Shown here piece by piece: positions 1 to 56,676 of a stretch of DNA of 56,676 nt. The notes beneath the pieces are model-generated. The model had not been told where the DNA came from and made no database searches. It worked only from the letters and a program-made list of their open reading frames with translations. Made by a program: the position numbers and the translations under genes. Every line of letters begins with the position of its first letter. The first letter of the stretch is position 1. The stretch covers positions 1 through 56,676 of the forward strand of contig JAIESI010000165.1 of assembly GCA_019746135.1 (NCBI GenBank), given 5' to 3'. Source of the stretch: Xanthobacteraceae bacterium. Its GTDB lineage: Bacteria > Pseudomonadota > Alphaproteobacteria > Rhizobiales > Xanthobacteraceae.

Positions 1-190
1 GGCCCCTCGCAAGGGCCCCGCGCCCCGGGACCCCCACCCCCCTCGGAGCGCACTTGGGTCCCGGAATCTTGGCGCGGACCGGCCGATCGCAAGGCCGGTC
101 GGGGAGCGATAGCAAGCTCCCCGGCGCCTCTCGGCGCTCCAACCCCTCTTTTCGAGGGGAAGGAAAAGCGTGTCCCCGCGGAGCGGGGAC
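1..190. repeat. Run of short GC-rich hairpins
   Basis: Several perfect inverted repeats follow one another with little space between them: arms at 27-33/56-62, 77-84/93-100 (8 bp, loop GATCGCAA), 101-107/116-122 (7 bp, loop GATAGCAA), 124-128/133-137, 143-148/154-159 (loop TTTTC) and 172-179/183-190 (8 bp, 3-nt loop). The stems differ in sequence, but three loops (including the one near 6-12) contain GCAA. No convincing gene covers it, and I see nothing else up to the stop codon at 340. It may be a structured RNA or a decayed repeat cluster; function unknown. Confidence 0.5.
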
Positions 191-339
191 AGGATGCGGG
201 CCGGCCCCGGGCTCGAAAACGGCAAAGAACGGGGACGGCGAAGCGTTGGCTGAAGGGAAGGCGGGCGGCCGGGCTGTTTGACAAAGTGAATCTGCGCGCC
301 GCCGCCCAGGTGCACCACTTGGGCAGTGCCGCTGCGGCG

Positions 340-1374
340 CTACTGCGTCGCCGCCCAGTAGCTGATCCCGGCCGAGGCCACCGCGCCGCCGATCACGCAG
401 GGAAGCCCCGCCACGGTGAACGACAGGGTCGCAGCGACAATGCAGCCGACGCCGATCGCGCCCTGCGCCGCATAGCCCCAGAGCTTCATGTCGCGCTGAT
501 ATCCCGCGCCCTTGGTCTTGAGCTTCTCCAGCGCGGCGAGTTGCTCCTTGCGGATGCCTGAGGTCTGCACCGTCTCGGCGGCGCGGATCACCTCGGCGAG
601 CACGGGCCGGGTCTCCTTGTCCTGCTGCGGGGCCATCTCGCGCAGGGTCGCCAGCACGTCGGGATAGCGCGCGGCGTTGTTGGCGAGCGTGTATTTGGCC
701 GAGCTGCCGATCGCAAGCCGCTCGGCGCTGTCGCGGTCCTTCGACCACCGCAGCATGGTGACGATGCGCCAGAGCGCGCGGTATTCGCCGCTCGCGAAGT
801 AGCGGCCCCACAGCGTGTCGAGCAGCTCCGGGTTCTGCGCAAACGACACCGCCGGCCGCTCCTGCTTGACGCCGAACTGCTCGCCGACCTTCTCCAGAAA
901 CGTCGGGCTCTTGTCGAGCGCGATGGTGTCGAGCGCCGGCAGCTTGCCGGCAAGGTACGCGTCGACCATGCCGCGCCGGGCCGGAAGCTTCGATGCCGTG
1001 CGCGCGAGAATGCTCTGCCACGCCGGCAGCCCGGAATAGGCGATGGCGCGCGCCGCGAACCACTGGTCGGCGGGCGGCAGCGGCAGCATCGCTTGAACGA
1101 ACTGCTCGGCCTCGCGCGGGTTTGCGCCGAGCACGCCCGCGGCAAAGCCCACGTAGTATCCGGCGGCTTCCGGATCGCGCAGCGCGCCGCTTTCCGAGAG
1201 CGTGCGCACCGCGGCCGGCAGCCGTTGCGGCTCGGGCCTGTGGCGATAGCCGTCGATCCACTCGATCACCTGAACCCGCGTGGCGAAATCGGCTTTGCGC
1301 GTGGCCGCCGCCGCCTCGATGGCGGCCATCAAGGCGAGTGCGGCGATGGCCATGGCGATCGCAGCGTGACGCAT
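340..1374 (-). CDS. Exported hypothetical protein with C-terminal hydrophobic segments
   Basis: I do not recognise this 344-residue protein. It begins with a clear signal-peptide-like stretch (about residues 5-24, Ala/Leu/Met-rich, ending in AAAA before TRKADF). The body is mostly helical and polar, with repeated Trp and Arg. The last 45 residues contain two hydrophobic glycine/alanine-rich segments (GAIGVGCIVAATLSF and a stretch rich in GG and AS), so the C terminus probably sits in or on the membrane. The ATG is preceded by a strong GGGAGGGG Shine-Dalgarno sequence, which supports the start. It is transcribed away from the MBL-fold gene at 1546, leaving about 170 bp for two divergent promoters. 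Confidence 0.75.
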   Translation of the reverse strand: MRHAAIAMAIAALALMAAIEAAAATRKADFATRVQVIEWIDGYRHRPEPQRLPAAVRTLSESGALRDPEAAGYYVGFAAGVLGANPREAEQFVQAMLPLPPADQWFAARAIAYSGLPAWQSILARTASKLPARRGMVDAYLAGKLPALDTIALDKSPTFLEKVGEQFGVKQERPAVSFAQNPELLDTLWGRYFASGEYRALWRIVTMLRWSKDRDSAERLAIGSSAKYTLANNAARYPDVLATLREMAPQQDKETRPVLAEVIRAAETVQTSGIRKEQLAALEKLKTKGAGYQRDMKLWGYAAQGAIGVGCIVAATLSFTVAGLPCVIGGAVASAGISYWAATQ

Positions 1375-1545
1375 GATCCCCTCCCGTGCTCCCCAGCCGG
1401 GTGTTGGATCGGATCAATGGCCTTGGACGTTTTCGCGGAGCGGGCAGGGCGGCCTTGAGCCCAACTGATGGCAAAATTGGCCCGGTGCTCATGGCAGGTT
1501 GCCCCGCCGGCGCGAATGACGATATGAAGCCGCAAGCGAGGTGCC

Positions 1546-2457
1546 ATGGCCGAAGACATCCCGTACGACAAGAATTTCGCGCTCACCCCAGGCAAGGTCG
1601 ACGAGCCGATGCCGGGCGTGCGGCGCATCCTGTGCAACAATCCGAGCCCGTTCACCTTCAAGGGCACGATCAGCTACATCGTCGGCCGCGGCAAGGTTGC
1701 GATCATCGATCCCGGCCCCGACGATCCGGCGCACAATGCGGCGTTGCTCGACGCGGTGCGCGGCGAGACCGTGACGCACATCTTCGTCACCCACACCCAT
1801 CGCGATCATTCGCCGGGCGTGCCGGCGATCAAAAAGGCGACCGGCGCGACCGTGCTCGCCGAGGGCCCGCATCGCCCGGCGCGGCCGCTGCATGTCGGCG
1901 ACGGGCCGCGGCTTGAATCCTCCAACGACACCGACTTCAAACCCGACCGCGCGCTCGCCGACGGCGAGGTGGTGCAAGGCTCCGGCTGGACCATCGAGGC
2001 GATCACCACGCCCGGCCACACCGCGAACCACATGGCCTATGCGTTCCGCGAAGCCGGCATCGTGTTCGCTGGCGATCATGTGATGGCGTGGTCGACGCCG
2101 GTGGTGTCGCCGCCGGACGGCTCGATGGGCGACTACATGGCCTCGCTGCAGAAGCTCGCCAAACGCAGCGAGCAGGTCTATTTCCCCGGCCATGGCGACG
2201 CGGTGCGCAACGCGCCGCGCTTCGTCGCCGCCTATATCCTGCATCGCAAGGCGCGCGAGGCCTCGATCCTCAACCGGCTGGCGAAAGGCGAGACCGACAT
2301 TCCCGACCTGGTCGGCTCGATTTACGCCAATCTCGATCCGCGCCTCGTCAAGGCCGCCGGCATGTCGGTGCTGGCGCATCTCGAGGACCTGGTGGCGCGC
2401 GGCGAGGCCGCGACCAACGGCCCGCCGTCGATCCAGGGCCGCTATCGGCTGGCTTGA
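1546..2457 (+). CDS. MBL-fold metallo-hydrolase (LACTB2-like)
   Basis: A 303-residue metallo-beta-lactamase-fold hydrolase. The zinc-binding signature is THTHRDHSPG at about residues 84-93, followed by the conserved TPGHTANH at about 155-162 and AGDHVM at about 175-180, with FPGHGD near 205. The region after about residue 235 (HRKAREASIL through the C terminus) resembles the winged-helix tail of LACTB2-type enzymes, which act on RNA or thioesters in characterised relatives. The ATG follows a GCGAGG Shine-Dalgarno. Substrate cannot be told from sequence; family assignment is firm, exact activity is not. Confidence 0.88.
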   Translation: MAEDIPYDKNFALTPGKVDEPMPGVRRILCNNPSPFTFKGTISYIVGRGKVAIIDPGPDDPAHNAALLDAVRGETVTHIFVTHTHRDHSPGVPAIKKATGATVLAEGPHRPARPLHVGDGPRLESSNDTDFKPDRALADGEVVQGSGWTIEAITTPGHTANHMAYAFREAGIVFAGDHVMAWSTPVVSPPDGSMGDYMASLQKLAKRSEQVYFPGHGDAVRNAPRFVAAYILHRKAREASILNRLAKGETDIPDLVGSIYANLDPRLVKAAGMSVLAHLEDLVARGEAATNGPPSIQGRYRLA

Positions 2458-2647
2458 TCGGCCGCAGCGCAGCGACGTTGCCAGCCGTTTGAACGCCCGC
2501 CCATCGGCGCGTGGCCTGCCGGATGGCGCACGGCCGGATGACGTCGGTACCGCGGAATTCGACGCGGGATTTGCGCTGGATCAAACATGCCCCGATGAGG
2601 CGCCCTACCTTCTATCCGGCGTTCAACACCGGCCGAAGGAGGGCGTC

Positions 2648-3088
2648 ATGAGCGACACGTATCAGGGCCGCGTCCCGTCCCGCGCGGAGACCGTGGTCGG
2701 CATGCTGGGGGATGCGATCCGGCGCTGGGCCGACCGGCTCGCCTTCACCCGCTTCATGCAGGGCGACCCGGCCGAAGCGAACCGTTTGGCGCAGGACCTG
2801 AACATCGACAAGCGGACGCTTCTTGACGTGGTCAGAAAGGGCCACGGGTCGGCGGCCCTGCTGGCGCGCCGGATGGGTCTGCTCGGCATCGATGCCGAAG
2901 CGATCCGCAAGCGCGAGCCCGCGGTGGTTCAGGATCTGTCGCGCTGCTGTTCGCTCTGCGGCAGCAAGCCCCGCTGTGCCCGCGACATGGTGCGCGAGCC
3001 GCAAGGCGAAAGCTGGCGGACCTACTGCCCCAACGAGCCGACGCTCGAGACGCTGCGGCCTGCCGCGGCCGGAGAGAAAGCGGCGTGA
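2648..3088 (+). CDS. DUF6455 family protein, cysteine-rich C terminus
   Basis: A 146-residue cytoplasmic protein. The N-terminal half is helical. The C-terminal half (from LARRMGLLGID onward) matches DUF6455, with four to five cysteines in the pattern CCxLCGSKPRC ... YCPN that look like a small metal or Fe-S site. A GGAGGG Shine-Dalgarno lies just upstream of this ATG, and the longer upstream extension of the frame overlaps the previous gene, so I use 2648. It sits 54 bp before nnrS on the same strand and may be co-transcribed with it. DUF6455 proteins are found near denitrification genes in some alphaproteobacteria, but their function is not known. Confidence 0.8.
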   Translation: MSDTYQGRVPSRAETVVGMLGDAIRRWADRLAFTRFMQGDPAEANRLAQDLNIDKRTLLDVVRKGHGSAALLARRMGLLGIDAEAIRKREPAVVQDLSRCCSLCGSKPRCARDMVREPQGESWRTYCPNEPTLETLRPAAAGEKAA

Positions 3089-3142
3089 CGGAGCACCCGC
3101 TCCGCCGGTCGATGACGCCGTAGCAATCCGGGAAGATTCATC

Positions 3143-4333
3143 ATGGCAAACGGCGTCACGGCCGGCATTCCGCGTCTGCGCGCCTGGCATGGGCCCGCTT
3201 TGCTTTCATACGGCTTCCGTCCGTTCTTCCTGTTCGGGGCGGTCTATGCGGGTGGCGCGGTGCTGGTCTGGCTGCCGCTGTTCAGCGGGCAGATCGAGCT
3301 TCCGTCGATCTTCACGCCGCGCGACTGGCACGTGCACGAAATGCTGTTCGGCTTCGTGCCGGCCATCGTCACCGGCTTTCTGCTCACCGCGATCCCGAAC
3401 TGGACCGGTCGGCTGCCGCTGCAGGGCCTGCCGCTGCTCACGCTCGTTGTCGCGTGGGTTGCGGGACGCGCCGCCGTCACGTTTGCCGCACTGATTGGCT
3501 GGGCTGCCGCGGCCGCCATTGACGTTGCGTTTCTGGTGCTGGTCGCAGCCGCAGCCTCGCGTGAGATCGTTGCCGGAAGCAACTGGCGCAATCTCAAGGT
3601 GGTGATCGTGGTCGCGACGCTTGCGGCCGCGAACCTTGTGTTCCACCTCGAAGTGCATTTTCACGGCAGCGCCGACTATGCGGCGCGGCTCGGCATCGGT
3701 GCGGTGATCCTGCTGATCTCGCTGGTCGGCGGCCGGCTGGTGCCGAGCTTCACCCACAATTGGCTCGCGAGCCGGAGCAAGGGACGAATGCCGCGCCCGT
3801 TCGGCCGGTTCGACATGCTGACCGTGGCGGCGAGCGCGGCTGCACTCGTCGCCTGGGTTGCCGCGCCGTTCGGACCCCTGACCGGCGCGGCGCTGCTCGC
3901 CGCCGGACTGTTGCAGTCCGCGCGGCTCCTGCGCTGGGCGGGTGAGCGCACACTCGCCAACCGGCTCCTGCTTGTGCTGCATGTCGGATACGCATTCGTC
4001 CCGCTCGGCTTCATCCTTGCCGCCGCAGCCGCGCTCGGCATGGTGCCGCTCAGCGCTGCCAGTCATGCCTGGACCGGCGGAGCTGTGGGCGTGATGACGC
4101 TCGCGGTCATGACGCGGGCGAGCCTTGGCCACACCGGACGTGCGCTGGCGGCCTCAGCGGGCACGCAGGCGATCTATGCGCTTGTCGTCGTCGCGGCGCT
4201 GGCACGGATCTGCTCATCGCTGCATCCGGACTGGTTCATGCCGCTGCTCTGGGTCGCCGGGGCCGCCTGGGCGGCGGCATTCCTGGGCTTTGCGGTGCTG
4301 TATGCGGCTCCGCTCTGCAGGCCTCGGATTTAG
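3143..4333 (+). CDS. nnrS: NnrS family haem-copper membrane protein
   Basis: A 396-residue integral membrane protein with about twelve hydrophobic segments, recognised as NnrS by LLSYGFRPFFLFGA near residue 19 and the histidine-bearing WHVHEMLFGF near residue 58. NnrS is a haem- and copper-containing inner-membrane protein linked to resistance to nitric oxide and to denitrification. In this window it belongs functionally with the nap operon at 21496-25657, although the two are about 17 kb apart. Nitric oxide reductase and nitrite reductase genes are not in the window. It ends 11 bp from the convergent hydrolase gene at 4345. Confidence 0.92.
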   Translation: MANGVTAGIPRLRAWHGPALLSYGFRPFFLFGAVYAGGAVLVWLPLFSGQIELPSIFTPRDWHVHEMLFGFVPAIVTGFLLTAIPNWTGRLPLQGLPLLTLVVAWVAGRAAVTFAALIGWAAAAAIDVAFLVLVAAAASREIVAGSNWRNLKVVIVVATLAAANLVFHLEVHFHGSADYAARLGIGAVILLISLVGGRLVPSFTHNWLASRSKGRMPRPFGRFDMLTVAASAAALVAWVAAPFGPLTGAALLAAGLLQSARLLRWAGERTLANRLLLVLHVGYAFVPLGFILAAAAALGMVPLSAASHAWTGGAVGVMTLAVMTRASLGHTGRALAASAGTQAIYALVVVAALARICSSLHPDWFMPLLWVAGAAWAAAFLGFAVLYAAPLCRPRI

Positions 4334-4344
4334 GGCACGGCCGA

Positions 4345-5037
4345 CTACCGCCGTTTGGCTATCGCTCTGTTCCACGTCGCAAACGCATCGAGCGCGACGG
4401 ACAAGGTTTCCTTGTCGGTTCGCCCCGACCGCGCCGGCACGTGGAACGAATGATCGGCATCCGGCAGCAGCTCCAGCGTGGCCCGGTCACCGAGCTTCCT
4501 GACCAGCGGCTCGAGCAGATCTTGCTCCGCGAGCGCATCGCGCGTTCCCTGCAGGAACAGCATCGGGATCGTGACATCGAACAAGTGCTGGCCGCGCTCG
4601 TCGGACGGCTTGCCCGCGGGGTGGAGCGGAAAGCCGAAAAACGCAAGCCCCCGGACGTTCGCCATCGGCGCGAGCGCCTGGGCCTGCGACGTCATCCGGC
4701 CGCCAAACGACTTGCCGCCGGCAAGCATGGGAACGCCGGGCACGAGCTCGGCCCCGTGCGCGACGGCGGCGCGGACGGCCGCGTGCGCAAGCTTCGGCGG
4801 ATCCGGCCGCTTCGAGCCGTGCTCCATGTAGGCAAACTGATAGCGCAGCGTCGCGACGCCGCGCTCGGCAAGGCCTTGCGCGACCTGCTCCATGAACGGA
4901 TGCGTCATCCCGGCGCCGGCCCCGTGCGCGAACACGTAACAGGCTTGCGGCTCGGCCGGCGTCGTCAGCAGGCCGCTGACGTGACCCGCTGAGCCCGCAT
5001 CGATCTTGCAGGGTTTGCTCTTGAACGTCACGGCCAC
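4345..5037 (-). CDS. Alpha/beta hydrolase of the KANL3/Tex30 type
   Basis: A 230-residue alpha/beta hydrolase read from a GTG start that has an AGAGGA Shine-Dalgarno; a second GTG two codons on is possible. Signatures are YVFAHGAGAGMTHPF (oxyanion-hole region), GGKSFGGRM (nucleophile elbow with the serine in GKSFGG) and a late DADHSF histidine. The pattern matches the small bacterial proteins related to KANL3/Tex30, whose substrates are unknown. It starts 26 bp after the stop codon of the ExoIII-LigD gene on the same strand, so the two are probably one transcript. That association is worth noting because the enzyme has no known role in end joining. Confidence 0.82.
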   Translation of the reverse strand: MAVTFKSKPCKIDAGSAGHVSGLLTTPAEPQACYVFAHGAGAGMTHPFMEQVAQGLAERGVATLRYQFAYMEHGSKRPDPPKLAHAAVRAAVAHGAELVPGVPMLAGGKSFGGRMTSQAQALAPMANVRGLAFFGFPLHPAGKPSDERGQHLFDVTIPMLFLQGTRDALAEQDLLEPLVRKLGDRATLELLPDADHSFHVPARSGRTDKETLSVALDAFATWNRAIAKRR

Positions 5038-5050
5038 GAACCTCGTCCTC

Positions 5051-5076
5051 TCAAAGCATCTTGTCAAAGCACCTTG
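5051..5076. repeat. 13-bp tandem duplication across the ligD stop codon
   Basis: TCAAAGCATCTTG (5051-5063) is followed directly by TCAAAGCACCTTG (5064-5076), one mismatch apart. The second copy encodes the last residues and stop codon of the ligD fusion and the first lies in the spacer before the downstream hydrolase. This looks like a small tandem duplication that left the reading frame unchanged because the stop is in the inner copy. Confidence 0.7.
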
Positions 5077-7772
5077 GCAAGCCTCGCGATGGCAGCCTTC
5101 AGCGGTTGGCCTGCGCGATCGTAGCCGTCCCAGGCTTTGCTGCGCTTGAGCAGCGCCGGGACGGTGCGCAACGTGAAGGCCAACGGATCGAGCCCGCGCT
5201 TCACCTGCGGCCACGTCACCGGCATCGACACCGGGGCCTGCGCCCGCAGCCGCGTCGATAGCGGCGCGACGGCGGTCGCCATGCGGTCGTTGCGCAGGAA
5301 ATCGAGGAAGATGCGGCCGTGCCGCTTGCCCTTCGCCATGTTGAGGACGAAGCGCTGCGGCTCGTCGCGCACGACGGCCTCGCAGACGTCGTGGGCGAAC
5401 TTCTTCGCTTCCGCCCAGTCCGGGCTGTCCTTCGCAAGCGCCAGCGGCGTGACCACGTGCAGGCCCTTGCCGCCGGTGGTCTTGCAGAACGTCGTGAGAC
5501 CCAGGAGCTCGAGCACCTCGCGCATCTTGTGGGCGGCCTCGATGACCGACGCAAAGTCGACGTCGGGGGCGGGATCGAGATCGAACACCAGGCGGCCCGG
5601 CACCGCCGGCTGGCCGGGCTGGCCGTTCCACGGATGCAGCTCCATCCCCGCGATCTGCACGATGGCGATCAGCGCCTCGATATGGTCGATCTGGATGTAG
5701 GGATTGCGATCGTCGAACACCCGGACGAGCGTGATCAGGTCGGACAGCCCCGCCATGCCGTGGCGCTGGAAGAACTGCATGTCGCCGAAGCCGTGCGGCG
5801 CGCGCACCACCGAGCAGGGTCTGCCTTGGAGATGCTTGATCATCCACGGCCCGACCGCCTCGTAGTAGCGCGCGAGATCGAGCTTGGTGATCGGCTTGCC
5901 GTGCCCGTCATCCGGCCACAGCGGCTTGTCGGCATGGCTGATGACCACGCCCATCACCTCGGCGGTCTGCTCGGCTGTGCGCGACCTGGCGACGATGATC
6001 GACGGCGTGGCCCTGGCCGTTTTCTCGGCCACCACTTCGCCGGCCGGCTTGTCGTCGCGAAGGCCCTTGAACGCCGCCTCGCGGATGTGGCCGTCACCGG
6101 TCCACCCGGCGAATTCGATTTCGGCCACAAGCTCCGGCCGCGTCCAGCGGATGGTGTCTTTCGATCGCGGCGGTCCTTGGCCCGAGAAAGGGGATTTGTT
6201 CGCCTCGACTTCGCGCAGGCGCGGCAGCAGCTGCGCGATGGTGTCGCGGCCGTAACCGGTGCCGACGCGGCCCGCATAGACCAGGCGGCCGTCGCGATAG
6301 ACTCCCGCCAGCAGCGAGCTGAATTGCGTGCGCCTCGAGGTCCAACCGCCGATGATGATCTCCTGGCTCGGACGGCACTTCGCCTTCACCCAGGTCGCGG
6401 TGCGCCCGGACGCATAAGGCGCGTCGAGCTTCTTGGAGATGATGCCTTCGAACTGGAGCTCGCTCGCCGATTGCAGAACGTCCGCGCCGCGGCCTTCGAT
6501 GTGCTCGACATAGCGGATCTGCGGGCCGTGGTCGCTCTCGTCCAGCAGCTCCTTGAGGCGCGCCTTTCGCTCGCGGAGCGGCGCTTGCCGCAGGTCGCGC
6601 GCGCCCTCGAACAGCAGATCGAAGGCGAAATAGACGAGCTTGTCCGTGCGATCCTCGGACAGCGCCGCCTGCAGCGCGGAAAATTTCGGCACGTCGTTCG
6701 CATCGAGCGCGACGACCTCGCCGTCGACGATGCAGTCGGGCAGGCCCACGGCCGCTTTCGCCGTGCCCTTGAACCGCTTCGTCCAGTCGAGACCGGTGCG
6801 GGTGCGCAGCGCCGCGCGGCCGTTCCGCACCTGAAGCTGCGTGCGATAGCCGTCGAGCTTGACCTCATGCACCCAGCCTTTGCTCGACGGCGGCTGCGCG
6901 ACGGTCTCGCAAAGCTGCGGAGCAATGAAATCCGGGATGGCTGGCCCTGGCTTGATCGCGGCCGCGGCTTTGCCGCGAGCTTTGTTCTTTCGCGCCGCTC
7001 GGTCGCCGAGCACGATCCACACCGGCGCGTGGTCGCTGGCGCCCTCACGTCCGCGAACGTCGCGATCGACGCCGGCCGACTTAAGGCGCGGGGCGAGATC
7101 GGGGCTCAGCAGCAGGTGGTCGATGCGCAGCCCCGCGTCGCGCTCCCAGCGCAGGCGCATGTAGTTCCAATACGTGTAGATGCGCTCGCCGGGATGCAGC
7201 GACCGCAGCGCATCGGTCCAGCCCTGCTTGAGGAGCCGCGCGTATTCCGCGCGGCTCGCTGGCTGGACCAGCGCGTCGTCGTCCCATGACTTGGTCGGAT
7301 AGATGTCGATCTCGGTCGGGGCGACGTTGTAGTCGCCGGCGAGAACGACAGGCGCTTTCGAGCGCAGCAGTGCGCGCGCATGGGCTTGCAGGCGCTTGAA
7401 CCACGCAAGCTTGTGGTCGAACTTCGGTCCCGGCTGCGGATTGCCGTTCGGCAGGTAAATGTTTGCGACCAGAATGCCGTCGACCGCCGCTTCAAGGTAA
7501 CGCGCGTCCGCATCGGCCTTGTCGCCGGGCAACGCGGTTCGCGTCACGACCGGCTCGGCATGGCGCGACAGGATGGCCACGCCGTTCCAGGTTCGCTGAC
7601 CGAGCCAGGCGGCGCGGTAGCCCGCGGCGGCAATCGCACGCTCCGGAAATTCGCCGTCGGTGCACTTCAGTTCCTGCAGGCAGGCGACATCGGGCCGCGC
7701 GGTCTGCAGCCAGTCGAGCAGGTTGGGCAGCCGGCGATTGATGTTGTTGATGTTGAAGGTGGCGATCTTCAC
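5064..7772 (-). CDS. ligD: Exonuclease III - DNA ligase D (ligase + polymerase) fusion
   Basis: One uninterrupted frame of 902 residues from a GTG chosen because [11 protein letters not shown] is the usual start of exonuclease III. Residues 1-258 form a complete ExoIII/AP-endonuclease domain with all catalytic residues visible: N7, E34, Y106, D147, N149, D218 and the SDH ending in H248. A lysine/alanine linker follows. Residues about 285-590 are an ATP-dependent ligase with K305 in [14 protein letters not shown] at 350, EGIISKK at 442 and WVKAKC at 461. Residues about 610-902 are the LigD polymerase/primase domain with the FDLDP metal site (D731, D733) and GGKGLHV near 768. The usual phosphoesterase domain is absent. 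The product should fill, trim and seal double-strand breaks with the Ku protein encoded divergently at 7924. Confidence 0.93.
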
Positions 7773-7923
7773 GGGAACCGGCCGGCACAAAACAAGAACC
7801 GAGGCTGCGCACGCTAAGGTTAGCAGGCTGTGGGCTACCAAGACCGTAGGGGTTGGGCTCGTCAACCCGAGCGGGTCGATTATATTCCGGCCAAGTATCC
7901 AGGGTGTTGAGTAGGAGTAGCCA
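7773..7923. promoter_or_regulatory. Shared divergent promoter region of ligD and ku
   Basis: This 151-bp gap separates the ligD fusion (minus strand) from ku (plus strand). It holds a TATATT box at 7881-7886 that could serve as the -10 element for ku, a short dyad GCTCG/CGAGC at 7857-7861/7868-7872, and a TAGGAG Shine-Dalgarno before the ku ATG. I could not identify a convincing -35 box or a sporulation- or stress-type sigma motif. Assignment as a promoter is by position and weak motif only. Confidence 0.4.
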
Positions 7924-8883
7924 ATGGCCCCGCGTCCGAACTGGAAGGGCTACCTGAAGCTGTCGCTGGTGTCGTGCGCGATCGCGCTTTATCCCGCGAC
8001 CTCCGATCGCGAGCGGGTCTCGTTCAATCAGCTCAACAAGAGCACCGGCAACCGTATCCGCTACAAGAAAGTGGACGCGGAGACCGGCGACGAGGTGGCG
8101 AGCGACGACATCATCAAGGGCTATCAGGTCGACAAGAACGTCTACGTCACCGTCGACGACGAGGAGATCGAGGCGCTTCAGGTGGAAGCGAGCCACACCA
8201 TCGAGATCGACAGCTTCGTGCCGATGGCGGAGATCGACGAGCGCTATTTCGATGCGCCTTATTACGTCGTGCCGAACGACAAGGTCGGGCAGGACGCGTT
8301 CGCGGTCATCCGCGAGGCGATGCGCGGCAAGAAGATGGTCGGCGTCGGCCGCGTGGTGATCTCCAAACGCGAGCGGCCGATCATCCTCGAGCCGATGGGC
8401 AAGGGGCTGCGCGGCATGACGCTGCGCTATCCCTACGAGGTGCGCGACGAGAAGGAGTATTTCAGCGACATTCCCGATGTGAAGGTCGCCGCCGACATGC
8501 AGAAGCTCGCCGAGCATATCGTCGAGACCAAGGAAGGCAGCTTCGATCCGACGTCGTTCGTCGATCACTACGAAGAGGCGGTCGTTGACTTGCTCAAGAG
8601 CAAGCAGGCGGGCCGGGCGGTGTCGCGGACGCGTGCGGCCGAGCCGCAGACCAACGTCATCAATCTGATGGACGCGTTGAAGCGCAGCATCTCGTCGGAG
8701 AAAGAGACCGCCAAGACGCAGAAGACCAAGGTCAAGAAGGCCGACGATCTGCGCAAGCAGCCGCAGTTCACCTTCCCGATCGAGGGCGGCAAGGCCAAGC
8801 AGGGCAAGGCCGCGGCGAAGCCTGCGGCCAAACCGGCCGCCAAGCCGGTTGCCGGCGCGAAGCCGAAGCGGAAATCGGCTTAG
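7924..8883 (+). CDS. ku: Ku protein, non-homologous end joining
   Basis: A 319-residue bacterial Ku. The core beta-barrel ring region runs from [12 protein letters not shown] (residue 8) through [17 protein letters not shown] (near 142) and [14 protein letters not shown]. It is followed by a helical segment ([19 protein letters not shown]) typical of the family. The last 60 residues are a lysine/alanine/proline tail with [11 protein letters not shown] repeats, as in other long-tailed bacterial Ku proteins where the basic tail helps DNA binding and threading. Ku homodimers bind double-strand ends and recruit LigD; the partner is the divergent fusion at 5064-7772. Start ATG has a good Shine-Dalgarno 6 nt upstream. 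Confidence 0.95.
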
Positions 8884-8930
8884 GGCATCCCTGATTTCTT
8901 GTTGCCGCAGGCGCGGTGTGCCTATTGGTG

Positions 8931-9076
8931 CCCTCTCCCCTTGTGGGAGAGGGCGACGCCAAATGTGCAATGCATTCGAATGGGTGAGGGGGTGCGGTCC
9001 ATCGATCGACTGTAAACCCTCACCCATTCCTTTTCGTGGAGCGTTCGGTGTAGCCCTCTCCCACAAGGGGAGAGGG
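8931..9076. repeat. Palindromic repeat element (REP/MITE-like)
   Basis: Two perfect 23-nt inverted copies, 8931-8953 and 9054-9076, enclose an inner perfect 13-nt inverted pair (8978-8990 and 9017-9029). Each outer arm is itself a hairpin (CCCTCTCCC-CTTGT-GGGAGAGGG). The element lies in the gap between the convergent genes ku and the DUF1499 gene and may also terminate transcription. The structure is that of a composite REP or a non-autonomous palindromic element; no open reading frame is inside. Confidence 0.85.
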
Positions 9077-9100
9077 CCCAATAACTGCGGGCCGTAGCGA

Positions 9101-9937
9101 CTACCTTCGCTGCGCCGTGCCCGGCCGCGCCGGCTGCGGCTGGCGCTGCTGCGGCCGTTCGCGCTTGTCTTCGGCGGTGGCGCGCTCGTCGATCTCTTCC
9201 AGCAGGTTTCTGATGCGCGAGGCATTGGAGCCGAAGTCGTGCCGGCCGAAGCGCGACGCCGAGCGCGCGTCGACCCGCGTGCCGTCATCCTCGGGCCGAA
9301 AGCGCAGCGCGACGTCCTCGCGGAAGCCCATGATCGGCGTGCGCGCCACGGCCTCGATCACGCCGTCTCGCCGACCGGGCTGCGGCGGCCGGTCGTTCAC
9401 CACGCGCCACTTCCGTTTGGTGATGATATTCATGGCCGCGTCGTAGGTGGTCTTCGGCGACGCGTTGACGCTCAGGGGCTCGACGTCCGGATAGGCCTTG
9501 CGCTGCAGCTCGGCCGCATAGAGCCCGGCATATTCCACCGTGCCGCGCGGGCGCAGCCGCGCCAGCACGTCGAAGCGCGGCGGGTCGAGCGGATCGGTGG
9601 TGACGTCGTTGATCATCGGCAGGCGATAGGCGCGATAGCCGAGATAGCCCGGATAGGCGAGCAACGCGACGCCGATGCCGATCGCCGCGAACGCATAGCC
9701 GACGCCGTCGATGCCGTCCTTCCACACCACGACGAACGCGCCGAAGGCAAGCACGATGCCGAGGACTGCGAACAGCAGCGCCGCGCCGAAGGTCGCGAGC
9801 GCCGGCTCGAGCTCGAGAATGCCCGAGCGCACGATGATGATCGACAGGATCGCCGCCGTCAGCGAGAAGAACGCGCAGCGGCGGGCCCAGATCGCCAGCC
9901 GTGAGGTCGGCTCGTCGGTGTAGCGTCGGCGCGGCAT
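9101..9937 (-). CDS. DUF1499 family membrane protein
   Basis: A 278-residue protein from the ATG (MPRRRYTDEP) that lies just after the stop codon of the upstream peptidase gene. Three hydrophobic segments occupy roughly residues 15-115 (SLTAAILSIIIV, FGAALLFAVLGIVLAFGAFVVV, GYAFAAIGIGVALLAYPGYLGYRAY). The C-terminal half is a soluble DUF1499 domain (PPRFDVLARL ... TTYDAAMNIITKRKWRVV ... FRPEDDGTRVDARSASRFGRHDFGSN split across the region). DUF1499 function is unknown. It is the last gene of a three-gene minus-strand operon with the M48 peptidase and the YjgN-like protein. Confidence 0.85.
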   Translation of the reverse strand: MPRRRYTDEPTSRLAIWARRCAFFSLTAAILSIIIVRSGILELEPALATFGAALLFAVLGIVLAFGAFVVVWKDGIDGVGYAFAAIGIGVALLAYPGYLGYRAYRLPMINDVTTDPLDPPRFDVLARLRPRGTVEYAGLYAAELQRKAYPDVEPLSVNASPKTTYDAAMNIITKRKWRVVNDRPPQPGRRDGVIEAVARTPIMGFREDVALRFRPEDDGTRVDARSASRFGRHDFGSNASRIRNLLEEIDERATAEDKRERPQQRQPQPARPGTAQRR

Positions 9938-9942
9938 GCTGC

Positions 9943-11064
9943 CTATCCGCAAATCCGTTTCAGCGCAGCCCATTCCGCCGCGCTCAGGAGCGGCGTGATT
10001 TTGGCAGGCGACGCATCCGCCGCGGCATTGATCGCCACGATCCGATCCTTGGTCTGCGGATGGTCGAGCAGGATCTTCGAGCCGGGCTCGACCTGGCCGG
10101 CGATGCGGTCGAGGATCGTGCCGAGCGCCTTGGGATCGCCGCCGATGCCCGACATCAGGCTGACGCCGTAAAGGTCTGCCGCCGTCTCCACGTCGCGCGA
10201 ATAGGCCGACTGCACCACCGTCCTTGCCGCTATCACCACCAAGCTGCCTCCGGTGAAGTCGCCCAACAGCATGCCGAACAGGAACGACAGGCCCGCGGCC
10301 TGCAACAGCGAGCGGGTGCCGTCGCGGTGTGCCACGTGACCGATCTCGTGGGCGATGACGCCGGCCATTTCATCGGGGGTGCGCGATCGCCTGATCAGCC
10401 CCTCGAAGACGTAAATGTGTCCGCCGGGCAATGCAATGGCGTTGGCGTCGGACTTGCGGACCACCGCGGTTTTCAGCGAAATCGGCAGGCCGGCTGCGGC
10501 CTCCATCCGGCCGATCAGCGCGTCGAGCGCAGCGCGGCCGGGCTTTTCCGCGTCTGTCAGGCCGCATTCGAAGGCCTGGCCGGCCTTGCCGTCGTCGAGC
10601 ATGGCCCGCACCTGCTTGTCCATCACCACCCCGAAGCGCTCTTCGAGCGGCAGCGGAATGAGCGGCGCGATCTGGTTGGACAGGGCCGGCAGGCCGTAGA
10701 CCGCGACCAGCACGATCGACGCGGCGGCCGCCACGGTCCAGACGATGACGCGCTTTCGCAAGCGCCGCTCGGCCCCGCCGCTGCGGTCGAGGCTGTCGGC
10801 ATAGTCGTCGATGAGCGCGATCAGCTCCGGATCGCGCAGTTCCAGCCGCGCCAGCTCCGGGCCCCCTGAACGGCGCAGCCGCATCATGCTGTCGGGCGCG
10901 GTCTGCTGGCGCAGGTCGTCATAGGGCCAGGTCGCAAGCAGCGCGCCGTCCGGCCTGAGGATCCGCAAGGCGTCCGGGGCGGCTTCGACGACGACCGCGT
11001 GGCGCGCGCTCGACAGGCCGTCGAAATACTGGGCTTTGCCGGTTCTGGTTTGGCCGCTCGCCAT
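9943..11064 (-). CDS. M48 family zinc metallopeptidase
   Basis: A 373-residue peptidase. The N-terminal 120 residues are a small domain of the kind seen ahead of some M48 peptidases. A membrane segment follows (VIVWTVAAAASIVLVAVYG). The catalytic domain carries the zinc motif HEIGH within VIAHEIGHVAHRDG and the downstream glutamate in ETAADLYG. Family members are membrane-linked or periplasmic proteases that clear misfolded envelope proteins (BepA, LoiP, HtpX relatives). The ATG at 11064 has a GAGG Shine-Dalgarno and lies 8 bp after the stop codon of the YjgN-like gene; its own stop is 5 bp before the DUF1499 start. The three genes are therefore almost certainly co-transcribed. Confidence 0.9.
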   Translation of the reverse strand: MASGQTRTGKAQYFDGLSSARHAVVVEAAPDALRILRPDGALLATWPYDDLRQQTAPDSMMRLRRSGGPELARLELRDPELIALIDDYADSLDRSGGAERRLRKRVIVWTVAAAASIVLVAVYGLPALSNQIAPLIPLPLEERFGVVMDKQVRAMLDDGKAGQAFECGLTDAEKPGRAALDALIGRMEAAAGLPISLKTAVVRKSDANAIALPGGHIYVFEGLIRRSRTPDEMAGVIAHEIGHVAHRDGTRSLLQAAGLSFLFGMLLGDFTGGSLVVIAARTVVQSAYSRDVETAADLYGVSLMSGIGGDPKALGTILDRIAGQVEPGSKILLDHPQTKDRIVAINAAADASPAKITPLLSAAEWAALKRICG

Positions 11065-11072
11065 CTCGATCC

Positions 11073-12368
11073 TCAGATACCTCCCATGTTGAGCGCGTCG
11101 GCGAGGCCTTCGCCGACCGCCGAGCTCAACGCGCCTTCCGCCTTCACCCGCTCGAGCACGTCCGCGCCGTCGAGCGTGATCGATTCCATGCCGGCGCGCC
11201 ACAGCGTGAGCTTCACCGTGACCTGATAGATCGCCGAGAAACCGAGCATTGTGATGACGTAAATGCCGACCGCCATGGTCGCGTTGATCGCCTCGGCTGC
11301 AACGCTGTTGCTGATGTTCGCGACGACCAGGAACGACAACGCGGTGGCGAGGCCCGCGGTCACCGCCATGGCGACGACGAACAGGAGCCCGAAGCCGAGA
11401 AACCTGAGATAACCTCCATAGATCGGCGCGGTGCGGAGCTGCGAATGGATCGTCAGCCCGCCGAGCCTCAAACCACCGATCCACCAGCGCAGCACCATGG
11501 CCTGGAACACCGGAAACAGCACCGCGGCCGCGACCACGCTGAACACGAGCGCCGTGACGCAAAGGATGATCGCCGCGTAAAGATTGGTCAGGCCCTCGAT
11601 CGCGTTGAGGAACTCGCTGGTGCTGGTCGAGATCGATCCCGCCGCGATGATCGCGGGCCACTCCACCTCGAAGACGGTGTAGGCGGCGGCGAAGGCAAGC
11701 GGCCCGATCACCAGCAGCCACATCGGCAGCCCGCGCAGGAGCAGCCGAAGACCTGAGCCCTCGAACCGGCCCTTGAGGTCGCCGAAGTAGGTGTGGCGCA
11801 GCTTGAAGCGCTCCAGCCGCGAAAGCGCGAACGGATAGGCAAGCCCGAGCGTCAGCACGGCCAGGCTCCACCAGAACACCGCGCAGACGGCGTAGCGCAG
11901 CGCCGAGCCGTCCTGATGGCAGCGCACGCCGCGATAGACGGTGCGGGTGAGGCGATAGCGGCGGGCGCGGTAGATCGCAAACTGGCCGAGGAAGAACAGG
12001 AGCGGCAGCGCGAGGATGCTGACCAGCGCGCCGAGGTCGCCCGCGCCGAGCGCGGCAATCGCGATCACGAGGTTGAGCGGCACCAGGAGCGCAATCGCGA
12101 TCAGGAAGCCGACCAGGAGCTCGGTCGCGGTGCCGGTGTATTCCAGCGGCTCGCCCGCGACCTCGGTGTTGGCCCAGAGGAACCGCCGCACGTCGGTCGC
12201 GAGCCAGAAGCGGTAGATGCCGAGCGTCACCGCGAGCAGCAGCGCGCCGCGCAGCTGTAGCCGCCAGTAGGCGCGCGTGTCGCCGGTGAAGCGGACCCGC
12301 GGCGCGGCCGCGGGAGCGGCCGTCGGAGTGTCTGGCGTCGAGGCGACGATCGCTTCGGCGACTGTCAT
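11073..12368 (-). CDS. DUF898 / YjgN family multi-pass membrane protein
   Basis: A 431-residue membrane protein with about eight hydrophobic segments after a short polar N terminus. The YjgN/DUF898 signatures are RVRFTGDTRAYW near residue 25, GIYRFWLATDVRRFLWANT near 50, and the paired GLAYPFALSRLERFKLRHTYFG region near 180, each typical of the two-repeat family. Function is unknown; the family is widespread in Proteobacteria. It heads the operon with the M48 peptidase and the DUF1499 protein, so the three may cooperate in membrane protein quality control, which is inference from context only. Confidence 0.88.
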   Translation of the reverse strand: MTVAEAIVASTPDTPTAAPAAAPRVRFTGDTRAYWRLQLRGALLLAVTLGIYRFWLATDVRRFLWANTEVAGEPLEYTGTATELLVGFLIAIALLVPLNLVIAIAALGAGDLGALVSILALPLLFFLGQFAIYRARRYRLTRTVYRGVRCHQDGSALRYAVCAVFWWSLAVLTLGLAYPFALSRLERFKLRHTYFGDLKGRFEGSGLRLLLRGLPMWLLVIGPLAFAAAYTVFEVEWPAIIAAGSISTSTSEFLNAIEGLTNLYAAIILCVTALVFSVVAAAVLFPVFQAMVLRWWIGGLRLGGLTIHSQLRTAPIYGGYLRFLGFGLLFVVAMAVTAGLATALSFLVVANISNSVAAEAINATMAVGIYVITMLGFSAIYQVTVKLTLWRAGMESITLDGADVLERVKAEGALSSAVGEGLADALNMGGI

Positions 12369-12536
12369 GCAAGGTCCTGCGGGTGGGAAGTCGGCAAGCG
12401 CACTCTTAGCAGTTTGATGCAGAAGTCTCGACCGTCATTCCGGGTTCTCCGACTTCGACCGCGCTCTAGAATGACGCCGCTGCTTGGCGTGGAATTGTGG
12501 CGGCCCCACGCTGTGGCGGGATATTCTTTCCGGCTC

Positions 12537-13841
12537 ATGGAAGAACTCACCCAACGGTTTTTCGAGACGCTGCTTCGCACGCAGTTTCTGCCGCCGGATC
12601 GCATGCAGGTGTACCAGCGCGGTTTGACCGAGCGTCTGGTGCGGCACGCGCGCGCGCAGGTGCCGTTCTATCGCGACAGCGGCCGGCTCGACGTGATCTT
12701 CACCGGAGACGGCCGGATCGATTGGCAGCGCTGGGACGAGATTCAGGTGCTGACGCGATCGGAGGCGCAGGCGAACGCCGCGGCGCTCTATGCCGAAACC
12801 ATGCCGCCGGACTGCGGCGGCGTCGGCAGCGGCCACACCTCCGGCTCGACCGGCAAGCCACTCGCATTTCGGGTCAACGGGCTCGTCGCCGCCGCCAACG
12901 ACGCCACGTTCGAACGCGGCCTGACCTGGGCCGGCATGTCCGAGAGGCTGACGGTGGCCTGGCTCCGCACGCCGCGGCCCGGCGAGGGGCAGTATCCGCT
13001 CGGCACGCTTTACACCATGCGAATTCGCGGCGCGGTCCGGGAAATCCACCACCTTGCGGTGCAAACGCCGATCGAGCAGCAGGGCGAATGGCTCGGGCGG
13101 CTGCGCCCCGATGTGGTGATGGGCTATCCCGGCGCGCTGGCGCTGCTCACACACCATCTGCCGCGCGATCTGGATCGTCACCGGTTCCACCTCGCCGTCT
13201 GCGTCGGCGAGGTCACGACTGAAGAGACGCGCGCGACGATCGAGACAGGCTTCCGTTGCCCGACGATGGACGTCTATTCGGGATCGGAGTTCGGCGTCGT
13301 GGCGGTGGAGGACCGCAGCGCGGGACGGCTGTTCATCAGCGAAGAGACCATGCTGGTCGAATTCCGGGCCGGCATGGCGACGCCGGGCCGGGAGCTTGCG
13401 GAGATTTCGGTCACGCCGTTCTACAACTACGCCATGCCGCTCATTCGCTATTCCACCGGCGATCTGGTCGAAGTCGACGGTCAGCCTGCGCCCGATCTCC
13501 GCACGCTGCGGCGGCTCATTCGGGTTGCGGGCCGTCAGCGCAACACCTTCGTGCTGCCGAGCGGCCGGCGCTGGTGGCCGATGATCAGCTCGACCAGGCG
13601 CATCGCGCAATATCTGTGATTCGAGCAGATCCAGTTCGTGCAGACCGCGCGCGGCCGGATCGAGTTGCGCTTTGTGTCGCGCCAGGCCGAGCCGCTGAAG
13701 GACGCCGCGACGCTGCTCGCGGAGTTGCGCGCCGCGGTGCCCGAGCCCGTGGAGTTCGAAATCCGCCAGGTGCCGGCGATCGCGCGGCACGCGTCCGGCA
13801 AGTTCGACGAATACTGTTGTGAGATCGAGCGGACCGGGTAG
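12537..13841 (+). pseudogene. Phenylacetate-CoA-ligase-like adenylating enzyme, interrupted by TGA
   Basis: The frame encodes an AMP-binding enzyme of the phenylacetate-CoA ligase/CapK type. It has the phosphate loop SGSTGKPLAF (near residue 103), DVYSGSEFGVVAVED (near 245) and the RYSTGDLVEV hinge. At 13617-13619 an in-frame TGA follows IAQYL, yet the same frame goes straight on with FEQIQFVQTARGRIELRF to a natural stop at 13841. That tail is the normal C-terminal subdomain that closes over the active site. The gene is therefore either inactivated by one nonsense change (CGA to TGA would fit), read through, or affected by a base-calling error. Start at 12537 is chosen from the first residues that look like family sequence; no strong Shine-Dalgarno is present. 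Confidence 0.75.
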
Positions 13842-13849
13842 GACGCCGC

Positions 13850-15034
13850 TCAGGCGGCAAGCGCATCCGCCTTCTGACCGGCCCATTCCTCGAAGGTCAT
13901 CATCCGCAGGCCAAGCCGCGCGTAGTCGACCCGGTAATAGCCGTCCGCCGCCAGATGCACCGCATCGGGCGCAATCCGCGCGACCTCCTGCGCCATCACG
14001 CCCACATGGACGATGTCGCTGAAGATGTAGCGGAAGCGATAGAGGCCGATGCCGCTTTCGAGCCGCGCCAGCAGCACGACGTCGTGCTTCAGGCGAATGT
14101 CCGACACCAGCGGAACGCAGCTCGCGCTATTGAAGATTTCGCCGGGGTCGTTGCAGACGGTGTTCGACGACGTCGAGCCTGGTCCAAGCGAGTTGGCGAT
14201 GCTGAACAGCGTATCGACCGCCGTGTCGGAGCCCGGATCGTCCTCGCGATGGCGGCGGATCAGCGACTTGTCGCTGGTGCCGAAATAGAACCGGACGCCG
14301 CCCCAAGCGCCGTAGTTGTGGCTGCCTTCGCCCCAGCGCCCTTCGCCGAACAGCGACGCCATGACGCCTCGGCCGAGCGGCTGTGCGTACTCGCTGCCGA
14401 GCGCCAGCATGTGCCGTCCGCCGAAATAGCGGTGGCCCACCGAGGCCTTCCAGTTGTCGGTGACGTAGTAGGCCAGGGTGACCCGGTCGAAGAAGCGCGT
14501 CACACGGTCCAACTGCGCCGCCGTGCTGGAGGTGGTTTGGGTCGCAGTGCCGAAGCCGGCCGCAAACGTCCGGCTTGTGGTGCTGCCGGACAGCACCGAC
14601 GAATTGTTGCCCCATTCGACGCCGGCCACGGCCCGCAAGGTGAAGCGTCCGAGATAGACCTCGCCTTCGCCGCCGAGGTGACTGACGTTGACGCCGCCGT
14701 GTTCGCTCCAGCGCAGGTGGCGCGCGTAGATGCCGATCAGCCCTTGCTGCGGGTTTCGCCAGAACAGATGCGCGGCCCCGCTGCCGATGAAGCGATTGCC
14801 GAACGTGCCGGCCGCGCCGTCGAGTTGGAGGCCGAACTGATCTCCGAGCGGCAGCGCGAGCTTTCCGGCTCCGCCGTAGAGACCGTTTGTGGCATAGCTG
14901 CCGCCCAAAGCTTCAAACGTGGCATTGACGGTGTCCACGGCCCGGCTCGATGGCGGCGCTTCGGCGGCCATGACCGCGCCGCCGAGCCAGGTGGACAGGA
15001 ATGTCGAGGAAAGCAACGCAAAGCGCGACGGCAT
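13850..15034 (-). CDS. Barrel-like exported protein with C-terminal peptidase S74 / chaperone domain
   Basis: A 394-residue protein with an N-terminal signal peptide (cleavage likely near AEA, residue 26). Residues 40-270 are rich in alternating aromatic and glycine residues (LQLDGAAGTF, VYLGRFTLRAVAGVEW, LAYYVTDNWKASVGHRYFG), as in outer-membrane beta barrels. The C-terminal 80 residues begin with SDIRLK (S311, K316), the Ser-X4-Lys catalytic pair of the intramolecular chaperone/peptidase S74 domain, and continue with VGVMAQEV and YRVDYARLG. In phage tail spikes that domain trimerises the protein and then cuts itself off; here it is on a chromosomal exported protein. It faces the interrupted ligase gene, 9 bp apart, and has its own upstream region of about 280 bp. 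Confidence 0.8.
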   Translation of the reverse strand: MPSRFALLSSTFLSTWLGGAVMAAEAPPSSRAVDTVNATFEALGGSYATNGLYGGAGKLALPLGDQFGLQLDGAAGTFGNRFIGSGAAHLFWRNPQQGLIGIYARHLRWSEHGGVNVSHLGGEGEVYLGRFTLRAVAGVEWGNNSSVLSGSTTSRTFAAGFGTATQTTSSTAAQLDRVTRFFDRVTLAYYVTDNWKASVGHRYFGGRHMLALGSEYAQPLGRGVMASLFGEGRWGEGSHNYGAWGGVRFYFGTSDKSLIRRHREDDPGSDTAVDTLFSIANSLGPGSTSSNTVCNDPGEIFNSASCVPLVSDIRLKHDVVLLARLESGIGLYRFRYIFSDIVHVGVMAQEVARIAPDAVHLAADGYYRVDYARLGLRMMTFEEWAGQKADALAA

Positions 15035-15314
15035 GAACCCGGGCCCCGGGGAATGGTAGGGGCAATGACCCGCGAATGTCGAGATGCGGCGGGCTCATCG
15101 GGGGGGCTCAGCCGGGCCGGTCATCCACAAGATTCCAGCGGTGTCAGTTGTCGGTCATGACCGTTTGCAACCCAAGCAAGAGCGACACCATCTGCCATAT
15201 GGTGCTTGCGCCGGATTTGCGGCGGCAAGCCTGCGCTGACGAGCCACCATTCACGCGCGCCGTCGACGCGTTATGCGAGCACCTCTAAGGTGGCCGCGTC
15301 TCGCGTCGCCCGGT

Positions 15315-16673
15315 TCAATCCCGCACCAGCGCCGGACGCTTGCCGTCGAATTTCCAGCCCGGAACGAGGAACTGCATGGCGGCGTCGTCGTTGCGCGCGC
15401 CGGATCCGAGGCTCATGTAGCGCGCGTGCGCGCGCTCGATCTGCGCCATGTCGATCTCGACGCCAAGGCCCGGCCGTTCGGGGACAGCGACCAGCCCGCC
15501 CACGATCCGCAGCGGCTCCCTGGTCAGGCGCTGGCCGTCCTGCCAGATCCAGTGGGTGTCGATCGCGGTGATGTTTCCCGGCGCGGCTGCGGCGGCGTGG
15601 GTGAACATTGCGAGCGAAATGTCGAAGTGGTTGTTCGAATGCGAGCCCCAGGTCAGGCCGAAGTCACGGCATGACTGCGCCACCCGGACCGAGCCTTGCA
15701 GGGTCCAGAAGTGCGGATCGGCGAGCGGAATGTCGACCGAGTGAAGCTGGATCGCATGGCTCATCTCGCGCCAGTCGGTGGCGATCATGTTGGTCGCGGT
15801 GGGAAGCCGCGTCGCGCGGCGGAATTCAGCCAATACCTCGCGGCCGGAGTAGCCTTTCTCCGCGCCGCAGGGATCCTCGGCATAGGCGAGCACCGCATGC
15901 TGGCCGCGGCACAGCCGGATCGCCTCGTCCAGCGACCACGCGCCGTTCGGGTCGAGCGTGATCCGTGCATTCGGAAACCGCCCGGCGAGCGCGGTGACGG
16001 CGAGCATTTCGTCTTCGCCGCGAAGGACGCCGCCCTTGAGCTTGAAGTCCGAAAATCCGTAGCGGGCATGCGCGGCCTCGGCGAGGCGCACGATGGCGTC
16101 AGGCGTCAGCGCCGGCTCATCGCGCAAGGAACACCAGTCGTCGGTCGCCGATGCCGAATGGCGATAGGGCAGGGACGTCTTGTTGCGGTCGCCGATGTAG
16201 AACAGATAGCCCAGCATCGGCACTGCGTTGCGCTGCTGGCCCTCGCCGAGCAGCGCGCAGAGCGGTACGCCAAGATGCTGTCCCAGAAGGTCGAGCAACG
16301 CCGCCTCGACGGCCGTCACCGCATGAATGGCAATACGGAGGTCGAAGGTCTGCTGGCCGCGCCCGCCGGCGTCACGGCCGGAAAACGTTTCGCGCATGGC
16401 GTTGAGCACAGCGTTATAGGCGGCGATGGATCGCCCGAGCACCAGGGGCTTGGCTTCGTCCAGCGTCTGTCGGATCGGCTCGCCGCCCGGCACCTCGCCG
16501 ACGCCGGTGTGGCCGGCGCTGTCCTTCAGAATGACGATGTTGCGCGTGAACAGCGGGCCGTGCGCGCCGCTCAGATTGAGCAGCATGCTGTCTTCGCCGG
16601 CCACGGGAACGACCCGCATCTCGGTGACGGCCGGCGCGCCGGCCGCCGCACGGGCGATGTCAGACGCTTGCAA
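15315..16673 (-). CDS. gudD: Glucarate dehydratase (enolase superfamily)
   Basis: A 452-residue enzyme of the enolase superfamily that should convert D-glucarate (and L-idarate) to 5-keto-4-deoxyglucarate. Family residues are in place: the KxK pair K211 and K213 in FKLKGG, metal ligands D241 (LDPNGAW), E266 (AEDP) and N295 (TNMIATDW), and the catalytic H345 in [10 protein letters not shown]. Each falls about six positions later than in the E. coli enzyme, as expected for a slightly longer N terminus. The start lies 3 bp after the stop codon of the Bug-type binding protein, so the two form an operon for capture and breakdown of a sugar diacid. The aldolase of the pathway is not in the window. 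Confidence 0.92.
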
Positions 16674-16676
16674 CGC

Positions 16677-17645
16677 TTATTGCTCCGGCGTGATCTTTCC
16701 GGTCTCGATCACGGTCTTCCAGCGGGCGATCTCGTCGGCGGCAAACGCCGCGAACTGGCTGCCGCTGCTGGCGACCACGTCGAAGCCGACCGCCTCGAAC
16801 TTGTCCTTCACGTCGGGCGCATTCGCCGAGGCGGCAAGCTCGGCTTCGAGCTTGGCCTTGATCGCGGCAGGCAGCCCCTTGGGTGCGGCGGCGGCTTGCC
16901 AGGAATAGACCTCGAGCCCGGCCACGCCCGCCTCGGCCATGGTGGGAACATCCGGCAGCGCCGCGACGCGCGCGCTGCTGGTGACGGCGAGCGCCTTCAG
17001 CCGTCCGGATTTCACGTGCTGGGCGATCGCGCCGAGATTCTGGAACGAGACGTTGGCGTGGCCGGCGATCAGGTCGTTGATCGCAGGACCGCCGCCGCGA
17101 TAGGGCACGTGGATGCCGGTCGTGCCGGTCTTCTGCCAGAACAGCGCCGCGGTCAGGTGGTCCGACGAGCCGGTGCCCGAGGAGGCGAAGGTGATCTTGC
17201 CGGGATTGCCTTTCAGTTGCTCGACCAGCTCGCGCACGTTGCTCGCGGGATAACCCGGATTGGCCACCAGCACGTTCGGCGTCCGCACCGCGAGACTGAG
17301 CAGATCGAAGTCCTTCATCGGGTCGTAGCGCAGGTCCTTGAACAGCGCGGGATTGATCGCGAACACGCCGATCGATCCGACCAGCAGCGTGTAACCGTCG
17401 GGGGCAGCCTGCTTCAGCGCCACCGCGCCGAGCGCGCCATTGGCACCGGCGCGGTTGTCGATCACGACCGATTGCTTCACGCGCTCCGCAAGCTTTGGCG
17501 TGATCAGCCGCGCCGTCATGTCGGACGCGCCGCCGGCCGGGAACGGCACGATCACGGTGATGTTGCGCTCCGGATATTCGGCCTGAGCCGGTGCGGCCGC
17601 CATCATCGCGAGCGCCGCGAGCGCGCAGCTGGTGACGAATTTCAT
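16677..17645 (-). CDS. Bug-type tripartite tricarboxylate transporter binding protein
   Basis: A 322-residue periplasmic solute-binding protein with a signal peptide (MKFVTSCALAALAMMAAAPAQA). Family signatures are ITVIVPFPAGGASDMTAR near residue 29, ENRAG-like IDNRAGANGALG near 61, APDGYTLLVG near 82, and HVPYRGGGPAINDL near 178. Bug proteins bind carboxylated compounds for TctABC transporters; no membrane subunits (TctA/TctB) are nearby, so it is an orphan. Its coupling to gudD suggests a glucarate-like ligand, by inference. It is transcribed from the regulatory region shared with the GntR gene. Confidence 0.9.
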   Translation of the reverse strand: MKFVTSCALAALAMMAAAPAQAEYPERNITVIVPFPAGGASDMTARLITPKLAERVKQSVVIDNRAGANGALGAVALKQAAPDGYTLLVGSIGVFAINPALFKDLRYDPMKDFDLLSLAVRTPNVLVANPGYPASNVRELVEQLKGNPGKITFASSGTGSSDHLTAALFWQKTGTTGIHVPYRGGGPAINDLIAGHANVSFQNLGAIAQHVKSGRLKALAVTSSARVAALPDVPTMAEAGVAGLEVYSWQAAAAPKGLPAAIKAKLEAELAASANAPDVKDKFEAVGFDVVASSGSQFAAFAADEIARWKTVIETGKITPEQ

Positions 17646-17724
17646 GGAAGCCTCCCTGAAGCTATGGGGGCTGGTTTGCGGCCGGCCCCTGTCGCACCCT
17701 TGAAACGGGCATCTGCCAGGGCAG

Positions 17725-17746
17725 CTAATGCACTAATGCATTAGTT
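17725..17746. promoter_or_regulatory. Probable GntR operator between regulator and gudD operon
   Basis: A perfect 14-bp palindrome, ACTAATGCATTAGT, occupies 17732-17745, and CTAATGCA is repeated directly at 17725-17732 and 17733-17740. It is 26 bp upstream of the likely start of the GntR gene and about 80 bp from the start of the divergent Bug-gudD operon. AT-rich dyads of this length are typical FCD-type GntR binding sites, so autoregulation and control of gudD by the neighbouring regulator are likely. Confidence 0.65.
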
Positions 17747-17771
17747 GTCAAACCCCGCTATCCTGCCGGTT

Positions 17772-18464
17772 ATGGAGCTGTTGATCACCCCGCAGACCCG
17801 CGTCCGCTCGCAGCGGGCGGCCGCCCAGGTCTACGAGCAATTGCGCGACATGATCCTGGCGCTGAAGCTCGAGCCCGGGGCGCTGCTGTCGCGAACCCGG
17901 CTGCAGGCGCAGTACGGCGTGAGCTCGACGCCGGTCCGCGACGCCCTGATGCGGCTCGAGGCCGTGGGGCTGGTCGAGGTGTTTCCGCAAAGCGGGACCA
18001 TCGTCAGCCTGATCGACGTGCCGCTGGCGCGGCAGGCGCAATTCCTGCGCCGGGCGATGGAGCAGGAGGTGGTGCGCGTTCTTGCGCACAAGCCCGACGG
18101 CGGCCTGATTGCCAAGCTCAAGGCCGTGATCGACGAGCAGAAAGGCCACGCGAAAAAACACGACCTCGAGCGCTTCAACGACGCAGACACGGCCTTTCAC
18201 AGAATGCTGTTTGAGGCCGCCGGCGTTCCCGACCTTTGGGCGCTGATCCGCAACCGCAGCGGACACATCGACCGCATCCGCCGGCTGCATCTGCCGATCG
18301 GCGACAAGGCGAGACAGATCATCGGCGATCATTCCGCGATCGTCAGCGCCATCGCCGATGCGCATCCCGACCGCGCGCAATCGGAGATGCGCGATCACCT
18401 GTCGCGATCGCTCGCCTTCAGCGACGAGCTGCGGGCGCGGTTTCCGGATTATTTCAAGGAGTGA
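17772..18464 (+). CDS. GntR family regulator, FCD subgroup
   Basis: A 230-residue regulator. The N-terminal winged helix spans about residues 15-75 (VYEQLRDMILALKLEPGALLSR, TPVRDALMRLEAVGLVEV). The C-terminal FCD ligand-binding domain spans about 85-220, with the metal-binding arginine/histidine positions in FNDADTAFHRMLFEAAG, DHSAIVSAI and MRDHLSRSL. A TTG at 17745 overlaps the palindromic operator, so the ATG at 17772 is preferred. The gene diverges from the Bug-gudD operon and probably represses it until a glucarate-related acid binds. It ends 3 bp from the stop codon of the convergent acyl-CoA synthetase. Confidence 0.9.
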   Translation: MELLITPQTRVRSQRAAAQVYEQLRDMILALKLEPGALLSRTRLQAQYGVSSTPVRDALMRLEAVGLVEVFPQSGTIVSLIDVPLARQAQFLRRAMEQEVVRVLAHKPDGGLIAKLKAVIDEQKGHAKKHDLERFNDADTAFHRMLFEAAGVPDLWALIRNRSGHIDRIRRLHLPIGDKARQIIGDHSAIVSAIADAHPDRAQSEMRDHLSRSLAFSDELRARFPDYFKE

Positions 18465-18467
18465 GGC

Positions 18468-20099
18468 TCACGCGGCCGCCGTCGGCAGCCGGTAATCCTT
18501 GAACTGCTCGCGCAGCGTGGTCTTCTGGATCTTCCCCGTCGCCGTGTGCGGAATCTCGTCGACGAACGCCACGTCGTCCGGCATCCACCACTTGGCGATC
18601 TTGCCTTGCATGAAATTCAGGATTTCGTCCTTGCTGGCCTTCTGGTCCTTCTTCAGCACGATCACGAGAAGCGGCCGCTCGTCCCATTTCGGATGCCGCA
18701 CGCCGATCACGGCCGCTTCGGCCACCTTGGGATGGCCGACCGCGAGGTTTTCCAGATCGATCGAGGAAATCCATTCGCCGCCGGACTTGATCACGTCCTT
18801 CGACCGGTCGGTGATCTGCATGTAGCCGTAGCGGTCCATGGTGGCGACGTCGCCGGTGTCGAAGAAGCCTTCCTCGTCGAGGATCTCCGTGTCGTCCTTG
18901 TAGTAGCGCCGCGCCACGGCGGGCCCGCGCACCTTGAGCCGACCGAAGGTCTTGCCGTCCCAGGGAAGCTTCCGGCCGCTGTCGTCGGTGATCTTCATCT
19001 CGACGCCGAACGGCGGATGGCCCTGCTTCTGCTGCAGGTCGAGCTTGGCTTCGCCTTCAAGGTCGGCGTAGTCCGGCTTGATGGTGCAGAGCGAGCCGAG
19101 CGGGCTCATCTCGGTCATGCCCCAGGCGTGGATCACCTCGACGCCGTATCTGTCCTGGAACGCCTGCGTCATCGCCCGCGGCGAGGCCGAGCCGCCGATG
19201 ACGATGCGCTTGAGATAGGGGAGCTTCTGCCCGGTCTTCTCCAGCTCCTGCAGCAGCATCAGCCAGACGGTCGGCACGCCCGCGGTGAATGTCACCTTGT
19301 ATTTGTCGAGCAGCTCATACACCGACGATCCGTCGAGCTTCGGCCCCGGCAGCACCAGCGCCGCGCCGGTCAGCGGCGTGGAGAAGGTGAGCGACCAGCA
19401 GTTGGCGTGAAACAGCGGCACGACCGGCAGCACCACGTCGCGCGCGCAGATGCCCTTCGCGTCCGGCAGCGACGCCATGAAGGCGTGCAGCACGTTGGAG
19501 CGGTGCGAATAGAGCACGCCCTTGGGGTTGCCGGTGGTGCCCGAGGTGTAGCACATGCCGCAGGCGGTGTTCTCGTCGAAGCTCTTCCAGGCGAAGTCGC
19601 CGTCGGCTTCGCCGATCCAGTCCTCGTAGGCCACCGCGTTCTTCAGCGTGGTCATCGGCATATGGGCTGCATCGGTCAGCACCACGTAGCGCTCGATCGT
19701 CGGCAGCTTGTCGGCGAGCTTTTCCAAGAGCGGCACGAACGTCAGATCGGTCAGCATGACGCGGTCCCCCGCGTGGTTGACGATCCAGACGATCTGCTCG
19801 GGAAACAGCCGCGGATTGACGGTGTGATAGATCGCGCCGATGCCGCAGATGCCGTACCAGGCCTCGATGTGCCGCCACGTGTTCCAGGCCAGTGTCGCGA
19901 CCCGGTCGCCGAGCCCGATACCGTCGCGCTCCAGCCGCTGCGCCACTTTGAGCGCGCGGCGGCGGATCTCGGCATAGTTCGTCGTGTGAATCGGTCCCTC
20001 GACCGAGCGCGAGACGACGGGACGTTCCGCGTGCTGGATCGCGGCGTGGTCGATGATGCGATGGCACAGAAGCGGCCAATCCTGCATCAGGCCTTGCAT
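18468..20099 (-). CDS. Medium/long-chain acyl-CoA synthetase
   Basis: A 543-residue adenylate-forming enzyme that activates a fatty or aromatic acid to its CoA thioester. Motifs are [16 protein letters not shown] (near residue 185), [12 protein letters not shown] (near 325), [33 protein letters not shown] in pieces near 420-445, and the C-terminal lysine in [11 protein letters not shown]. The ATG follows a GGAGGAA Shine-Dalgarno. It resembles the FadD-like enzymes named fatty-acyl-CoA synthase in rhizobia. It is transcribed toward gntR and away from a second Bug protein; no beta-oxidation genes are adjacent. Confidence 0.9.
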
Positions 20100-20309
20100 G
20101 AAAATTCCTCCAGGTCCTTGCGTTTCTTGTCTACCCGGCCCGCGGCCGCTTGGATGCAAGCGTATCAGCCGAACGGGGGAGGCCGGAAGCTGATCGTGGT
20201 GCGGCGCAAAGCCGGGCAGCATGCGGCTCACATCCCGTCCCGATCTTTGCTAGGCTTGTCCCGAAGCCGGCCGCGAGCAGCCGGCGGGGGAACGTTGAGG
20301 AAACGCGGG

Positions 20310-21281
20310 ATGGGCAAATTCCTGGTTGCGCTGGCGCTGGCCCTGCTGTCGGGCGTTTCGTCCGCGAAGGCGCAATCCTATCCCTCCCGGCCGATCACCA
20401 TGGTCGTGGCGCTGCCGGCGGGCGGCGGGGTCGATGCGCTGGCCCGCGTCATGGCCGACCACATGCGCACCACGCTCGGCCAGCCGATCATCGTCGAGAA
20501 CATGGGCGGGGCGGGCGGCACGCTGTCGATCACGCGGATCGTGCGGTCTGCGCCGGACGGCTACACCATCGGCATGGGCACCCTCAGCCAGTATGTCGTC
20601 GCGACCGCGGTCTATAGCCTGCCGTTCGACATCCTGACCGAATTGGCCCCGGTCGCACTCCTGCCGAGCGTGCCGTACTGGCTGACCGCGCGCAAAACCC
20701 TGCCGCCGACGACGCTGCAGGAGCTCGTCGCCTACCTGAAGGCCAATCCGGACAAGCTTTCGGCCACCTCGGTCGGCACCGCGAGCGTCGGCCGCTTCTG
20801 CGGCATGTTCTTCCAGAAGGCGACGGGGACAAGCTTCCAGTTCGTGCCCTATCGCGGCGGCGCGCCGGCCTTGCAGGACATCGTGGCCGGCAACGTCGAC
20901 CTCAACTGCGATCTTGCCGCAAACTCGCTTTCGCAATTCAAGAGCGGGAACATCAAGGTCTATGCGGTGATGTCGAAGCAGCGCTGGTTTGCCGCCCCCG
21001 ACGTGCCGACCACGGACGAGGCGGGCGTGCCGGATGTTCACGTCGGCACCTGGCACGGGCTGTGGATGCCGAAGGGCACGCCGGAGGACGTGGTCGCGCG
21101 CGTCAACGCGGCGGCCCGGGCGGCGATGGACGATCCGGGCGTGAAGCAGCGCATCGCCGATCTCGGCATGAACCTCCCGCCGTCCGACATCAGGACGCCG
21201 CAGGCGTTCGGCGCGTTCCACAAGGCCGAGGTCGAGAAGTGGTATCCGATCGTCAAGGCGGCGGGCGTGAAGGCCGAGTGA
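20310..21281 (+). CDS. Second Bug-type binding protein
   Basis: A 323-residue periplasmic binding protein with a signal peptide ending near SAKAQ. Bug motifs are present: ITMVVALPAGGGVDALAR, VENMGGAGGTLS, SAPDGYTIGMG and FVPYRGGAPALQDIVAG. It differs clearly from the Bug protein at 16677-17645 and so is not a recent duplicate. The ATG is preceded by TGAGG, nine nucleotides upstream. Like the other it lacks neighbouring TctAB membrane genes. The ligand is unknown; divergence from an acyl-CoA synthetase hints at an organic acid. Confidence 0.9.
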   Translation: MGKFLVALALALLSGVSSAKAQSYPSRPITMVVALPAGGGVDALARVMADHMRTTLGQPIIVENMGGAGGTLSITRIVRSAPDGYTIGMGTLSQYVVATAVYSLPFDILTELAPVALLPSVPYWLTARKTLPPTTLQELVAYLKANPDKLSATSVGTASVGRFCGMFFQKATGTSFQFVPYRGGAPALQDIVAGNVDLNCDLAANSLSQFKSGNIKVYAVMSKQRWFAAPDVPTTDEAGVPDVHVGTWHGLWMPKGTPEDVVARVNAAARAAMDDPGVKQRIADLGMNLPPSDIRTPQAFGAFHKAEVEKWYPIVKAAGVKAE

Positions 21282-21468
21282 TCGAATAAGGCGGGTGATG
21301 CTCGCCGCGTCTTCCTGCTGAGCGGGTTGCAATGCATCAGCCGGTCAGAGCCGGCATCCCGATGCCCTGCCGGCATTATACCTAGGGACAACTCGATTTT
21401 TGCCGCCGGCCGTCCGACAATGGTCGCTCGGGACGCGGCCGTCGCGTCGGGTTCCGAACTCGCAGAAG

Positions 21469-21484
21469 CCGTTCGCACGAACGG
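21469..21484. promoter_or_regulatory. 16-bp dyad directly before napE
   Basis: CCGTTCGCACGAACGG is a perfect 7-bp dyad with a 2-bp centre, ending 11 bp before the napE ATG. The tight centre suits a protein-binding site better than an RNA hairpin. Further upstream a loose FNR-like TTGCAATGCATCAG lies at 21327-21340 and a TTATAC box near 21377. The whole 21282-21495 gap therefore looks regulatory for the nap operon, but no single factor can be named. Confidence 0.4.
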
Positions 21485-21495
21485 TGGGGTGGCGT

Positions 21496-21681
21496 ATGCC
21501 GGCTCCGTCGCGACCAGACAGCGAGTCCGTGCCGCGCAGGCGGCGCATGGAGATTTACGCCTTCCTCATCGTCACGGCGGTTCTGATGCCGGCGCTCGCG
21601 GTCGCGACCGTCGGCGCCTGGGGACTCACGGTCTGGATCTATCAGGCGATCAACGGGCCGCCCGGGCCACCGAAGAGGTGA
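21496..21681 (+). CDS. napE: Periplasmic nitrate reductase accessory protein NapE
   Basis: A 61-residue membrane protein with a short basic N terminus (SVPRRRR) and a single hydrophobic helix (AFLIVTAVLMPALAVATVGAWG) followed by VWIYQAINGPPGPPKR. The GPPGP ending is characteristic of NapE. Its exact role in the Nap system is not settled. The longer upstream extension of the frame lacks similarity, and the ATG used here has a GGTGGGG Shine-Dalgarno. It is the first gene of napEDABC, 7 bp before napD. Confidence 0.85.
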   Translation: MPAPSRPDSESVPRRRRMEIYAFLIVTAVLMPALAVATVGAWGLTVWIYQAINGPPGPPKR

Positions 21682-21688
21682 GGCAGCC

Positions 21689-22015
21689 ATGGCCGGGAAA
21701 CGACACTCCGCTGAAATGGACCGCCGCGACTTCATCCACGGGCGCTGGCCGGTCGGCGCGGAGGATCATGCGAGCGCGTCGGTCGAGATCGCAAGCATCC
21801 TGGTGCAGGCGCGGCCCGAGCGCCTCGACGATGTCGCGCAAGCGATCGAGGCGATGCCGGGCACGCAGATCTTCAGCCGCGATCCGCGCGGCAAGCTCGT
21901 GGTGGTGATCGAAGCCGCGGAAACCGGCGCAATCGGCAGCGCGCTCAACGACATTTCGCTCATGCCGCACGTGCTGACGGCGGCGCTGGTGTTTCACGGC
22001 ACCGACGAAGCTTGA
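21689..22015 (+). CDS. napD: NapD, chaperone for the NapA Tat signal
   Basis: A 108-residue cytoplasmic chaperone. The NapD core is [28 protein letters not shown] and GKLVVVIEA, a ferredoxin-like fold that binds the twin-arginine signal of NapA and holds it back until the molybdenum cofactor is inserted. The N-terminal 25 residues (including [11 protein letters not shown]) extend beyond the usual length; an internal ATG at 21716 would remove part of it. A GAGGTGAGG sequence supports 21689. It is followed after 23 bp by napA. Confidence 0.9.
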
Positions 22016-22038
22016 ACAAGACAACAAGGGAGACGGCC

Positions 22039-24543
22039 ATGGGTCAGGACAATCTGGACCGCCGTAAATTCCTGAAGCTCGAAGCCGCGGCGATGGCGGC
22101 GGCCGCAGGCGGGCTGCCGATGCCGGCCGCGGCGCAGAACCTCGTCACCGACCGCGCGCTCACCGAGCTCAAGTGGGACAAGGCCCCGTGCCGGTTCTGC
22201 GGCACCGGCTGCGGCGTCATGGTGGCGACGAAAGAAGGTCGCGTGGTGGCGACGCACGGCGACCAGAAGGCCGAGGTCAACCGCGGCCTCAACTGCGTCA
22301 AGGGCTACTTCCTGTCCAAGGTGATGTACGGCCACGATCGGCTGACGCGTCCGATGCTGCGCATGCGGGGCGGCCGTTACGACAAGAACGGCGAGTTCAC
22401 CCCAGTGTCCTGGGACGAGGCTTTCGACGTCATGGCCGAGAAGTTCAAGGATGCGCTCAAGCGGCGCGGGCCGTCCGGGGTCGGCATGTTCGGCTCGGGC
22501 CAGTGGACGATCTGGGAGGGCTACGCCGCCAGCAAGCTGTTCAAGGCAGGCTTCCGCTCCAACAATCTCGATCCCAACGCGCGGCACTGCATGGCCTCGG
22601 CGGTGGCGGGCTTCATGCGCTCGTTCGGCATCGACGAGCCGATGGGCTGCTACGACGACTTCGAGGTCACGGATGCGTTCGTGCTGTGGGGCGCGAACAT
22701 GGCGGAGATGCATCCGGTCCTGTGGTCGCGGGTGACCGACCGAAGACTCAGCGCGCCGCATGTCAAGGTCGCGGTGCTGTCGACCTTCGAGCACCGCTCG
22801 TTCGATCTCGCCGATATCGCGATGGTGTTCAAGCCGCAGAGCGATCTTGCGATCCTCAATGCGATCGCAAACCACATCATCGCCACCAACCGCGTCAACA
22901 AGGATTTCGTCGGCAGGCACACCGTGTTCAAGCGCGGCCAGACCGATATCGGCTACGGGCTGCGCCCCGAGCATCCGCTGGAGCAGAAGGCCTCCGGCCG
23001 CACCAAGGCGAATGATGCGGACGACATCAGCTTCGAGGACTATGCGAAGTTCGTCGCCGAATACACGCTGGAGAAAGCGTCGCAGATGTCCGGCGTGCCG
23101 GCGGAGCAGATCCGCGCGCTGGCCGAGCTTTACGCCGACCCGAAGACCAAGGTGGTCAGCTTCTGGACCATGGGCTTCAACCAGCACACCCGCGGGGTGT
23201 GGTGCAATAATCTCGTCTACAACATCCATCTGCTCACCGGAAAGATCGCCGAGCCGGGCAACAGCCCGTTCTCGCTTACCGGCCAACCGTCGGCCTGCGG
23301 CACCGCGCGCGAGGTCGGCACGTTCTCGCACCGGCTTCCCGCCGACATGGTGGTCACCAACAAGGGCCACCGCGACAAGACCGAGCGGATCTGGAAGCTG
23401 CCGGAGGGCACCATCAATCCGCAGCCCGGCTATCACGCCGTGCTGCAGAACCGGATGCTGCGCGACGGGCTCCTCAACGCCTACTGGGTGCAGGTCAACA
23501 ACAACCTGCAGGCCGCGGCCAACGCCAACGAAGAGGCCTGGATCGGATATCGCAATCCCGAGAACTTCATCGTTGTCTCCGAGGCCTATCCGACCGTCAC
23601 CGCGCAGGCGGCCGACCTGGTTCTGCCGACGGCGATGTGGGTGGAGAAGGAGGGGGCCTACGGCAATGCCGAGCGCCGCACGCACTTCTGGCACCAGCTC
23701 GTCGATGCACCGGGCGAGTCACGCTCGGACCTCTGGCAGCTCATGGAGTTTGCCAGGCGCTTCAAGGTCGAGGAGGTGTGGCCGGCCGAACTGATTGCGA
23801 AAAAGCCCGAGGTCCGCGGCAAGACGCTGTTCGACGTGCTGTTCAAGAACGGCGAGGTGGACAAGTTCCCGGTCTCCGACGTCGCGCCGGGCTACGAGAA
23901 CAGCGAGGCCAAGGCGTTCGGCTTCTACGTGCAGAAGGGCCTGTTCGAGGAATACGCCTCATTCGGCCGCGGCCATGGCCACGATCTTGCGCCGTTCGAC
24001 GCCTATCACGAGGTGCGCGGCCTGCGCTGGCCGGTGGTGGACGGCAAGGAGACCCGCTGGCGCTTCCGTGAAGGTCTCGACCCCTACGTCAAGCCCGGCA
24101 AGGGCGTCGATTTCTACGGCTTCCCCGACGGCAAGGCGCGGATCTTCGCGCTGCCCTACGAGCCGCCGGCCGAAAGTCCCGACAACACCTATCCCTACTG
24201 GCTTGTCACCGGACGCGTGCTGGAGCACTGGCACTCCGGCTCGATGACGCGCCGGGTGCCGGAGCTGTACCGGGCGTTTCCCGACGCGCTTTGCTACATG
24301 CATCCGGACGACGCGGTGGCGCTCAACATGCGCCGCGGCGACGAGGTGAAGGTCGAGTCGCGTCGCGGCTTCATCCGCACGCGGCTCGAGACGCGCGGAC
24401 GCAACAAGATGCCGCGCGGCGTGGTGTTCGTGCCGTGGTTCGACGAAGGCCAACTCATCAACAAGGTGACGCTCGACGCCACCGATCCGATTTCGCTCCA
24501 GACCGACTTCAAGAAATGCGCGGTGCGCATTTCGCGCGCGTGA
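22039..24543 (+). CDS. napA: Periplasmic nitrate reductase catalytic subunit NapA
   Basis: An 834-residue molybdenum enzyme that reduces nitrate to nitrite in the periplasm. The Tat signal is DRRKFLKL followed by an alanine-rich stretch. The [4Fe-4S] cysteines are C51, C54, C58 and C86 (CRFCGTGC ... NCVKGY). The molybdenum-ligating cysteine is C184 in ARHCMASAV. The molybdopterin-binding regions continue through [22 protein letters not shown] and the C-terminal [17 protein letters not shown]. Length matches alphaproteobacterial NapA. ATG at 22039 has an AAGGGAGA Shine-Dalgarno. Electrons come from NapC through NapB, encoded next. Confidence 0.98.
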
Positions 24544-24554
24544 GGGGCGGGATC

Positions 24555-25028
24555 ATGCGACACGAATTCAGGATTCTGGCCGCGGCCCTGGTCGCCGCGT
24601 CGCTGTCGAGCCTCGCCATGGCGCAGACGTTCTCCGCCCTGCGCGGCTCGACCCCGCTCGACGAGGAGGGGCCGGCCGATCCGATGACGCCGGAGATCAA
24701 CACCTCGGAGCGGGAGGCGCGCAACTACCCGGAGCAGCCGCCGGTCATCCCGCACAGCACCGAGGGCTATGAGGTCTCGGTCCGCGGCAACAAATGCCTC
24801 TCCTGCCACGCGCGCTCGCGCACGGGCGAGTCGCAGGCCCCGATGATCAGCATCACGCATTTCGCCGACCGCGACGGCCAGTTCCTCGCCTCGATCTCGC
24901 CGCGCCGCTATTTCTGCACCCAGTGCCACGTGCCGCAGCACAACGTGAAAGCGCCGGTGGCCAACGACTTCGTCGACATCGACGCGCTGCTCACGCGCGC
25001 CGCCCCCGCGCCGGGAGCGCGGCGATGA
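24555..25028 (+). CDS. napB: NapB, dihaem cytochrome c subunit
   Basis: A 157-residue periplasmic electron-transfer subunit with a signal peptide (cleavage near AMAQ). Two CxxCH haem sites, CLSCH near residue 80 and CTQCH near 120, with the surrounding family pattern [14 protein letters not shown] and FCTQCHVPQ. It passes electrons from NapC to NapA. It is 12 bp after napA and its stop codon overlaps the start of napC (ATGA at 25025-25028), which implies coupled translation. Confidence 0.97.
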
Positions 25029-25657
25029 GCGTCACAGAAGCGCCGAAACCTGCGCTGTGGCGGCGGGTCTGGGCGTTCGCGCTCGACATCTGGGACGTGC
25101 TGCGGCGGCCGAGCTCGGTGTTCAGCCTCGGCGTGCTGGTGATGGGAGGCTTTGTTGCCGGGATCGTGTTCTGGGGCGCGTTCAACACCGCGCTGGAGTT
25201 CACCAACACCGAGCCGTTCTGCACCTCCTGTCACGAGATGCGCAGCAACGTGTTCGAGGAATTGAAGACGACCATCCACTACAACAACCGTTCGGGCGTG
25301 CGTGCGCGCTGCCCCGACTGTCATGTCCCGCATGAATGGACCCACAAGATCGCCCGCAAGATGCAGGCGTCGAAGGAAGTCTGGGGCAAGATCTTCGGCA
25401 CCATCAACACGCGCGAAAAATTCCTCGATCACCGGCTGGAGCTGGCGATCCATGAATGGGCGCGCATGAAGGCGAACGACTCGCTCGAATGCCGCAACTG
25501 CCATAGCGCGCAGTCGATGGACATCACACGGCAGAGCCCGCGCGCGGTGGACGCGCACCGGCGTTTCCTGTTCACCGGCGAGAAGACCTGCATCGACTGC
25601 CATAAGGGCATCGCGCACCGCCTCCCGGACATGCGGAACGTGCCCGGGTGGCAATGA
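25025..25657 (+). CDS. napC: NapC, tetrahaem quinol dehydrogenase
   Basis: A 210-residue NapC/NirT-type membrane cytochrome. One N-terminal membrane helix ([23 protein letters not shown]) precedes four CxxCH sites: CTSCHEM, CPDCHVP, CRNCHSA and CIDCHKG. It oxidises membrane quinol and hands electrons to NapB. It closes the napEDABC operon; napF, napG and napH are absent, the arrangement usual in alphaproteobacteria that use Nap for redox balancing or as the first step of denitrification. Confidence 0.97.
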
Positions 25658-25681
25658 TCTGAAACCGTTCCCCGCTCGGGC

Positions 25682-26653
25682 CTACAGCCCGAACAGCTTC
25701 TCCGCATTGCCATGCGCGATGCGCGCCCGGTCGGCCTCGCTCACCGGGATCTTGTCCAGGAACGCCCGCGCTTCGGCCATCGAGCCCCACGGATAGTCGG
25801 CCGAGAACATGATCCGCTCCACGCCGATCTCGGCGACGAGGTTCTGGAAGGTCGCGGGGAAATTGAAGCCGCCGAACGTGTAGTGGACGTTTTCGCGCAG
25901 GTAAGCGCCGGCCGGACGCTGCAGCTTCGTAAGCTCGGTCGGGAAATTCCTGTTCAGCCGCGGCAGCATGAACGGAATGCCTTCGCCGAGGTGGCCGATG
26001 ACGATCTGCAGCTTCGGATAGCGGTCGAATACGCCGCCCAGCACCATGCGGATGACGTGCACGGCGGTCTCGATGTGCCAGCCCCAGCCGGCGCTCGCGA
26101 ACATGCCGCTGACCTGCGGCGCGAACCCGCCGAAGTAGGCCTCGGCCACGGCCTTCGGCGGCACGGTCGGATGCAGGTAGATCGGCGCGTTGAGCGCCTC
26201 GGCCCGCTCCAGGATCGGCGAGAAGAACCTGTCGTCGAGATAGCGCCCGCGCGAGTGTCCGTTGACCAGCGCGCCCTTGAAACCCTGCTGGCCGACCCGC
26301 CGGTCGAGCTCCTGCGCGGCCTTGTCGGGCGAGGCGATGGGAAGCGAGGCAAAGGCCGCGAAACGTTTCGGGTTTTTCTTCGCCGCTTCCGCCATAATGT
26401 CATTGGCTTCCGCCGCGACCGGAATCTGCTCCGCGGCATCGGCCTGCTCGACGCCGGGCGCGTTCAGCGACAGCACCTGCATGTCGATACCGGCCGCGTC
26501 CATGTCGGCGATGCGCTTGTCGCCGACGTCCTGAAGCTGCTCGGCGATCCGCGTCGAGGTCGTGCGCATGCGAAGCTGGGCCATGAACTCCTTGCCCGGC
26601 CCGGTGACAAATCCCGGGGAGGTGAAATGCTCCTCGAGGGTGATGGTTCGCAT
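25682..26653 (-). CDS. Amidohydrolase / ACMSD-like decarboxylase family protein
   Basis: A 323-residue TIM-barrel protein of the amidohydrolase-2 family. Recognisable elements are EEHF (metal-binding start, usually ExH), LHPTVPP near residue 173, IVIGHLGEG near 234, and FSADYPWGS near 290 with the catalytic aspartate. The family includes aminocarboxymuconate-semialdehyde and gamma-resorcylate decarboxylases; the sequence looks nearest to the latter kind, but the substrate is uncertain. Gene is convergent with napC and diverges from the flavoprotein gene at 26838. Confidence 0.82.
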   Translation of the reverse strand: MRTITLEEHFTSPGFVTGPGKEFMAQLRMRTTSTRIAEQLQDVGDKRIADMDAAGIDMQVLSLNAPGVEQADAAEQIPVAAEANDIMAEAAKKNPKRFAAFASLPIASPDKAAQELDRRVGQQGFKGALVNGHSRGRYLDDRFFSPILERAEALNAPIYLHPTVPPKAVAEAYFGGFAPQVSGMFASAGWGWHIETAVHVIRMVLGGVFDRYPKLQIVIGHLGEGIPFMLPRLNRNFPTELTKLQRPAGAYLRENVHYTFGGFNFPATFQNLVAEIGVERIMFSADYPWGSMAEARAFLDKIPVSEADRARIAHGNAEKLFGL

Positions 26654-26837
26654 GGATGCTCCTGGGACCTTTTTCCGCGTGGCGGCGGCATGTTAGCGGG
26701 GCCGGGGAATAAGGGGAGGGGCAAATCGAAGGGCGAGCGATGCGCTTTGCGCAAATCGCGACGGCTTGCCGCCGCTCTGGCGTTGCCGAATGCGCTCCCC
26801 TAACATTCCGGCCAGTCCACTCGATGCGGGCCGGTCA

Positions 26838-28070
26838 GTGAACGTTCCAGGCGTGACCAGGGCAAGCAGCAGCACGGCGAAGAGCCGGCCGCATGACGGC
26901 GTTGCCGCCGATGACTACATCGCCCGCGCCCGCGCGCTGGCACCGGCGATCGCCGCGGCCGCGCCGCAGATCGAGGCCGGTCGCGAACTGACGCCCGAGG
27001 TCGTTGCGGCGCTGCACGAGGCCGGACTGTTTCGCATGCTGCTGCCGCGTTCGCTCGGCGGCGGCGAGCTTGCACCGGACGCTTTCGTACGCGCGGTCGA
27101 GGCTATCGCTGCGGCCGATGCCAGCACCGCCTGGTGCGTGGCGCAGACGTCAATCTGCTCGACGCTCGCCGCCTCGCTCCGGCCCGACGTGGCGCAGAAG
27201 CTGTTCGCCGATCGGTCGCTGCTCGCCTGGGGGCCCTTTTCGCCCAAGGCCAAGGCGGTGGCCTGCGCCGGCGGCTATCGCGTCAGCGGTGCCTGGGCCT
27301 TTGCCAGCGGCAGCCGCCATGCGGCGTGGCTCGCGGCGCATTGTCCGGTCATCGAGGCGGACGGCCGGCCGCGCACGAATGCCGATGGCGTGCCGGTGGA
27401 AATCACCGCGATCTTTCCCAAGGCCAGCGCCACGATCACCGACAACTGGCACGTGGTCGGGCTGAAAGGCACCGGCAGCGACAGCTATTCGGTCGGCGAT
27501 CTGTTCGTGCCCGACGCGATGACGATGAACGCCTACGGCCGCGATTCCGAGGGCAAGTACGAGCATGGGCCGCTCTACCGCTTCACGGTGTTTCAATTGT
27601 TCGCCGCAAGCTTCGGCGGCATTGCGCTGGGCATTGCCCGCAGCGCGCTTGATTCGTTCACCGAGCTCGCCAAATCGAAGGTCCCGACCGGCGGCAAGGC
27701 TCTGCTGCGCGACAATGCCGTGATCCAGTCGCAGATCGGCATGGCGGAGACGCAGCTTGCCTCGGCGCGCGTGTTCCTGATCGAAGCGTTGCGGGCGATG
27801 CATGCGGAGGCGGCGCAATCCGGCACGCCCGGTGTCGAGGCGCGCGTCATGCTGCGCATGGCCTCGTCGAATGCGACGTATCAGGCGAGGAGCGTCGTCG
27901 ACACCGCCTATCACGCGGCCGGTGCCAGCGCGATCTTCGAGAGCAACCCGTTCGAGCGAAGGTTTCGCGACATCCACACCGTGTCGCAGCAGGTGCAGGC
28001 GCACTTCTCGCTGTTCGAATCGATCGGCCAGCACTTCCTCGGCCTGCCGCTGCATCCGAAATTCATCTGA
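26838..28070 (+). CDS. Acyl-CoA-dehydrogenase-fold flavin monooxygenase
   Basis: A protein of about 410 residues with the acyl-CoA dehydrogenase fold. It shows RELTPEVVAALHEAGLFRMLLPRSLGG in the N-terminal domain, AWAFASGSRHAAWL near the middle, and GTGSDSYSVGDLFVP typical of the group-D flavin monooxygenases (DszC, HpaB-like hydroxylases) rather than true dehydrogenases. Start is uncertain: GTG 26838 is used, with ATG at 26790 as an alternative; neither has a good Shine-Dalgarno and the first 30 residues are not conserved-looking. A partner flavin reductase is not adjacent. Confidence 0.8.
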   Translation: MNVPGVTRASSSTAKSRPHDGVAADDYIARARALAPAIAAAAPQIEAGRELTPEVVAALHEAGLFRMLLPRSLGGGELAPDAFVRAVEAIAAADASTAWCVAQTSICSTLAASLRPDVAQKLFADRSLLAWGPFSPKAKAVACAGGYRVSGAWAFASGSRHAAWLAAHCPVIEADGRPRTNADGVPVEITAIFPKASATITDNWHVVGLKGTGSDSYSVGDLFVPDAMTMNAYGRDSEGKYEHGPLYRFTVFQLFAASFGGIALGIARSALDSFTELAKSKVPTGGKALLRDNAVIQSQIGMAETQLASARVFLIEALRAMHAEAAQSGTPGVEARVMLRMASSNATYQARSVVDTAYHAAGASAIFESNPFERRFRDIHTVSQQVQAHFSLFESIGQHFLGLPLHPKFI

Positions 28071-28087
28071 CCGTCCGGCGCAGTGCT

Positions 28088-29365
28088 TCAACGCGCCGTC
28101 AGGTTGGCGCGGGTGCGGTCGATGTGGTTTCGCAGGTCGAAGAACAGCTCGGAGTTGCGCATCGGAACGATCGTTGCCGCGCGGGTGATGTTCTCCAACT
28201 CGCTCTGCAGCGTTTGCACCTGCGTCGCCGTCGGCTCCGTCAGAAGCGCCTTGTCGACGAGGCGCAGCCGGCGATAGAGCCTGCGCACGCGCTGACGCAC
28301 GAACCACAGGTAGAGCTTCGGCGCGTAGTTGAACACCGGCAGGACGATGGCGATCACCGCCACCAGCACGGCGATGATCCGCTGCACATAGTTGGTCATC
28401 CAGAACGGCAGGTACCGGTTCAGATATGACGGACCGCTCTTGTAGAAGTCGCGCGCGCCTTGCGCGAACGGATATTCCGGATCGGTTTGCGTCGGAAAAT
28501 CGCCGGTCTTCTGAAACAGCCCCGGCCCGCCATGGGCCTCGAGAATGGCCTGCGACAAAAGATCGATGATCGCGGGATGAATCTCCTTTCGCACCAGCAC
28601 AACGTTGGTGGTCGAGACCAGGTTGACGTCGGCGGGAGGAATGGTGCGCGCGAGATCGATCGCGCCGCGCGGCAAAACCAGACGAACGAGATAGGGGAAA
28701 ATGCGGGTGAGGGCCTCCGACTCGGCGAAGCTCATCAGGCGGTATTGTGGGCCGCGCAGCAGCGCATCGAGGATCGGCGAGTCCGGCGACAGGTTGAGAA
28801 ACACCGCATCGACCGCGCCGTCGTCCAGCGCCCGCGTCGCGTCCTTGGGCGCAAAATAGAGCAGCGTGGTGTTGTCGTAGTTGATCCCGGCGGCCGCAAG
28901 AATCTTCTCGCAGACCGCCCGGTCGCCGCTGTCCGCAGGCCCGAGCGCAATGCGCTTGCCCTTGAGCTGTGCGAGATCGGTGAACGTTTCCCCGGTGGGA
29001 AAGAACAGCCAGAAAATCTGATAGTCGATGCGGCCGAGCGACACGAGATCGGGCGCAAGCTTGCCGTTCGAGATGCCGCCCTGCATGAAGCCGATCTGGA
29101 TGCCGGAATCGGCATCGTTGAGCAGCCGCAGGTTTTCCTTTGCGCCGTCGGTGAGACGGATCTGCACCTCGATATCCGACCCGGACAGGATGCCCTGATA
29201 GCGCGTGCCGAGTACCTGGTAATGGTCGCCGGCCTGCGAGGTGGCGATGGTGATCTTCGAGGGCGGCGCGGGGATCAGATAGGCCAGCGCCAGCCAGGCG
29301 AGGCCGGCGATCGTGAGGATTGCCGACAGCGTCTTGAGCAATTGCCAACGATCGAATCCCAGCAT
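28088..29365 (-). CDS. TAXI-family TRAP solute-binding protein with two membrane anchors
   Basis: A 425-residue protein. The N-terminal helix (TLSAILTIAGLAWLALAYLIP) is an uncleaved anchor or signal. The TAXI domain spans about residues 37-330 (KITIATSQAGDHYQVLGTRYQG, IGFMQGGISNG, GKRIALGPADSGDRAVCEKILAAAG split across it). A second membrane helix lies near 335-355 (IIAVLVAVIAIVLPVFNY), followed by a basic coiled tail of about 70 residues. TAXI proteins normally deliver solutes to TRAP permeases, but none is encoded nearby. The C-terminal anchor and tail suggest a sensing or tethered role; ligand unknown. Confidence 0.85.
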   Translation of the reverse strand: MLGFDRWQLLKTLSAILTIAGLAWLALAYLIPAPPSKITIATSQAGDHYQVLGTRYQGILSGSDIEVQIRLTDGAKENLRLLNDADSGIQIGFMQGGISNGKLAPDLVSLGRIDYQIFWLFFPTGETFTDLAQLKGKRIALGPADSGDRAVCEKILAAAGINYDNTTLLYFAPKDATRALDDGAVDAVFLNLSPDSPILDALLRGPQYRLMSFAESEALTRIFPYLVRLVLPRGAIDLARTIPPADVNLVSTTNVVLVRKEIHPAIIDLLSQAILEAHGGPGLFQKTGDFPTQTDPEYPFAQGARDFYKSGPSYLNRYLPFWMTNYVQRIIAVLVAVIAIVLPVFNYAPKLYLWFVRQRVRRLYRRLRLVDKALLTEPTATQVQTLQSELENITRAATIVPMRNSELFFDLRNHIDRTRANLTAR

Positions 29366-29555
29366 GAAAATTCCCCGATTGCGCTGGTCGTCACCAAGCG
29401 ACGGTGATGGAATTCACGTCGAGAAAATCGTCACTGCAATGAGGTCGTGCGGGACCGCACTTTGCGGCCGCTGAACCAACGTGTCAGGTTATCCCTGCTG
29501 CCGGCGTGCTTGGAAGGGGTGTGGGGCGTCCGCCTTGGCGGGCAGCGCTGCCAGA

Positions 29556-30677
29556 TCAGCCGGCGCGGCCCAGACGAAAGCGCGAAATGTCGTGCTGCGC
29601 TTCACCTTTGGTTGCAAGGTCGGCGAGAACCTCGCCGAGCACCGGCGCGAACTTGAATCCGTGGCCCGAGCAGGCCGACGCCACCACGATATTCGGTGCG
29701 TCGGGCAATCGGTCGACGATGAAATCGTGGTCGGGCGTCACCGTGTAGAGGCAGGTTTTCGCAGCGGCGAGGGGGCCGTCGGCCGCCGGGATGAATTCGC
29801 TGAGCGCGATCCGCACCGCGGCCTCGTCGTCGGCGGAGATCGCGCGCTCGACGCGGTCCGGATCGACGGCCTCGTCGAAATGGTGATGCTTGGCGATCTT
29901 GACGCCGCGGCCGTCGAGCGAGGGAAAGCCGTAGTGGTTGCCGTGGCGGCTTGCGAGCAGGAACACCGGAAAGCGGCCCTGGACGAACAGCTCCGGCTGG
30001 CGTGCCTCGAACCAGGTCATCACCTGCCGGGTGACGCGCAGCGGCAGCCCGCGCACGAGTTGCGTCACCCACGGTCCGGCCGCGACGATCACGGCCTTGG
30101 CATCGACGTCGCCACGGCTGGTCGCCACCTGCACACCGCCGTTTCCAGGTTTTACCGATTGCACCTCGGCATGGCTGAGAATGTCTGCGCCATGCGTCCT
30201 GGCTTGCGCGGCGAAGGTCGTCATCGCCGCCTCGGCGGCGACAAAGCCGCCGTCGGGCTGGACCACGCAGACGAAATCCTGCGGCAGACGGAACGCCGGA
30301 AACCTCCGCATCGCCTGCGCGGCATCCAGCACCTCGTGCGGCAGCCGGTGCATCCGCGATGCGGCGAGCGTGCCGGCGACGATGTCGCTGTCGGGCCGTC
30401 CCATCTCGGCGATGCCGGTGATGTGCAGGAGCCGGGTGTTCGCCACGGTGTCGAGCTCACGCCACAGCGCATAGGCGCGGCGAAGCAGCGGCACATAGGA
30501 CGGATGCTCGAAATAGCCGAGCCGGATCATCCGCGTCTCGCCATGCGAGGAGCCGAGATCGTGCCCCACCGCGTGCCGCTCGATGCCAAGCGCGCGCACG
30601 CCGCGCCGCGCAAGCTCGGCGAGCGCGGCAAGGCCGGTGACACCAAGGCCCACCACGATGATGTCGTATTGCGGCAT
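29556..30677 (-). CDS. solA: N-methyl-L-tryptophan oxidase / monomeric sarcosine oxidase family
   Basis: A 373-residue FAD-dependent amine oxidase. The dinucleotide-binding motif GLGVTGLAALAELARRG follows an initial YDIIVV strand. SHGETRMIRLGYFEHPSYVPL is characteristic of the family, and SACSGHGFKFAP carries the cysteine that binds FAD covalently. It should oxidise a secondary amino acid with release of formaldehyde and hydrogen peroxide. The closest familiar enzyme is N-methyl-tryptophan oxidase; sarcosine is also possible, so the symbol is tentative. It diverges from the amidase gene at 30758. Confidence 0.88.
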   Translation of the reverse strand: MPQYDIIVVGLGVTGLAALAELARRGVRALGIERHAVGHDLGSSHGETRMIRLGYFEHPSYVPLLRRAYALWRELDTVANTRLLHITGIAEMGRPDSDIVAGTLAASRMHRLPHEVLDAAQAMRRFPAFRLPQDFVCVVQPDGGFVAAEAAMTTFAAQARTHGADILSHAEVQSVKPGNGGVQVATSRGDVDAKAVIVAAGPWVTQLVRGLPLRVTRQVMTWFEARQPELFVQGRFPVFLLASRHGNHYGFPSLDGRGVKIAKHHHFDEAVDPDRVERAISADDEAAVRIALSEFIPAADGPLAAAKTCLYTVTPDHDFIVDRLPDAPNIVVASACSGHGFKFAPVLGEVLADLATKGEAQHDISRFRLGRAG

Positions 30678-30757
30678 GTCGCTGAACCGGATTGAGAGCT
30701 GCGGCGTCCTTGTTTAGGTTGCGGTTGCGCCGCGTTCAATGCGGTGAGGGCTGATTT

Positions 30758-31411
30758 ATGCCGCTGCGTTCGCCTCTTGTCTTGCTGCTCGTGCTGTTGG
30801 CGTTCGCGGGCGCAGCGCAGGCTGGGGAGGTATCCTTCGCGCAGCTCGCCCGCAGCTCAGGCACGCCGCAAATCCCTGGATTGAAGCTCGTCTATCTCGC
30901 GCCGCTCGGCGATCCGGCGCTTGCGCCGTGGAAGAACATCATCCTGCACCAGACCGAAGGGCCCGCGGGCTCGGCCCTGGCGCTCGCCCGCCAGCAGGCG
31001 GCCAATCCGAAAAAGCGCGGCGTCTCGCTCTGGGTCGAGACCGACGGCACCGCCTACTGGGCGACACCGGAGAACGTCGTCACCACCCACGGCGACGGGG
31101 CCAACCGCAACGACAACAAGTACATTGCGAATTTGACCACCTACCGTCAGGTGGTGGCGGCGAACTCGATCGGCATCGAATTCGTCGGAAACCACCCGGA
31201 TGTGCGCAAGCCCCCGACCGCGGAGCAGTTCGCCACGGCCCTGGTGCTCGTGCGCTTTCTGCAGCAGCGTTACGGGATACCGCCCGAGCGCGTCTACGCC
31301 CACAACTGGATCGACCACAAGGACGCGCGCTATTGCGAGGGTTGCGAACTGGCGGAGCGGGTCCGCGCGCAGGGCTACGTTCCACAGGTTTCCACCCTGA
31401 CGCCGCCCTGA
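30758..31411 (+). CDS. N-acetylmuramoyl-L-alanine amidase (amidase_2 type)
   Basis: A 217-residue exported amidase with a signal peptide (MPLRSPLVLLLVLLAFAGAAQA). The zinc-binding histidine is in ILHQTEGP and the second set in YAHNWIDHKDARYCEG; the cysteine takes the place where AmiD/AmpD-type enzymes usually have aspartate or cysteine. The product should cleave the bond between N-acetylmuramic acid and the stem peptide. It is followed 98 bp later by an extensin-family gene and then a convergent L,D-transpeptidase, making a small cell-wall group. Confidence 0.88.
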   Translation: MPLRSPLVLLLVLLAFAGAAQAGEVSFAQLARSSGTPQIPGLKLVYLAPLGDPALAPWKNIILHQTEGPAGSALALARQQAANPKKRGVSLWVETDGTAYWATPENVVTTHGDGANRNDNKYIANLTTYRQVVAANSIGIEFVGNHPDVRKPPTAEQFATALVLVRFLQQRYGIPPERVYAHNWIDHKDARYCEGCELAERVRAQGYVPQVSTLTPP

Positions 31412-31508
31412 CTAATTATGCGCGAACTTCTGCCGGGTTCCCGCGTTATGGTCCCGGTGCCTGCCGCCGCACCCCGGCGGCAGGATATGTTTGAGCGGGG
31501 ACAAAGCT

Positions 31509-32834
31509 GTGGCGAAATTGAGCCGGATCGGGCTGGTGTCGGCGCTGGCGGTGCCGATGGCGGCGGGCGGAGGTCGGGCCGAACCCTGGCTCGAGCCCAG
31601 CCGCGCCATCGCCAAGCCCTGGGATCTGCCGTTCATCGACGGACTGCCGCGGCAGAAGCGGCCGGGCAATCTCAAGGTCAAGGCCCAGCGCGGGCCGGCA
31701 GGCGACTCCCACCACATGCCGGAGGCCCCGGCCGAGTCGCTTGCGGCATCGCCGCCGCCTGCGCCGGCCTCGAGCGTTTTCCCGCCGCCACGCCCGCCCG
31801 CGATCACAGCCACGACAGTGCCGCCGGTGCAGACCGCGCCGCCGGCGCAGGCTGTGCCGCCAAAGCAGACCGCTGCGGCGACGAAGACCACGGCGGCAAG
31901 CGACCGCGAGGTCGAGCGCCAGTTGAAGCGCGAGTTGCCGAAGCTCCAGAGCCCGGCGACGCCTGTCGCCACCCCCGTGCCGCCGGTGCCGGAGCAGTTC
32001 GTCTGCGCCGAGCGGCTCGCCAAGATCGCGCGCTACGAGGCGCTGCCGGCCCGCACCGGACCGAACGGCTGCGGCGCGCCCGACCTGGTGCGCCTCGACA
32101 GCGTGCTGCTGCGCGACAAGGGCACCGTTGCCATCACGCCGTCGCCGCAGATCCGCTGCGGCATGGCCGTTGAGCTCGCCGAATGGGTGCGCGAGGAGGT
32201 GAGCCCGATCGCGGCCGCCGAGCTCGGCTCGCCGCTCGCCTCGATCACCGGCAACGATGCCTACGAGTGCCGCACCCGCAACCACGTCAAGGGCGCAAAG
32301 ATCAGCGAGCACGGCCGCGGCAACGCATTCGACCTCGCCACCTTCCGGCTGAAGAACGGCGGCGTGTTCAATTTCACCGACCCGCTGGTGGCAAAGGCAT
32401 TCCGCGAGCGCGTGCGCACGGCGGCCTGCGGGCGCTTCATGACCGTGCTCGGCCCGGGCTCCGACGCCTTTCACGCTCAGCACATCCATCTCGACATGGC
32501 GGAGCGGTCGTCGCGGAACGCCAAGGTCTGCCAGTGGGACGTGCGCGATGTGCAGGTGGCGGCGCGGACCGAGCCGGCGCCGGCGGAGCCGACGCAGCCC
32601 GAGGCGGCCTACGACCCCGACGTGACATCGCCGGCGGACGTCTGGTCGCCGATCGCCGACGTGGTGTCGCCGCCGCTGCCGCGGCGCAAGCCCGAGGCGC
32701 TGCTTGCGCGCGCGCAGCTGCAGGCTCAGCCACAGGCGCAGACCGACGGCCGGCGGCTGCGCGATGGCCGCAGAGGCGAGCGCGCGGAATGGTCGTTCCG
32801 GGGCCGCGAATTCCGGTTCCGCTTCCGCTGGTAG
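31509..32834 (+). CDS. Extensin-like family protein
   Basis: A 441-residue exported protein from a GTG with GGGGA seven bases upstream; a TTG at 31491 is an alternative. After a signal-like stretch (IGLVSALAVPMAAGGGRA) comes a proline/alanine-rich low-complexity linker of about 100 residues. The extensin-like C domain is at about residues 160-350: NGCGAPDLVRLDSV, YECRTRNHVKGAKISEHGRG in two parts, AFDLATFRL, and FHAQHIHLDMAER. The histidines and aspartate in SEHGRG...FD and HIHLD resemble a D-Ala-D-Ala peptidase (MEPM/VanY-like) metal site. Another proline-rich tail ends the protein. Likely acts on or binds peptidoglycan. Confidence 0.85.
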   Translation: MAKLSRIGLVSALAVPMAAGGGRAEPWLEPSRAIAKPWDLPFIDGLPRQKRPGNLKVKAQRGPAGDSHHMPEAPAESLAASPPPAPASSVFPPPRPPAITATTVPPVQTAPPAQAVPPKQTAAATKTTAASDREVERQLKRELPKLQSPATPVATPVPPVPEQFVCAERLAKIARYEALPARTGPNGCGAPDLVRLDSVLLRDKGTVAITPSPQIRCGMAVELAEWVREEVSPIAAAELGSPLASITGNDAYECRTRNHVKGAKISEHGRGNAFDLATFRLKNGGVFNFTDPLVAKAFRERVRTAACGRFMTVLGPGSDAFHAQHIHLDMAERSSRNAKVCQWDVRDVQVAARTEPAPAEPTQPEAAYDPDVTSPADVWSPIADVVSPPLPRRKPEALLARAQLQAQPQAQTDGRRLRDGRRGERAEWSFRGREFRFRFRW

Positions 32835-32924
32835 GCGAAGCGCGGACGTGTCGCCGGCCGCCGCAAAAGAAAACGGCGCTGGTGAAAGCCAGCGCCGAAT
32901 TGGCGACGAAAAGCTCGAGCAGAT

Positions 32925-33620
32925 CTAGTTGCTGACCAGTCCGCTGCCGAGCGCCATGCGCGGGCTGTTCGGCGAGTCGCCCTGCGAGGGGGCCAGCACC
33001 ACCACCGGGGAGCCGAGCTTGACGCGGTTATAGAGGTCGATGACGTCCTCGTTGGTCATGCGGATGCAGCCCGAGGAAATCGCCTCGCCGATATATTCCG
33101 GCTGGTTGGTGCCGTGGATGCGGTACAGCGTGTCCCTGCCGTTGGCGTAGAGATAGAGGCCGCGCGCGCCGAGCGGATTGTGCGGGCCGGGGCCGACGAA
33201 GTCCGGAATGTTGCCGAGCCGCTTCTTGATGTCTTTCGTCGGTGTCCACGACGGCCATTCTTCGCGGCGGCCGACCTTGGCAACGCCGGAGAACACCAGC
33301 GCCTCCTCGCCGACGGTCACGCCGTAACGGATCGCCTTGCCCTTCTCGAGCACGTAATAGAGATAGCGCGCATCCGAATCGACGACGATCGTGCCGGGCG
33401 ATTCCTTGCGGTGGAAATTGACGATGTGGCGCAGATACGGTTCAGGGATCTGCGCCCGCGCATAGGGCGGGTTGGCGAGCAGCTTCTTGTCGCGCGGCGT
33501 GAAGTTGGCCTCCGACGCGGGCTCGACGGTCTGGTTCGTCATGCAACCGGACAGGAGCGCTCCCAGGCCCAGTACGAGCAGAGCCACCGCCTTCTTGCCA
33601 GCGTGTTCGCGAATTGCCAT
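32925..33620 (-). CDS. L,D-transpeptidase lipoprotein
   Basis: A 231-residue YkuD-family enzyme with a lipobox LLSGC (lipidated cysteine near residue 26). The catalytic motif is HGTNQPEYIGEAISSGCIRM with the active cysteine in SSGCIR. TIVVDSDARYLYYV and GVTVGEE mark the start of the YkuD domain. It forms 3-3 cross-links in peptidoglycan or attaches proteins to it. The longer upstream extension of the frame lacks homology, and the ATG at 33620 directly precedes the lipoprotein signal, so it is preferred. It is convergent with the extensin-like gene. Confidence 0.93.
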   Translation of the reverse strand: MAIREHAGKKAVALLVLGLGALLSGCMTNQTVEPASEANFTPRDKKLLANPPYARAQIPEPYLRHIVNFHRKESPGTIVVDSDARYLYYVLEKGKAIRYGVTVGEEALVFSGVAKVGRREEWPSWTPTKDIKKRLGNIPDFVGPGPHNPLGARGLYLYANGRDTLYRIHGTNQPEYIGEAISSGCIRMTNEDVIDLYNRVKLGSPVVVLAPSQGDSPNSPRMALGSGLVSN

Positions 33621-33844
33621 GCCTCTCACCTTAGTTCCGAATCCATAGATAAGCGACAATCCGGTCACGTTTCCACAACGCCCCGCATGGCGGCCCCCAG
33701 CCGCTGTGGAACTGTTGCAGGGCCGCAACGCAAAAAGGCCGCTTCGTGGCCTTAAGACGCCAACCTGATGGCGCTCCTGGGCCGAAGCAAGTCCACTATT
33801 CCGCAAAGCCGTTAATTGCGGGTTTACCATACCGGCCGTTTAAT

Positions 33845-33991
33845 CGGTTCGACGGGTTTTGATCGAACCGGCGCGAAGTGCCCGATTTTAATGAACTTTT
33901 CGGCTATCCGGCGGGGGCGGTGCCCCGATATGGCACGATTGGCTGCCCATTTTCGCCGCGAAAATCGACTACGTCATGGTCCCAGAGGGAC
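33845..33991 (+). ncRNA. Structured leader region upstream of the 34014 gene
   Basis: Three perfect hairpins occur in succession: CGGTTCGA/TCGAACCG at 33845-33852/33863-33870, ATTTTCG/CGAAAAT at 33949-33955/33959-33965, and GTCCC/GGGAC at 33979-33983/33987-33991. The last ends shortly before the GGAGAG Shine-Dalgarno of the small gene at 34014. In the rest of 33621-33844 I see only a further hairpin, AAGGCC/GGCCTT near 33736-33754, with a T-run on the minus strand. The region may be a folded 5' untranslated leader; no known riboswitch class is recognised. Confidence 0.35.
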
Positions 33992-34013
33992 GAAACGACT
34001 TGGAGAGTAGAAA

Positions 34014-34235
34014 ATGACCGACAAGAACACGAAGGCCGAAGGCCCGGCTGACCCGCAGGCACCGCGATCGCTGTCTTCGGAGCAAACCCGCGACAACACC
34101 GGACTGCAGCACCGCTACGGCACCATCGGCATCGAGGCGGTGGCCGCCGCGGTCCGCTGTTCGAATTTTGGCAAGAAGGCCGCGGAGCCTCAGAAAGCGC
34201 CGCGCATCGACCAGCGTTTCGAGCAGGCCGTCTGA
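34014..34235 (+). CDS. Small hypothetical protein
   Basis: A 73-residue hydrophilic protein that I do not recognise. The N-terminal third is probably disordered (Asp, Lys, Pro, Ser-rich); the middle TIGIEAVAAAVRCSNFGKK looks like one amphipathic helix with a single cysteine. It has a good Shine-Dalgarno (GGAGAG before AAA ATG), a structured leader upstream and its own terminator downstream, so it is a real monocistronic gene. Homologues of this kind appear to be restricted to related rhizobia, to judge from general familiarity, which is a weak basis. Confidence 0.6.
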   Translation: MTDKNTKAEGPADPQAPRSLSSEQTRDNTGLQHRYGTIGIEAVAAAVRCSNFGKKAAEPQKAPRIDQRFEQAV

Positions 34236-34284
34236 GGCGGACGCGCAGTCGTCCGACAGCCGGGAGTTCGCCGTCTTTTTTTGC

Positions 34285-34316
34285 GCGGCCGCAGGCGACT
34301 GCGGCCGCTTTCATTT
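34285..34316 (+). terminator. Rho-independent terminator after the small gene
   Basis: A perfect 9-bp stem GCGGCCGCA/TGCGGCCGC (34285-34293/34300-34308) with a 6-nt loop is followed by TTTCATTT. It ends the transcript of the 73-residue protein gene and separates it from corA. Confidence 0.75.
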
Positions 34317-34496
34317 CGCTGTCACGTGCGGTCTTTTCTATGGCGCGCCGGGGGAGTGCAGCGTCGGCTTTTCTGTTGCGGGCGCCCGCCGATCGGTCCA
34401 AAGAGTGGCGCGGGGGCATTCCTTTTAGGCGCATGGGGTCGGACGATCCGCGCCGGCGGTGTCCGTCAGCGCCCCGTCCGGGGCAGGATATTTCGC

Positions 34497-35474
34497 ATGC
34501 TGGCTGTCTACGTGCCCAAGGGGAATTCGCTCGAACGCCGCGTCGTGGTGTCGGGCGAGGAGGTCCCCGACAACGCGATCTGGTTCGACCTGGTCAACCC
34601 CGCGCCCGGCGAGGACAAGCTGATCGAAGCCCGGCTCGGCATTGCCATTCCGACCCGCGAGGAGATGCAGGAGATCGAGGTCTCGAGCCGGCTCTACACC
34701 GAGCATCACGCGCGCTTCATGACCGCGACCTTGATGTGCAACTCCGACACGCTGGTGCCGAAGACCACCGCGGTCACCTTCATCCTTGCCAAGCATTGCC
34801 TCGTCACCGTGCGCTATGACGAGCCGCGGCCGTTCATGCTGGTCGGCAACAAGCTCACCCGCACCTGCCCGCAGACCGCGACCGGCGAGACCGTGCTGAT
34901 GGAATTGCTCGACGCGGTGATCGACCGCGAAGCCGATCTCCTGGAGCGCATCGGCATGGACGTCGACGGGGTGTCGCACGACATCTTCGATCCGAAGGGC
35001 AGGGGACCGGAGCAGGGCGCAAGCTACATCGACACGTTGAAGGTGATCGGCACCAAGGGCGACCTCACCTCGAAGGTGCGCGAGAGCCTGGTCTCGCTCG
35101 GGCGGCTGCTTCTGTTCCTCGCCAACGAGGCCGAGGGCATGCGCTGGAGCAAGGACGTGCGGCTGCAATTGCAGGCGATGCAGCGCGACGTGCTGTCGCT
35201 CTCCGACCATGCCACCTATCTCGCCAACAAGATCACCTTCCTGCTCGACGCGCTGCTCGGCGTCGTGACGCTCGAACAGAACAACGTCATCAAGATATTC
35301 TCGATCGCCGCGGTGGTCTTGCTGCCGCCGACGCTGGTCGCCACGGTCTACGGCATGAACTTCAAGAACATGCCGGAGCTGGAGTGGCAGTACGGCTATC
35401 CGCTGGCGCTGCTGCTGATGGTCGTCGCGGCGGTGCTGCCGTATTTCTTCTTCAAGTGGAAGAAGTGGCTCTAG
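34497..35474 (+). CDS. corA: CorA family magnesium/divalent cation channel
   Basis: A 325-residue CorA-type channel. The long cytoplasmic domain runs to about residue 255 (LERIGMDVDGVSHDIFD, ALLGVVTLEQNNVIKIFS), then two membrane helices with the pore signature YGMNFKNMPEL between them and a basic C terminus (KWKKWL). Homopentameric inner-membrane channel for Mg2+ or Co2+/Ni2+. ATG at 34497 has AGGATA upstream; a small GCCCC/GGGGC hairpin at 34471-34484 lies just before it. The upstream extension of the frame to 34281 crosses the terminator and is not used. Confidence 0.93.
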   Translation: MLAVYVPKGNSLERRVVVSGEEVPDNAIWFDLVNPAPGEDKLIEARLGIAIPTREEMQEIEVSSRLYTEHHARFMTATLMCNSDTLVPKTTAVTFILAKHCLVTVRYDEPRPFMLVGNKLTRTCPQTATGETVLMELLDAVIDREADLLERIGMDVDGVSHDIFDPKGRGPEQGASYIDTLKVIGTKGDLTSKVRESLVSLGRLLLFLANEAEGMRWSKDVRLQLQAMQRDVLSLSDHATYLANKITFLLDALLGVVTLEQNNVIKIFSIAAVVLLPPTLVATVYGMNFKNMPELEWQYGYPLALLLMVVAAVLPYFFFKWKKWL

Positions 35475-35626
35475 GCGGCCGGCGCCGCGCGCAAACGAGC
35501 ATTCACCATTCGTTAAGAGTTGTGGCCCGCGCGATGCGTTGCGCGGCACAACAAATTGTCACGAGAATCAGCTACATTGTCTCCTGCATGACGGTTCGTA
35601 TTGTCGCGATCCGATGAAATGGCCTC

Positions 35627-35647
35627 GATATCCAGCAACCGGATATC
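35627..35647. promoter_or_regulatory. Dyad GATATCC-N7-GGATATC upstream of phoH
   Basis: A perfect 7-bp inverted repeat with a 7-bp centre, 141 bp before the phoH start. Size and spacing suit a dimeric regulator, but no factor can be named. The rest of the 35475-35788 gap (314 bp) shows no gene; a weak CATTCACCATTCGTTAAG stretch lies at its start and the AAAGGAG Shine-Dalgarno of phoH at its end. Confidence 0.35.
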
Positions 35648-35788
35648 TTCGCTTCTTCTCGCTCGCCCTGCCGTCTGCCGAACGTTTCCCGACCTCCCGC
35701 ATGATGGCTCCCGTTCCGCGCCGCGACGCTCTGCGCCGCGGTTTGGCGCGTGTGCGCATCATTCATCCTCCGGCGAAAGGAGTCTGCC

Positions 35789-36532
35789 TTGGGTAAGCAC
35801 GCGAAGCACTTGAGCAAGAAGCAGCGTCGTCTTGTTCGTGAATTCGATACCGCTGAAATCATCCATCTCCAGGGAGGGAAATTCGACGAGGAGCGGGCGC
35901 TTCCGCCGATCAAGTCGCTGAATGCCACGCAAGCGGCCTATCTCGATGCGCTGCGCAGGTGCCCGCAGGTGATCGTTCTCGGGCCCGCCGGCACCGGCAA
36001 GACCTGGCTGGCCGCGACCTATGCCGCGGATCTCCTGCGCAACCGGCGGATCGGCAAGATCGTTCTCACCCGCCCGAACGTTCCGTGCGGACGTTCGCTT
36101 GGCTATTTCCCCGGCACGCTGGAAGCCAAGTTCGGGCCGTGGGCTGCGCCGGTGATCGAGGCGATCAAGGAGCGCATCGGTGCGACGGCTTGCGAGATTG
36201 CGATCAAGCGCGGCGACATCGAACTGGTGCCGTTCGAGGTGATGCGCGGCCGCTCCTGGAAGAACGCCTTCGTGCTGCTCGACGAAGCGCAGAACGCCAC
36301 CCCGGCCGAGATCAAGACGTTTCTCACCCGCATCGGTGAGGACTGCACGGTTGTGGTCAACGGCGATGTCAGCCAGTGCGACATCGACCGTGGCAGCGGG
36401 CTTTCGACGGTGATCCACCTGATCAAGTCGCAGATGCTGCCGGTGCCGGTGATCGAATTCGGGGCGGCCGACATCGTCCGGTCCGGCGTCTGCGCCATGT
36501 GGGTGAAGGCGTTCGGCGAGGCGAAGCTTTAG
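35789..36532 (+). CDS. PhoH family ATPase
   Basis: A 247-residue P-loop ATPase of the PhoH/PhoL kind. Walker A is LGPAGTGKTWLA, Walker B is VLLDEAQNATP, with TRPNVPCGRSLGYFPG between them and the sensor-like VVNGDVSQCDI. The start is TTG, supported by AAAGGAG eight bases upstream and by the lysine-rich N terminus (GKHAKHLSKKQRR) seen in the family; the longer frame from 35750 lacks such support. PhoH proteins are linked to phosphate stress and RNA metabolism without a settled role. It is the shorter, stand-alone variant, without a KH domain or a YbeY partner nearby. Confidence 0.88.
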   Translation: MGKHAKHLSKKQRRLVREFDTAEIIHLQGGKFDEERALPPIKSLNATQAAYLDALRRCPQVIVLGPAGTGKTWLAATYAADLLRNRRIGKIVLTRPNVPCGRSLGYFPGTLEAKFGPWAAPVIEAIKERIGATACEIAIKRGDIELVPFEVMRGRSWKNAFVLLDEAQNATPAEIKTFLTRIGEDCTVVVNGDVSQCDIDRGSGLSTVIHLIKSQMLPVPVIEFGAADIVRSGVCAMWVKAFGEAKL

Positions 36533-36554
36533 CGGTGACACGCTGCCGGCGGCT

Positions 36555-37319
36555 TTACATCCGCTCCGCCGCCGGCAACGCACCGCTGTGGATGCCGCAC
36601 TCGGTCTTGCCGCGGCCGCGCCAGCGTCCAGCGCGGGGGGCTTCGCCGGGTGCGCCGGCGCTGGTGCAGGGCATGCAGCCGGCCGACGTGAAGCCGTGGC
36701 GCTCGAGCGGATGGCGGGGCAGTCCGGCGTCGTCGAACAGGTCGGCGAGCTCGGCCGGGCTTGCCTGCGCGAGCGGATTGAACTTCAGCCGCGAGCCTTC
36801 GACCTCGACCACCGACAGCGCGCTGCGCTCACCGCCGTGGAAGCGCTTGCGGCCGTTGATCCAGCCGTCGAAGGCTGAAAGGGCCGTGGCAAGCGGCGCG
36901 ACCTTGCGCAGATTGCAGCAGGCGTCGGGATCGCGCGACCACAGGTCGGCGTCCGGATCGCGCCTCGTGACCGTGGGGGTGTCCGGCCTGATGGTGCGCA
37001 CGTCGGCGAGGCGGAGCTGCTCGACGAGCGTGTCGCGATAGGCGAGCGTCTCGGGAAACAGCCAGCCGGTGTCGAGAAACAGCACCGGCAGCGAGCGGTC
37101 GACGTCGGCGACATGTTTGAGCAGCACCGCGGACTCGGTGCCGAACGACGAGACCACCGCAAGCTTGCCGCGCGGCACCGCATGCGCCGCGGCGTCGATG
37201 ATCTCGGCGGGGGAGGCCGCGGCGAGCGCCCGGTTCAGCGCCGTGGTGACCATCCGCAACAACCCGGCTTCGGTCGCGGGCGCGACGTTGCCGATGTTCT
37301 GGTGGACGCAAGGATGCAT
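36555..37319 (-). CDS. cysH: Assimilatory adenylyl-sulfate (APS) reductase
   Basis: A 254-residue reductase that makes sulfite from activated sulfate using thioredoxin. The N-terminal adenylyl-binding loop is VVSSFGTESAVLLK, followed by FLDTGWLFPET. The [4Fe-4S] signature of the APS-using type is present: CC in DACCNLRK and CxxC in GCMPCTSA. The catalytic cysteine is in KTECGIH near the C terminus. ATG at 37319 is chosen over a TTG three codons earlier. No cysD, cysN or cysI is in the window, so it is separated from the rest of sulfate assimilation. It converges with phoH, 22 bp apart. Confidence 0.9.
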   Translation of the reverse strand: MHPCVHQNIGNVAPATEAGLLRMVTTALNRALAAASPAEIIDAAAHAVPRGKLAVVSSFGTESAVLLKHVADVDRSLPVLFLDTGWLFPETLAYRDTLVEQLRLADVRTIRPDTPTVTRRDPDADLWSRDPDACCNLRKVAPLATALSAFDGWINGRKRFHGGERSALSVVEVEGSRLKFNPLAQASPAELADLFDDAGLPRHPLERHGFTSAGCMPCTSAGAPGEAPRAGRWRGRGKTECGIHSGALPAAERM

Positions 37320-37502
37320 GAGCCTCAAGCCGATGGGCAGGGAACGCGAAGCGTCCCACCGATATGCTGTGCGGTGATATCGGCGTAAAGGGAACAGGAT
37401 TGCAAAGATGTGCGCTTCGGAGTGCGGCTGTTCTTGAAACCTGTGCAGCGCGGAAGGGCCGGTTCGCGCGGCTGTTTTTCGCGGATTTTCGACCGTTTTA
37501 TT

Positions 37503-38489
37503 CTACGGCCGCCGGGCCAGAACCAGCGCGCCGTTTTCCAGTCCGAGCAGCACCGCCGGACGGCCGGCGGCATCGCCGACGAGCGCGAAGTCGGTCACGG
37601 CGTGCGACGGCAGCGCGATGCTGCCGATCTCCCGGACGCCCGGCACAAACGCGATCAGCCTGAGCCTTCGCCGGTCGAACGAGGCGATGGCGAGGTCGGG
37701 ACGGCCGTCGCCGTCGAAGTCGGCGACCGCGCTCATGCGTTGTGCCCGTGAGCCGCTGACGTGGTTCGACACGTCGCCGAGCTCCAGCGCCTTGTGCAGG
37801 GCGTTGTCGCGGAAGCTCCAGAGCTCCAGCCGGCCGACCGCATGCGGCATCCGCACCACCGCGACGTTGGGGTGGCCGTCGCCGTTGAAGTCGGCAATGC
37901 CTGCGGGGTTGAGCCAGCGGTGCGGCGCGCCGGTCGGCGGCGTCTCGGCGACGATCTGGTAGCGGCCGTCGCGCTCGCCGATGACCGCCAGCGCCGAGCC
38001 GCGCGTCACGTGCGACTTTACGACCACGACCTTGTCGGAGCCGCCGAGCGGGGCGATGCGTGGCCTCAAGTCCTCGAACACCGCGTCGGGCGGGAGCGTG
38101 ACGACGTCGCGCCGCCCGTCGCGCCGCTCGACGACGAGGCTCTCGGCCTCGATCGCGTCGCCGAGCACGCCGTGGTCGTAGCGGTTGGTCGGATCGGCGA
38201 GCCAGGCGCGCGCCACCTCGCGCGGGCCCTCGGCGATGATGCCGTCGGGCAGCGCATTGAGCGGCAGCGGCCGTTGCGAGGGGCCGGCGGTGGCGACCAG
38301 GCGATGGCGGTTGCCGTCATGATGCAGGCGAAACCAGCCCGCCCCGATCAGCACCACCGGCCCGCCGGGCAGCGTCTCGATCACCTTCACCGGGCCGGCC
38401 GCGGGGATGGTCTGGAGGACCCAGTCGGCCGCTCGGCCGGGCGCGGCGAAGGTCGTGGCAGCGGCGATCGCAACCAGCGCCCGGATCAC
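37503..38489 (-). CDS. Exported FG-GAP/VCBS repeat protein
   Basis: A 328-residue protein with a signal peptide (IRALVAIAAATTFAAPGRA). It contains beta-propeller-type repeats with calcium-loop motifs: IADFNGDGHPNVAVV near residue 210 and VADFDGDGRPDLAIA near 255. Such FG-GAP repeats occur in integrin-like and secreted sugar- or protein-binding proteins; function here is unknown. The GTG start overlaps the stop codon of the SDR gene by 4 bp (GTGA), so the two are translationally coupled, an odd pairing of a cytoplasmic enzyme with an exported repeat protein. Confidence 0.78.
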   Translation of the reverse strand: MIRALVAIAAATTFAAPGRAADWVLQTIPAAGPVKVIETLPGGPVVLIGAGWFRLHHDGNRHRLVATAGPSQRPLPLNALPDGIIAEGPREVARAWLADPTNRYDHGVLGDAIEAESLVVERRDGRRDVVTLPPDAVFEDLRPRIAPLGGSDKVVVVKSHVTRGSALAVIGERDGRYQIVAETPPTGAPHRWLNPAGIADFNGDGHPNVAVVRMPHAVGRLELWSFRDNALHKALELGDVSNHVSGSRAQRMSAVADFDGDGRPDLAIASFDRRRLRLIAFVPGVREIGSIALPSHAVTDFALVGDAAGRPAVLLGLENGALVLARRP

Positions 38490-39241
38490 ACGTGCTGGCC
38501 GCCGTTGATGTGGATTTCCGCGCCGTTCACGTAGGACGAGGTCTCGGTGCACAGCACGTAGATGATCTTGGCCACCTCGTCGGTGGTGCCGAGCCGGTGC
38601 AGCGGAATGTGGGGGATGATCTGCTCGGTGCCGGGCGAAAGAATTGCGGTGTCGATCTCGCCCGGCGCAATCGCGTTGACGCGGATGCCGAGCGGGCCGA
38701 AGTCGGCGGCCATCTCGCGCGTGAGCGCCGCGAGCGCGGCCTTCGAGGTGCCGTAGGCCGAGCCGGCAAACGGATGCACGCGCGAGCCTGCGATCGAGGT
38801 GACGTTCACCACCGAGCCCTTGGTCGCGGCAAGCTCCTTGACGAGGCCGCGCGCCAGCATGATCGGTGCAAAGAAGTTCACCTGGAACACCTGCTGCCAG
38901 ACGTCGAGCGTGGTTTCGATCGAGGAGAGCCGCTTGCCGCCCTCGGCCTTGGGCGAGATCGCGGCGTTGTTGACCAGCGCATGCAGCTCGCCGTCGGTCA
39001 GCCGCCGCTTGATCTCGTCGATGGCGTGCCCGGTGTTCTTGGGATCCGCGAGGTCGACCTGGATGTGATCCTCGGGCCCCATCTCCCACGGGCAGTTCTC
39101 GGGAAACGGATGACGCGAGCAGGTGATGATGCGCCAGCCCGCCGCCGAGAAGCGCTTCACCGTCGCGTGTCCGATACCGCGGCTTGCTCCGGTGAGCAGC
39201 AGCGTGCGGCGGGGGTGGTTGGTCTGCGGCGCGGTGGTCAT
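38486..39241 (-). CDS. Short-chain dehydrogenase/reductase
   Basis: A 251-residue classical SDR. The NAD(P)-binding motif is TGASRGIG, the structural NNAAIS follows near residue 91, and the catalytic Ser-Tyr-Lys set is in VTSIAGSR and YGTSKAAL. GEIDTAILSPG and the C-terminal YVNGAEIHINGG are typical. Substrate is unknown; the pattern is that of 3-oxoacyl reductase-like or glucose-dehydrogenase-like SDRs. It is 13 bp downstream of pdxH and overlaps the FG-GAP gene. Confidence 0.9.
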   Translation of the reverse strand: MTTAPQTNHPRRTLLLTGASRGIGHATVKRFSAAGWRIITCSRHPFPENCPWEMGPEDHIQVDLADPKNTGHAIDEIKRRLTDGELHALVNNAAISPKAEGGKRLSSIETTLDVWQQVFQVNFFAPIMLARGLVKELAATKGSVVNVTSIAGSRVHPFAGSAYGTSKAALAALTREMAADFGPLGIRVNAIAPGEIDTAILSPGTEQIIPHIPLHRLGTTDEVAKIIYVLCTETSSYVNGAEIHINGGQHV

Positions 39242-39254
39242 GACCGACAGTAAC

Positions 39255-39896
39255 TTAAGGATAGAGCCGCGTCTTGCCCCAGGGAGCGCCAGCGCGGTCG
39301 CGGCGGAACTCGACCCGCTCGTGCAGCCGGAACGGGCGGTCTTCCCAGAACTCGATGCTCATTGGAATCACTCGAAAGCCCGACCAGGTCGGCGGCCGCG
39401 GCACCGGGCTGATCGCGAACTTGGCAGTGTAGCGCGCGATCGCCTTCTCGAAGGCAAGGCGGCTTTCCAGCGGTGCGGATTGCTTTGACGCCCAGGCGCC
39501 GATCTGGGCAAGGCGTGCGCGGCTTGCGAAATAGGCATCGGCCTCGGCCTCGGACACGAGCTCGACCGGGCCGCGCAGCCGCACCTGCCGCCGCAGCGAT
39601 TTCCAGTGGAACAGGAGCGCCGCCTTGGGCACGGCGGCGAGCTCCTTGCCCTTCTGGCTTTCCATGTTGGTGTAGAAGACCGCGCCCTGCGCGTCGAAGC
39701 CCTTGAGCAGCACCATGCGCACGTCAGGCAGGCCATCGGCATCGACGGTCGCGACCGACATCGCGTTGGGGTCGTTCGGTTCGGATTTGGTGGCTTGCTC
39801 GAGCCACTCCGCGAAAAGCCGCATGGGCTCTTCGGACGCGGTGAAATCACCAACCGTTAACCCCGCCGTGCGATCTATCGGAGCTGCATCGGACAT
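39255..39896 (-). CDS. pdxH: Pyridoxamine 5'-phosphate oxidase
   Basis: A 213-residue FMN enzyme that oxidises pyridoxamine- or pyridoxine-5'-phosphate to pyridoxal phosphate, the last step of vitamin B6 synthesis and salvage. Signatures are [23 protein letters not shown] in part, [30 protein letters not shown] and the C-terminal [13 protein letters not shown] ... RLYP. Full length. It begins a minus-strand group with the SDR and FG-GAP genes and diverges from the surface lipoprotein gene over 74 bp. Confidence 0.97.
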
Positions 39897-39970
39897 CTGT
39901 GCTGGAGTACCCTATGGCCGGCCCGGTGGCAGGACGCGCGAACCGGCTGCCCCTATATAGTGGAACCGCT

Positions 39971-40486
39971 GTGACAAGCCTACGGCTGGGCCTCCGCCTG
40001 GGCGTGGTCCTGGCATGCGGGCTGATGGCGTCCGGCTGCGCGGTATCGGGCGGAATGGGTAACCTGTTCGCCAAGGGCAAGGCCTCGGACGGGCCGGTGC
40101 AAGGGAGCGTCCAGGCGAGCGCGCTCGCCCACGACGAGGTGACCGGCTCCACGGCTGCGCCGACCTTGCGCGCATCGGCCGCGGCGGCAACCTCCGGCCT
40201 TCCCTCCGAGACCGACCTGGTGTTCGCCCGCATGGCCATCGTCGAGGTGCTCAAGCGCGGCAGCAAAGAGGTGAGTGCGCCGTGGGAGAACCCGTCGAGC
40301 GGCGCGCGCGGCACCGTCACGCCGATCGCCAACGCCTATGCCCGCGACGGGGCGACCTGTCACGATTTCCTGGCGAGCTATGTCCGCCGGGGCAGCCCGG
40401 AAAGCTGGATGCAGGGCCAGGCCTGCCGCGCGGGCAAGCGCGACGCCTGGGAGGTCAGGAGCCTCCGTCCGTGGACGCGCTCCTGA
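39971..40486 (+). CDS. RT0821/Lpp0805 family surface lipoprotein
   Basis: A 171-residue protein from a GTG. A lipoprotein signal (LRLGLRLGVVLACGLMASGC) begins at once, while the ATG at 39914 would place 19 extra residues ahead of it and would overlap a likely -10 box (TATATAG near 39953). The C-terminal half carries the family pattern WENPSSGARGTVTPI and CHDFLASYVRRG ... GQACR ... WEVRSL. Relatives are outer-membrane or surface antigens of Rickettsiales and rhizobia with no known activity. It diverges from pdxH. Confidence 0.82.
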   Translation: MTSLRLGLRLGVVLACGLMASGCAVSGGMGNLFAKGKASDGPVQGSVQASALAHDEVTGSTAAPTLRASAAAATSGLPSETDLVFARMAIVEVLKRGSKEVSAPWENPSSGARGTVTPIANAYARDGATCHDFLASYVRRGSPESWMQGQACRAGKRDAWEVRSLRPWTRS

Positions 40487-40614
40487 GAGACGCGATGTTG
40501 AGCGGCATTTTGCCCAATATTGCGTCCTGACTGAATCGACACCACATAGTAGGCAGAATTAGGCTGGTGGCTGCGTGCAAACGCGGCCGGTGGGACTTGT
40601 CTGGAGCTTTCAGG

Positions 40615-41655
40615 ATGCGCGACCCCTACGACGTGTTGGGGGTGCAGAAGAACGCGAGCGGGGCGACGATCAAGAGCGCCTTCCGCAAGCTCGCCAAGAA
40701 GCTGCATCCCGACGCGAACAAGAACGACAAGACGGCGGCGGCGAAGTTCGCCGAGCTGAACGCCGCCTATGAGATCGTCGGCGACGAGGACAAGCGCAAG
40801 GCGTTCGACCGCGGCGAGATCGACGCCGAAGGAAAGCCGCGCTTCCAAGGCTTTCCTGGTGGAGGCTTCCCGGGCGGCGGCGCGGGCCGTGGCGCCGGTG
40901 GCGGTCCTTGGGGCCACGCCGGCGGCCCGCAAGGCGACAGCCATTTCGAAAGCTTCACCTGGGGGCCGGGCGGCTTCCAGCGCCACGGCGGCGGTCCCGG
41001 CTCGGCTGGGGCCGGAGGTGGCGGCTTCGACGACATTCTGAAGGAGATGTTCGGCGGCACGGCTGGCGCGGGAACGCGCGGCAGACGCCGCACGCAATTC
41101 GAGCCGGATGATTTCGGCCAGACGGCGACCGGTCAGGACGTCTCCGGCACCGTGACCATCACGCTCGAGGAGGTTGCGAGCGGCGCCACGCGCCGCGTGC
41201 ACCTGCCGACCGGCAAGGAGGTCGAGGCGAAAATCCCGGCGGGCCTGTCCGACGGCCAGACCATCCGGCTGAAGGGGCAGGGACTCCCGGGCATGGGTGG
41301 CGGACCTGCGGGCGACGCGCTGATCACGGTTTCGGTCGCGCCCCATGCCAGGTTCGAACGCGACGGCTCAAACCTGCGGCTGGAGCTGCCGGTGACACTC
41401 TACGAAGCGGTGCTCGGCGGCCGCGTGCGCGTGCCGACGCTCGACGGCGCGGTCGAGCTTGCCATTCCGGCCAACACCAGCTCCGGCCGCACGCTGCGCG
41501 TGAAGGGCAAGGGGCTGCCGGGCAAGGACGGCACCGGCGATCTCTACGCGACGGTGCGGATCGTGCTGCCCGATCAGCCCGATCCCGAGCTCGAGGCGCT
41601 CATGAAAAAATGGCGCGACGGCAAGCCCTACGATCCGCGGCGCGACAGGAGCTGA
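40615..41655 (+). CDS. DnaJ/CbpA-like co-chaperone
   Basis: A 346-residue type-II J protein. The J domain covers residues 1-66 with HPD in KLHPDANKN. A glycine/phenylalanine-rich linker follows (about 75-150), with no zinc-finger CxxCxGxG. The DnaJ C-terminal substrate-binding domains run from GTVTITLEEVASGATRRVHLP to the end (TLDGAVELAIP, LRVKGKGLPG). It would stimulate DnaK, like CbpA. ATG has GGAG nine bases upstream. Its last 28 bp overlap the end of the convergent anti-sigma gene. Confidence 0.93.
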   Translation: MRDPYDVLGVQKNASGATIKSAFRKLAKKLHPDANKNDKTAAAKFAELNAAYEIVGDEDKRKAFDRGEIDAEGKPRFQGFPGGGFPGGGAGRGAGGGPWGHAGGPQGDSHFESFTWGPGGFQRHGGGPGSAGAGGGGFDDILKEMFGGTAGAGTRGRRRTQFEPDDFGQTATGQDVSGTVTITLEEVASGATRRVHLPTGKEVEAKIPAGLSDGQTIRLKGQGLPGMGGGPAGDALITVSVAPHARFERDGSNLRLELPVTLYEAVLGGRVRVPTLDGAVELAIPANTSSGRTLRVKGKGLPGKDGTGDLYATVRIVLPDQPDPELEALMKKWRDGKPYDPRRDRS

Positions 41656-42440
41656 GTGGACGAACTGCGCTGCGGCACGGCCCGGTTTTCCAGCTGCTCG
41701 TAAGCGGCGCTGGCAATCGCCTTCAGCCGCGCCCGGTCCTTCGGGCCGCTGAGCGCCCAGCCGTAATTGCCCTCGATCCAGCGCACCGAGCCGAAGTTGT
41801 TGCTGTCGTCGTAGCGGAACGCGCTGCGCTGCGCCTCCACCTTCGAGCAATAGATGGTGAAGCGCTCGCCGTTGGCGCCCTCGTACATGATCAGCGCGGC
41901 CGGGCCGTTCGGGGCCGGCAAGAGCCTGCCGCCGAGCAGCTTCAGGCCGAACACGCTGAGGTCCGGGGCCCGCAGCGTCGTGCCGATGCGCCGCGACAGC
42001 CACGGCAGCAGATGGGCCTCTTCCGCCTTGACCTCGATCGGATGCCGCACCTCGCCGATGTAAAGCCTGTGCGCGCCAAGCGCGTCGCTCGCAAACACCT
42101 GCACCTGGTCGGGGGCCGCGGCCGACGCGCCGTGCGCGAACCAGCCGGCGACGCCGCCGACCAGGAAGGCCAGCAGCGAGGCCGCGGCCGCGACCGCGCC
42201 CCAGGAGCGGCGGGTCCGCATGATGCTCTGAAGCTTCAGCCGGTTCGGCACCGTCTCGTCGCCGACATCGCCGAAGCGGGCGCGGATCTCCTCGGCCTGG
42301 GCGCGCCAGGCGGCGACGCGGGCTGCGTCTTCCGGATGAGTTGCGAGCCACGCCTCGACCGCTTCGCGGCGTCCGGCGGGCAACTCGCCGTCGACGTGCA
42401 GGTGAAGCTCGTACTCGGTCACAGGGGTCTGGTCGACCAT
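41628..42440 (-). CDS. Anti-sigma factor with one membrane helix
   Basis: A 270-residue membrane protein. The N-terminal cytoplasmic part has the anti-sigma features (ELHLHVDGELPAGRREAVEAWL, a ChrR/RsiW-like domain without the zinc HxxxCxxC). One helix follows at about residues 82-102 (WGAVAAAASLLAFLVGGVAGWFAHG) and a periplasmic domain of 165 residues. It lies 16 bp after the ECF sigma gene on the same strand, the normal order for a sigma/anti-sigma pair. It probably holds the sigma factor until an envelope signal is sensed; signal unknown. Confidence 0.85.
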   Translation of the reverse strand: MVDQTPVTEYELHLHVDGELPAGRREAVEAWLATHPEDAARVAAWRAQAEEIRARFGDVGDETVPNRLKLQSIMRTRRSWGAVAAAASLLAFLVGGVAGWFAHGASAAAPDQVQVFASDALGAHRLYIGEVRHPIEVKAEEAHLLPWLSRRIGTTLRAPDLSVFGLKLLGGRLLPAPNGPAALIMYEGANGERFTIYCSKVEAQRSAFRYDDSNNFGSVRWIEGNYGWALSGPKDRARLKAIASAAYEQLENRAVPQRSSSTQLLSRRGS

Positions 42441-42456
42441 CGTTGCACCTTTCTTG

Positions 42457-42948
42457 TTATTTGATGCGGCGGAGCGCCGGGCGCTCGCCGTCGAGATAGG
42501 ATTTGATCTGGGCACGCGCACGCGCCAGACGCGACATCACTGTGCCGATCGGCACGCCTTGGACCTCGGCAACCTCTCGATAGGTCAGGCCTTCGAGCAC
42601 GACCAGCAGCAGCGCTTCGCGCTGCTCGTCGACCAGCAGCGCAAGCGCCCGCTCGATATCGCGCCCGCCGGCTTCGGGACCTGCCGCGTCGGCGGCGTCG
42701 TGGTCCTCGATCGGCGTGAGCGTCGGCCGCCGCGCGAGCGAGCGGAGCCGGTTGCGGTTGAGGTTGGTCAAAATCGTATAGAGCCAGCTGCGGACGTCGC
42801 CGCCGTGAAACAGATGCTCGGAGCGCAGCGCCCGCACCAGCGTGTCCTGGACGAGGTCGTCGGCGGTCTCGGCGTCGCGCGTCAAGGCCCGCGCGTAGCG
42901 GCGCAGCGCCGGAATCGCCGCCTCGACGTCATGGTGGAATGTGCTCAA
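42457..42948 (-). CDS. ECF-type RNA polymerase sigma factor
   Basis: A 163-residue sigma-70 factor with only regions 2 and 4. Region 2 is ALRRYARALTRDAETADDLVQDTLVRAL with SWLYTILTN; region 4 is LLLVVLEGLTYREVAEVQGVPIGTVMSRLARARAQI. It directs transcription of a small regulon, and the gene pair with the membrane anti-sigma factor (41628-42440) is likely autoregulated. I could not identify a GGAAC-type promoter with confidence in the 247-bp gap before fabI. Confidence 0.93.
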   Translation of the reverse strand: MSTFHHDVEAAIPALRRYARALTRDAETADDLVQDTLVRALRSEHLFHGGDVRSWLYTILTNLNRNRLRSLARRPTLTPIEDHDAADAAGPEAGGRDIERALALLVDEQREALLLVVLEGLTYREVAEVQGVPIGTVMSRLARARAQIKSYLDGERPALRRIK

Positions 42949-43195
42949 CCGATGCCCCGCGATCTCGCGTCATTTTCGACCGGAAAAACACCGCCGGCTG
43001 GCCACATATTCCATTCACTGAAGGTGATTTGCCCGCGCGATTCGCATGTTAACGCTGGCGCGCCGCGTTGGGCAGCGCGCTTGAAGGCCTTGGGAGCCTA
43101 TGTCACAAGGACCCATTGTTCGCGCATGGCCGTTTCCGAAAGCACCACGTCCGCTTTCGGGCTCGTGCCCGGGACGCCGGTAAAGTGGGCAGATC

Positions 43196-44020
43196 ATGGC
43201 GGAACTCGCAGGTCTGATGCGCGGCAAGCGCGGCCTCGTTCTCGGGGTCGCCAACAACCGCTCGCTCGCCTGGGGCATCGCCCGCGCCTGCCGCGCGCAG
43301 GGGGCCGAGATCGGCCTGACCTACCAGGGCGATGCGCTGAAGAAGCGCGTGGTGCCGCTGGCGCAGGAGATCGGTGCCAGGATTTTCGGCCATTGCGATG
43401 TTCTGGATTCTTCGAGCATCGACGCCGTGTTCGCGGCCGCGGAGAAGGAATGGGGCACGCTCGATTTCGTGGTGCATGCGATCGCGTTCTCCGACAAGCA
43501 CGAGCTTGACGGCCGCTATGTCGACACCACGGCGGAGAACTTCAGCAGGACGCTCTCGATCTCCTGCTATTCGTTCGTGGCGATCGCCAAGCGCGCCGAG
43601 AAGCTGATGCCGGACGGCGGCTCGCTGCTGACGCTGACCTACTACGGCGCGGAGAAGTGGATTCCGCATTACAACGTCATGGGCGTGGCGAAGGCTGCGC
43701 TCGAGACGTCGGTGCGCTATCTTGCGGCCGACCTCGGCCAACGGAAAATCCGCGTCAACGCCATCTCGTCGGGGCCGATCAAGACGCTGGCCGCGGCGGG
43801 CATCGGCGACTTCCGCTACATCCTCGGCTGGACCGAGCACAACGCGCCGCTGCGGCGGACGGTGACGACCGAGGAGGTCGGCGATGCCGCGGTGTATCTC
43901 TTGTCGGACATGTCGCGTGGCGTGACCGCGGAAATCCTGCATGTCGACGCGGGCTACAACATCGTCGGCATGAAGCATCCCGACGCGCCGGACATCGACA
44001 TCACCATGTCCAAGGAATAA
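43196..44020 (+). CDS. fabI: Enoyl-[acyl-carrier-protein] reductase FabI
   Basis: A 274-residue NADH-dependent reductase that completes each cycle of fatty-acid elongation. The family-specific nucleotide-binding segment is VLGVANNRSLAWGIA, the catalytic Tyr-X6-Lys is in YNVMGVAKAAL, and LTYYGAEKWIPHYN and ISSGPIKTLAAAGIGDF match FabI. Full length. It begins a plus-strand run with the histidine phosphatase, 25 bp downstream, and then aroC and ribB, an order that is familiar in rhizobial genomes. Confidence 0.97.
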   Translation: MAELAGLMRGKRGLVLGVANNRSLAWGIARACRAQGAEIGLTYQGDALKKRVVPLAQEIGARIFGHCDVLDSSSIDAVFAAAEKEWGTLDFVVHAIAFSDKHELDGRYVDTTAENFSRTLSISCYSFVAIAKRAEKLMPDGGSLLTLTYYGAEKWIPHYNVMGVAKAALETSVRYLAADLGQRKIRVNAISSGPIKTLAAAGIGDFRYILGWTEHNAPLRRTVTTEEVGDAAVYLLSDMSRGVTAEILHVDAGYNIVGMKHPDAPDIDITMSKE

Positions 44021-44045
44021 GGCGGCAGGCCGGGACGAAACCACC

Positions 44046-44645
44046 ATGCCGCAGCCTATCCTGTATTTCGTCCGTCACGGCGAGACGGACTGGAATCGCG
44101 AGCGCCGGCTGCAGGGCCAGCACGATATTCCGCTCAATCCGCTCGGCCGGACCCAGGCGCAGCGCTGCGGCGCGCTGCTGCGGGAGCTGCTTGCGAACGG
44201 CGATCTGGCGATCTCCGATTACGACTACGTGTCGAGCCCGCTCGGCCGCGCCCGCGAGACCATGGAGATCATGCGCGACGCCATGGGGCTCGACCCGAGC
44301 GCCTACCGCACCGACGCGCGGCTGATGGAGATGTCGTTCGGCCGCTGGGAGGGCTTCACCTACGCCGACCTGCAGCAGCGGGAGGCCGCGGCGCTTGCGG
44401 CGCGCGAGCGCGACAAGTGGGGCTTCGTGCTGCCGGGCGGGGAGAGCTACGCGCAGCTCGAGAAGCGGGTGCAGGTGTGGTACGAGGGCGTGGCTCGAGC
44501 GACGGTCGCCTCGGCCCATGGCGGGGTGTGCCGGGCGCTGATGGCGCTGCTCAAGGTCAAGCAGCCGTCCGAGGCGTCGATGGGCGAAGTCGGGCAGGGC
44601 TGCGTCTACGTGTTCAATGGAACCGCAATGACGCGCCACGGGTGA
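44046..44645 (+). CDS. Histidine phosphatase (phosphoglycerate-mutase-like)
   Basis: A 199-residue enzyme of the histidine phosphatase superfamily. The phosphohistidine motif RHGETDWN is at residue 10, followed by LQGQHDIPLN and the second histidine in VASAHGGVCRALM. It is shorter than true dPGM enzymes and more like the cofactor-dependent phosphatases (GpmB, CobC). Substrate unknown. Co-transcribed with fabI and followed by a strong bidirectional terminator. Confidence 0.9.
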   Translation: MPQPILYFVRHGETDWNRERRLQGQHDIPLNPLGRTQAQRCGALLRELLANGDLAISDYDYVSSPLGRARETMEIMRDAMGLDPSAYRTDARLMEMSFGRWEGFTYADLQQREAAALAARERDKWGFVLPGGESYAQLEKRVQVWYEGVARATVASAHGGVCRALMALLKVKQPSEASMGEVGQGCVYVFNGTAMTRHG

Positions 44646-44668
44646 CGGGTTGCCGCAACTCTAAAAAT

Positions 44669-44700
44669 CAAAACGGCCAGACTTTCGTCCGGCCGTTTTG
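44669..44700. terminator. Bidirectional terminator between phosphatase gene and micropeptide
   Basis: Perfect outer arms CAAAACGGCC/GGCCGTTTTG (44669-44678/44691-44700) enclose a further GAC/GTC pair after one mismatch. The A-run on one side and T-run on the other make it work in both directions: for fabI-phosphatase on the plus strand and for the minus-strand micropeptide gene. Confidence 0.85.
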
Positions 44701-44775
44701 GCGAAACACCGCTAGGGCATCTCGCGAATTCTGAAGGTGATGACATCTCGAGCGAGATGGCATCGAGGCTCGAAA

Positions 44776-44823
44776 TTACTTCTTCGAAGCCTTCTTGCCC
44801 TTCTTCTTCTTCTTCATCGCCAT
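44776..44823 (-). CDS. 15-residue lysine-rich micropeptide
   Basis: The minus strand reads MAMKKKKKGKKASKK and stops. Nine of fifteen residues are lysine. An AAGGAAA Shine-Dalgarno sits eight bases upstream of the ATG, and a terminator (44669-44700) follows on the same strand, so the small frame has all the marks of an expressed gene. It is too short for standard gene calling. Very short polylysine-rich peptides of this form could bind RNA, DNA or ribosomes; function unknown. The adjacent 44824-45070 gap (247 bp) is less GC-rich (for example CATTATATTTCC near 44931) and must hold promoters for this gene and for aroC. Confidence 0.55.
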   Translation of the reverse strand: MAMKKKKKGKKASKK

Positions 44824-45070
44824 GGTCGGTTTCCTTTGCGTGAGCGTTAATCGCCGGCAGGTGGTTCAGCCCCTAGCCGCGAATGAGGATGGCACGGCGG
44901 CGTGCGGCGCGCAACTTAAAAATGGAAAAAGCCATTATATTTCCAGAGCTTAACGGGTATTCAGCTTGATATTAACCGTCGTTCAGACACCTGAACGCGC
45001 ATTCATGTCACGACTCCGCTTTGACCCCGGTTGAGGCGCGGGCTACCACACCGCCACAAGCAGAACCCTC

Positions 45071-46186
45071 ATGTCGTTCAATACCTTCGGCCAGCTCTTC
45101 CGCGTCACCACCTTCGGCGAAAGCCACGGGCCGGCCATCGGCTGCGTGGTCGACGGCTGCCCGCCGCGCATCCCGCTGACCGAGGCCGATATCCAGCCCT
45201 ATCTCGACAAGCGACGGCCCGGCCAGTCGCGCTTCACCACCCAGCGGCAGGAGCCGGACACCGTCAAAATCCTCTCCGGCGTGTTCGCCGACGCGGACAC
45301 CGGCGGGCAGGTTACGACCGGCACGCCGATCGCGCTGTTGATCGAGAACGTCGACCAGCGCTCCAAGGACTATTCCGCGATCAAGGACACCTACCGGCCG
45401 GGGCACGCGGGCTACACCTACGACGTCAAATACGGCATCCAGGATTATCGCGGCGGCGGCAGAGCCTCCGCGCGCGAGACCGCGATGCGGGTCGCCGCCG
45501 GCGCCATTGCGCGAAAGATCGTGCCGGGCCTCAGCGTGCGCGGCGCGCTCATCCAGATGGGCCGCGAGAAAATCGAACGGGCCGCCTGGGACTGGTCCGA
45601 GGTGGAGCGCAATCCGTTCTTCTGCCCCGATGCCAAGGCCGCGGTACGGTTCGCCGACTACCTCGACGGCGTGCGCAAGCAGGGCTCGTCGGTCGGCGCG
45701 ATCATCGAGGTGGTGGCCGAAGGCGTGCCGCCCGGGCTTGGCGCGCCCATTTACGCCAAGCTCGACGGCGATCTCGCCGGCGCGATCATGGGCATCAACG
45801 CCGTGAAGGGCGTCGAGATCGGCGCGGGCTTTGCCGCGGCCGCGCTGTCCGGCGAGGACAATGCCGACGAGATGCGCATGGGCAACGACGGCAAGCCGCG
45901 GTTTCTCGCCAACAACGCCGGCGGCATCCTCGGCGGCATCTCGACCGGGCAGCCGGTGGTGGTGCGGTTTGCGGTGAAGCCGACCTCGTCGATCCTCACG
46001 CCGCGCCAGACGGTCGATCGCTACGGCAACGAGACCGAGGTGGTCACCAAGGGCCGCCACGATCCATGCGTCGGCATCCGGGCAGTGCCCATCGGCGAGG
46101 CGATGGTGGCGTGCGTCATTGCAGATCATTATCTGCGCCAGAGAGCCCAGGTCGGGGAATTCCCCGCTTGGCCCTTCAAGAAGTAG
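45071..46186 (+). CDS. aroC: Chorismate synthase
   Basis: A 371-residue FMN-dependent enzyme that turns EPSP into chorismate, the branch point to aromatic amino acids. Signatures are [42 protein letters not shown] and the C-terminal [17 protein letters not shown]. Full length, start at the conserved MSFNTFG. It is followed after 33 bp by ribB. Confidence 0.98.
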
Positions 46187-46219
46187 TTGGCCGTTCAAGA
46201 AACAAGAAAGTCGGGGAAG

Positions 46220-47314
46220 ATGTCGGTGCTGGAAGGTCAGGAACGTGTTGAAGCGGCGGTGGCAGCCTTTGCCCGCGGCGAGCTGGTGGTCGTGACCGAC
46301 GATGACGATCGCGAGAACGAGGGCGATCTGTTCGTCGCCGCCTCGCTCTGCACCCCGGAGAAGATGGCGTTCATCATCCGTCACACCTCGGGCATCGTCT
46401 GCGCGCCGCTGTCGGCCGCGGAGGCCCGCAGGCTGCATCTCGACCCGATGGTGGCGGCCAACGACGCCCCGCTCGGCACCGCGTTCACCATCACCGTCGA
46501 CGTGCGCCACGGGCTCAGCACCGGCATCTCGGCCGAGGAGCGCACCAACACCGTGCGGGCGCTCGCCAACGGCAACAGCGGCGCGTCCGACTTTGTCCGC
46601 CCCGGCCACGTGTTTCCGCTGGTGGCGAAGGAGGGCGGCGTGCTGATGCGCTCGGGGCACACCGAAGCCTGCATCGATCTCTGCAAGCTCGCCGGCCTGC
46701 CGCCGGTCGGCGTGCTGTCGGAGCTGATGAACGACGACGGCACGGTGATGCGCGGGCCCGCGGTCGCAGCCTTCGCGCAGAAGCACAAGCTGACGCAGAT
46801 CTCGATCGCCGACATCATCGCCTACCGGCAGGTGCGCGATAAGCTCGTCAAGCGCGTCGCCGAGTTTCCGGTGAAAAGCGAGATCGGCACGCTGCAGGGC
46901 TACGCCTATCTGACGCCGTTCGATGCGGTCAACCACATGGCGGTGGTCTACGGCAAGATCGGCGACGGCAAGAACGTGCTGGCACGCCTGCACCGCGCCG
47001 ACATCATCCGCGACGTGTTCGGCGGCGCGAACCCGGTGCACAACGCGCTGCAGCGCATCAAGCAGGATGGCCGGGGCGTGATCGTCATCCTGCGCGACGG
47101 CACGGCGGGCGTCCCCTTGCACTCCATTCCCTCGGCCGACACCAATTCGGAGGCGGCCCGCACGCGGCAGTGGCGCGAGGTCGGGCTTGGCGCGCAGATC
47201 CTCAAGGACCTCGGCATTTCCTCGATCCGGCTCCTCGCCGGGGCCCGCTTCACCTATGTGGGCCTCGGCGGCTTCGGCATTGAGATCACCGAGACCGAGA
47301 CCATCGACGCCTAG
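46220..47314 (+). CDS. ribB: 3,4-dihydroxy-2-butanone-4-phosphate synthase, with degenerate GTP cyclohydrolase II-like tail
   Basis: A 364-residue protein for riboflavin synthesis. The N-terminal domain (about 1-210) is a complete DHBP synthase with DDDDRENEGDLFVAA and RSGHTEACIDL. The C-terminal domain resembles GTP cyclohydrolase II in fold (NHMAVVYGKI, HNALQRIKQDGRGVIVI, ILKDLGISSIRLL) but lacks the zinc-binding cysteines (GxCxTGDxFGSxRCDC) and so is unlikely to be active on GTP. Such RibBX-type proteins are known in alphaproteobacteria. GTP cyclohydrolase II must then be encoded elsewhere. Confidence 0.93.
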   Translation: MSVLEGQERVEAAVAAFARGELVVVTDDDDRENEGDLFVAASLCTPEKMAFIIRHTSGIVCAPLSAAEARRLHLDPMVAANDAPLGTAFTITVDVRHGLSTGISAEERTNTVRALANGNSGASDFVRPGHVFPLVAKEGGVLMRSGHTEACIDLCKLAGLPPVGVLSELMNDDGTVMRGPAVAAFAQKHKLTQISIADIIAYRQVRDKLVKRVAEFPVKSEIGTLQGYAYLTPFDAVNHMAVVYGKIGDGKNVLARLHRADIIRDVFGGANPVHNALQRIKQDGRGVIVILRDGTAGVPLHSIPSADTNSEAARTRQWREVGLGAQILKDLGISSIRLLAGARFTYVGLGGFGIEITETETIDA

Positions 47315-47336
47315 TTAACTCCCATCGAGGACGTTC

Positions 47337-48251
47337 ATGAGCGTCGATCCGGAGCACGTCGCGATCGTCGAGCCGGTGCGCGGCTCGGAGCATCCGGTCC
47401 ATCTCATGTATATCGAGATGATCGATGGGCTTTATGCCCCGATCGGGCTGCGCAGGCCGGCCGGCCCGGGCCCGTTTCCGATCGTCGTCTTCGCCTCCGG
47501 CAATGGCGGCGGCGGAATGGCCGTGATCCGCGACCACACACAGAACCGGAGCTGGACCCAGGAGCAGTTCCTGGCGGCCGGCTATGCCGTGGCGTGGCTG
47601 CGCTATCGGGCCGAGGTCGACTACGCCTACGACAAGATCGGCAAGCTCGTCGAGGATGTCCGCCAGCGGCGTCAACTGCTCAACCGCGGACCGCTGGAGT
47701 ACGAAGGCGCCATATCGGTCGTGAAGTATCTCAAGACGCTGCCGTTCATCGATGCCGATCGCGTCGGCTATTGCGGCATGAGCCACGGCGGCGAGATGGC
47801 CTTCAAGATTGCCTCCGAGTACGACGGCATCCGGGCGATGGTCGCAAGCGAGCCGGCCACGCACGAGTTCCTGCGGCTGCGGCCTGACGAAACCGCGAAG
47901 ATCAATCCGGAGACCGGTCTGCTCAACGTCGAGCGCATGCTGATGCGCGAGCCGGCCAAGGTCCGAAGCCGGATCACCGAGGATGTTGCCAGAGAGCGCA
48001 TCAGCACGATCAAGACGCCGATTTTCGTGCACGGCCGCGATCGCGACGAGTTGCAGGGGATCTTCCGCGTGTCCTACGACCTGCTCGAGGAGGCGGGCAA
48101 GGACGCACGCTGGGAAACCTACGATCACGACGAGCACGGCTTCATCTACGTGCGGCGCAACGACCGCGGCGAATACCGGCCCGACGCCGTGCAGATCAAG
48201 GCGGTGGCGGATTCGATCGCGTTCCTCGATCGCTATCTCAAGGCCGGCTGA
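47337..48251 (+). CDS. Alpha/beta hydrolase of dienelactone-hydrolase type
   Basis: A 304-residue alpha/beta hydrolase. The nucleophile elbow is YCGMSHGGEMA with serine in GMSHGG, an acidic residue follows in FVHGRDRDEL, and the histidine is in HDEHGFIYV. The ATG has CGAGGA five bases upstream. No signal peptide. Substrate unknown; the arrangement is like prolyl-oligopeptidase or acetyl-xylan-esterase relatives. Same strand as ribB, 22 bp downstream. Confidence 0.82.
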   Translation: MSVDPEHVAIVEPVRGSEHPVHLMYIEMIDGLYAPIGLRRPAGPGPFPIVVFASGNGGGGMAVIRDHTQNRSWTQEQFLAAGYAVAWLRYRAEVDYAYDKIGKLVEDVRQRRQLLNRGPLEYEGAISVVKYLKTLPFIDADRVGYCGMSHGGEMAFKIASEYDGIRAMVASEPATHEFLRLRPDETAKINPETGLLNVERMLMREPAKVRSRITEDVARERISTIKTPIFVHGRDRDELQGIFRVSYDLLEEAGKDARWETYDHDEHGFIYVRRNDRGEYRPDAVQIKAVADSIAFLDRYLKAG

Positions 48252-48377
48252 CGCCACATCGACAGCCGAATCGTGGCCGGGCGATCTCGCGCCGGTTGTG
48301 GGGCGGGTCCCCTGGCCCGCTTCCCCTGACCCTTGACGCATGTCACCATTGCCGGCCGGTCACAGCAGGAGACTCGC

Positions 48378-49244
48378 ATGCGAGGACGTCTGGGAGTCCT
48401 GGCCCTCATTGCGGGCGCGGCCGGTGTGCTTTGCGCAGCCGTGCTCGCGGGCATCGCCGCGCCCGGCGTGGCAGGTCGTGGCGGGCCGCAGATGCTGGCG
48501 CAGCGCGGCGCGGGCGGGGCCGTGCCGGTCGACGCCGAGGTCGTGCTGGCCGTCGATGTGTCCTATTCGATGGACCCGGAGGAGCAGCAGCTTCAGCGCG
48601 AAGGCTACATGGCCGCGATCACCTCGCGCGAGTTCATGCAGGCGCTGAAGGCCGGGATGCATGGCAAGATCGCGCTCACCTATTTCGAGTGGGCCGGCTC
48701 GCACCACCAGCAGATCATCGTGCCGTGGCGGCTGATCGACGGGCCGGAATCGGCCGACGCGTTTTCCGCCGACATCGGCCGCGCGCGCTACACGCGGCAG
48801 TCGCGCACCTCGATCTCCTCGGCGCTCCTGTTCGGCGCGCCGTTGTTCGACGGCAGCGGCTTTCGCGGCATCCGGCGCGTGATCGACGTGTCGGGCGACG
48901 GCGTCAACAACAACGGCCCGCTGGTCACCGTTGCGCGCGACGAGGTGGTCGCGAAAGGCATCACCATCAACGGCCTGCCGATCGTGATCAAGCGGCCGAA
49001 TGCCAGCACCATGGATATCGACCAGCTCGACGTCTATTTCGAGGATTGCGTGATCGGCGGGCCGGGCGCGTTCGTCATTCCGATCCGCGACCGCAACCAG
49101 TTTCGCGAGGCGATCCGCACCAAGCTCGTGCTGGAGATCGCCGGCCGCCAGCCCGAGGCGCGGGTGATCCCGGCCCAGGCGCGCGCGCCGCGGATTTCCT
49201 GCACCATCGGCGAGCGGCTGTGGCAGGAGCGCTGGGGCAACTAG
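48378..49244 (+). CDS. DUF1194 (von Willebrand A-like) exported protein
   Basis: A 288-residue exported protein with a signal sequence (VLALIAGAAGVLCAAVLAG). The von Willebrand factor A-type metal site DxSxS is present as AVDVSYSMD near residue 60. RVIDVSGDGVNNNG and the conserved ending CTIGERLWQERWG belong to DUF1194. Role unknown, probably adhesion or complex assembly in the periplasm. The ATG follows GCAGGAG; the upstream GTG/TTG options lack one. Confidence 0.85.
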   Translation: MRGRLGVLALIAGAAGVLCAAVLAGIAAPGVAGRGGPQMLAQRGAGGAVPVDAEVVLAVDVSYSMDPEEQQLQREGYMAAITSREFMQALKAGMHGKIALTYFEWAGSHHQQIIVPWRLIDGPESADAFSADIGRARYTRQSRTSISSALLFGAPLFDGSGFRGIRRVIDVSGDGVNNNGPLVTVARDEVVAKGITINGLPIVIKRPNASTMDIDQLDVYFEDCVIGGPGAFVIPIRDRNQFREAIRTKLVLEIAGRQPEARVIPAQARAPRISCTIGERLWQERWGN

Positions 49245-49274
49245 CGACGCCACGTGGATCGAGCGGGACTCGAT

Positions 49275-49364
49275 CCGTTCGTCCCTGCGCAAGCGCGAAT
49301 CCAGGGTTACACGCAAGCTCTGCATTGTTTGACTCTGGGTCCCCGCTTTCGCGGGGACGAACGG
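49275..49364. repeat. Inverted-repeat intergenic element
   Basis: Two 33-nt arms (49275-49307 and 49332-49364) match each other in inverted orientation at about 27 of 33 positions, both starting CCGTTCGTCCC. The second arm contains its own hairpin GTCCCCGC-TTTC-GCGGGGAC. This is the layout of paired REP sequences common in rhizobial intergenic DNA. It lies between the DUF1194 gene and the monooxygenase gene, both on the plus strand. Confidence 0.75.
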
Positions 49365-49420
49365 GGAGATAGCCTCGCTTCCAACATACCAATCTTCGCT
49401 CCGCGCGGCCGGCTCACGGA

Positions 49421-50548
49421 ATGACCAACGTCCATCGCGTCCTGATCGTCGGCGGCGGCATCGCCGGGATGTCGCTTGCGATCGCGCTTTCGCGCAAAGG
49501 CATCGCCAGCGAGATCATCGAGGCGGATCCCGACTGGCGTATATACGGTGCGGGTATCACCATCACCGGGCCGACCTTGCGCGCGTTCGAGACGCTGGGC
49601 CTGCTTGACCGGATCGAGGCCGAGGGCTTTTGCTACGACATCACGCGGATCTGCGACGCCGACGGCCGCGTCATCATCCCCTCCCGCGTGGCCGGGCGGC
49701 CGCTCGGGGCGCGGATCCCGAACAGCGGCGGCATCATGCGTCCGGTGCTGCACAAGATCCTGTCCGAGGCGACGCGTGCGTGCGGCGCGCAGGTGCGGCT
49801 GGGCGTCACTGTGGTCGCGATCGGCCAGAACGGGCAGGGCGTGTCCGCCACGCTCACCGACGGCAGCGAAGCGGCCGCTGATCTCGTGGTCGGCGCCGAC
49901 GGCATCCACTCCTGCGTGCGGGTGATGCTGTTTCCCGATGCGCCGGTGCCGGTGTTGACCGGGCAGGGCTGCTGGCGCGCGGTCGTGCCGCGGCCGCCGG
50001 AGATCGAGGGCGCGCAGGTCTATGTCGGCGGTCCGGTGAAGGCCGGAATCGTACCGGTGTCGCAGGATGAAATGTATCTCTTCCTGCTGCAGCATGTGCC
50101 GGACAATCCGCGCATGCCGGAGGAGCGGTTTCCCGAACTTCTCGCCGCGCTGCTCATCGGCTTCGGCGGCGCGCTCGGTGCGATCCGCGACGGGCTTTCG
50201 CCCGCGTCGCGGATCAACTACCGGCCGTTGGAGAAGCTCCTGCTGCCGCCGCCGTGGCACCACGGCCGGGCGATCCTCATTGGCGATGCCGCCCACGCCA
50301 CCACGCCGCATCTGGCATCGGGCGCGGGGCTGGCGGTCGAGGACGCTCTGGTGCTGGCCGATCTGCTCGCGTCCGACCGTCCGCTCAAGGACGCGCTCGC
50401 AGCGTTCACCGCGCGGCGCTACGAGCGCTGCCGGATGGTGGTGGAGAATTCGGTGCGGCTCGGCGAGCTGGAAATGCGGCTTGCGCCGGGCGAGGAGCAG
50501 GCCGAGCTGCAGCGTGCATCCATGCTGGCGCTGAACGCGGCGATCTAG
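49421..50548 (+). CDS. FAD-dependent monooxygenase (hydroxybenzoate-hydroxylase type)
   Basis: A 375-residue flavoprotein hydroxylase of group A. Motifs in order: GGGIAGMSLAIALSRKG (FAD binding) at residue 11, DLVVGADGIHSCVR (DG motif) near 153, and LIGDAAHATTPHLASGAG (GD motif) near 285. The family adds oxygen to aromatic rings using NAD(P)H. Substrate unknown; no ring-cleavage genes are adjacent. The start ATG is at the first MTNVHRVLIVGGG. Confidence 0.88.
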   Translation: MTNVHRVLIVGGGIAGMSLAIALSRKGIASEIIEADPDWRIYGAGITITGPTLRAFETLGLLDRIEAEGFCYDITRICDADGRVIIPSRVAGRPLGARIPNSGGIMRPVLHKILSEATRACGAQVRLGVTVVAIGQNGQGVSATLTDGSEAAADLVVGADGIHSCVRVMLFPDAPVPVLTGQGCWRAVVPRPPEIEGAQVYVGGPVKAGIVPVSQDEMYLFLLQHVPDNPRMPEERFPELLAALLIGFGGALGAIRDGLSPASRINYRPLEKLLLPPPWHHGRAILIGDAAHATTPHLASGAGLAVEDALVLADLLASDRPLKDALAAFTARRYERCRMVVENSVRLGELEMRLAPGEEQAELQRASMLALNAAI

Positions 50549-50587
50549 CGCATAGCCGTCCGAAGGACGGCGTCGCTTCGCTCGCCT

Positions 50588-50652
50588 ATGTCCCGGAAAA
50601 GCCTGCCCCGCACTCGATGCGGGGTGGGAACCGGCTTTCCGAAAAGGACATG
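50588..50652. repeat. Palindromic repeat, variant of the 51921 family
   Basis: ATGTCC...GGACAT arms enclose CGGAAAAGCC and GGCTTTCCGAAAA, plus a central CCCCGCA/TGCGGGG hairpin. The phrases GGGAACCGGCTTTCCGAAAA and the mirrored form match the palindrome at 51921-51973, so the two are related intergenic repeats. It lies between the monooxygenase and the convergent methyltransferase gene. Confidence 0.65.
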
Positions 50653-50668
50653 CGCCAATGCAAGAATT

Positions 50669-51910
50669 TCAGCGGCGTGCGAGCCGCGCCACGATCTCCA
50701 CATGCGCTGAGTATCGGAACTGGTCGACGGGGGTCACCTCTGTGAGCCTGTAGCCCCCGTCCACGAGAATCTTCACGTCGCGGGCAAACGTCGCCGGGTT
50801 GCACGACACCGCGATCACGACCGCCACCGGGCTCTTCGCCAGCTCGCGCGACTGCGCCTCCGCGCCCTGGCGCGGCGGATCGAACACCACGACGTCGAGC
50901 CGCTTGAGCTCCGGCCCGACCAGCGGCCGGCGGAACAGGTCGCGCGCCTCGGCCTCGACCGGCTTGAGCCCGGACGTGGCCGCCGCCGCGGCCTTCAACG
51001 CTGCAACCGACGCGGCGTCGGCGTCGAAGGCCGCGACGCGGGCGCGCTCGGCAAGCCTGAGCGCAAACGGCCCGAGCCCGCAGAACAGGTCGGCGACGAC
51101 CTTCGCCTTGTCGATGTGGCCGTCGACGAGCCGCGCCAGCGTCGCTTCGCCCGCTGCGGTCGCCTGCAGAAACGATCCCGCCGACAGCGCGATCCGCGCC
51201 TTGCCCATCGCCACCGTCGGCACCGCCCGCTGTGCAATCAGCTCGCCGTGCCGGGTGAGCCGTGCCAGCCGCTGTGCGCCGGCGATCTGCGCCAGCGCGC
51301 TCATCCGTGCCGCGCTGAGCGGCCCCGAGCCGCGCACGTCCATGTCGATGCCGGATTCCGACGCCGTGACCTGGATATCGAGCGGCTTGCGCTCGGGGAC
51401 GAGCGCTTCGGCCACCGCCCAGGCCGCCTTGATCGCGCCGTCGAGCGAGGGCGCGAGCACCGGGCAGCGGTCGATGCCGACGATGTGATGCGCCCGCAGC
51501 GCGGCAAAGCCGACCTCGAGAACGTCGCGCGGGCCGCGCCGGGCGTGAAACACCGCACGACGGCGGCCTTCGCCGTGGGCGTCGATCAGGTCGCCGACCG
51601 GGGCGTCGAGCCCCGCCTGCCGCAGCGCACTGGCAACGAGATCGCGCTTCCATGCGCGGTAACGTGCCTCGGTCCAGTGCTGGATCGCGCAGCCGCCGCA
51701 GACGCCGAAATGCGGACAAACAGGTTCGATGCGCTCCGGGCTCGGCGTGTCGATCCGCAGAAGGTGCCGGCGGTCCGGATGGCCGGGCACGCGCTCGGCC
51801 TCGACGGTTTCGCCGGGCAGCGTATAGGGCACGAACACCGGTCCGCCGGGCGTGTCGGCGACGCCGTCGCCGCGGTGGGCGAGGCGGTCGATCGTGAGGC
51901 GCTCGGTCAT
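50669..51910 (-). CDS. RlmD/RumA-type 23S rRNA (uracil-5-)-methyltransferase
   Basis: A 413-residue SAM-dependent RNA methyltransferase of the TrmA/RumA family. An N-terminal TRAM-like domain ([30 protein letters not shown] in part) is followed by the [4Fe-4S] cysteines [10 protein letters not shown] and RCPV. SAM is bound at [14 protein letters not shown]. The catalytic cysteine is in [11 protein letters not shown] near residue 370, with DPPRQGA before it. Its rRNA target (U1939 in RlmD) is inferred from the family. The gene lies on the same strand as the MATE gene, 78 bp downstream of it. Confidence 0.9.
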
Positions 51911-51920
51911 CGCGCTGTCT

Positions 51921-51973
51921 TAGGGCATGATCCCGAAAAGTGTGAAGCGGTTTTCGGAAAAGATCATGCCCTA
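51921..51973. repeat. Palindromic intergenic repeat with 12-bp arms
   Basis: TAGGGCATGATC at 51921-51932 and GATCATGCCCTA at 51962-51973 are perfect inverted arms; CCGAAAAG and CTTTTC-type internal pairs strengthen the dyad. This element is widely repeated in Bradyrhizobium and relatives. Here it fills the gap between the MATE gene and the methyltransferase gene. Confidence 0.85.
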
Positions 51974-51988
51974 ACAGGACAGCGCGTT

Positions 51989-53410
51989 TCAGGCCGGGGT
52001 GGCGACGTCCGGAAGGTAGCCGCGCTTGGTCAGGCGGTGGAAGCGCCGGATCAGCAACAGGGCGTAGAGGGCGAGCCCGATCGACAGCCCGATCCAGATG
52101 CCCGGCGCGCCGTACCCCAGCGGAAAGCCGAGCGCATAGCAGACGCTGAAGCCGATCACCCAGAAGCAGATCGCGGCATAGACCAGCGTCATGCGGGTGT
52201 CGTTCAGCCCGCGCAGCGCGCCGGCCGCCACCGTCTGCACGCCGTCGGCGATGAAGAAGCTCGCACCGAGCAGCAGCAGCGTCGCCGCCAGCAGCAGCGT
52301 CGGGTCGGTCGGCGCGGTGCCGAAGCCCATGAACACCAGCGGGATGTGATGGCGGAACAGCGCCGCCAGCAGCGTCATCAGCGCCATGAAGCCGGCCCCG
52401 AGCGCGATCGCGGCCATGCCGGCGCGCCGCGTGCCCTCGGTGTCGCGGCGGCCGACCGCGTGGCCGACCCGCACGGTCGCCGCCATCGACACCCCGAACG
52501 GCACCATGAACATGATCGACGCGCTGGTGATGGCAATCTGATGGGCGGCGAGCGCCGCGGTGCCGAGCCAGCCCATCAGCAGCGCCGCGGCCGCGAACAC
52601 GCCGAACTCCAGCATCATGGTGACCGAGATCGGCGCGCCGATCGCGAGCAACTGCTTGAACAGCACCCAGTCGGGCACCCAGAAGCGGCCGAGCACGCGA
52701 TATTTCTTGAACGGCCGGCAGGCATAGCAGACCCACACGCCGGCGGCGCACATGCCGAGATTGACGATGGTGGTCGCAAGCCCCGCGCCGAACATCTCCA
52801 GCCGCGGCAGGCCGAACTCGCCGTAAATCAGCCCATAGGCGAGCACGCCGTTCGCCGGGATCGCCGCGAGCGTGATCCACAGTCCCGGCTCGGGCCGGTT
52901 CACCGACTGCATGAAGCCGCGCAGCGCGATGAACCACCACGCCGGAACGAGACACCAGGCGAGGCCTTTCAGGTATTCGGCTGCGAGCTTGGCCTCGACC
53001 GGGGTCTGGCCGAGCGCGAGCAGGATCCGTTCGCCCTCGAGCTGCGTCAGGCTCAAAGGAATGCCGAGCAGCGTGGCCGCCCAGAGGCCGACCCGCAGCG
53101 CGCGGCGCACCATGCGCGGCTGCCGCGCGCCGAACGCCTGCGCGGCGAGCGGCGAGACCGCTGACACGAGCCCCATGCCGACCACGAACGCCCCGAACAG
53201 CACGGTGTGCGCGAGCGCCGACGCCGCCACGACCTCCTGGCCGAGCCGGCCGAGGAGGGCGAGGTCGCTCGTCATCATCGCGACCTGGCCGAGTTGGGTG
53301 AGCGCAATAGGCAGCGCGAGCCTGATCGTCTCGATCAGCTCATCGCGCCAGTCCGACCGGCCCGCAGGAGAAGGCGCCTCGCCTGCGAGGATTTGTCCCG
53401 GCATTGTCAT
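51989..53410 (-). CDS. MATE family multidrug/metabolite exporter
   Basis: A 473-residue inner-membrane antiporter with twelve hydrophobic segments in two related halves. MATE features include TQLGQVAMMTSDLALLGRLG at the start of helix 1, AVSPLAAQAFGARQPRMVRRAL, and the second-half counterpart VPFGVSMAATVRVGHAVGRRD. It exports cationic compounds with H+ or Na+ as counter-ion; substrate unknown. The ATG at 53410 is used, with the next Met (53404) as an alternative. The 53411-53653 gap carries the G/C-rich hairpin listed separately. Confidence 0.92.
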   Translation of the reverse strand: MTMPGQILAGEAPSPAGRSDWRDELIETIRLALPIALTQLGQVAMMTSDLALLGRLGQEVVAASALAHTVLFGAFVVGMGLVSAVSPLAAQAFGARQPRMVRRALRVGLWAATLLGIPLSLTQLEGERILLALGQTPVEAKLAAEYLKGLAWCLVPAWWFIALRGFMQSVNRPEPGLWITLAAIPANGVLAYGLIYGEFGLPRLEMFGAGLATTIVNLGMCAAGVWVCYACRPFKKYRVLGRFWVPDWVLFKQLLAIGAPISVTMMLEFGVFAAAALLMGWLGTAALAAHQIAITSASIMFMVPFGVSMAATVRVGHAVGRRDTEGTRRAGMAAIALGAGFMALMTLLAALFRHHIPLVFMGFGTAPTDPTLLLAATLLLLGASFFIADGVQTVAAGALRGLNDTRMTLVYAAICFWVIGFSVCYALGFPLGYGAPGIWIGLSIGLALYALLLIRRFHRLTKRGYLPDVATPA

Positions 53411-53574
53411 GGGAGATATTTCGATTCACATCGCGCCTCGATACGGAGCGCGGTGGATTAGGTGTGGATCGTGGAGAAAATGAGAAGGCCGCGCGGCGAT
53501 GTGGCGCGGGCTTGATTGAATTGTTCTGATGCGTGGATCACCGGTTCTGATGATTGCGGCGTGCGCGGTCTGCT

Positions 53575-53609
53575 CCCTCCCCCCGCTGGTGGGGAAGGGG
53601 TGGGGAGGG
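53575..53609. repeat. C-run/G-run hairpin before the MNT gene
   Basis: CCCTCCCC at 53575-53582 pairs with GGGGAGGG at 53602-53609 across a 19-nt loop. It resembles the shorter hairpin repeats found between genes in this genome (compare 8931-8953). It marks the upstream edge of the toxin-antitoxin pair, 45 bp before the start codon. Confidence 0.5.
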
Positions 53610-53653
53610 GGCGCAACATGGATTACGCAGCCCGCGTTTGATAAGCTTCGTTC

Positions 53654-53950
53654 ATGCGCCGCGACGACATCATCGCCAGGCTGAAGGAGGCCGAACCGGC
53701 TCTGCGGGCGCGCGGCATCCGCCGCGCCGCCGTGTTTGGCTCGATCGCGCGTGGCGAAGATCGGCCGGACAGCGACATCGACATCCTTGTGGAGTTTGAG
53801 CCCGGGGCCGAAGGATCAATCTACCAATATATGAACTTGAAAGCTTACATTGCCGGCCTGTTTGATGGACCTGTTGATGTAATAGACCGCGATGCGCTCA
53901 AGCCGCACCTGCGGGGCCCATCGGCGCGCGATGCCGTCTATGCTTTCTGA
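53654..53950 (+). CDS. mntA: MntA-type nucleotidyltransferase (antitoxin)
   Basis: A 98-residue minimal nucleotidyltransferase. The motif GS-X10-DxD is complete: GSIARGEDRPDSDIDIL near residue 29. In characterised MNT/HEPN pairs this protein neutralises the HEPN RNase by adding AMP to its conserved tyrosine. It overlaps the HEPN gene by 11 bp. Base composition in the second half (for example CAATATATGAACTTGAAAGC) is visibly less GC-rich than the surroundings, suggesting recent arrival. Confidence 0.9.
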   Translation: MRRDDIIARLKEAEPALRARGIRRAAVFGSIARGEDRPDSDIDILVEFEPGAEGSIYQYMNLKAYIAGLFDGPVDVIDRDALKPHLRGPSARDAVYAF

Positions 53951-54275
53951 AAAAGAAAGGGGCGCTCTCCGCGATATTCTTGTGAACATCGAACTGGCAG
54001 AGGGCTTTGCGCGGAAGCATACGCCTGAGACGTTAAAGAACGACGTTCTGTCACTCTACGCCATCGTGCGCGGTCTCGAGATCATTTCGGAAGCGTCTCG
54101 GCGCTTGTCGCCCGAATTGAAGGCGCGACATCCTGAAATCCCATGGCGGGATATGGCGGCGGCAGGAAATTTCTACCGGCACAATTATGAGGATGTGACG
54201 CCGACGCGCATCTGGAAAACGTTGCGAGAAGATTTACCGCCGCTCCGGGCGGTGGTGGAATATGAGCTGAAGTAA
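53940..54275 (+). CDS. hepT: HEPN (DUF86/HepT-like) toxin, variant active site
   Basis: A 111-residue HEPN protein. It shows the typical LYAIVRGLEIISEASRRL, HPEIPWRDMAA and WKTLREDLPPL. The usual catalytic RX4HXY (often RNxxxHxY) reads G76-N-F-Y-R80-H81-N-Y83: the leading arginine is glycine, while histidine 81 and the tyrosine that MntA modifies are kept. Start at 53940 is preferred (53931 possible), giving overlap with mntA. The pair probably acts as a toxin-antitoxin module, but RNase activity of this variant is uncertain. Confidence 0.88.
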   Translation: MLSEKERGALRDILVNIELAEGFARKHTPETLKNDVLSLYAIVRGLEIISEASRRLSPELKARHPEIPWRDMAAAGNFYRHNYEDVTPTRIWKTLREDLPPLRAVVEYELK

Positions 54276-54315
54276 GTGTAGGCACGCTGTGCTCGGAAGC
54301 ACAGCGCCTCGCGCC

Positions 54316-56241
54316 TTACGCCAGCCGTCCCGTCTCGACCTTCGCGGCATCGCGGCCGAGCGCCTCGAACACCTTCTTGACGATGTTCTTGGCGTCGAGG
54401 CCGGCCTTCGCATACATCGCGTTGGGCGAGTCCTGATCGATGAAGGTGTCGGGCAGCATCATCGAGCGGATCTTGACGCCGCGGTCGAGCGAGCCGTGCT
54501 CGGACAGCGTCTGGTACACCTGCGCGGCAAAGCCGCCGATCGCGCCTTCCTCGATGGTGATCAGCACCTCGTGCTCGGCGGCAAGCCGCAGCACCAGGTC
54601 GGTGTCGAGCGGCTTGGCAAAGCGCGCGTCGGCCACGGTGGTCGAGAGGCCGAAGGCTGCCAGCTCCTCGGCGGCCTTGAGCGCTTCCGAAAGCCGGGTG
54701 CCGAGCGACAGGATCGCGACCTTGCTGCCTTCGCGGATGATGCGGCCCTTGCCGATCTCGAGCGGCTTGCCTTCGGCCGGCATCTCGACGCCGACGCCTT
54801 CGCCGCGCGGATAACGCAGTGCCGAGGGGCAATCGTTGAGCGCGACCTGCGTCGCAACCATGTGGACGAGATCGGCCTCGTCGCCCGCCGCCATGATGAC
54901 GAAGCCCGGCAGGCAGCCGAGATAGGCGAGGTCGAACGAGCCGGCATGGGTCGGGCCGTCGGCCCCGACCAGGCCGGCGCGGTCCATGGCAAAGCGCACC
55001 GGCAGCTTCTGGATCGCGACGTCGTGCACCACCTGGTCGTAGCCGCGCTGCAGGAAGGTCGAGTAGATCGCGCAGAACGGCTTGTAGCCTTCGGTCGCAA
55101 GCCCGGCGGCGAAGGTCACCGCGTGCTGCTCGGCGATGCCGACATCGAACGTGCGCTGCGGGAACACCTTCTCGAACAGGTCGATGCCGGTGCCCGACGG
55201 CATCGCCGCGGTGATGCCGATGATCTTGTCGTCCTTCTGCGCCTCCTTGATAAGGCTCTCGCCGAACACCTTCTGGTAGGCTGGCGCGTTGGACTTGGCC
55301 TTGGCCTGGACGCCGGTCGCGACGTCGAACTTGACCACGCCGTGATACTTGTCGGCGGACTTCTCCGCCGGCTCGTAGCCTTTGCCCTTTTGCGTGCGGC
55401 AGTGGACGATGATCGGGCCGGTCTTGCTGTCGCGCACGTTCTTCAGCACGGGCAGCAGCTGATCCATGTTGTGGCCGTCGATCGGGCCGACGTAGTAGAA
55501 GCCGAGCTCCTCGAACATCGTGCCGCCGGTGATCATGCCGCGGCTGAACTCCTCGGCGCGCAACGCGCCGATTTCCAGCGCCTTCGGGAGCTTGGTCGCG
55601 AGCTGCTTGCCGACCTCGCGCAGCGAGCGGTAGGTCTTGCCGGAGAACAGCCGCGCCAGATAGCCCGCCATCGCGCCGACCGGCGGCGCAATCGACATGT
55701 CGTTGTCGTTGAGGATGACGATCAGCCGCGATTCCATCGCGCCGGCATTGTTCATCGCCTCATAGGCCATGCCGGCGGTCATCGCGCCGTCGCCGATCAC
55801 GGCGATCACGTTGTTGTTCTTGCCCGAAAGGTCGCGCGCCACGGCCATGCCGAGCGAGGACGAGATCGAAGTGGACGAATGGGCCGCGCCAAACGGGTCG
55901 TATTCGCTCTCGGCGCGCTTGGTGAAACCGGACAGGCCGTTGCCCTGGCGCAGCGTGCGGATGCGGTCGCGGCGGCCGGTGAGGATCTTGTGCGGATAGG
56001 CCTGGTGGCCGACGTCCCAGACGAGGCGGTCGTCCGGCGTGTTGAACACGTAATGCAGCGCGACGGTCAGCTCGACGACGCCGAGGCCCGCGCCGAGGTG
56101 CCCGCCGGTGACGGCGACCGCATCGATCGTCTCGGTGCGCAATTCGTCGGCAACCTGACGGAGCTGGCTCTCGGGCAACTTGCGCAAGTCGTCGGGCGTT
56201 TTGATCCGATCAAGAAGGGGCGTCTTGGACGGCTGGGACAC
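54316..56241 (-). CDS. dxs: 1-deoxy-D-xylulose-5-phosphate synthase
   Basis: A 641-residue thiamine-diphosphate enzyme, first step of the non-mevalonate isoprenoid pathway. The N-terminal [21 protein letters not shown] in part, [16 protein letters not shown], and the ThDP motif [16 protein letters not shown] with NDNDMSI are present. [15 protein letters not shown] and [15 protein letters not shown] follow in the pyrimidine-binding half. GTG at 56241 has GTGGAG at the right distance and lines up with the usual [10 protein letters not shown] start; a TTG six codons upstream is less likely. Downstream (54275-54316) lies the convergent HEPN gene. Confidence 0.97.
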
Positions 56242-56393
56242 CAAATGCTCCACAAACAAGCTTGATATGACGCTAAATCAGGCCACTTCCCGACCTTGCC
56301 GGGAGGACCTCGCAAGGGACTTAGAGTAGTGTGGAACCACCCTGCATTCAACCAATCCTTTGGAATTGCATCGGTTCCGCCGTCCATTGATCA

Positions 56394-56422
56394 ATAAAAA
56401 CCCCGACCCGTGGCGGGCAGGG
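56394..56422 (-). terminator. Probable terminator after xseB, minus strand
   Basis: On the minus strand CCCTGCCCG and CGGGTCGGG form a 9-bp stem with one mismatch and a 3-nt loop, followed by GTTTTTATTGA. It would end a transcript coming from xseB and leave dxs dependent on a promoter in 56242-56393. Confidence 0.5.
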
Positions 56423-56464
56423 CACAAGTTGGCGGTATGACGGTAGGGTGATGCAATGGCTGTC

Positions 56465-56608
56465 TTATTTGACGTCCGGCGGCTCGGTTCCGGCCGGTTT
56501 GCCGGAGGAATCCAGGGCGATTTTCTCGACCCGGGTGTCGGCCTGGCGCAGGAGTTCCTCGCAGCGGCGCTCGAGCGCCTCGCCGTCACGCGGACCGCCC
56601 TCTAGTAC
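56465..56608 (-). pseudogene. xseB: 3' end of xseB (exodeoxyribonuclease VII small subunit), disrupted
   Basis: The minus strand encodes GEALERRCEELLRQADTR, then VEKIALDSSGKPAGTEPP and a stop, the normal C-terminal third of rhizobial XseB, which normally sits just upstream of dxs. Before GEALERRC the expected IAIYER-type sequence is missing; the frame runs through VLEGGPRD and meets an in-frame TAG at 56609-56611. The remaining 65 bases to the window edge do not look like XseB. The gene is therefore truncated here, by insertion or rearrangement, unless the small-subunit 5' part has been relocated. Confidence 0.6.
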
Positions 56609-56676
56609 CTACTTTTCATAGAACGTGAGTCGTGATTCAAGATCGGGATGATTCCCGAGGCAAGAGAAGTCTGCGT

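Follow-up and report, generated by a model that had tools for sequence, protein, structure and literature searches.

Organization of the locus

In the window, the whole 56,676-nucleotide stretch of Xanthobacteraceae DNA analyzed here, a ku gene is divergently transcribed from a gene that encodes an ExoIII-family nuclease joined to the ligase (LIG) and polymerase (POL) parts of LigD (Table 1). The preliminary description of this DNA had claimed both an ExoIII-LIG-POL arrangement in one frame and an adjoining ku. Pfam and NCBIfam domain searches bear out the first claim, and the second agrees with the position of ku, whose start lies 151 bp from that of the fusion gene. The Ku protein scored 290 bits against TIGR02772 (cut-off 150). 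A second Ku and a LigD that contains a phosphoesterase domain are also encoded in the same genome.

Table 1 Features of the fusion gene and the neighboring ku gene
Feature	Position	Strand	Description
Fusion gene, 902 aa	5064..7772	-	GTG start at 7772, stop at 5064-5066; uninterrupted frame
ExoIII domain, residues 1-255	7008..7772	-	TIGR00195, PF03372; catalytic residues present; fold nearest NExo
Linker, residues ~260-277	6942..6995	-	Low model confidence, predicted flexible
Ligase (LIG) domain, residues ~285-581	6030..6920	-	TIGR02779; nucleophile K305
Second linker, residues 584-601	5970..6023	-	Low model confidence
Polymerase (POL, primase-polymerase) domain, residues ~609-878	5139..5948	-	TIGR02778, PF21686
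Divergent intergenic stretch between fusion gene and ku, 151 bp	7773..7923	.	One sigma-70-like match toward ku, weak evidence
ku, 319 aa	7924..8883	+	PF02735, TIGR02772

Domain architecture and integrity of the fusion

Upstream of the GTG start, the frame remains open to a TTG at position 7865, giving 933 codons that end at the same stop. A Pfam search over this 933-aa frame identified Exo_endo_phos (PF03372; E 1.3e-29), DNA_ligase_A_M (PF01068; E 4.6e-22), DNA_ligase_A_C (PF04679; E 1.3e-28), and LigD_Prim-Pol (PF21686; E 3.7e-82). The LigD phosphoesterase PF13298 had no match in the frame at E 0.001, which agrees with the earlier claim that this domain is missing. NCBIfam models placed the protein above cut-off for exoDNase_III (TIGR00195; 226.2 bits, cut-off 182.55), TIGR00633 (232.3 bits, cut-off 99.05), the ligase (TIGR02779; 316 bits, cut-off 227.75), the polymerase (TIGR02778; 291 bits, cut-off 214.7), and the DNA ligase D equivalog (TIGR02776; 669 bits, cut-off 373.2). 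The score for the exodeoxyribonuclease III equivalog NF008733 (PRK11756) was 159.6 bits, below the cut-off of 280. In an alignment with the ligase domain of mycobacterial LigD, K305 of the fusion corresponds to the nucleophilic lysine of the KxDGYR motif. The first structure model of the fusion was poor (pLDDT 63, pTM 0.39); a second, built from a different alignment, was better within domains (80), and its pTM of 0.41 gives no domain arrangement. The alignment designated A2 was set aside because phosphoesterase-bearing rows blurred the ExoIII part in its consensus.

The fused frame shows no sign of a split, as the preliminary description had held. GC3 lies between 0.76 and 0.96 across eighteen 50-codon blocks of the gene, junction included. 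No in-frame ATG, GTG, or TTG occurs between residues 255 and 300, so that separate translation of the ligase from an internal codon is unlikely; on this basis we rejected the existence of two translation products. Among the 120 of 5339 matches listed, we found at least six further clusters of fusion proteins on other contigs (51 member sequences of 901-917 aa, 77-92% identical over their full length). An artefact of assembly or annotation might be suspected in a draft genome bin of 395 contigs with 8.5% contamination, but it is virtually excluded by the continuous coding signal and by the recurrence of the architecture in six other full-length clusters, which rules out an assembly join. The one window protein tested for kinship had a best same-genus match of only 47%; given this value and the contamination of the bin, the taxonomic assignment of the contig is tentative.

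Structural analysis of the ExoIII domain

The preliminary description had stated that all catalytic residues of ExoIII are visible. Alignments with E. coli ExoIII and with NExo of Neisseria meningitidis confirm this at the eight positions checked, all of which are present in the fusion (N7, E34, Y106, D147, N149, D218, D247, and H248); E34 and D247 are presumed to have catalytic roles. The roles of the other six positions are named in PMC6294502. By sequence, the closest solved structure is that of NExo, which is also the nearest ExoIII-type match in fold comparison (TM 0.93 by target length, 39% identity). The corresponding values for NApe are TM 0.86 and 25% identity. A fold almost as similar as that of NExo is found in an Archaeoglobus protein whose title is AP endonuclease (TM 0.90, 34% identity), and this counts against an NExo-like reading.

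NExo is described as a 3'-phosphatase/exonuclease that is devoid of AP-endonuclease activity and leaves native AP sites uncut; its N108 has been linked to phosphatase activity, and AP-incising relatives contain Gly or Ser at the position of its H167 (PMC6294502). The fusion contains N109 at the first of these positions and L168, not His, at the second. However, Asn and Leu were each found in 98/98 sequences compared, a table from which the distant paralog L005 was left out. Asn109 and Leu168 would thus discriminate only weakly, being common to all of these sequences, ordinary xth genes included. Given the proximity to NExo and these two residues, the AP-endonuclease activity ascribed to the fusion in the preliminary description should not be assumed. 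At these positions, the distant xth paralog in the fusion's own genome carries Ala and Ser, respectively, and its relatives (77-88%) occur in 9/10 other genomes of the genus. An AP endonuclease therefore may not have to come from the fusion, since this conserved paralog is present. Endonuclease IV was found in 0/11 genus genomes. In one fusion homolog (P0004), Gln replaces the catalytic His248.

Distribution and phylogeny of the fusion

The fusion was detected in 1/296 sampled genomes of the family, with at most three candidates scored per genome, and a wide distribution in the family was rejected accordingly. No relative was found in viral contigs. Phylogenetic trees were built from single ExoIII matches of >200 residues, so that split or truncated xth genes (e.g., L182, L026, L040, L055, and L073) lie outside them; four rows, namely the split L065 and three duplicates, were taken out together with identical rows to give the tree of 90, and the distant paralog L005 was also removed for AU tests. 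In the ExoIII tree, the seven domains from fusions group in a single clade (100/99), the sister of which (97/93) is a solo xth of a same-genus genome, G001. The fusion LIG-POL parts likewise form one clade (100/100), with the mosaic protein P0007 inside it, and beside this clade lie LIG-POL proteins of 624-635 aa that lack phosphoesterase. The fusion may have originated when a solo xth like that of G001 joined a phosphoesterase-less ligD. The LIG-POL protein P0016 had no close relatives in 391 family genomes (best, 67%); the listed P0016 matches have open frames of 709-1434 aa, which suggests that they are LigDs with an extra domain.

We found no match to LIG, POL, or Ku around the solo xth genes of the fusion's ExoIII clade, namely L099 (18 kb) and the eight loci L173-L180 (9.9-14 kb). 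In the solo loci examined, this clade is otherwise without a tie to NHEJ.

Separate ExoIII genes in NHEJ loci

The fusion does not stand alone, as alphaproteobacteria repeatedly have xth genes next to NHEJ genes. A separate xth of the fusion's ExoIII subfamily was present in 24/80 mostly rhizobial LigD loci, whereas 56/80 had no xth in the fetched stretch. In half of the xth-bearing loci (12 of the 24), xth lies 385-394 bp from a ku gene. Phosphoesterase was found in 79/80 loci, and rhizobial LigDs near xth keep this domain. At least sometimes, ExoIII is thus an addition to a phosphoesterase-bearing LigD in rhizobia and not a replacement. The preliminary description had stated that ExoIII stands in place of phosphoesterase. 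This holds for the layout of the fusion but fails as a general rule because the two coexist in rhizobia.

A different arrangement is found on sphingomonad plasmids, where xth overlaps by 4 bp a ligD whose product has no phosphoesterase; the xth-ligD pair as such occurs in 12/352 matching plasmid records. For the 17 plasmid LigD loci compared (drawn from 26 listed rows and having a match that covers the ligase part), comparison of phosphoesterase absence with xth presence gave 6 and 2 versus 2 and 7 (Fisher 0.057; 0.126 when L186, in which the phosphoesterase side lies off the record, is omitted). A strict exchange of phosphoesterase for ExoIII was rejected, as there is only a trend among these 17 loci.

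A common origin of the NHEJ-linked xth genes and the fusion ExoIII was also rejected: a one-clade constraint was 127.6 log units worse, with an AU p of 4e-5 that is optimistic because the first tree had already been seen when the constrained group was named. Because the NHEJ-linked xth genes and the fusion fall in different clades, ExoIII was probably recruited to NHEJ on two or more occasions.

Proposed function of the fusion

Judged from its domains and neighborhood, the fusion is most likely a LigD-type ligase-polymerase with ExoIII instead of phosphoesterase that would clean, fill, and seal Ku-held breaks in a single chain. The neighboring Ku would hold the breaks and may recruit the fusion. 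The ExoIII part would clean blocked 3' ends, mainly as an NExo-like 3'-phosphatase/3'-exonuclease, after which the POL part would fill the ends and the LIG part would seal the breaks. The end-cleaning step is supported by the fact that the missing LigD phosphoesterase is itself a 3'-phosphatase, as well as a 3'-ribonuclease (PMC8656161). The recurrence of xth genes in NHEJ loci elsewhere argues for Ku-dependent end joining. Counted against this reading are the second Ku and phosphoesterase-bearing LigD of the same genome, together with the absence of an NHEJ tie elsewhere in the fusion's ExoIII clade and of xth from most LigD loci (56/80).

The main rival, although somewhat unlikely, is base-excision or gap repair by one protein. 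ExoIII would incise AP sites or trim 3' blocks, LIG would remove 5'-dRP, POL would fill, and LIG would seal single-strand gaps, with or without Ku. B. subtilis LigD acts as a 5'-dRP lyase and was able to repair AP-incised DNA in vitro, and a base-excision branch with an AP endonuclease has been proposed for it (PMC4770248); mycobacterial LigC1 binds ExoIII and XthA, a set that repairs gaps (PMC5663958). Excision repair would also suit the fusion of the same ExoIII subfamily to a 5' nuclease, which we observed in 113 of the 120 matches listed in a search limited to long proteins, and the lack of endonuclease IV among the genus genomes. On the other hand, the divergent neighbor is ku, the genus conserves another xth, whose own-genome copy is nearer the AP-endonuclease pattern with its Ala and Ser, and the ExoIII part is nearest to an enzyme that does not cut native AP sites.

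Resection for microhomology, in which the ExoIII part would degrade 3' strands to expose short homologies for joining by POL and LIG, is improbable. NExo and its kin do have 3'-5' exonuclease activity (PMC6294502), but resection would be expected to strip the 3' ends needed by the polymerase, no sequence feature favors processive degradation, and mycobacterial gap repair worked best with a nuclease of weak exonuclease activity (PMC5663958). It is more improbable still that adjacent repair genes simply lost a stop codon, leaving a joined form with no advantage over separate proteins: the fusion is known in one clade only, its short linker is modeled with low confidence, and P0004 lacks His248, yet full length is kept down to 77% identity and ExoIII genes adjoin NHEJ genes elsewhere, in another clade.

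Bacterial NHEJ has been described as a system of two proteins, Ku and LigD (PMC1378119, PMC7719229), in which the phosphoesterase domain of LigD processes 3' ends (PMC8656161). Returning to end joining, we tentatively suggest that alphaproteobacterial NHEJ might not be confined to these two parts. An ExoIII-family 3'-end cleaner could be a third component, recruited independently at least two times (beside ku/ligD in rhizobia and sphingomonads, and fused here) and replacing a lost phosphoesterase in the fusion to complete the clean-fill-seal chain. The fusion and the xth genes beside ku/ligD in other lineages point to ExoIII as a missing NHEJ partner, and the fusion offers a concrete single-protein test of the role of ExoIII in end joining. 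If the proposal is true, the protein would unite cleaning, filling, and sealing in a compact enzyme that might serve in DNA work.

Comparison with known systems

LigD is a known repair enzyme; its ExoIII-LIG-POL layout is apparently undescribed. We found no published ExoIII-LigD fusion or xth-ligD pair in titles and abstract openings of the open literature. The preliminary description knew of no published account of this architecture, and to this extent it stands; a prior listing is possible in supplementary table 10 of PMC7719229, a survey that refers to 20 further domains of Ku and LigD proteins.

Pseudomonas-type LigD (PE-LIG-POL) shares with the fusion the order of LIG and POL and an N-terminal domain that processes 3' ends, but this domain is the phosphoesterase PF13298 in the former and ExoIII in the latter (layouts in PMC8656161 and PMC1378119). 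Phosphoesterase is present in many LigDs without being universal and is reported absent from B. subtilis LigD (PMC8656161). The B. subtilis type resembles the fusion in that LIG is followed by POL with no phosphoesterase; however, it is described without a nuclease domain and with AP endonucleases as separate proteins (PMC4770248), whereas the fusion carries ExoIII. NExo has in common with the ExoIII part of the fusion the catalytic set and the Asn at the N108 position. It differs in being free-standing with His167, whereas the fusion is joined to LIG-POL and has Leu168.

In the sphingomonad plasmid pair, as in the fusion, LIG-POL lacks phosphoesterase and is accompanied by an ExoIII; both ExoIII proteins belong to one subfamily. 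The pair consists of two genes that overlap, ligD preceding xth, whereas the fusion is one gene with ExoIII at the N-terminus; the LIG-POL parts are only about 40% identical, and the ExoIII proteins belong to different clades. In two of the pairs, LigD contains the phosphoesterase that the fusion lacks. Finally, the mycobacterial LigC complex brings together a repair ligase, a primase-polymerase, and ExoIII-type nucleases, as does the fusion, but it does so through non-covalent association of separate proteins and with LigC rather than LigD (PMC5663958), whereas the fusion is one LigD chain.

Results

Domain hits within a single open frame and the nearby start of ku confirm the preliminary description of a LigD-type protein in which exonuclease III (ExoIII) is joined to ligase (LIG) and polymerase (POL) domains; domain searches of the product found no phosphoesterase (PE, PF13298). 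The ExoIII part retains all eight of the catalytic positions examined, and the ligase lysine is K305. Third-position GC content is high throughout, including the ExoIII-ligase junction, and no in-frame start codon occurs between residues 255 and 300.

Location of the fusion gene, its neighbors and related fusions (window positions unless stated otherwise)
Feature	Location	Strand	Remarks
Fusion frame	open from TTG 7865 to stop 5064-5066	minus	likely start GTG 7772 (902 aa)
ExoIII domain	fusion residues 1-255	minus	domain search, above curated cut-off
NHEJ ligase domain	fusion residues about 285-581	minus	above curated cut-off
LigD polymerase domain	fusion residues about 609-878	minus	above curated cut-off
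ku	start 151 bp from fusion gene	plus	319 aa; strand opposite to fusion gene
NnrS family protein	3143-4333	plus	
Peptidase_S74 (endosialidase chaperone) end protein	13853-15034	minus	
Molybdopterin oxidoreductase	22012-24543	plus	
ExoIII-5' nuclease fusions, comparison loci	L166-L172		
ExoIII-5' nuclease fusion, comparison locus	L100:430-2136	minus	
ExoIII-5' nuclease fusions, proteins	P0121-P0234 except P0150		

A search of ~5.8 billion proteins gave 5339 matches, of which 120 were listed. Among these, at least six clusters share the fusion's four Pfam domains (901-917 aa, 77-92% identity across the whole query); the six comprise 51 member sequences, and every cluster comes from one contig. 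Because six other full-length clusters have the same architecture, a join made in a single assembly is ruled out. A related match was present in 249 of 296 genomes sampled from the family, and all 902 residues were matched only in the window's own genome, which is also the only one of 11 genus genomes (own included) to carry the fusion. The Peptidase_S74-end protein has seven matches in this genome including itself, the majority on other contigs.

The solved structure nearest to the fusion's ExoIII part by sequence is NExo of N. meningitidis. Its fold is also the nearest among ExoIII-type hits, with a TM score of 0.93 (by target length) and 39% identity, followed by an Archaeoglobus AP endonuclease (0.90, 34%), E. 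coli ExoIII (0.87, 32%) and NApe (0.86, 25%). According to excerpts of PMC6294502, NExo has 3'-phosphatase and 3'-exonuclease activities and leaves native AP sites uncut, and NApe, an AP endonuclease, has no 3'-phosphatase activity; two NExo residues, N108 and H167, contribute. The fusion has Asn and Leu at these positions, whereas E. coli ExoIII has Gln and Ser aligned there, beside a small gap. Asn and Leu recur in 98 of 98 ExoIII sequences compared (the distant own-genome paralog left out) and therefore mark the subfamily and its housekeeping kin, not the fusion specifically. That distant paralog has Ala and Ser; it or a relative occurs in 10 of the 11 genus genomes. Endonuclease IV (TIGR00587) was found in none of the 11, and the same search was positive in 10 of 14 control genomes. 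Plausibly, labor would be divided as between NApe and NExo, with the distant paralog serving as AP endonuclease and the fusion as 3'-end cleaner. In P0004, a fusion homolog, Gln replaces the catalytic His at the H248 position, as in two other ExoIII genes among the 98.

The seven fusion ExoIII domains form one clade (support 100/99) in a tree of 90 sequences. Their nearest outside neighbor is a solo ExoIII gene (xth) from another genome of the genus (77% identity, 97/93). The ligase-polymerase part likewise forms its own clade (100/100), next to LIG-POL proteins of 624-635 aa that lack PE; the branching order among these groups has weak support. In the simplest history, a solo xth gene would have joined a ligD that had already lost PE. 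P0007, a PE-bearing LigD (865 aa, from a single contig of 3575 bases), is 78-97% identical to the fusion in its second part, from about residue 440-500 (fusion numbering), and 52-55% identical in the first part of its ligase. It is a mosaic, either a natural recombinant or a chimeric contig, and for this reason falls inside the fusion clade.

Separate xth genes also lie at other NHEJ loci. We compared 80 LigD loci from named, mostly rhizobial genomes (the best 80 of 424 matches; these are interrelated, and counts ignore kinship). An xth of the fusion's subfamily (55-62% identity) was present at 24 and absent from 56 within the fetched stretches (mean 13.6 kb). The xth-ku distance is 385-394 bp in 12 loci and 1.1-1.35 kb in nine. 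Two genomes of the window's family (L162:6267-10231 and L104) carry xth ~0.55 kb upstream of a PE-bearing LigD on the same strand. The ligD and xth genes of sphingomonad plasmids overlap by 4 bp, and both of the plasmid LigDs scanned against Pfam lack PE; of 352 plasmid records with a match of any extent, 12, all from sphingomonads, contained at least 80% of the ligD-xth pair. NHEJ-linked xth genes form a clade (92/90) apart from the one that unites the fusion with its solo relatives (98/97), and a single clade of these genes with the fusion was rejected (AU p 4e-5; group chosen after the first tree). The association of ExoIII with NHEJ genes therefore probably arose at least twice. An unannotated xth stretch lies upstream of ligD at 5001-5763 of L182 (Ancylobacter polymorphus plasmid pD); its match is split over two frames, so this copy may be broken or missequenced.

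In another architecture, the fusion's ExoIII subfamily is coupled to a 5' nuclease of DNA polymerase I type (PF02739, accompanied by PF01367 in nearly all cases). This layout was seen in 113 of the 120 entries listed, out of 2446 matches, when a search was restricted to proteins of ~496-1578 aa. A single clade of the copies compared was rejected (AU p 0.012), and several fusions or losses are therefore likely. P0150 (617 aa) combines ExoIII of this subfamily with an alpha/beta hydrolase domain.

Discussion

We propose that Ku, judging from the neighboring gene, would hold DNA ends while the ExoIII part removes 3'-phosphates and other 3' blocks, after which POL would fill in and LIG would seal. 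The structure model contains folded modules separated by low-confidence linkers at residues 260-277 and 584-601 (pLDDT 80.3, pTM 0.41; domain arrangement is not given by the model), in keeping with tethered domains. Activities of LigD PE described in excerpts of PMC8656161 are 3'-phosphatase and 3'-ribonuclease; since the lost domain has 3'-phosphatase activity, ExoIII could take over that role.

Several observations count against end cleaning in NHEJ. PE is present in 79 of the 80 LigD loci (the exception, L041, starts near a contig end), and rhizobia keep it alongside an extra ExoIII. Among 17 plasmid LigD loci, six have xth without PE, two have neither, two have both and seven have PE only (Fisher 0.057; 0.126 without L186; 0.041 without L186 and L216). 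LIG, POL and Ku had no match around the solo genes most closely related to the fusion's ExoIII (L099 and L173-L180), and the window's own genome holds a second NHEJ set on another contig, with a PE-bearing LigD and a second Ku. Base-excision or gap repair is a well-motivated alternative role: B. subtilis LigD is reported to have dRP lyase activity and proposed to act with AP endonuclease (excerpts of PMC4770248), and mycobacterial LigC1 to bind ExoIII and XthA (excerpts of PMC5663958). The earlier interpretation of an end-cleaning fusion holds in outline; its assignment of AP-endonuclease activity and of ExoIII as a replacement for PE is put more cautiously here, and the genomic context is extended.

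Among the papers listed by our literature search, supplements excluded, none is devoted to a fusion of ExoIII with LigD or to an xth-ligD pair. Excerpts of PMC7719229 mention a supplementary table of 20 additional domains found in proteins of the Ku and LigD families, so an earlier listing of the fusion is possible. The LigD layouts described in excerpts of PMC8656161 and PMC1378119 are PE-LIG-POL, POL-PE-LIG, LIG-POL and stand-alone parts; that of the fusion is ExoIII-LIG-POL.
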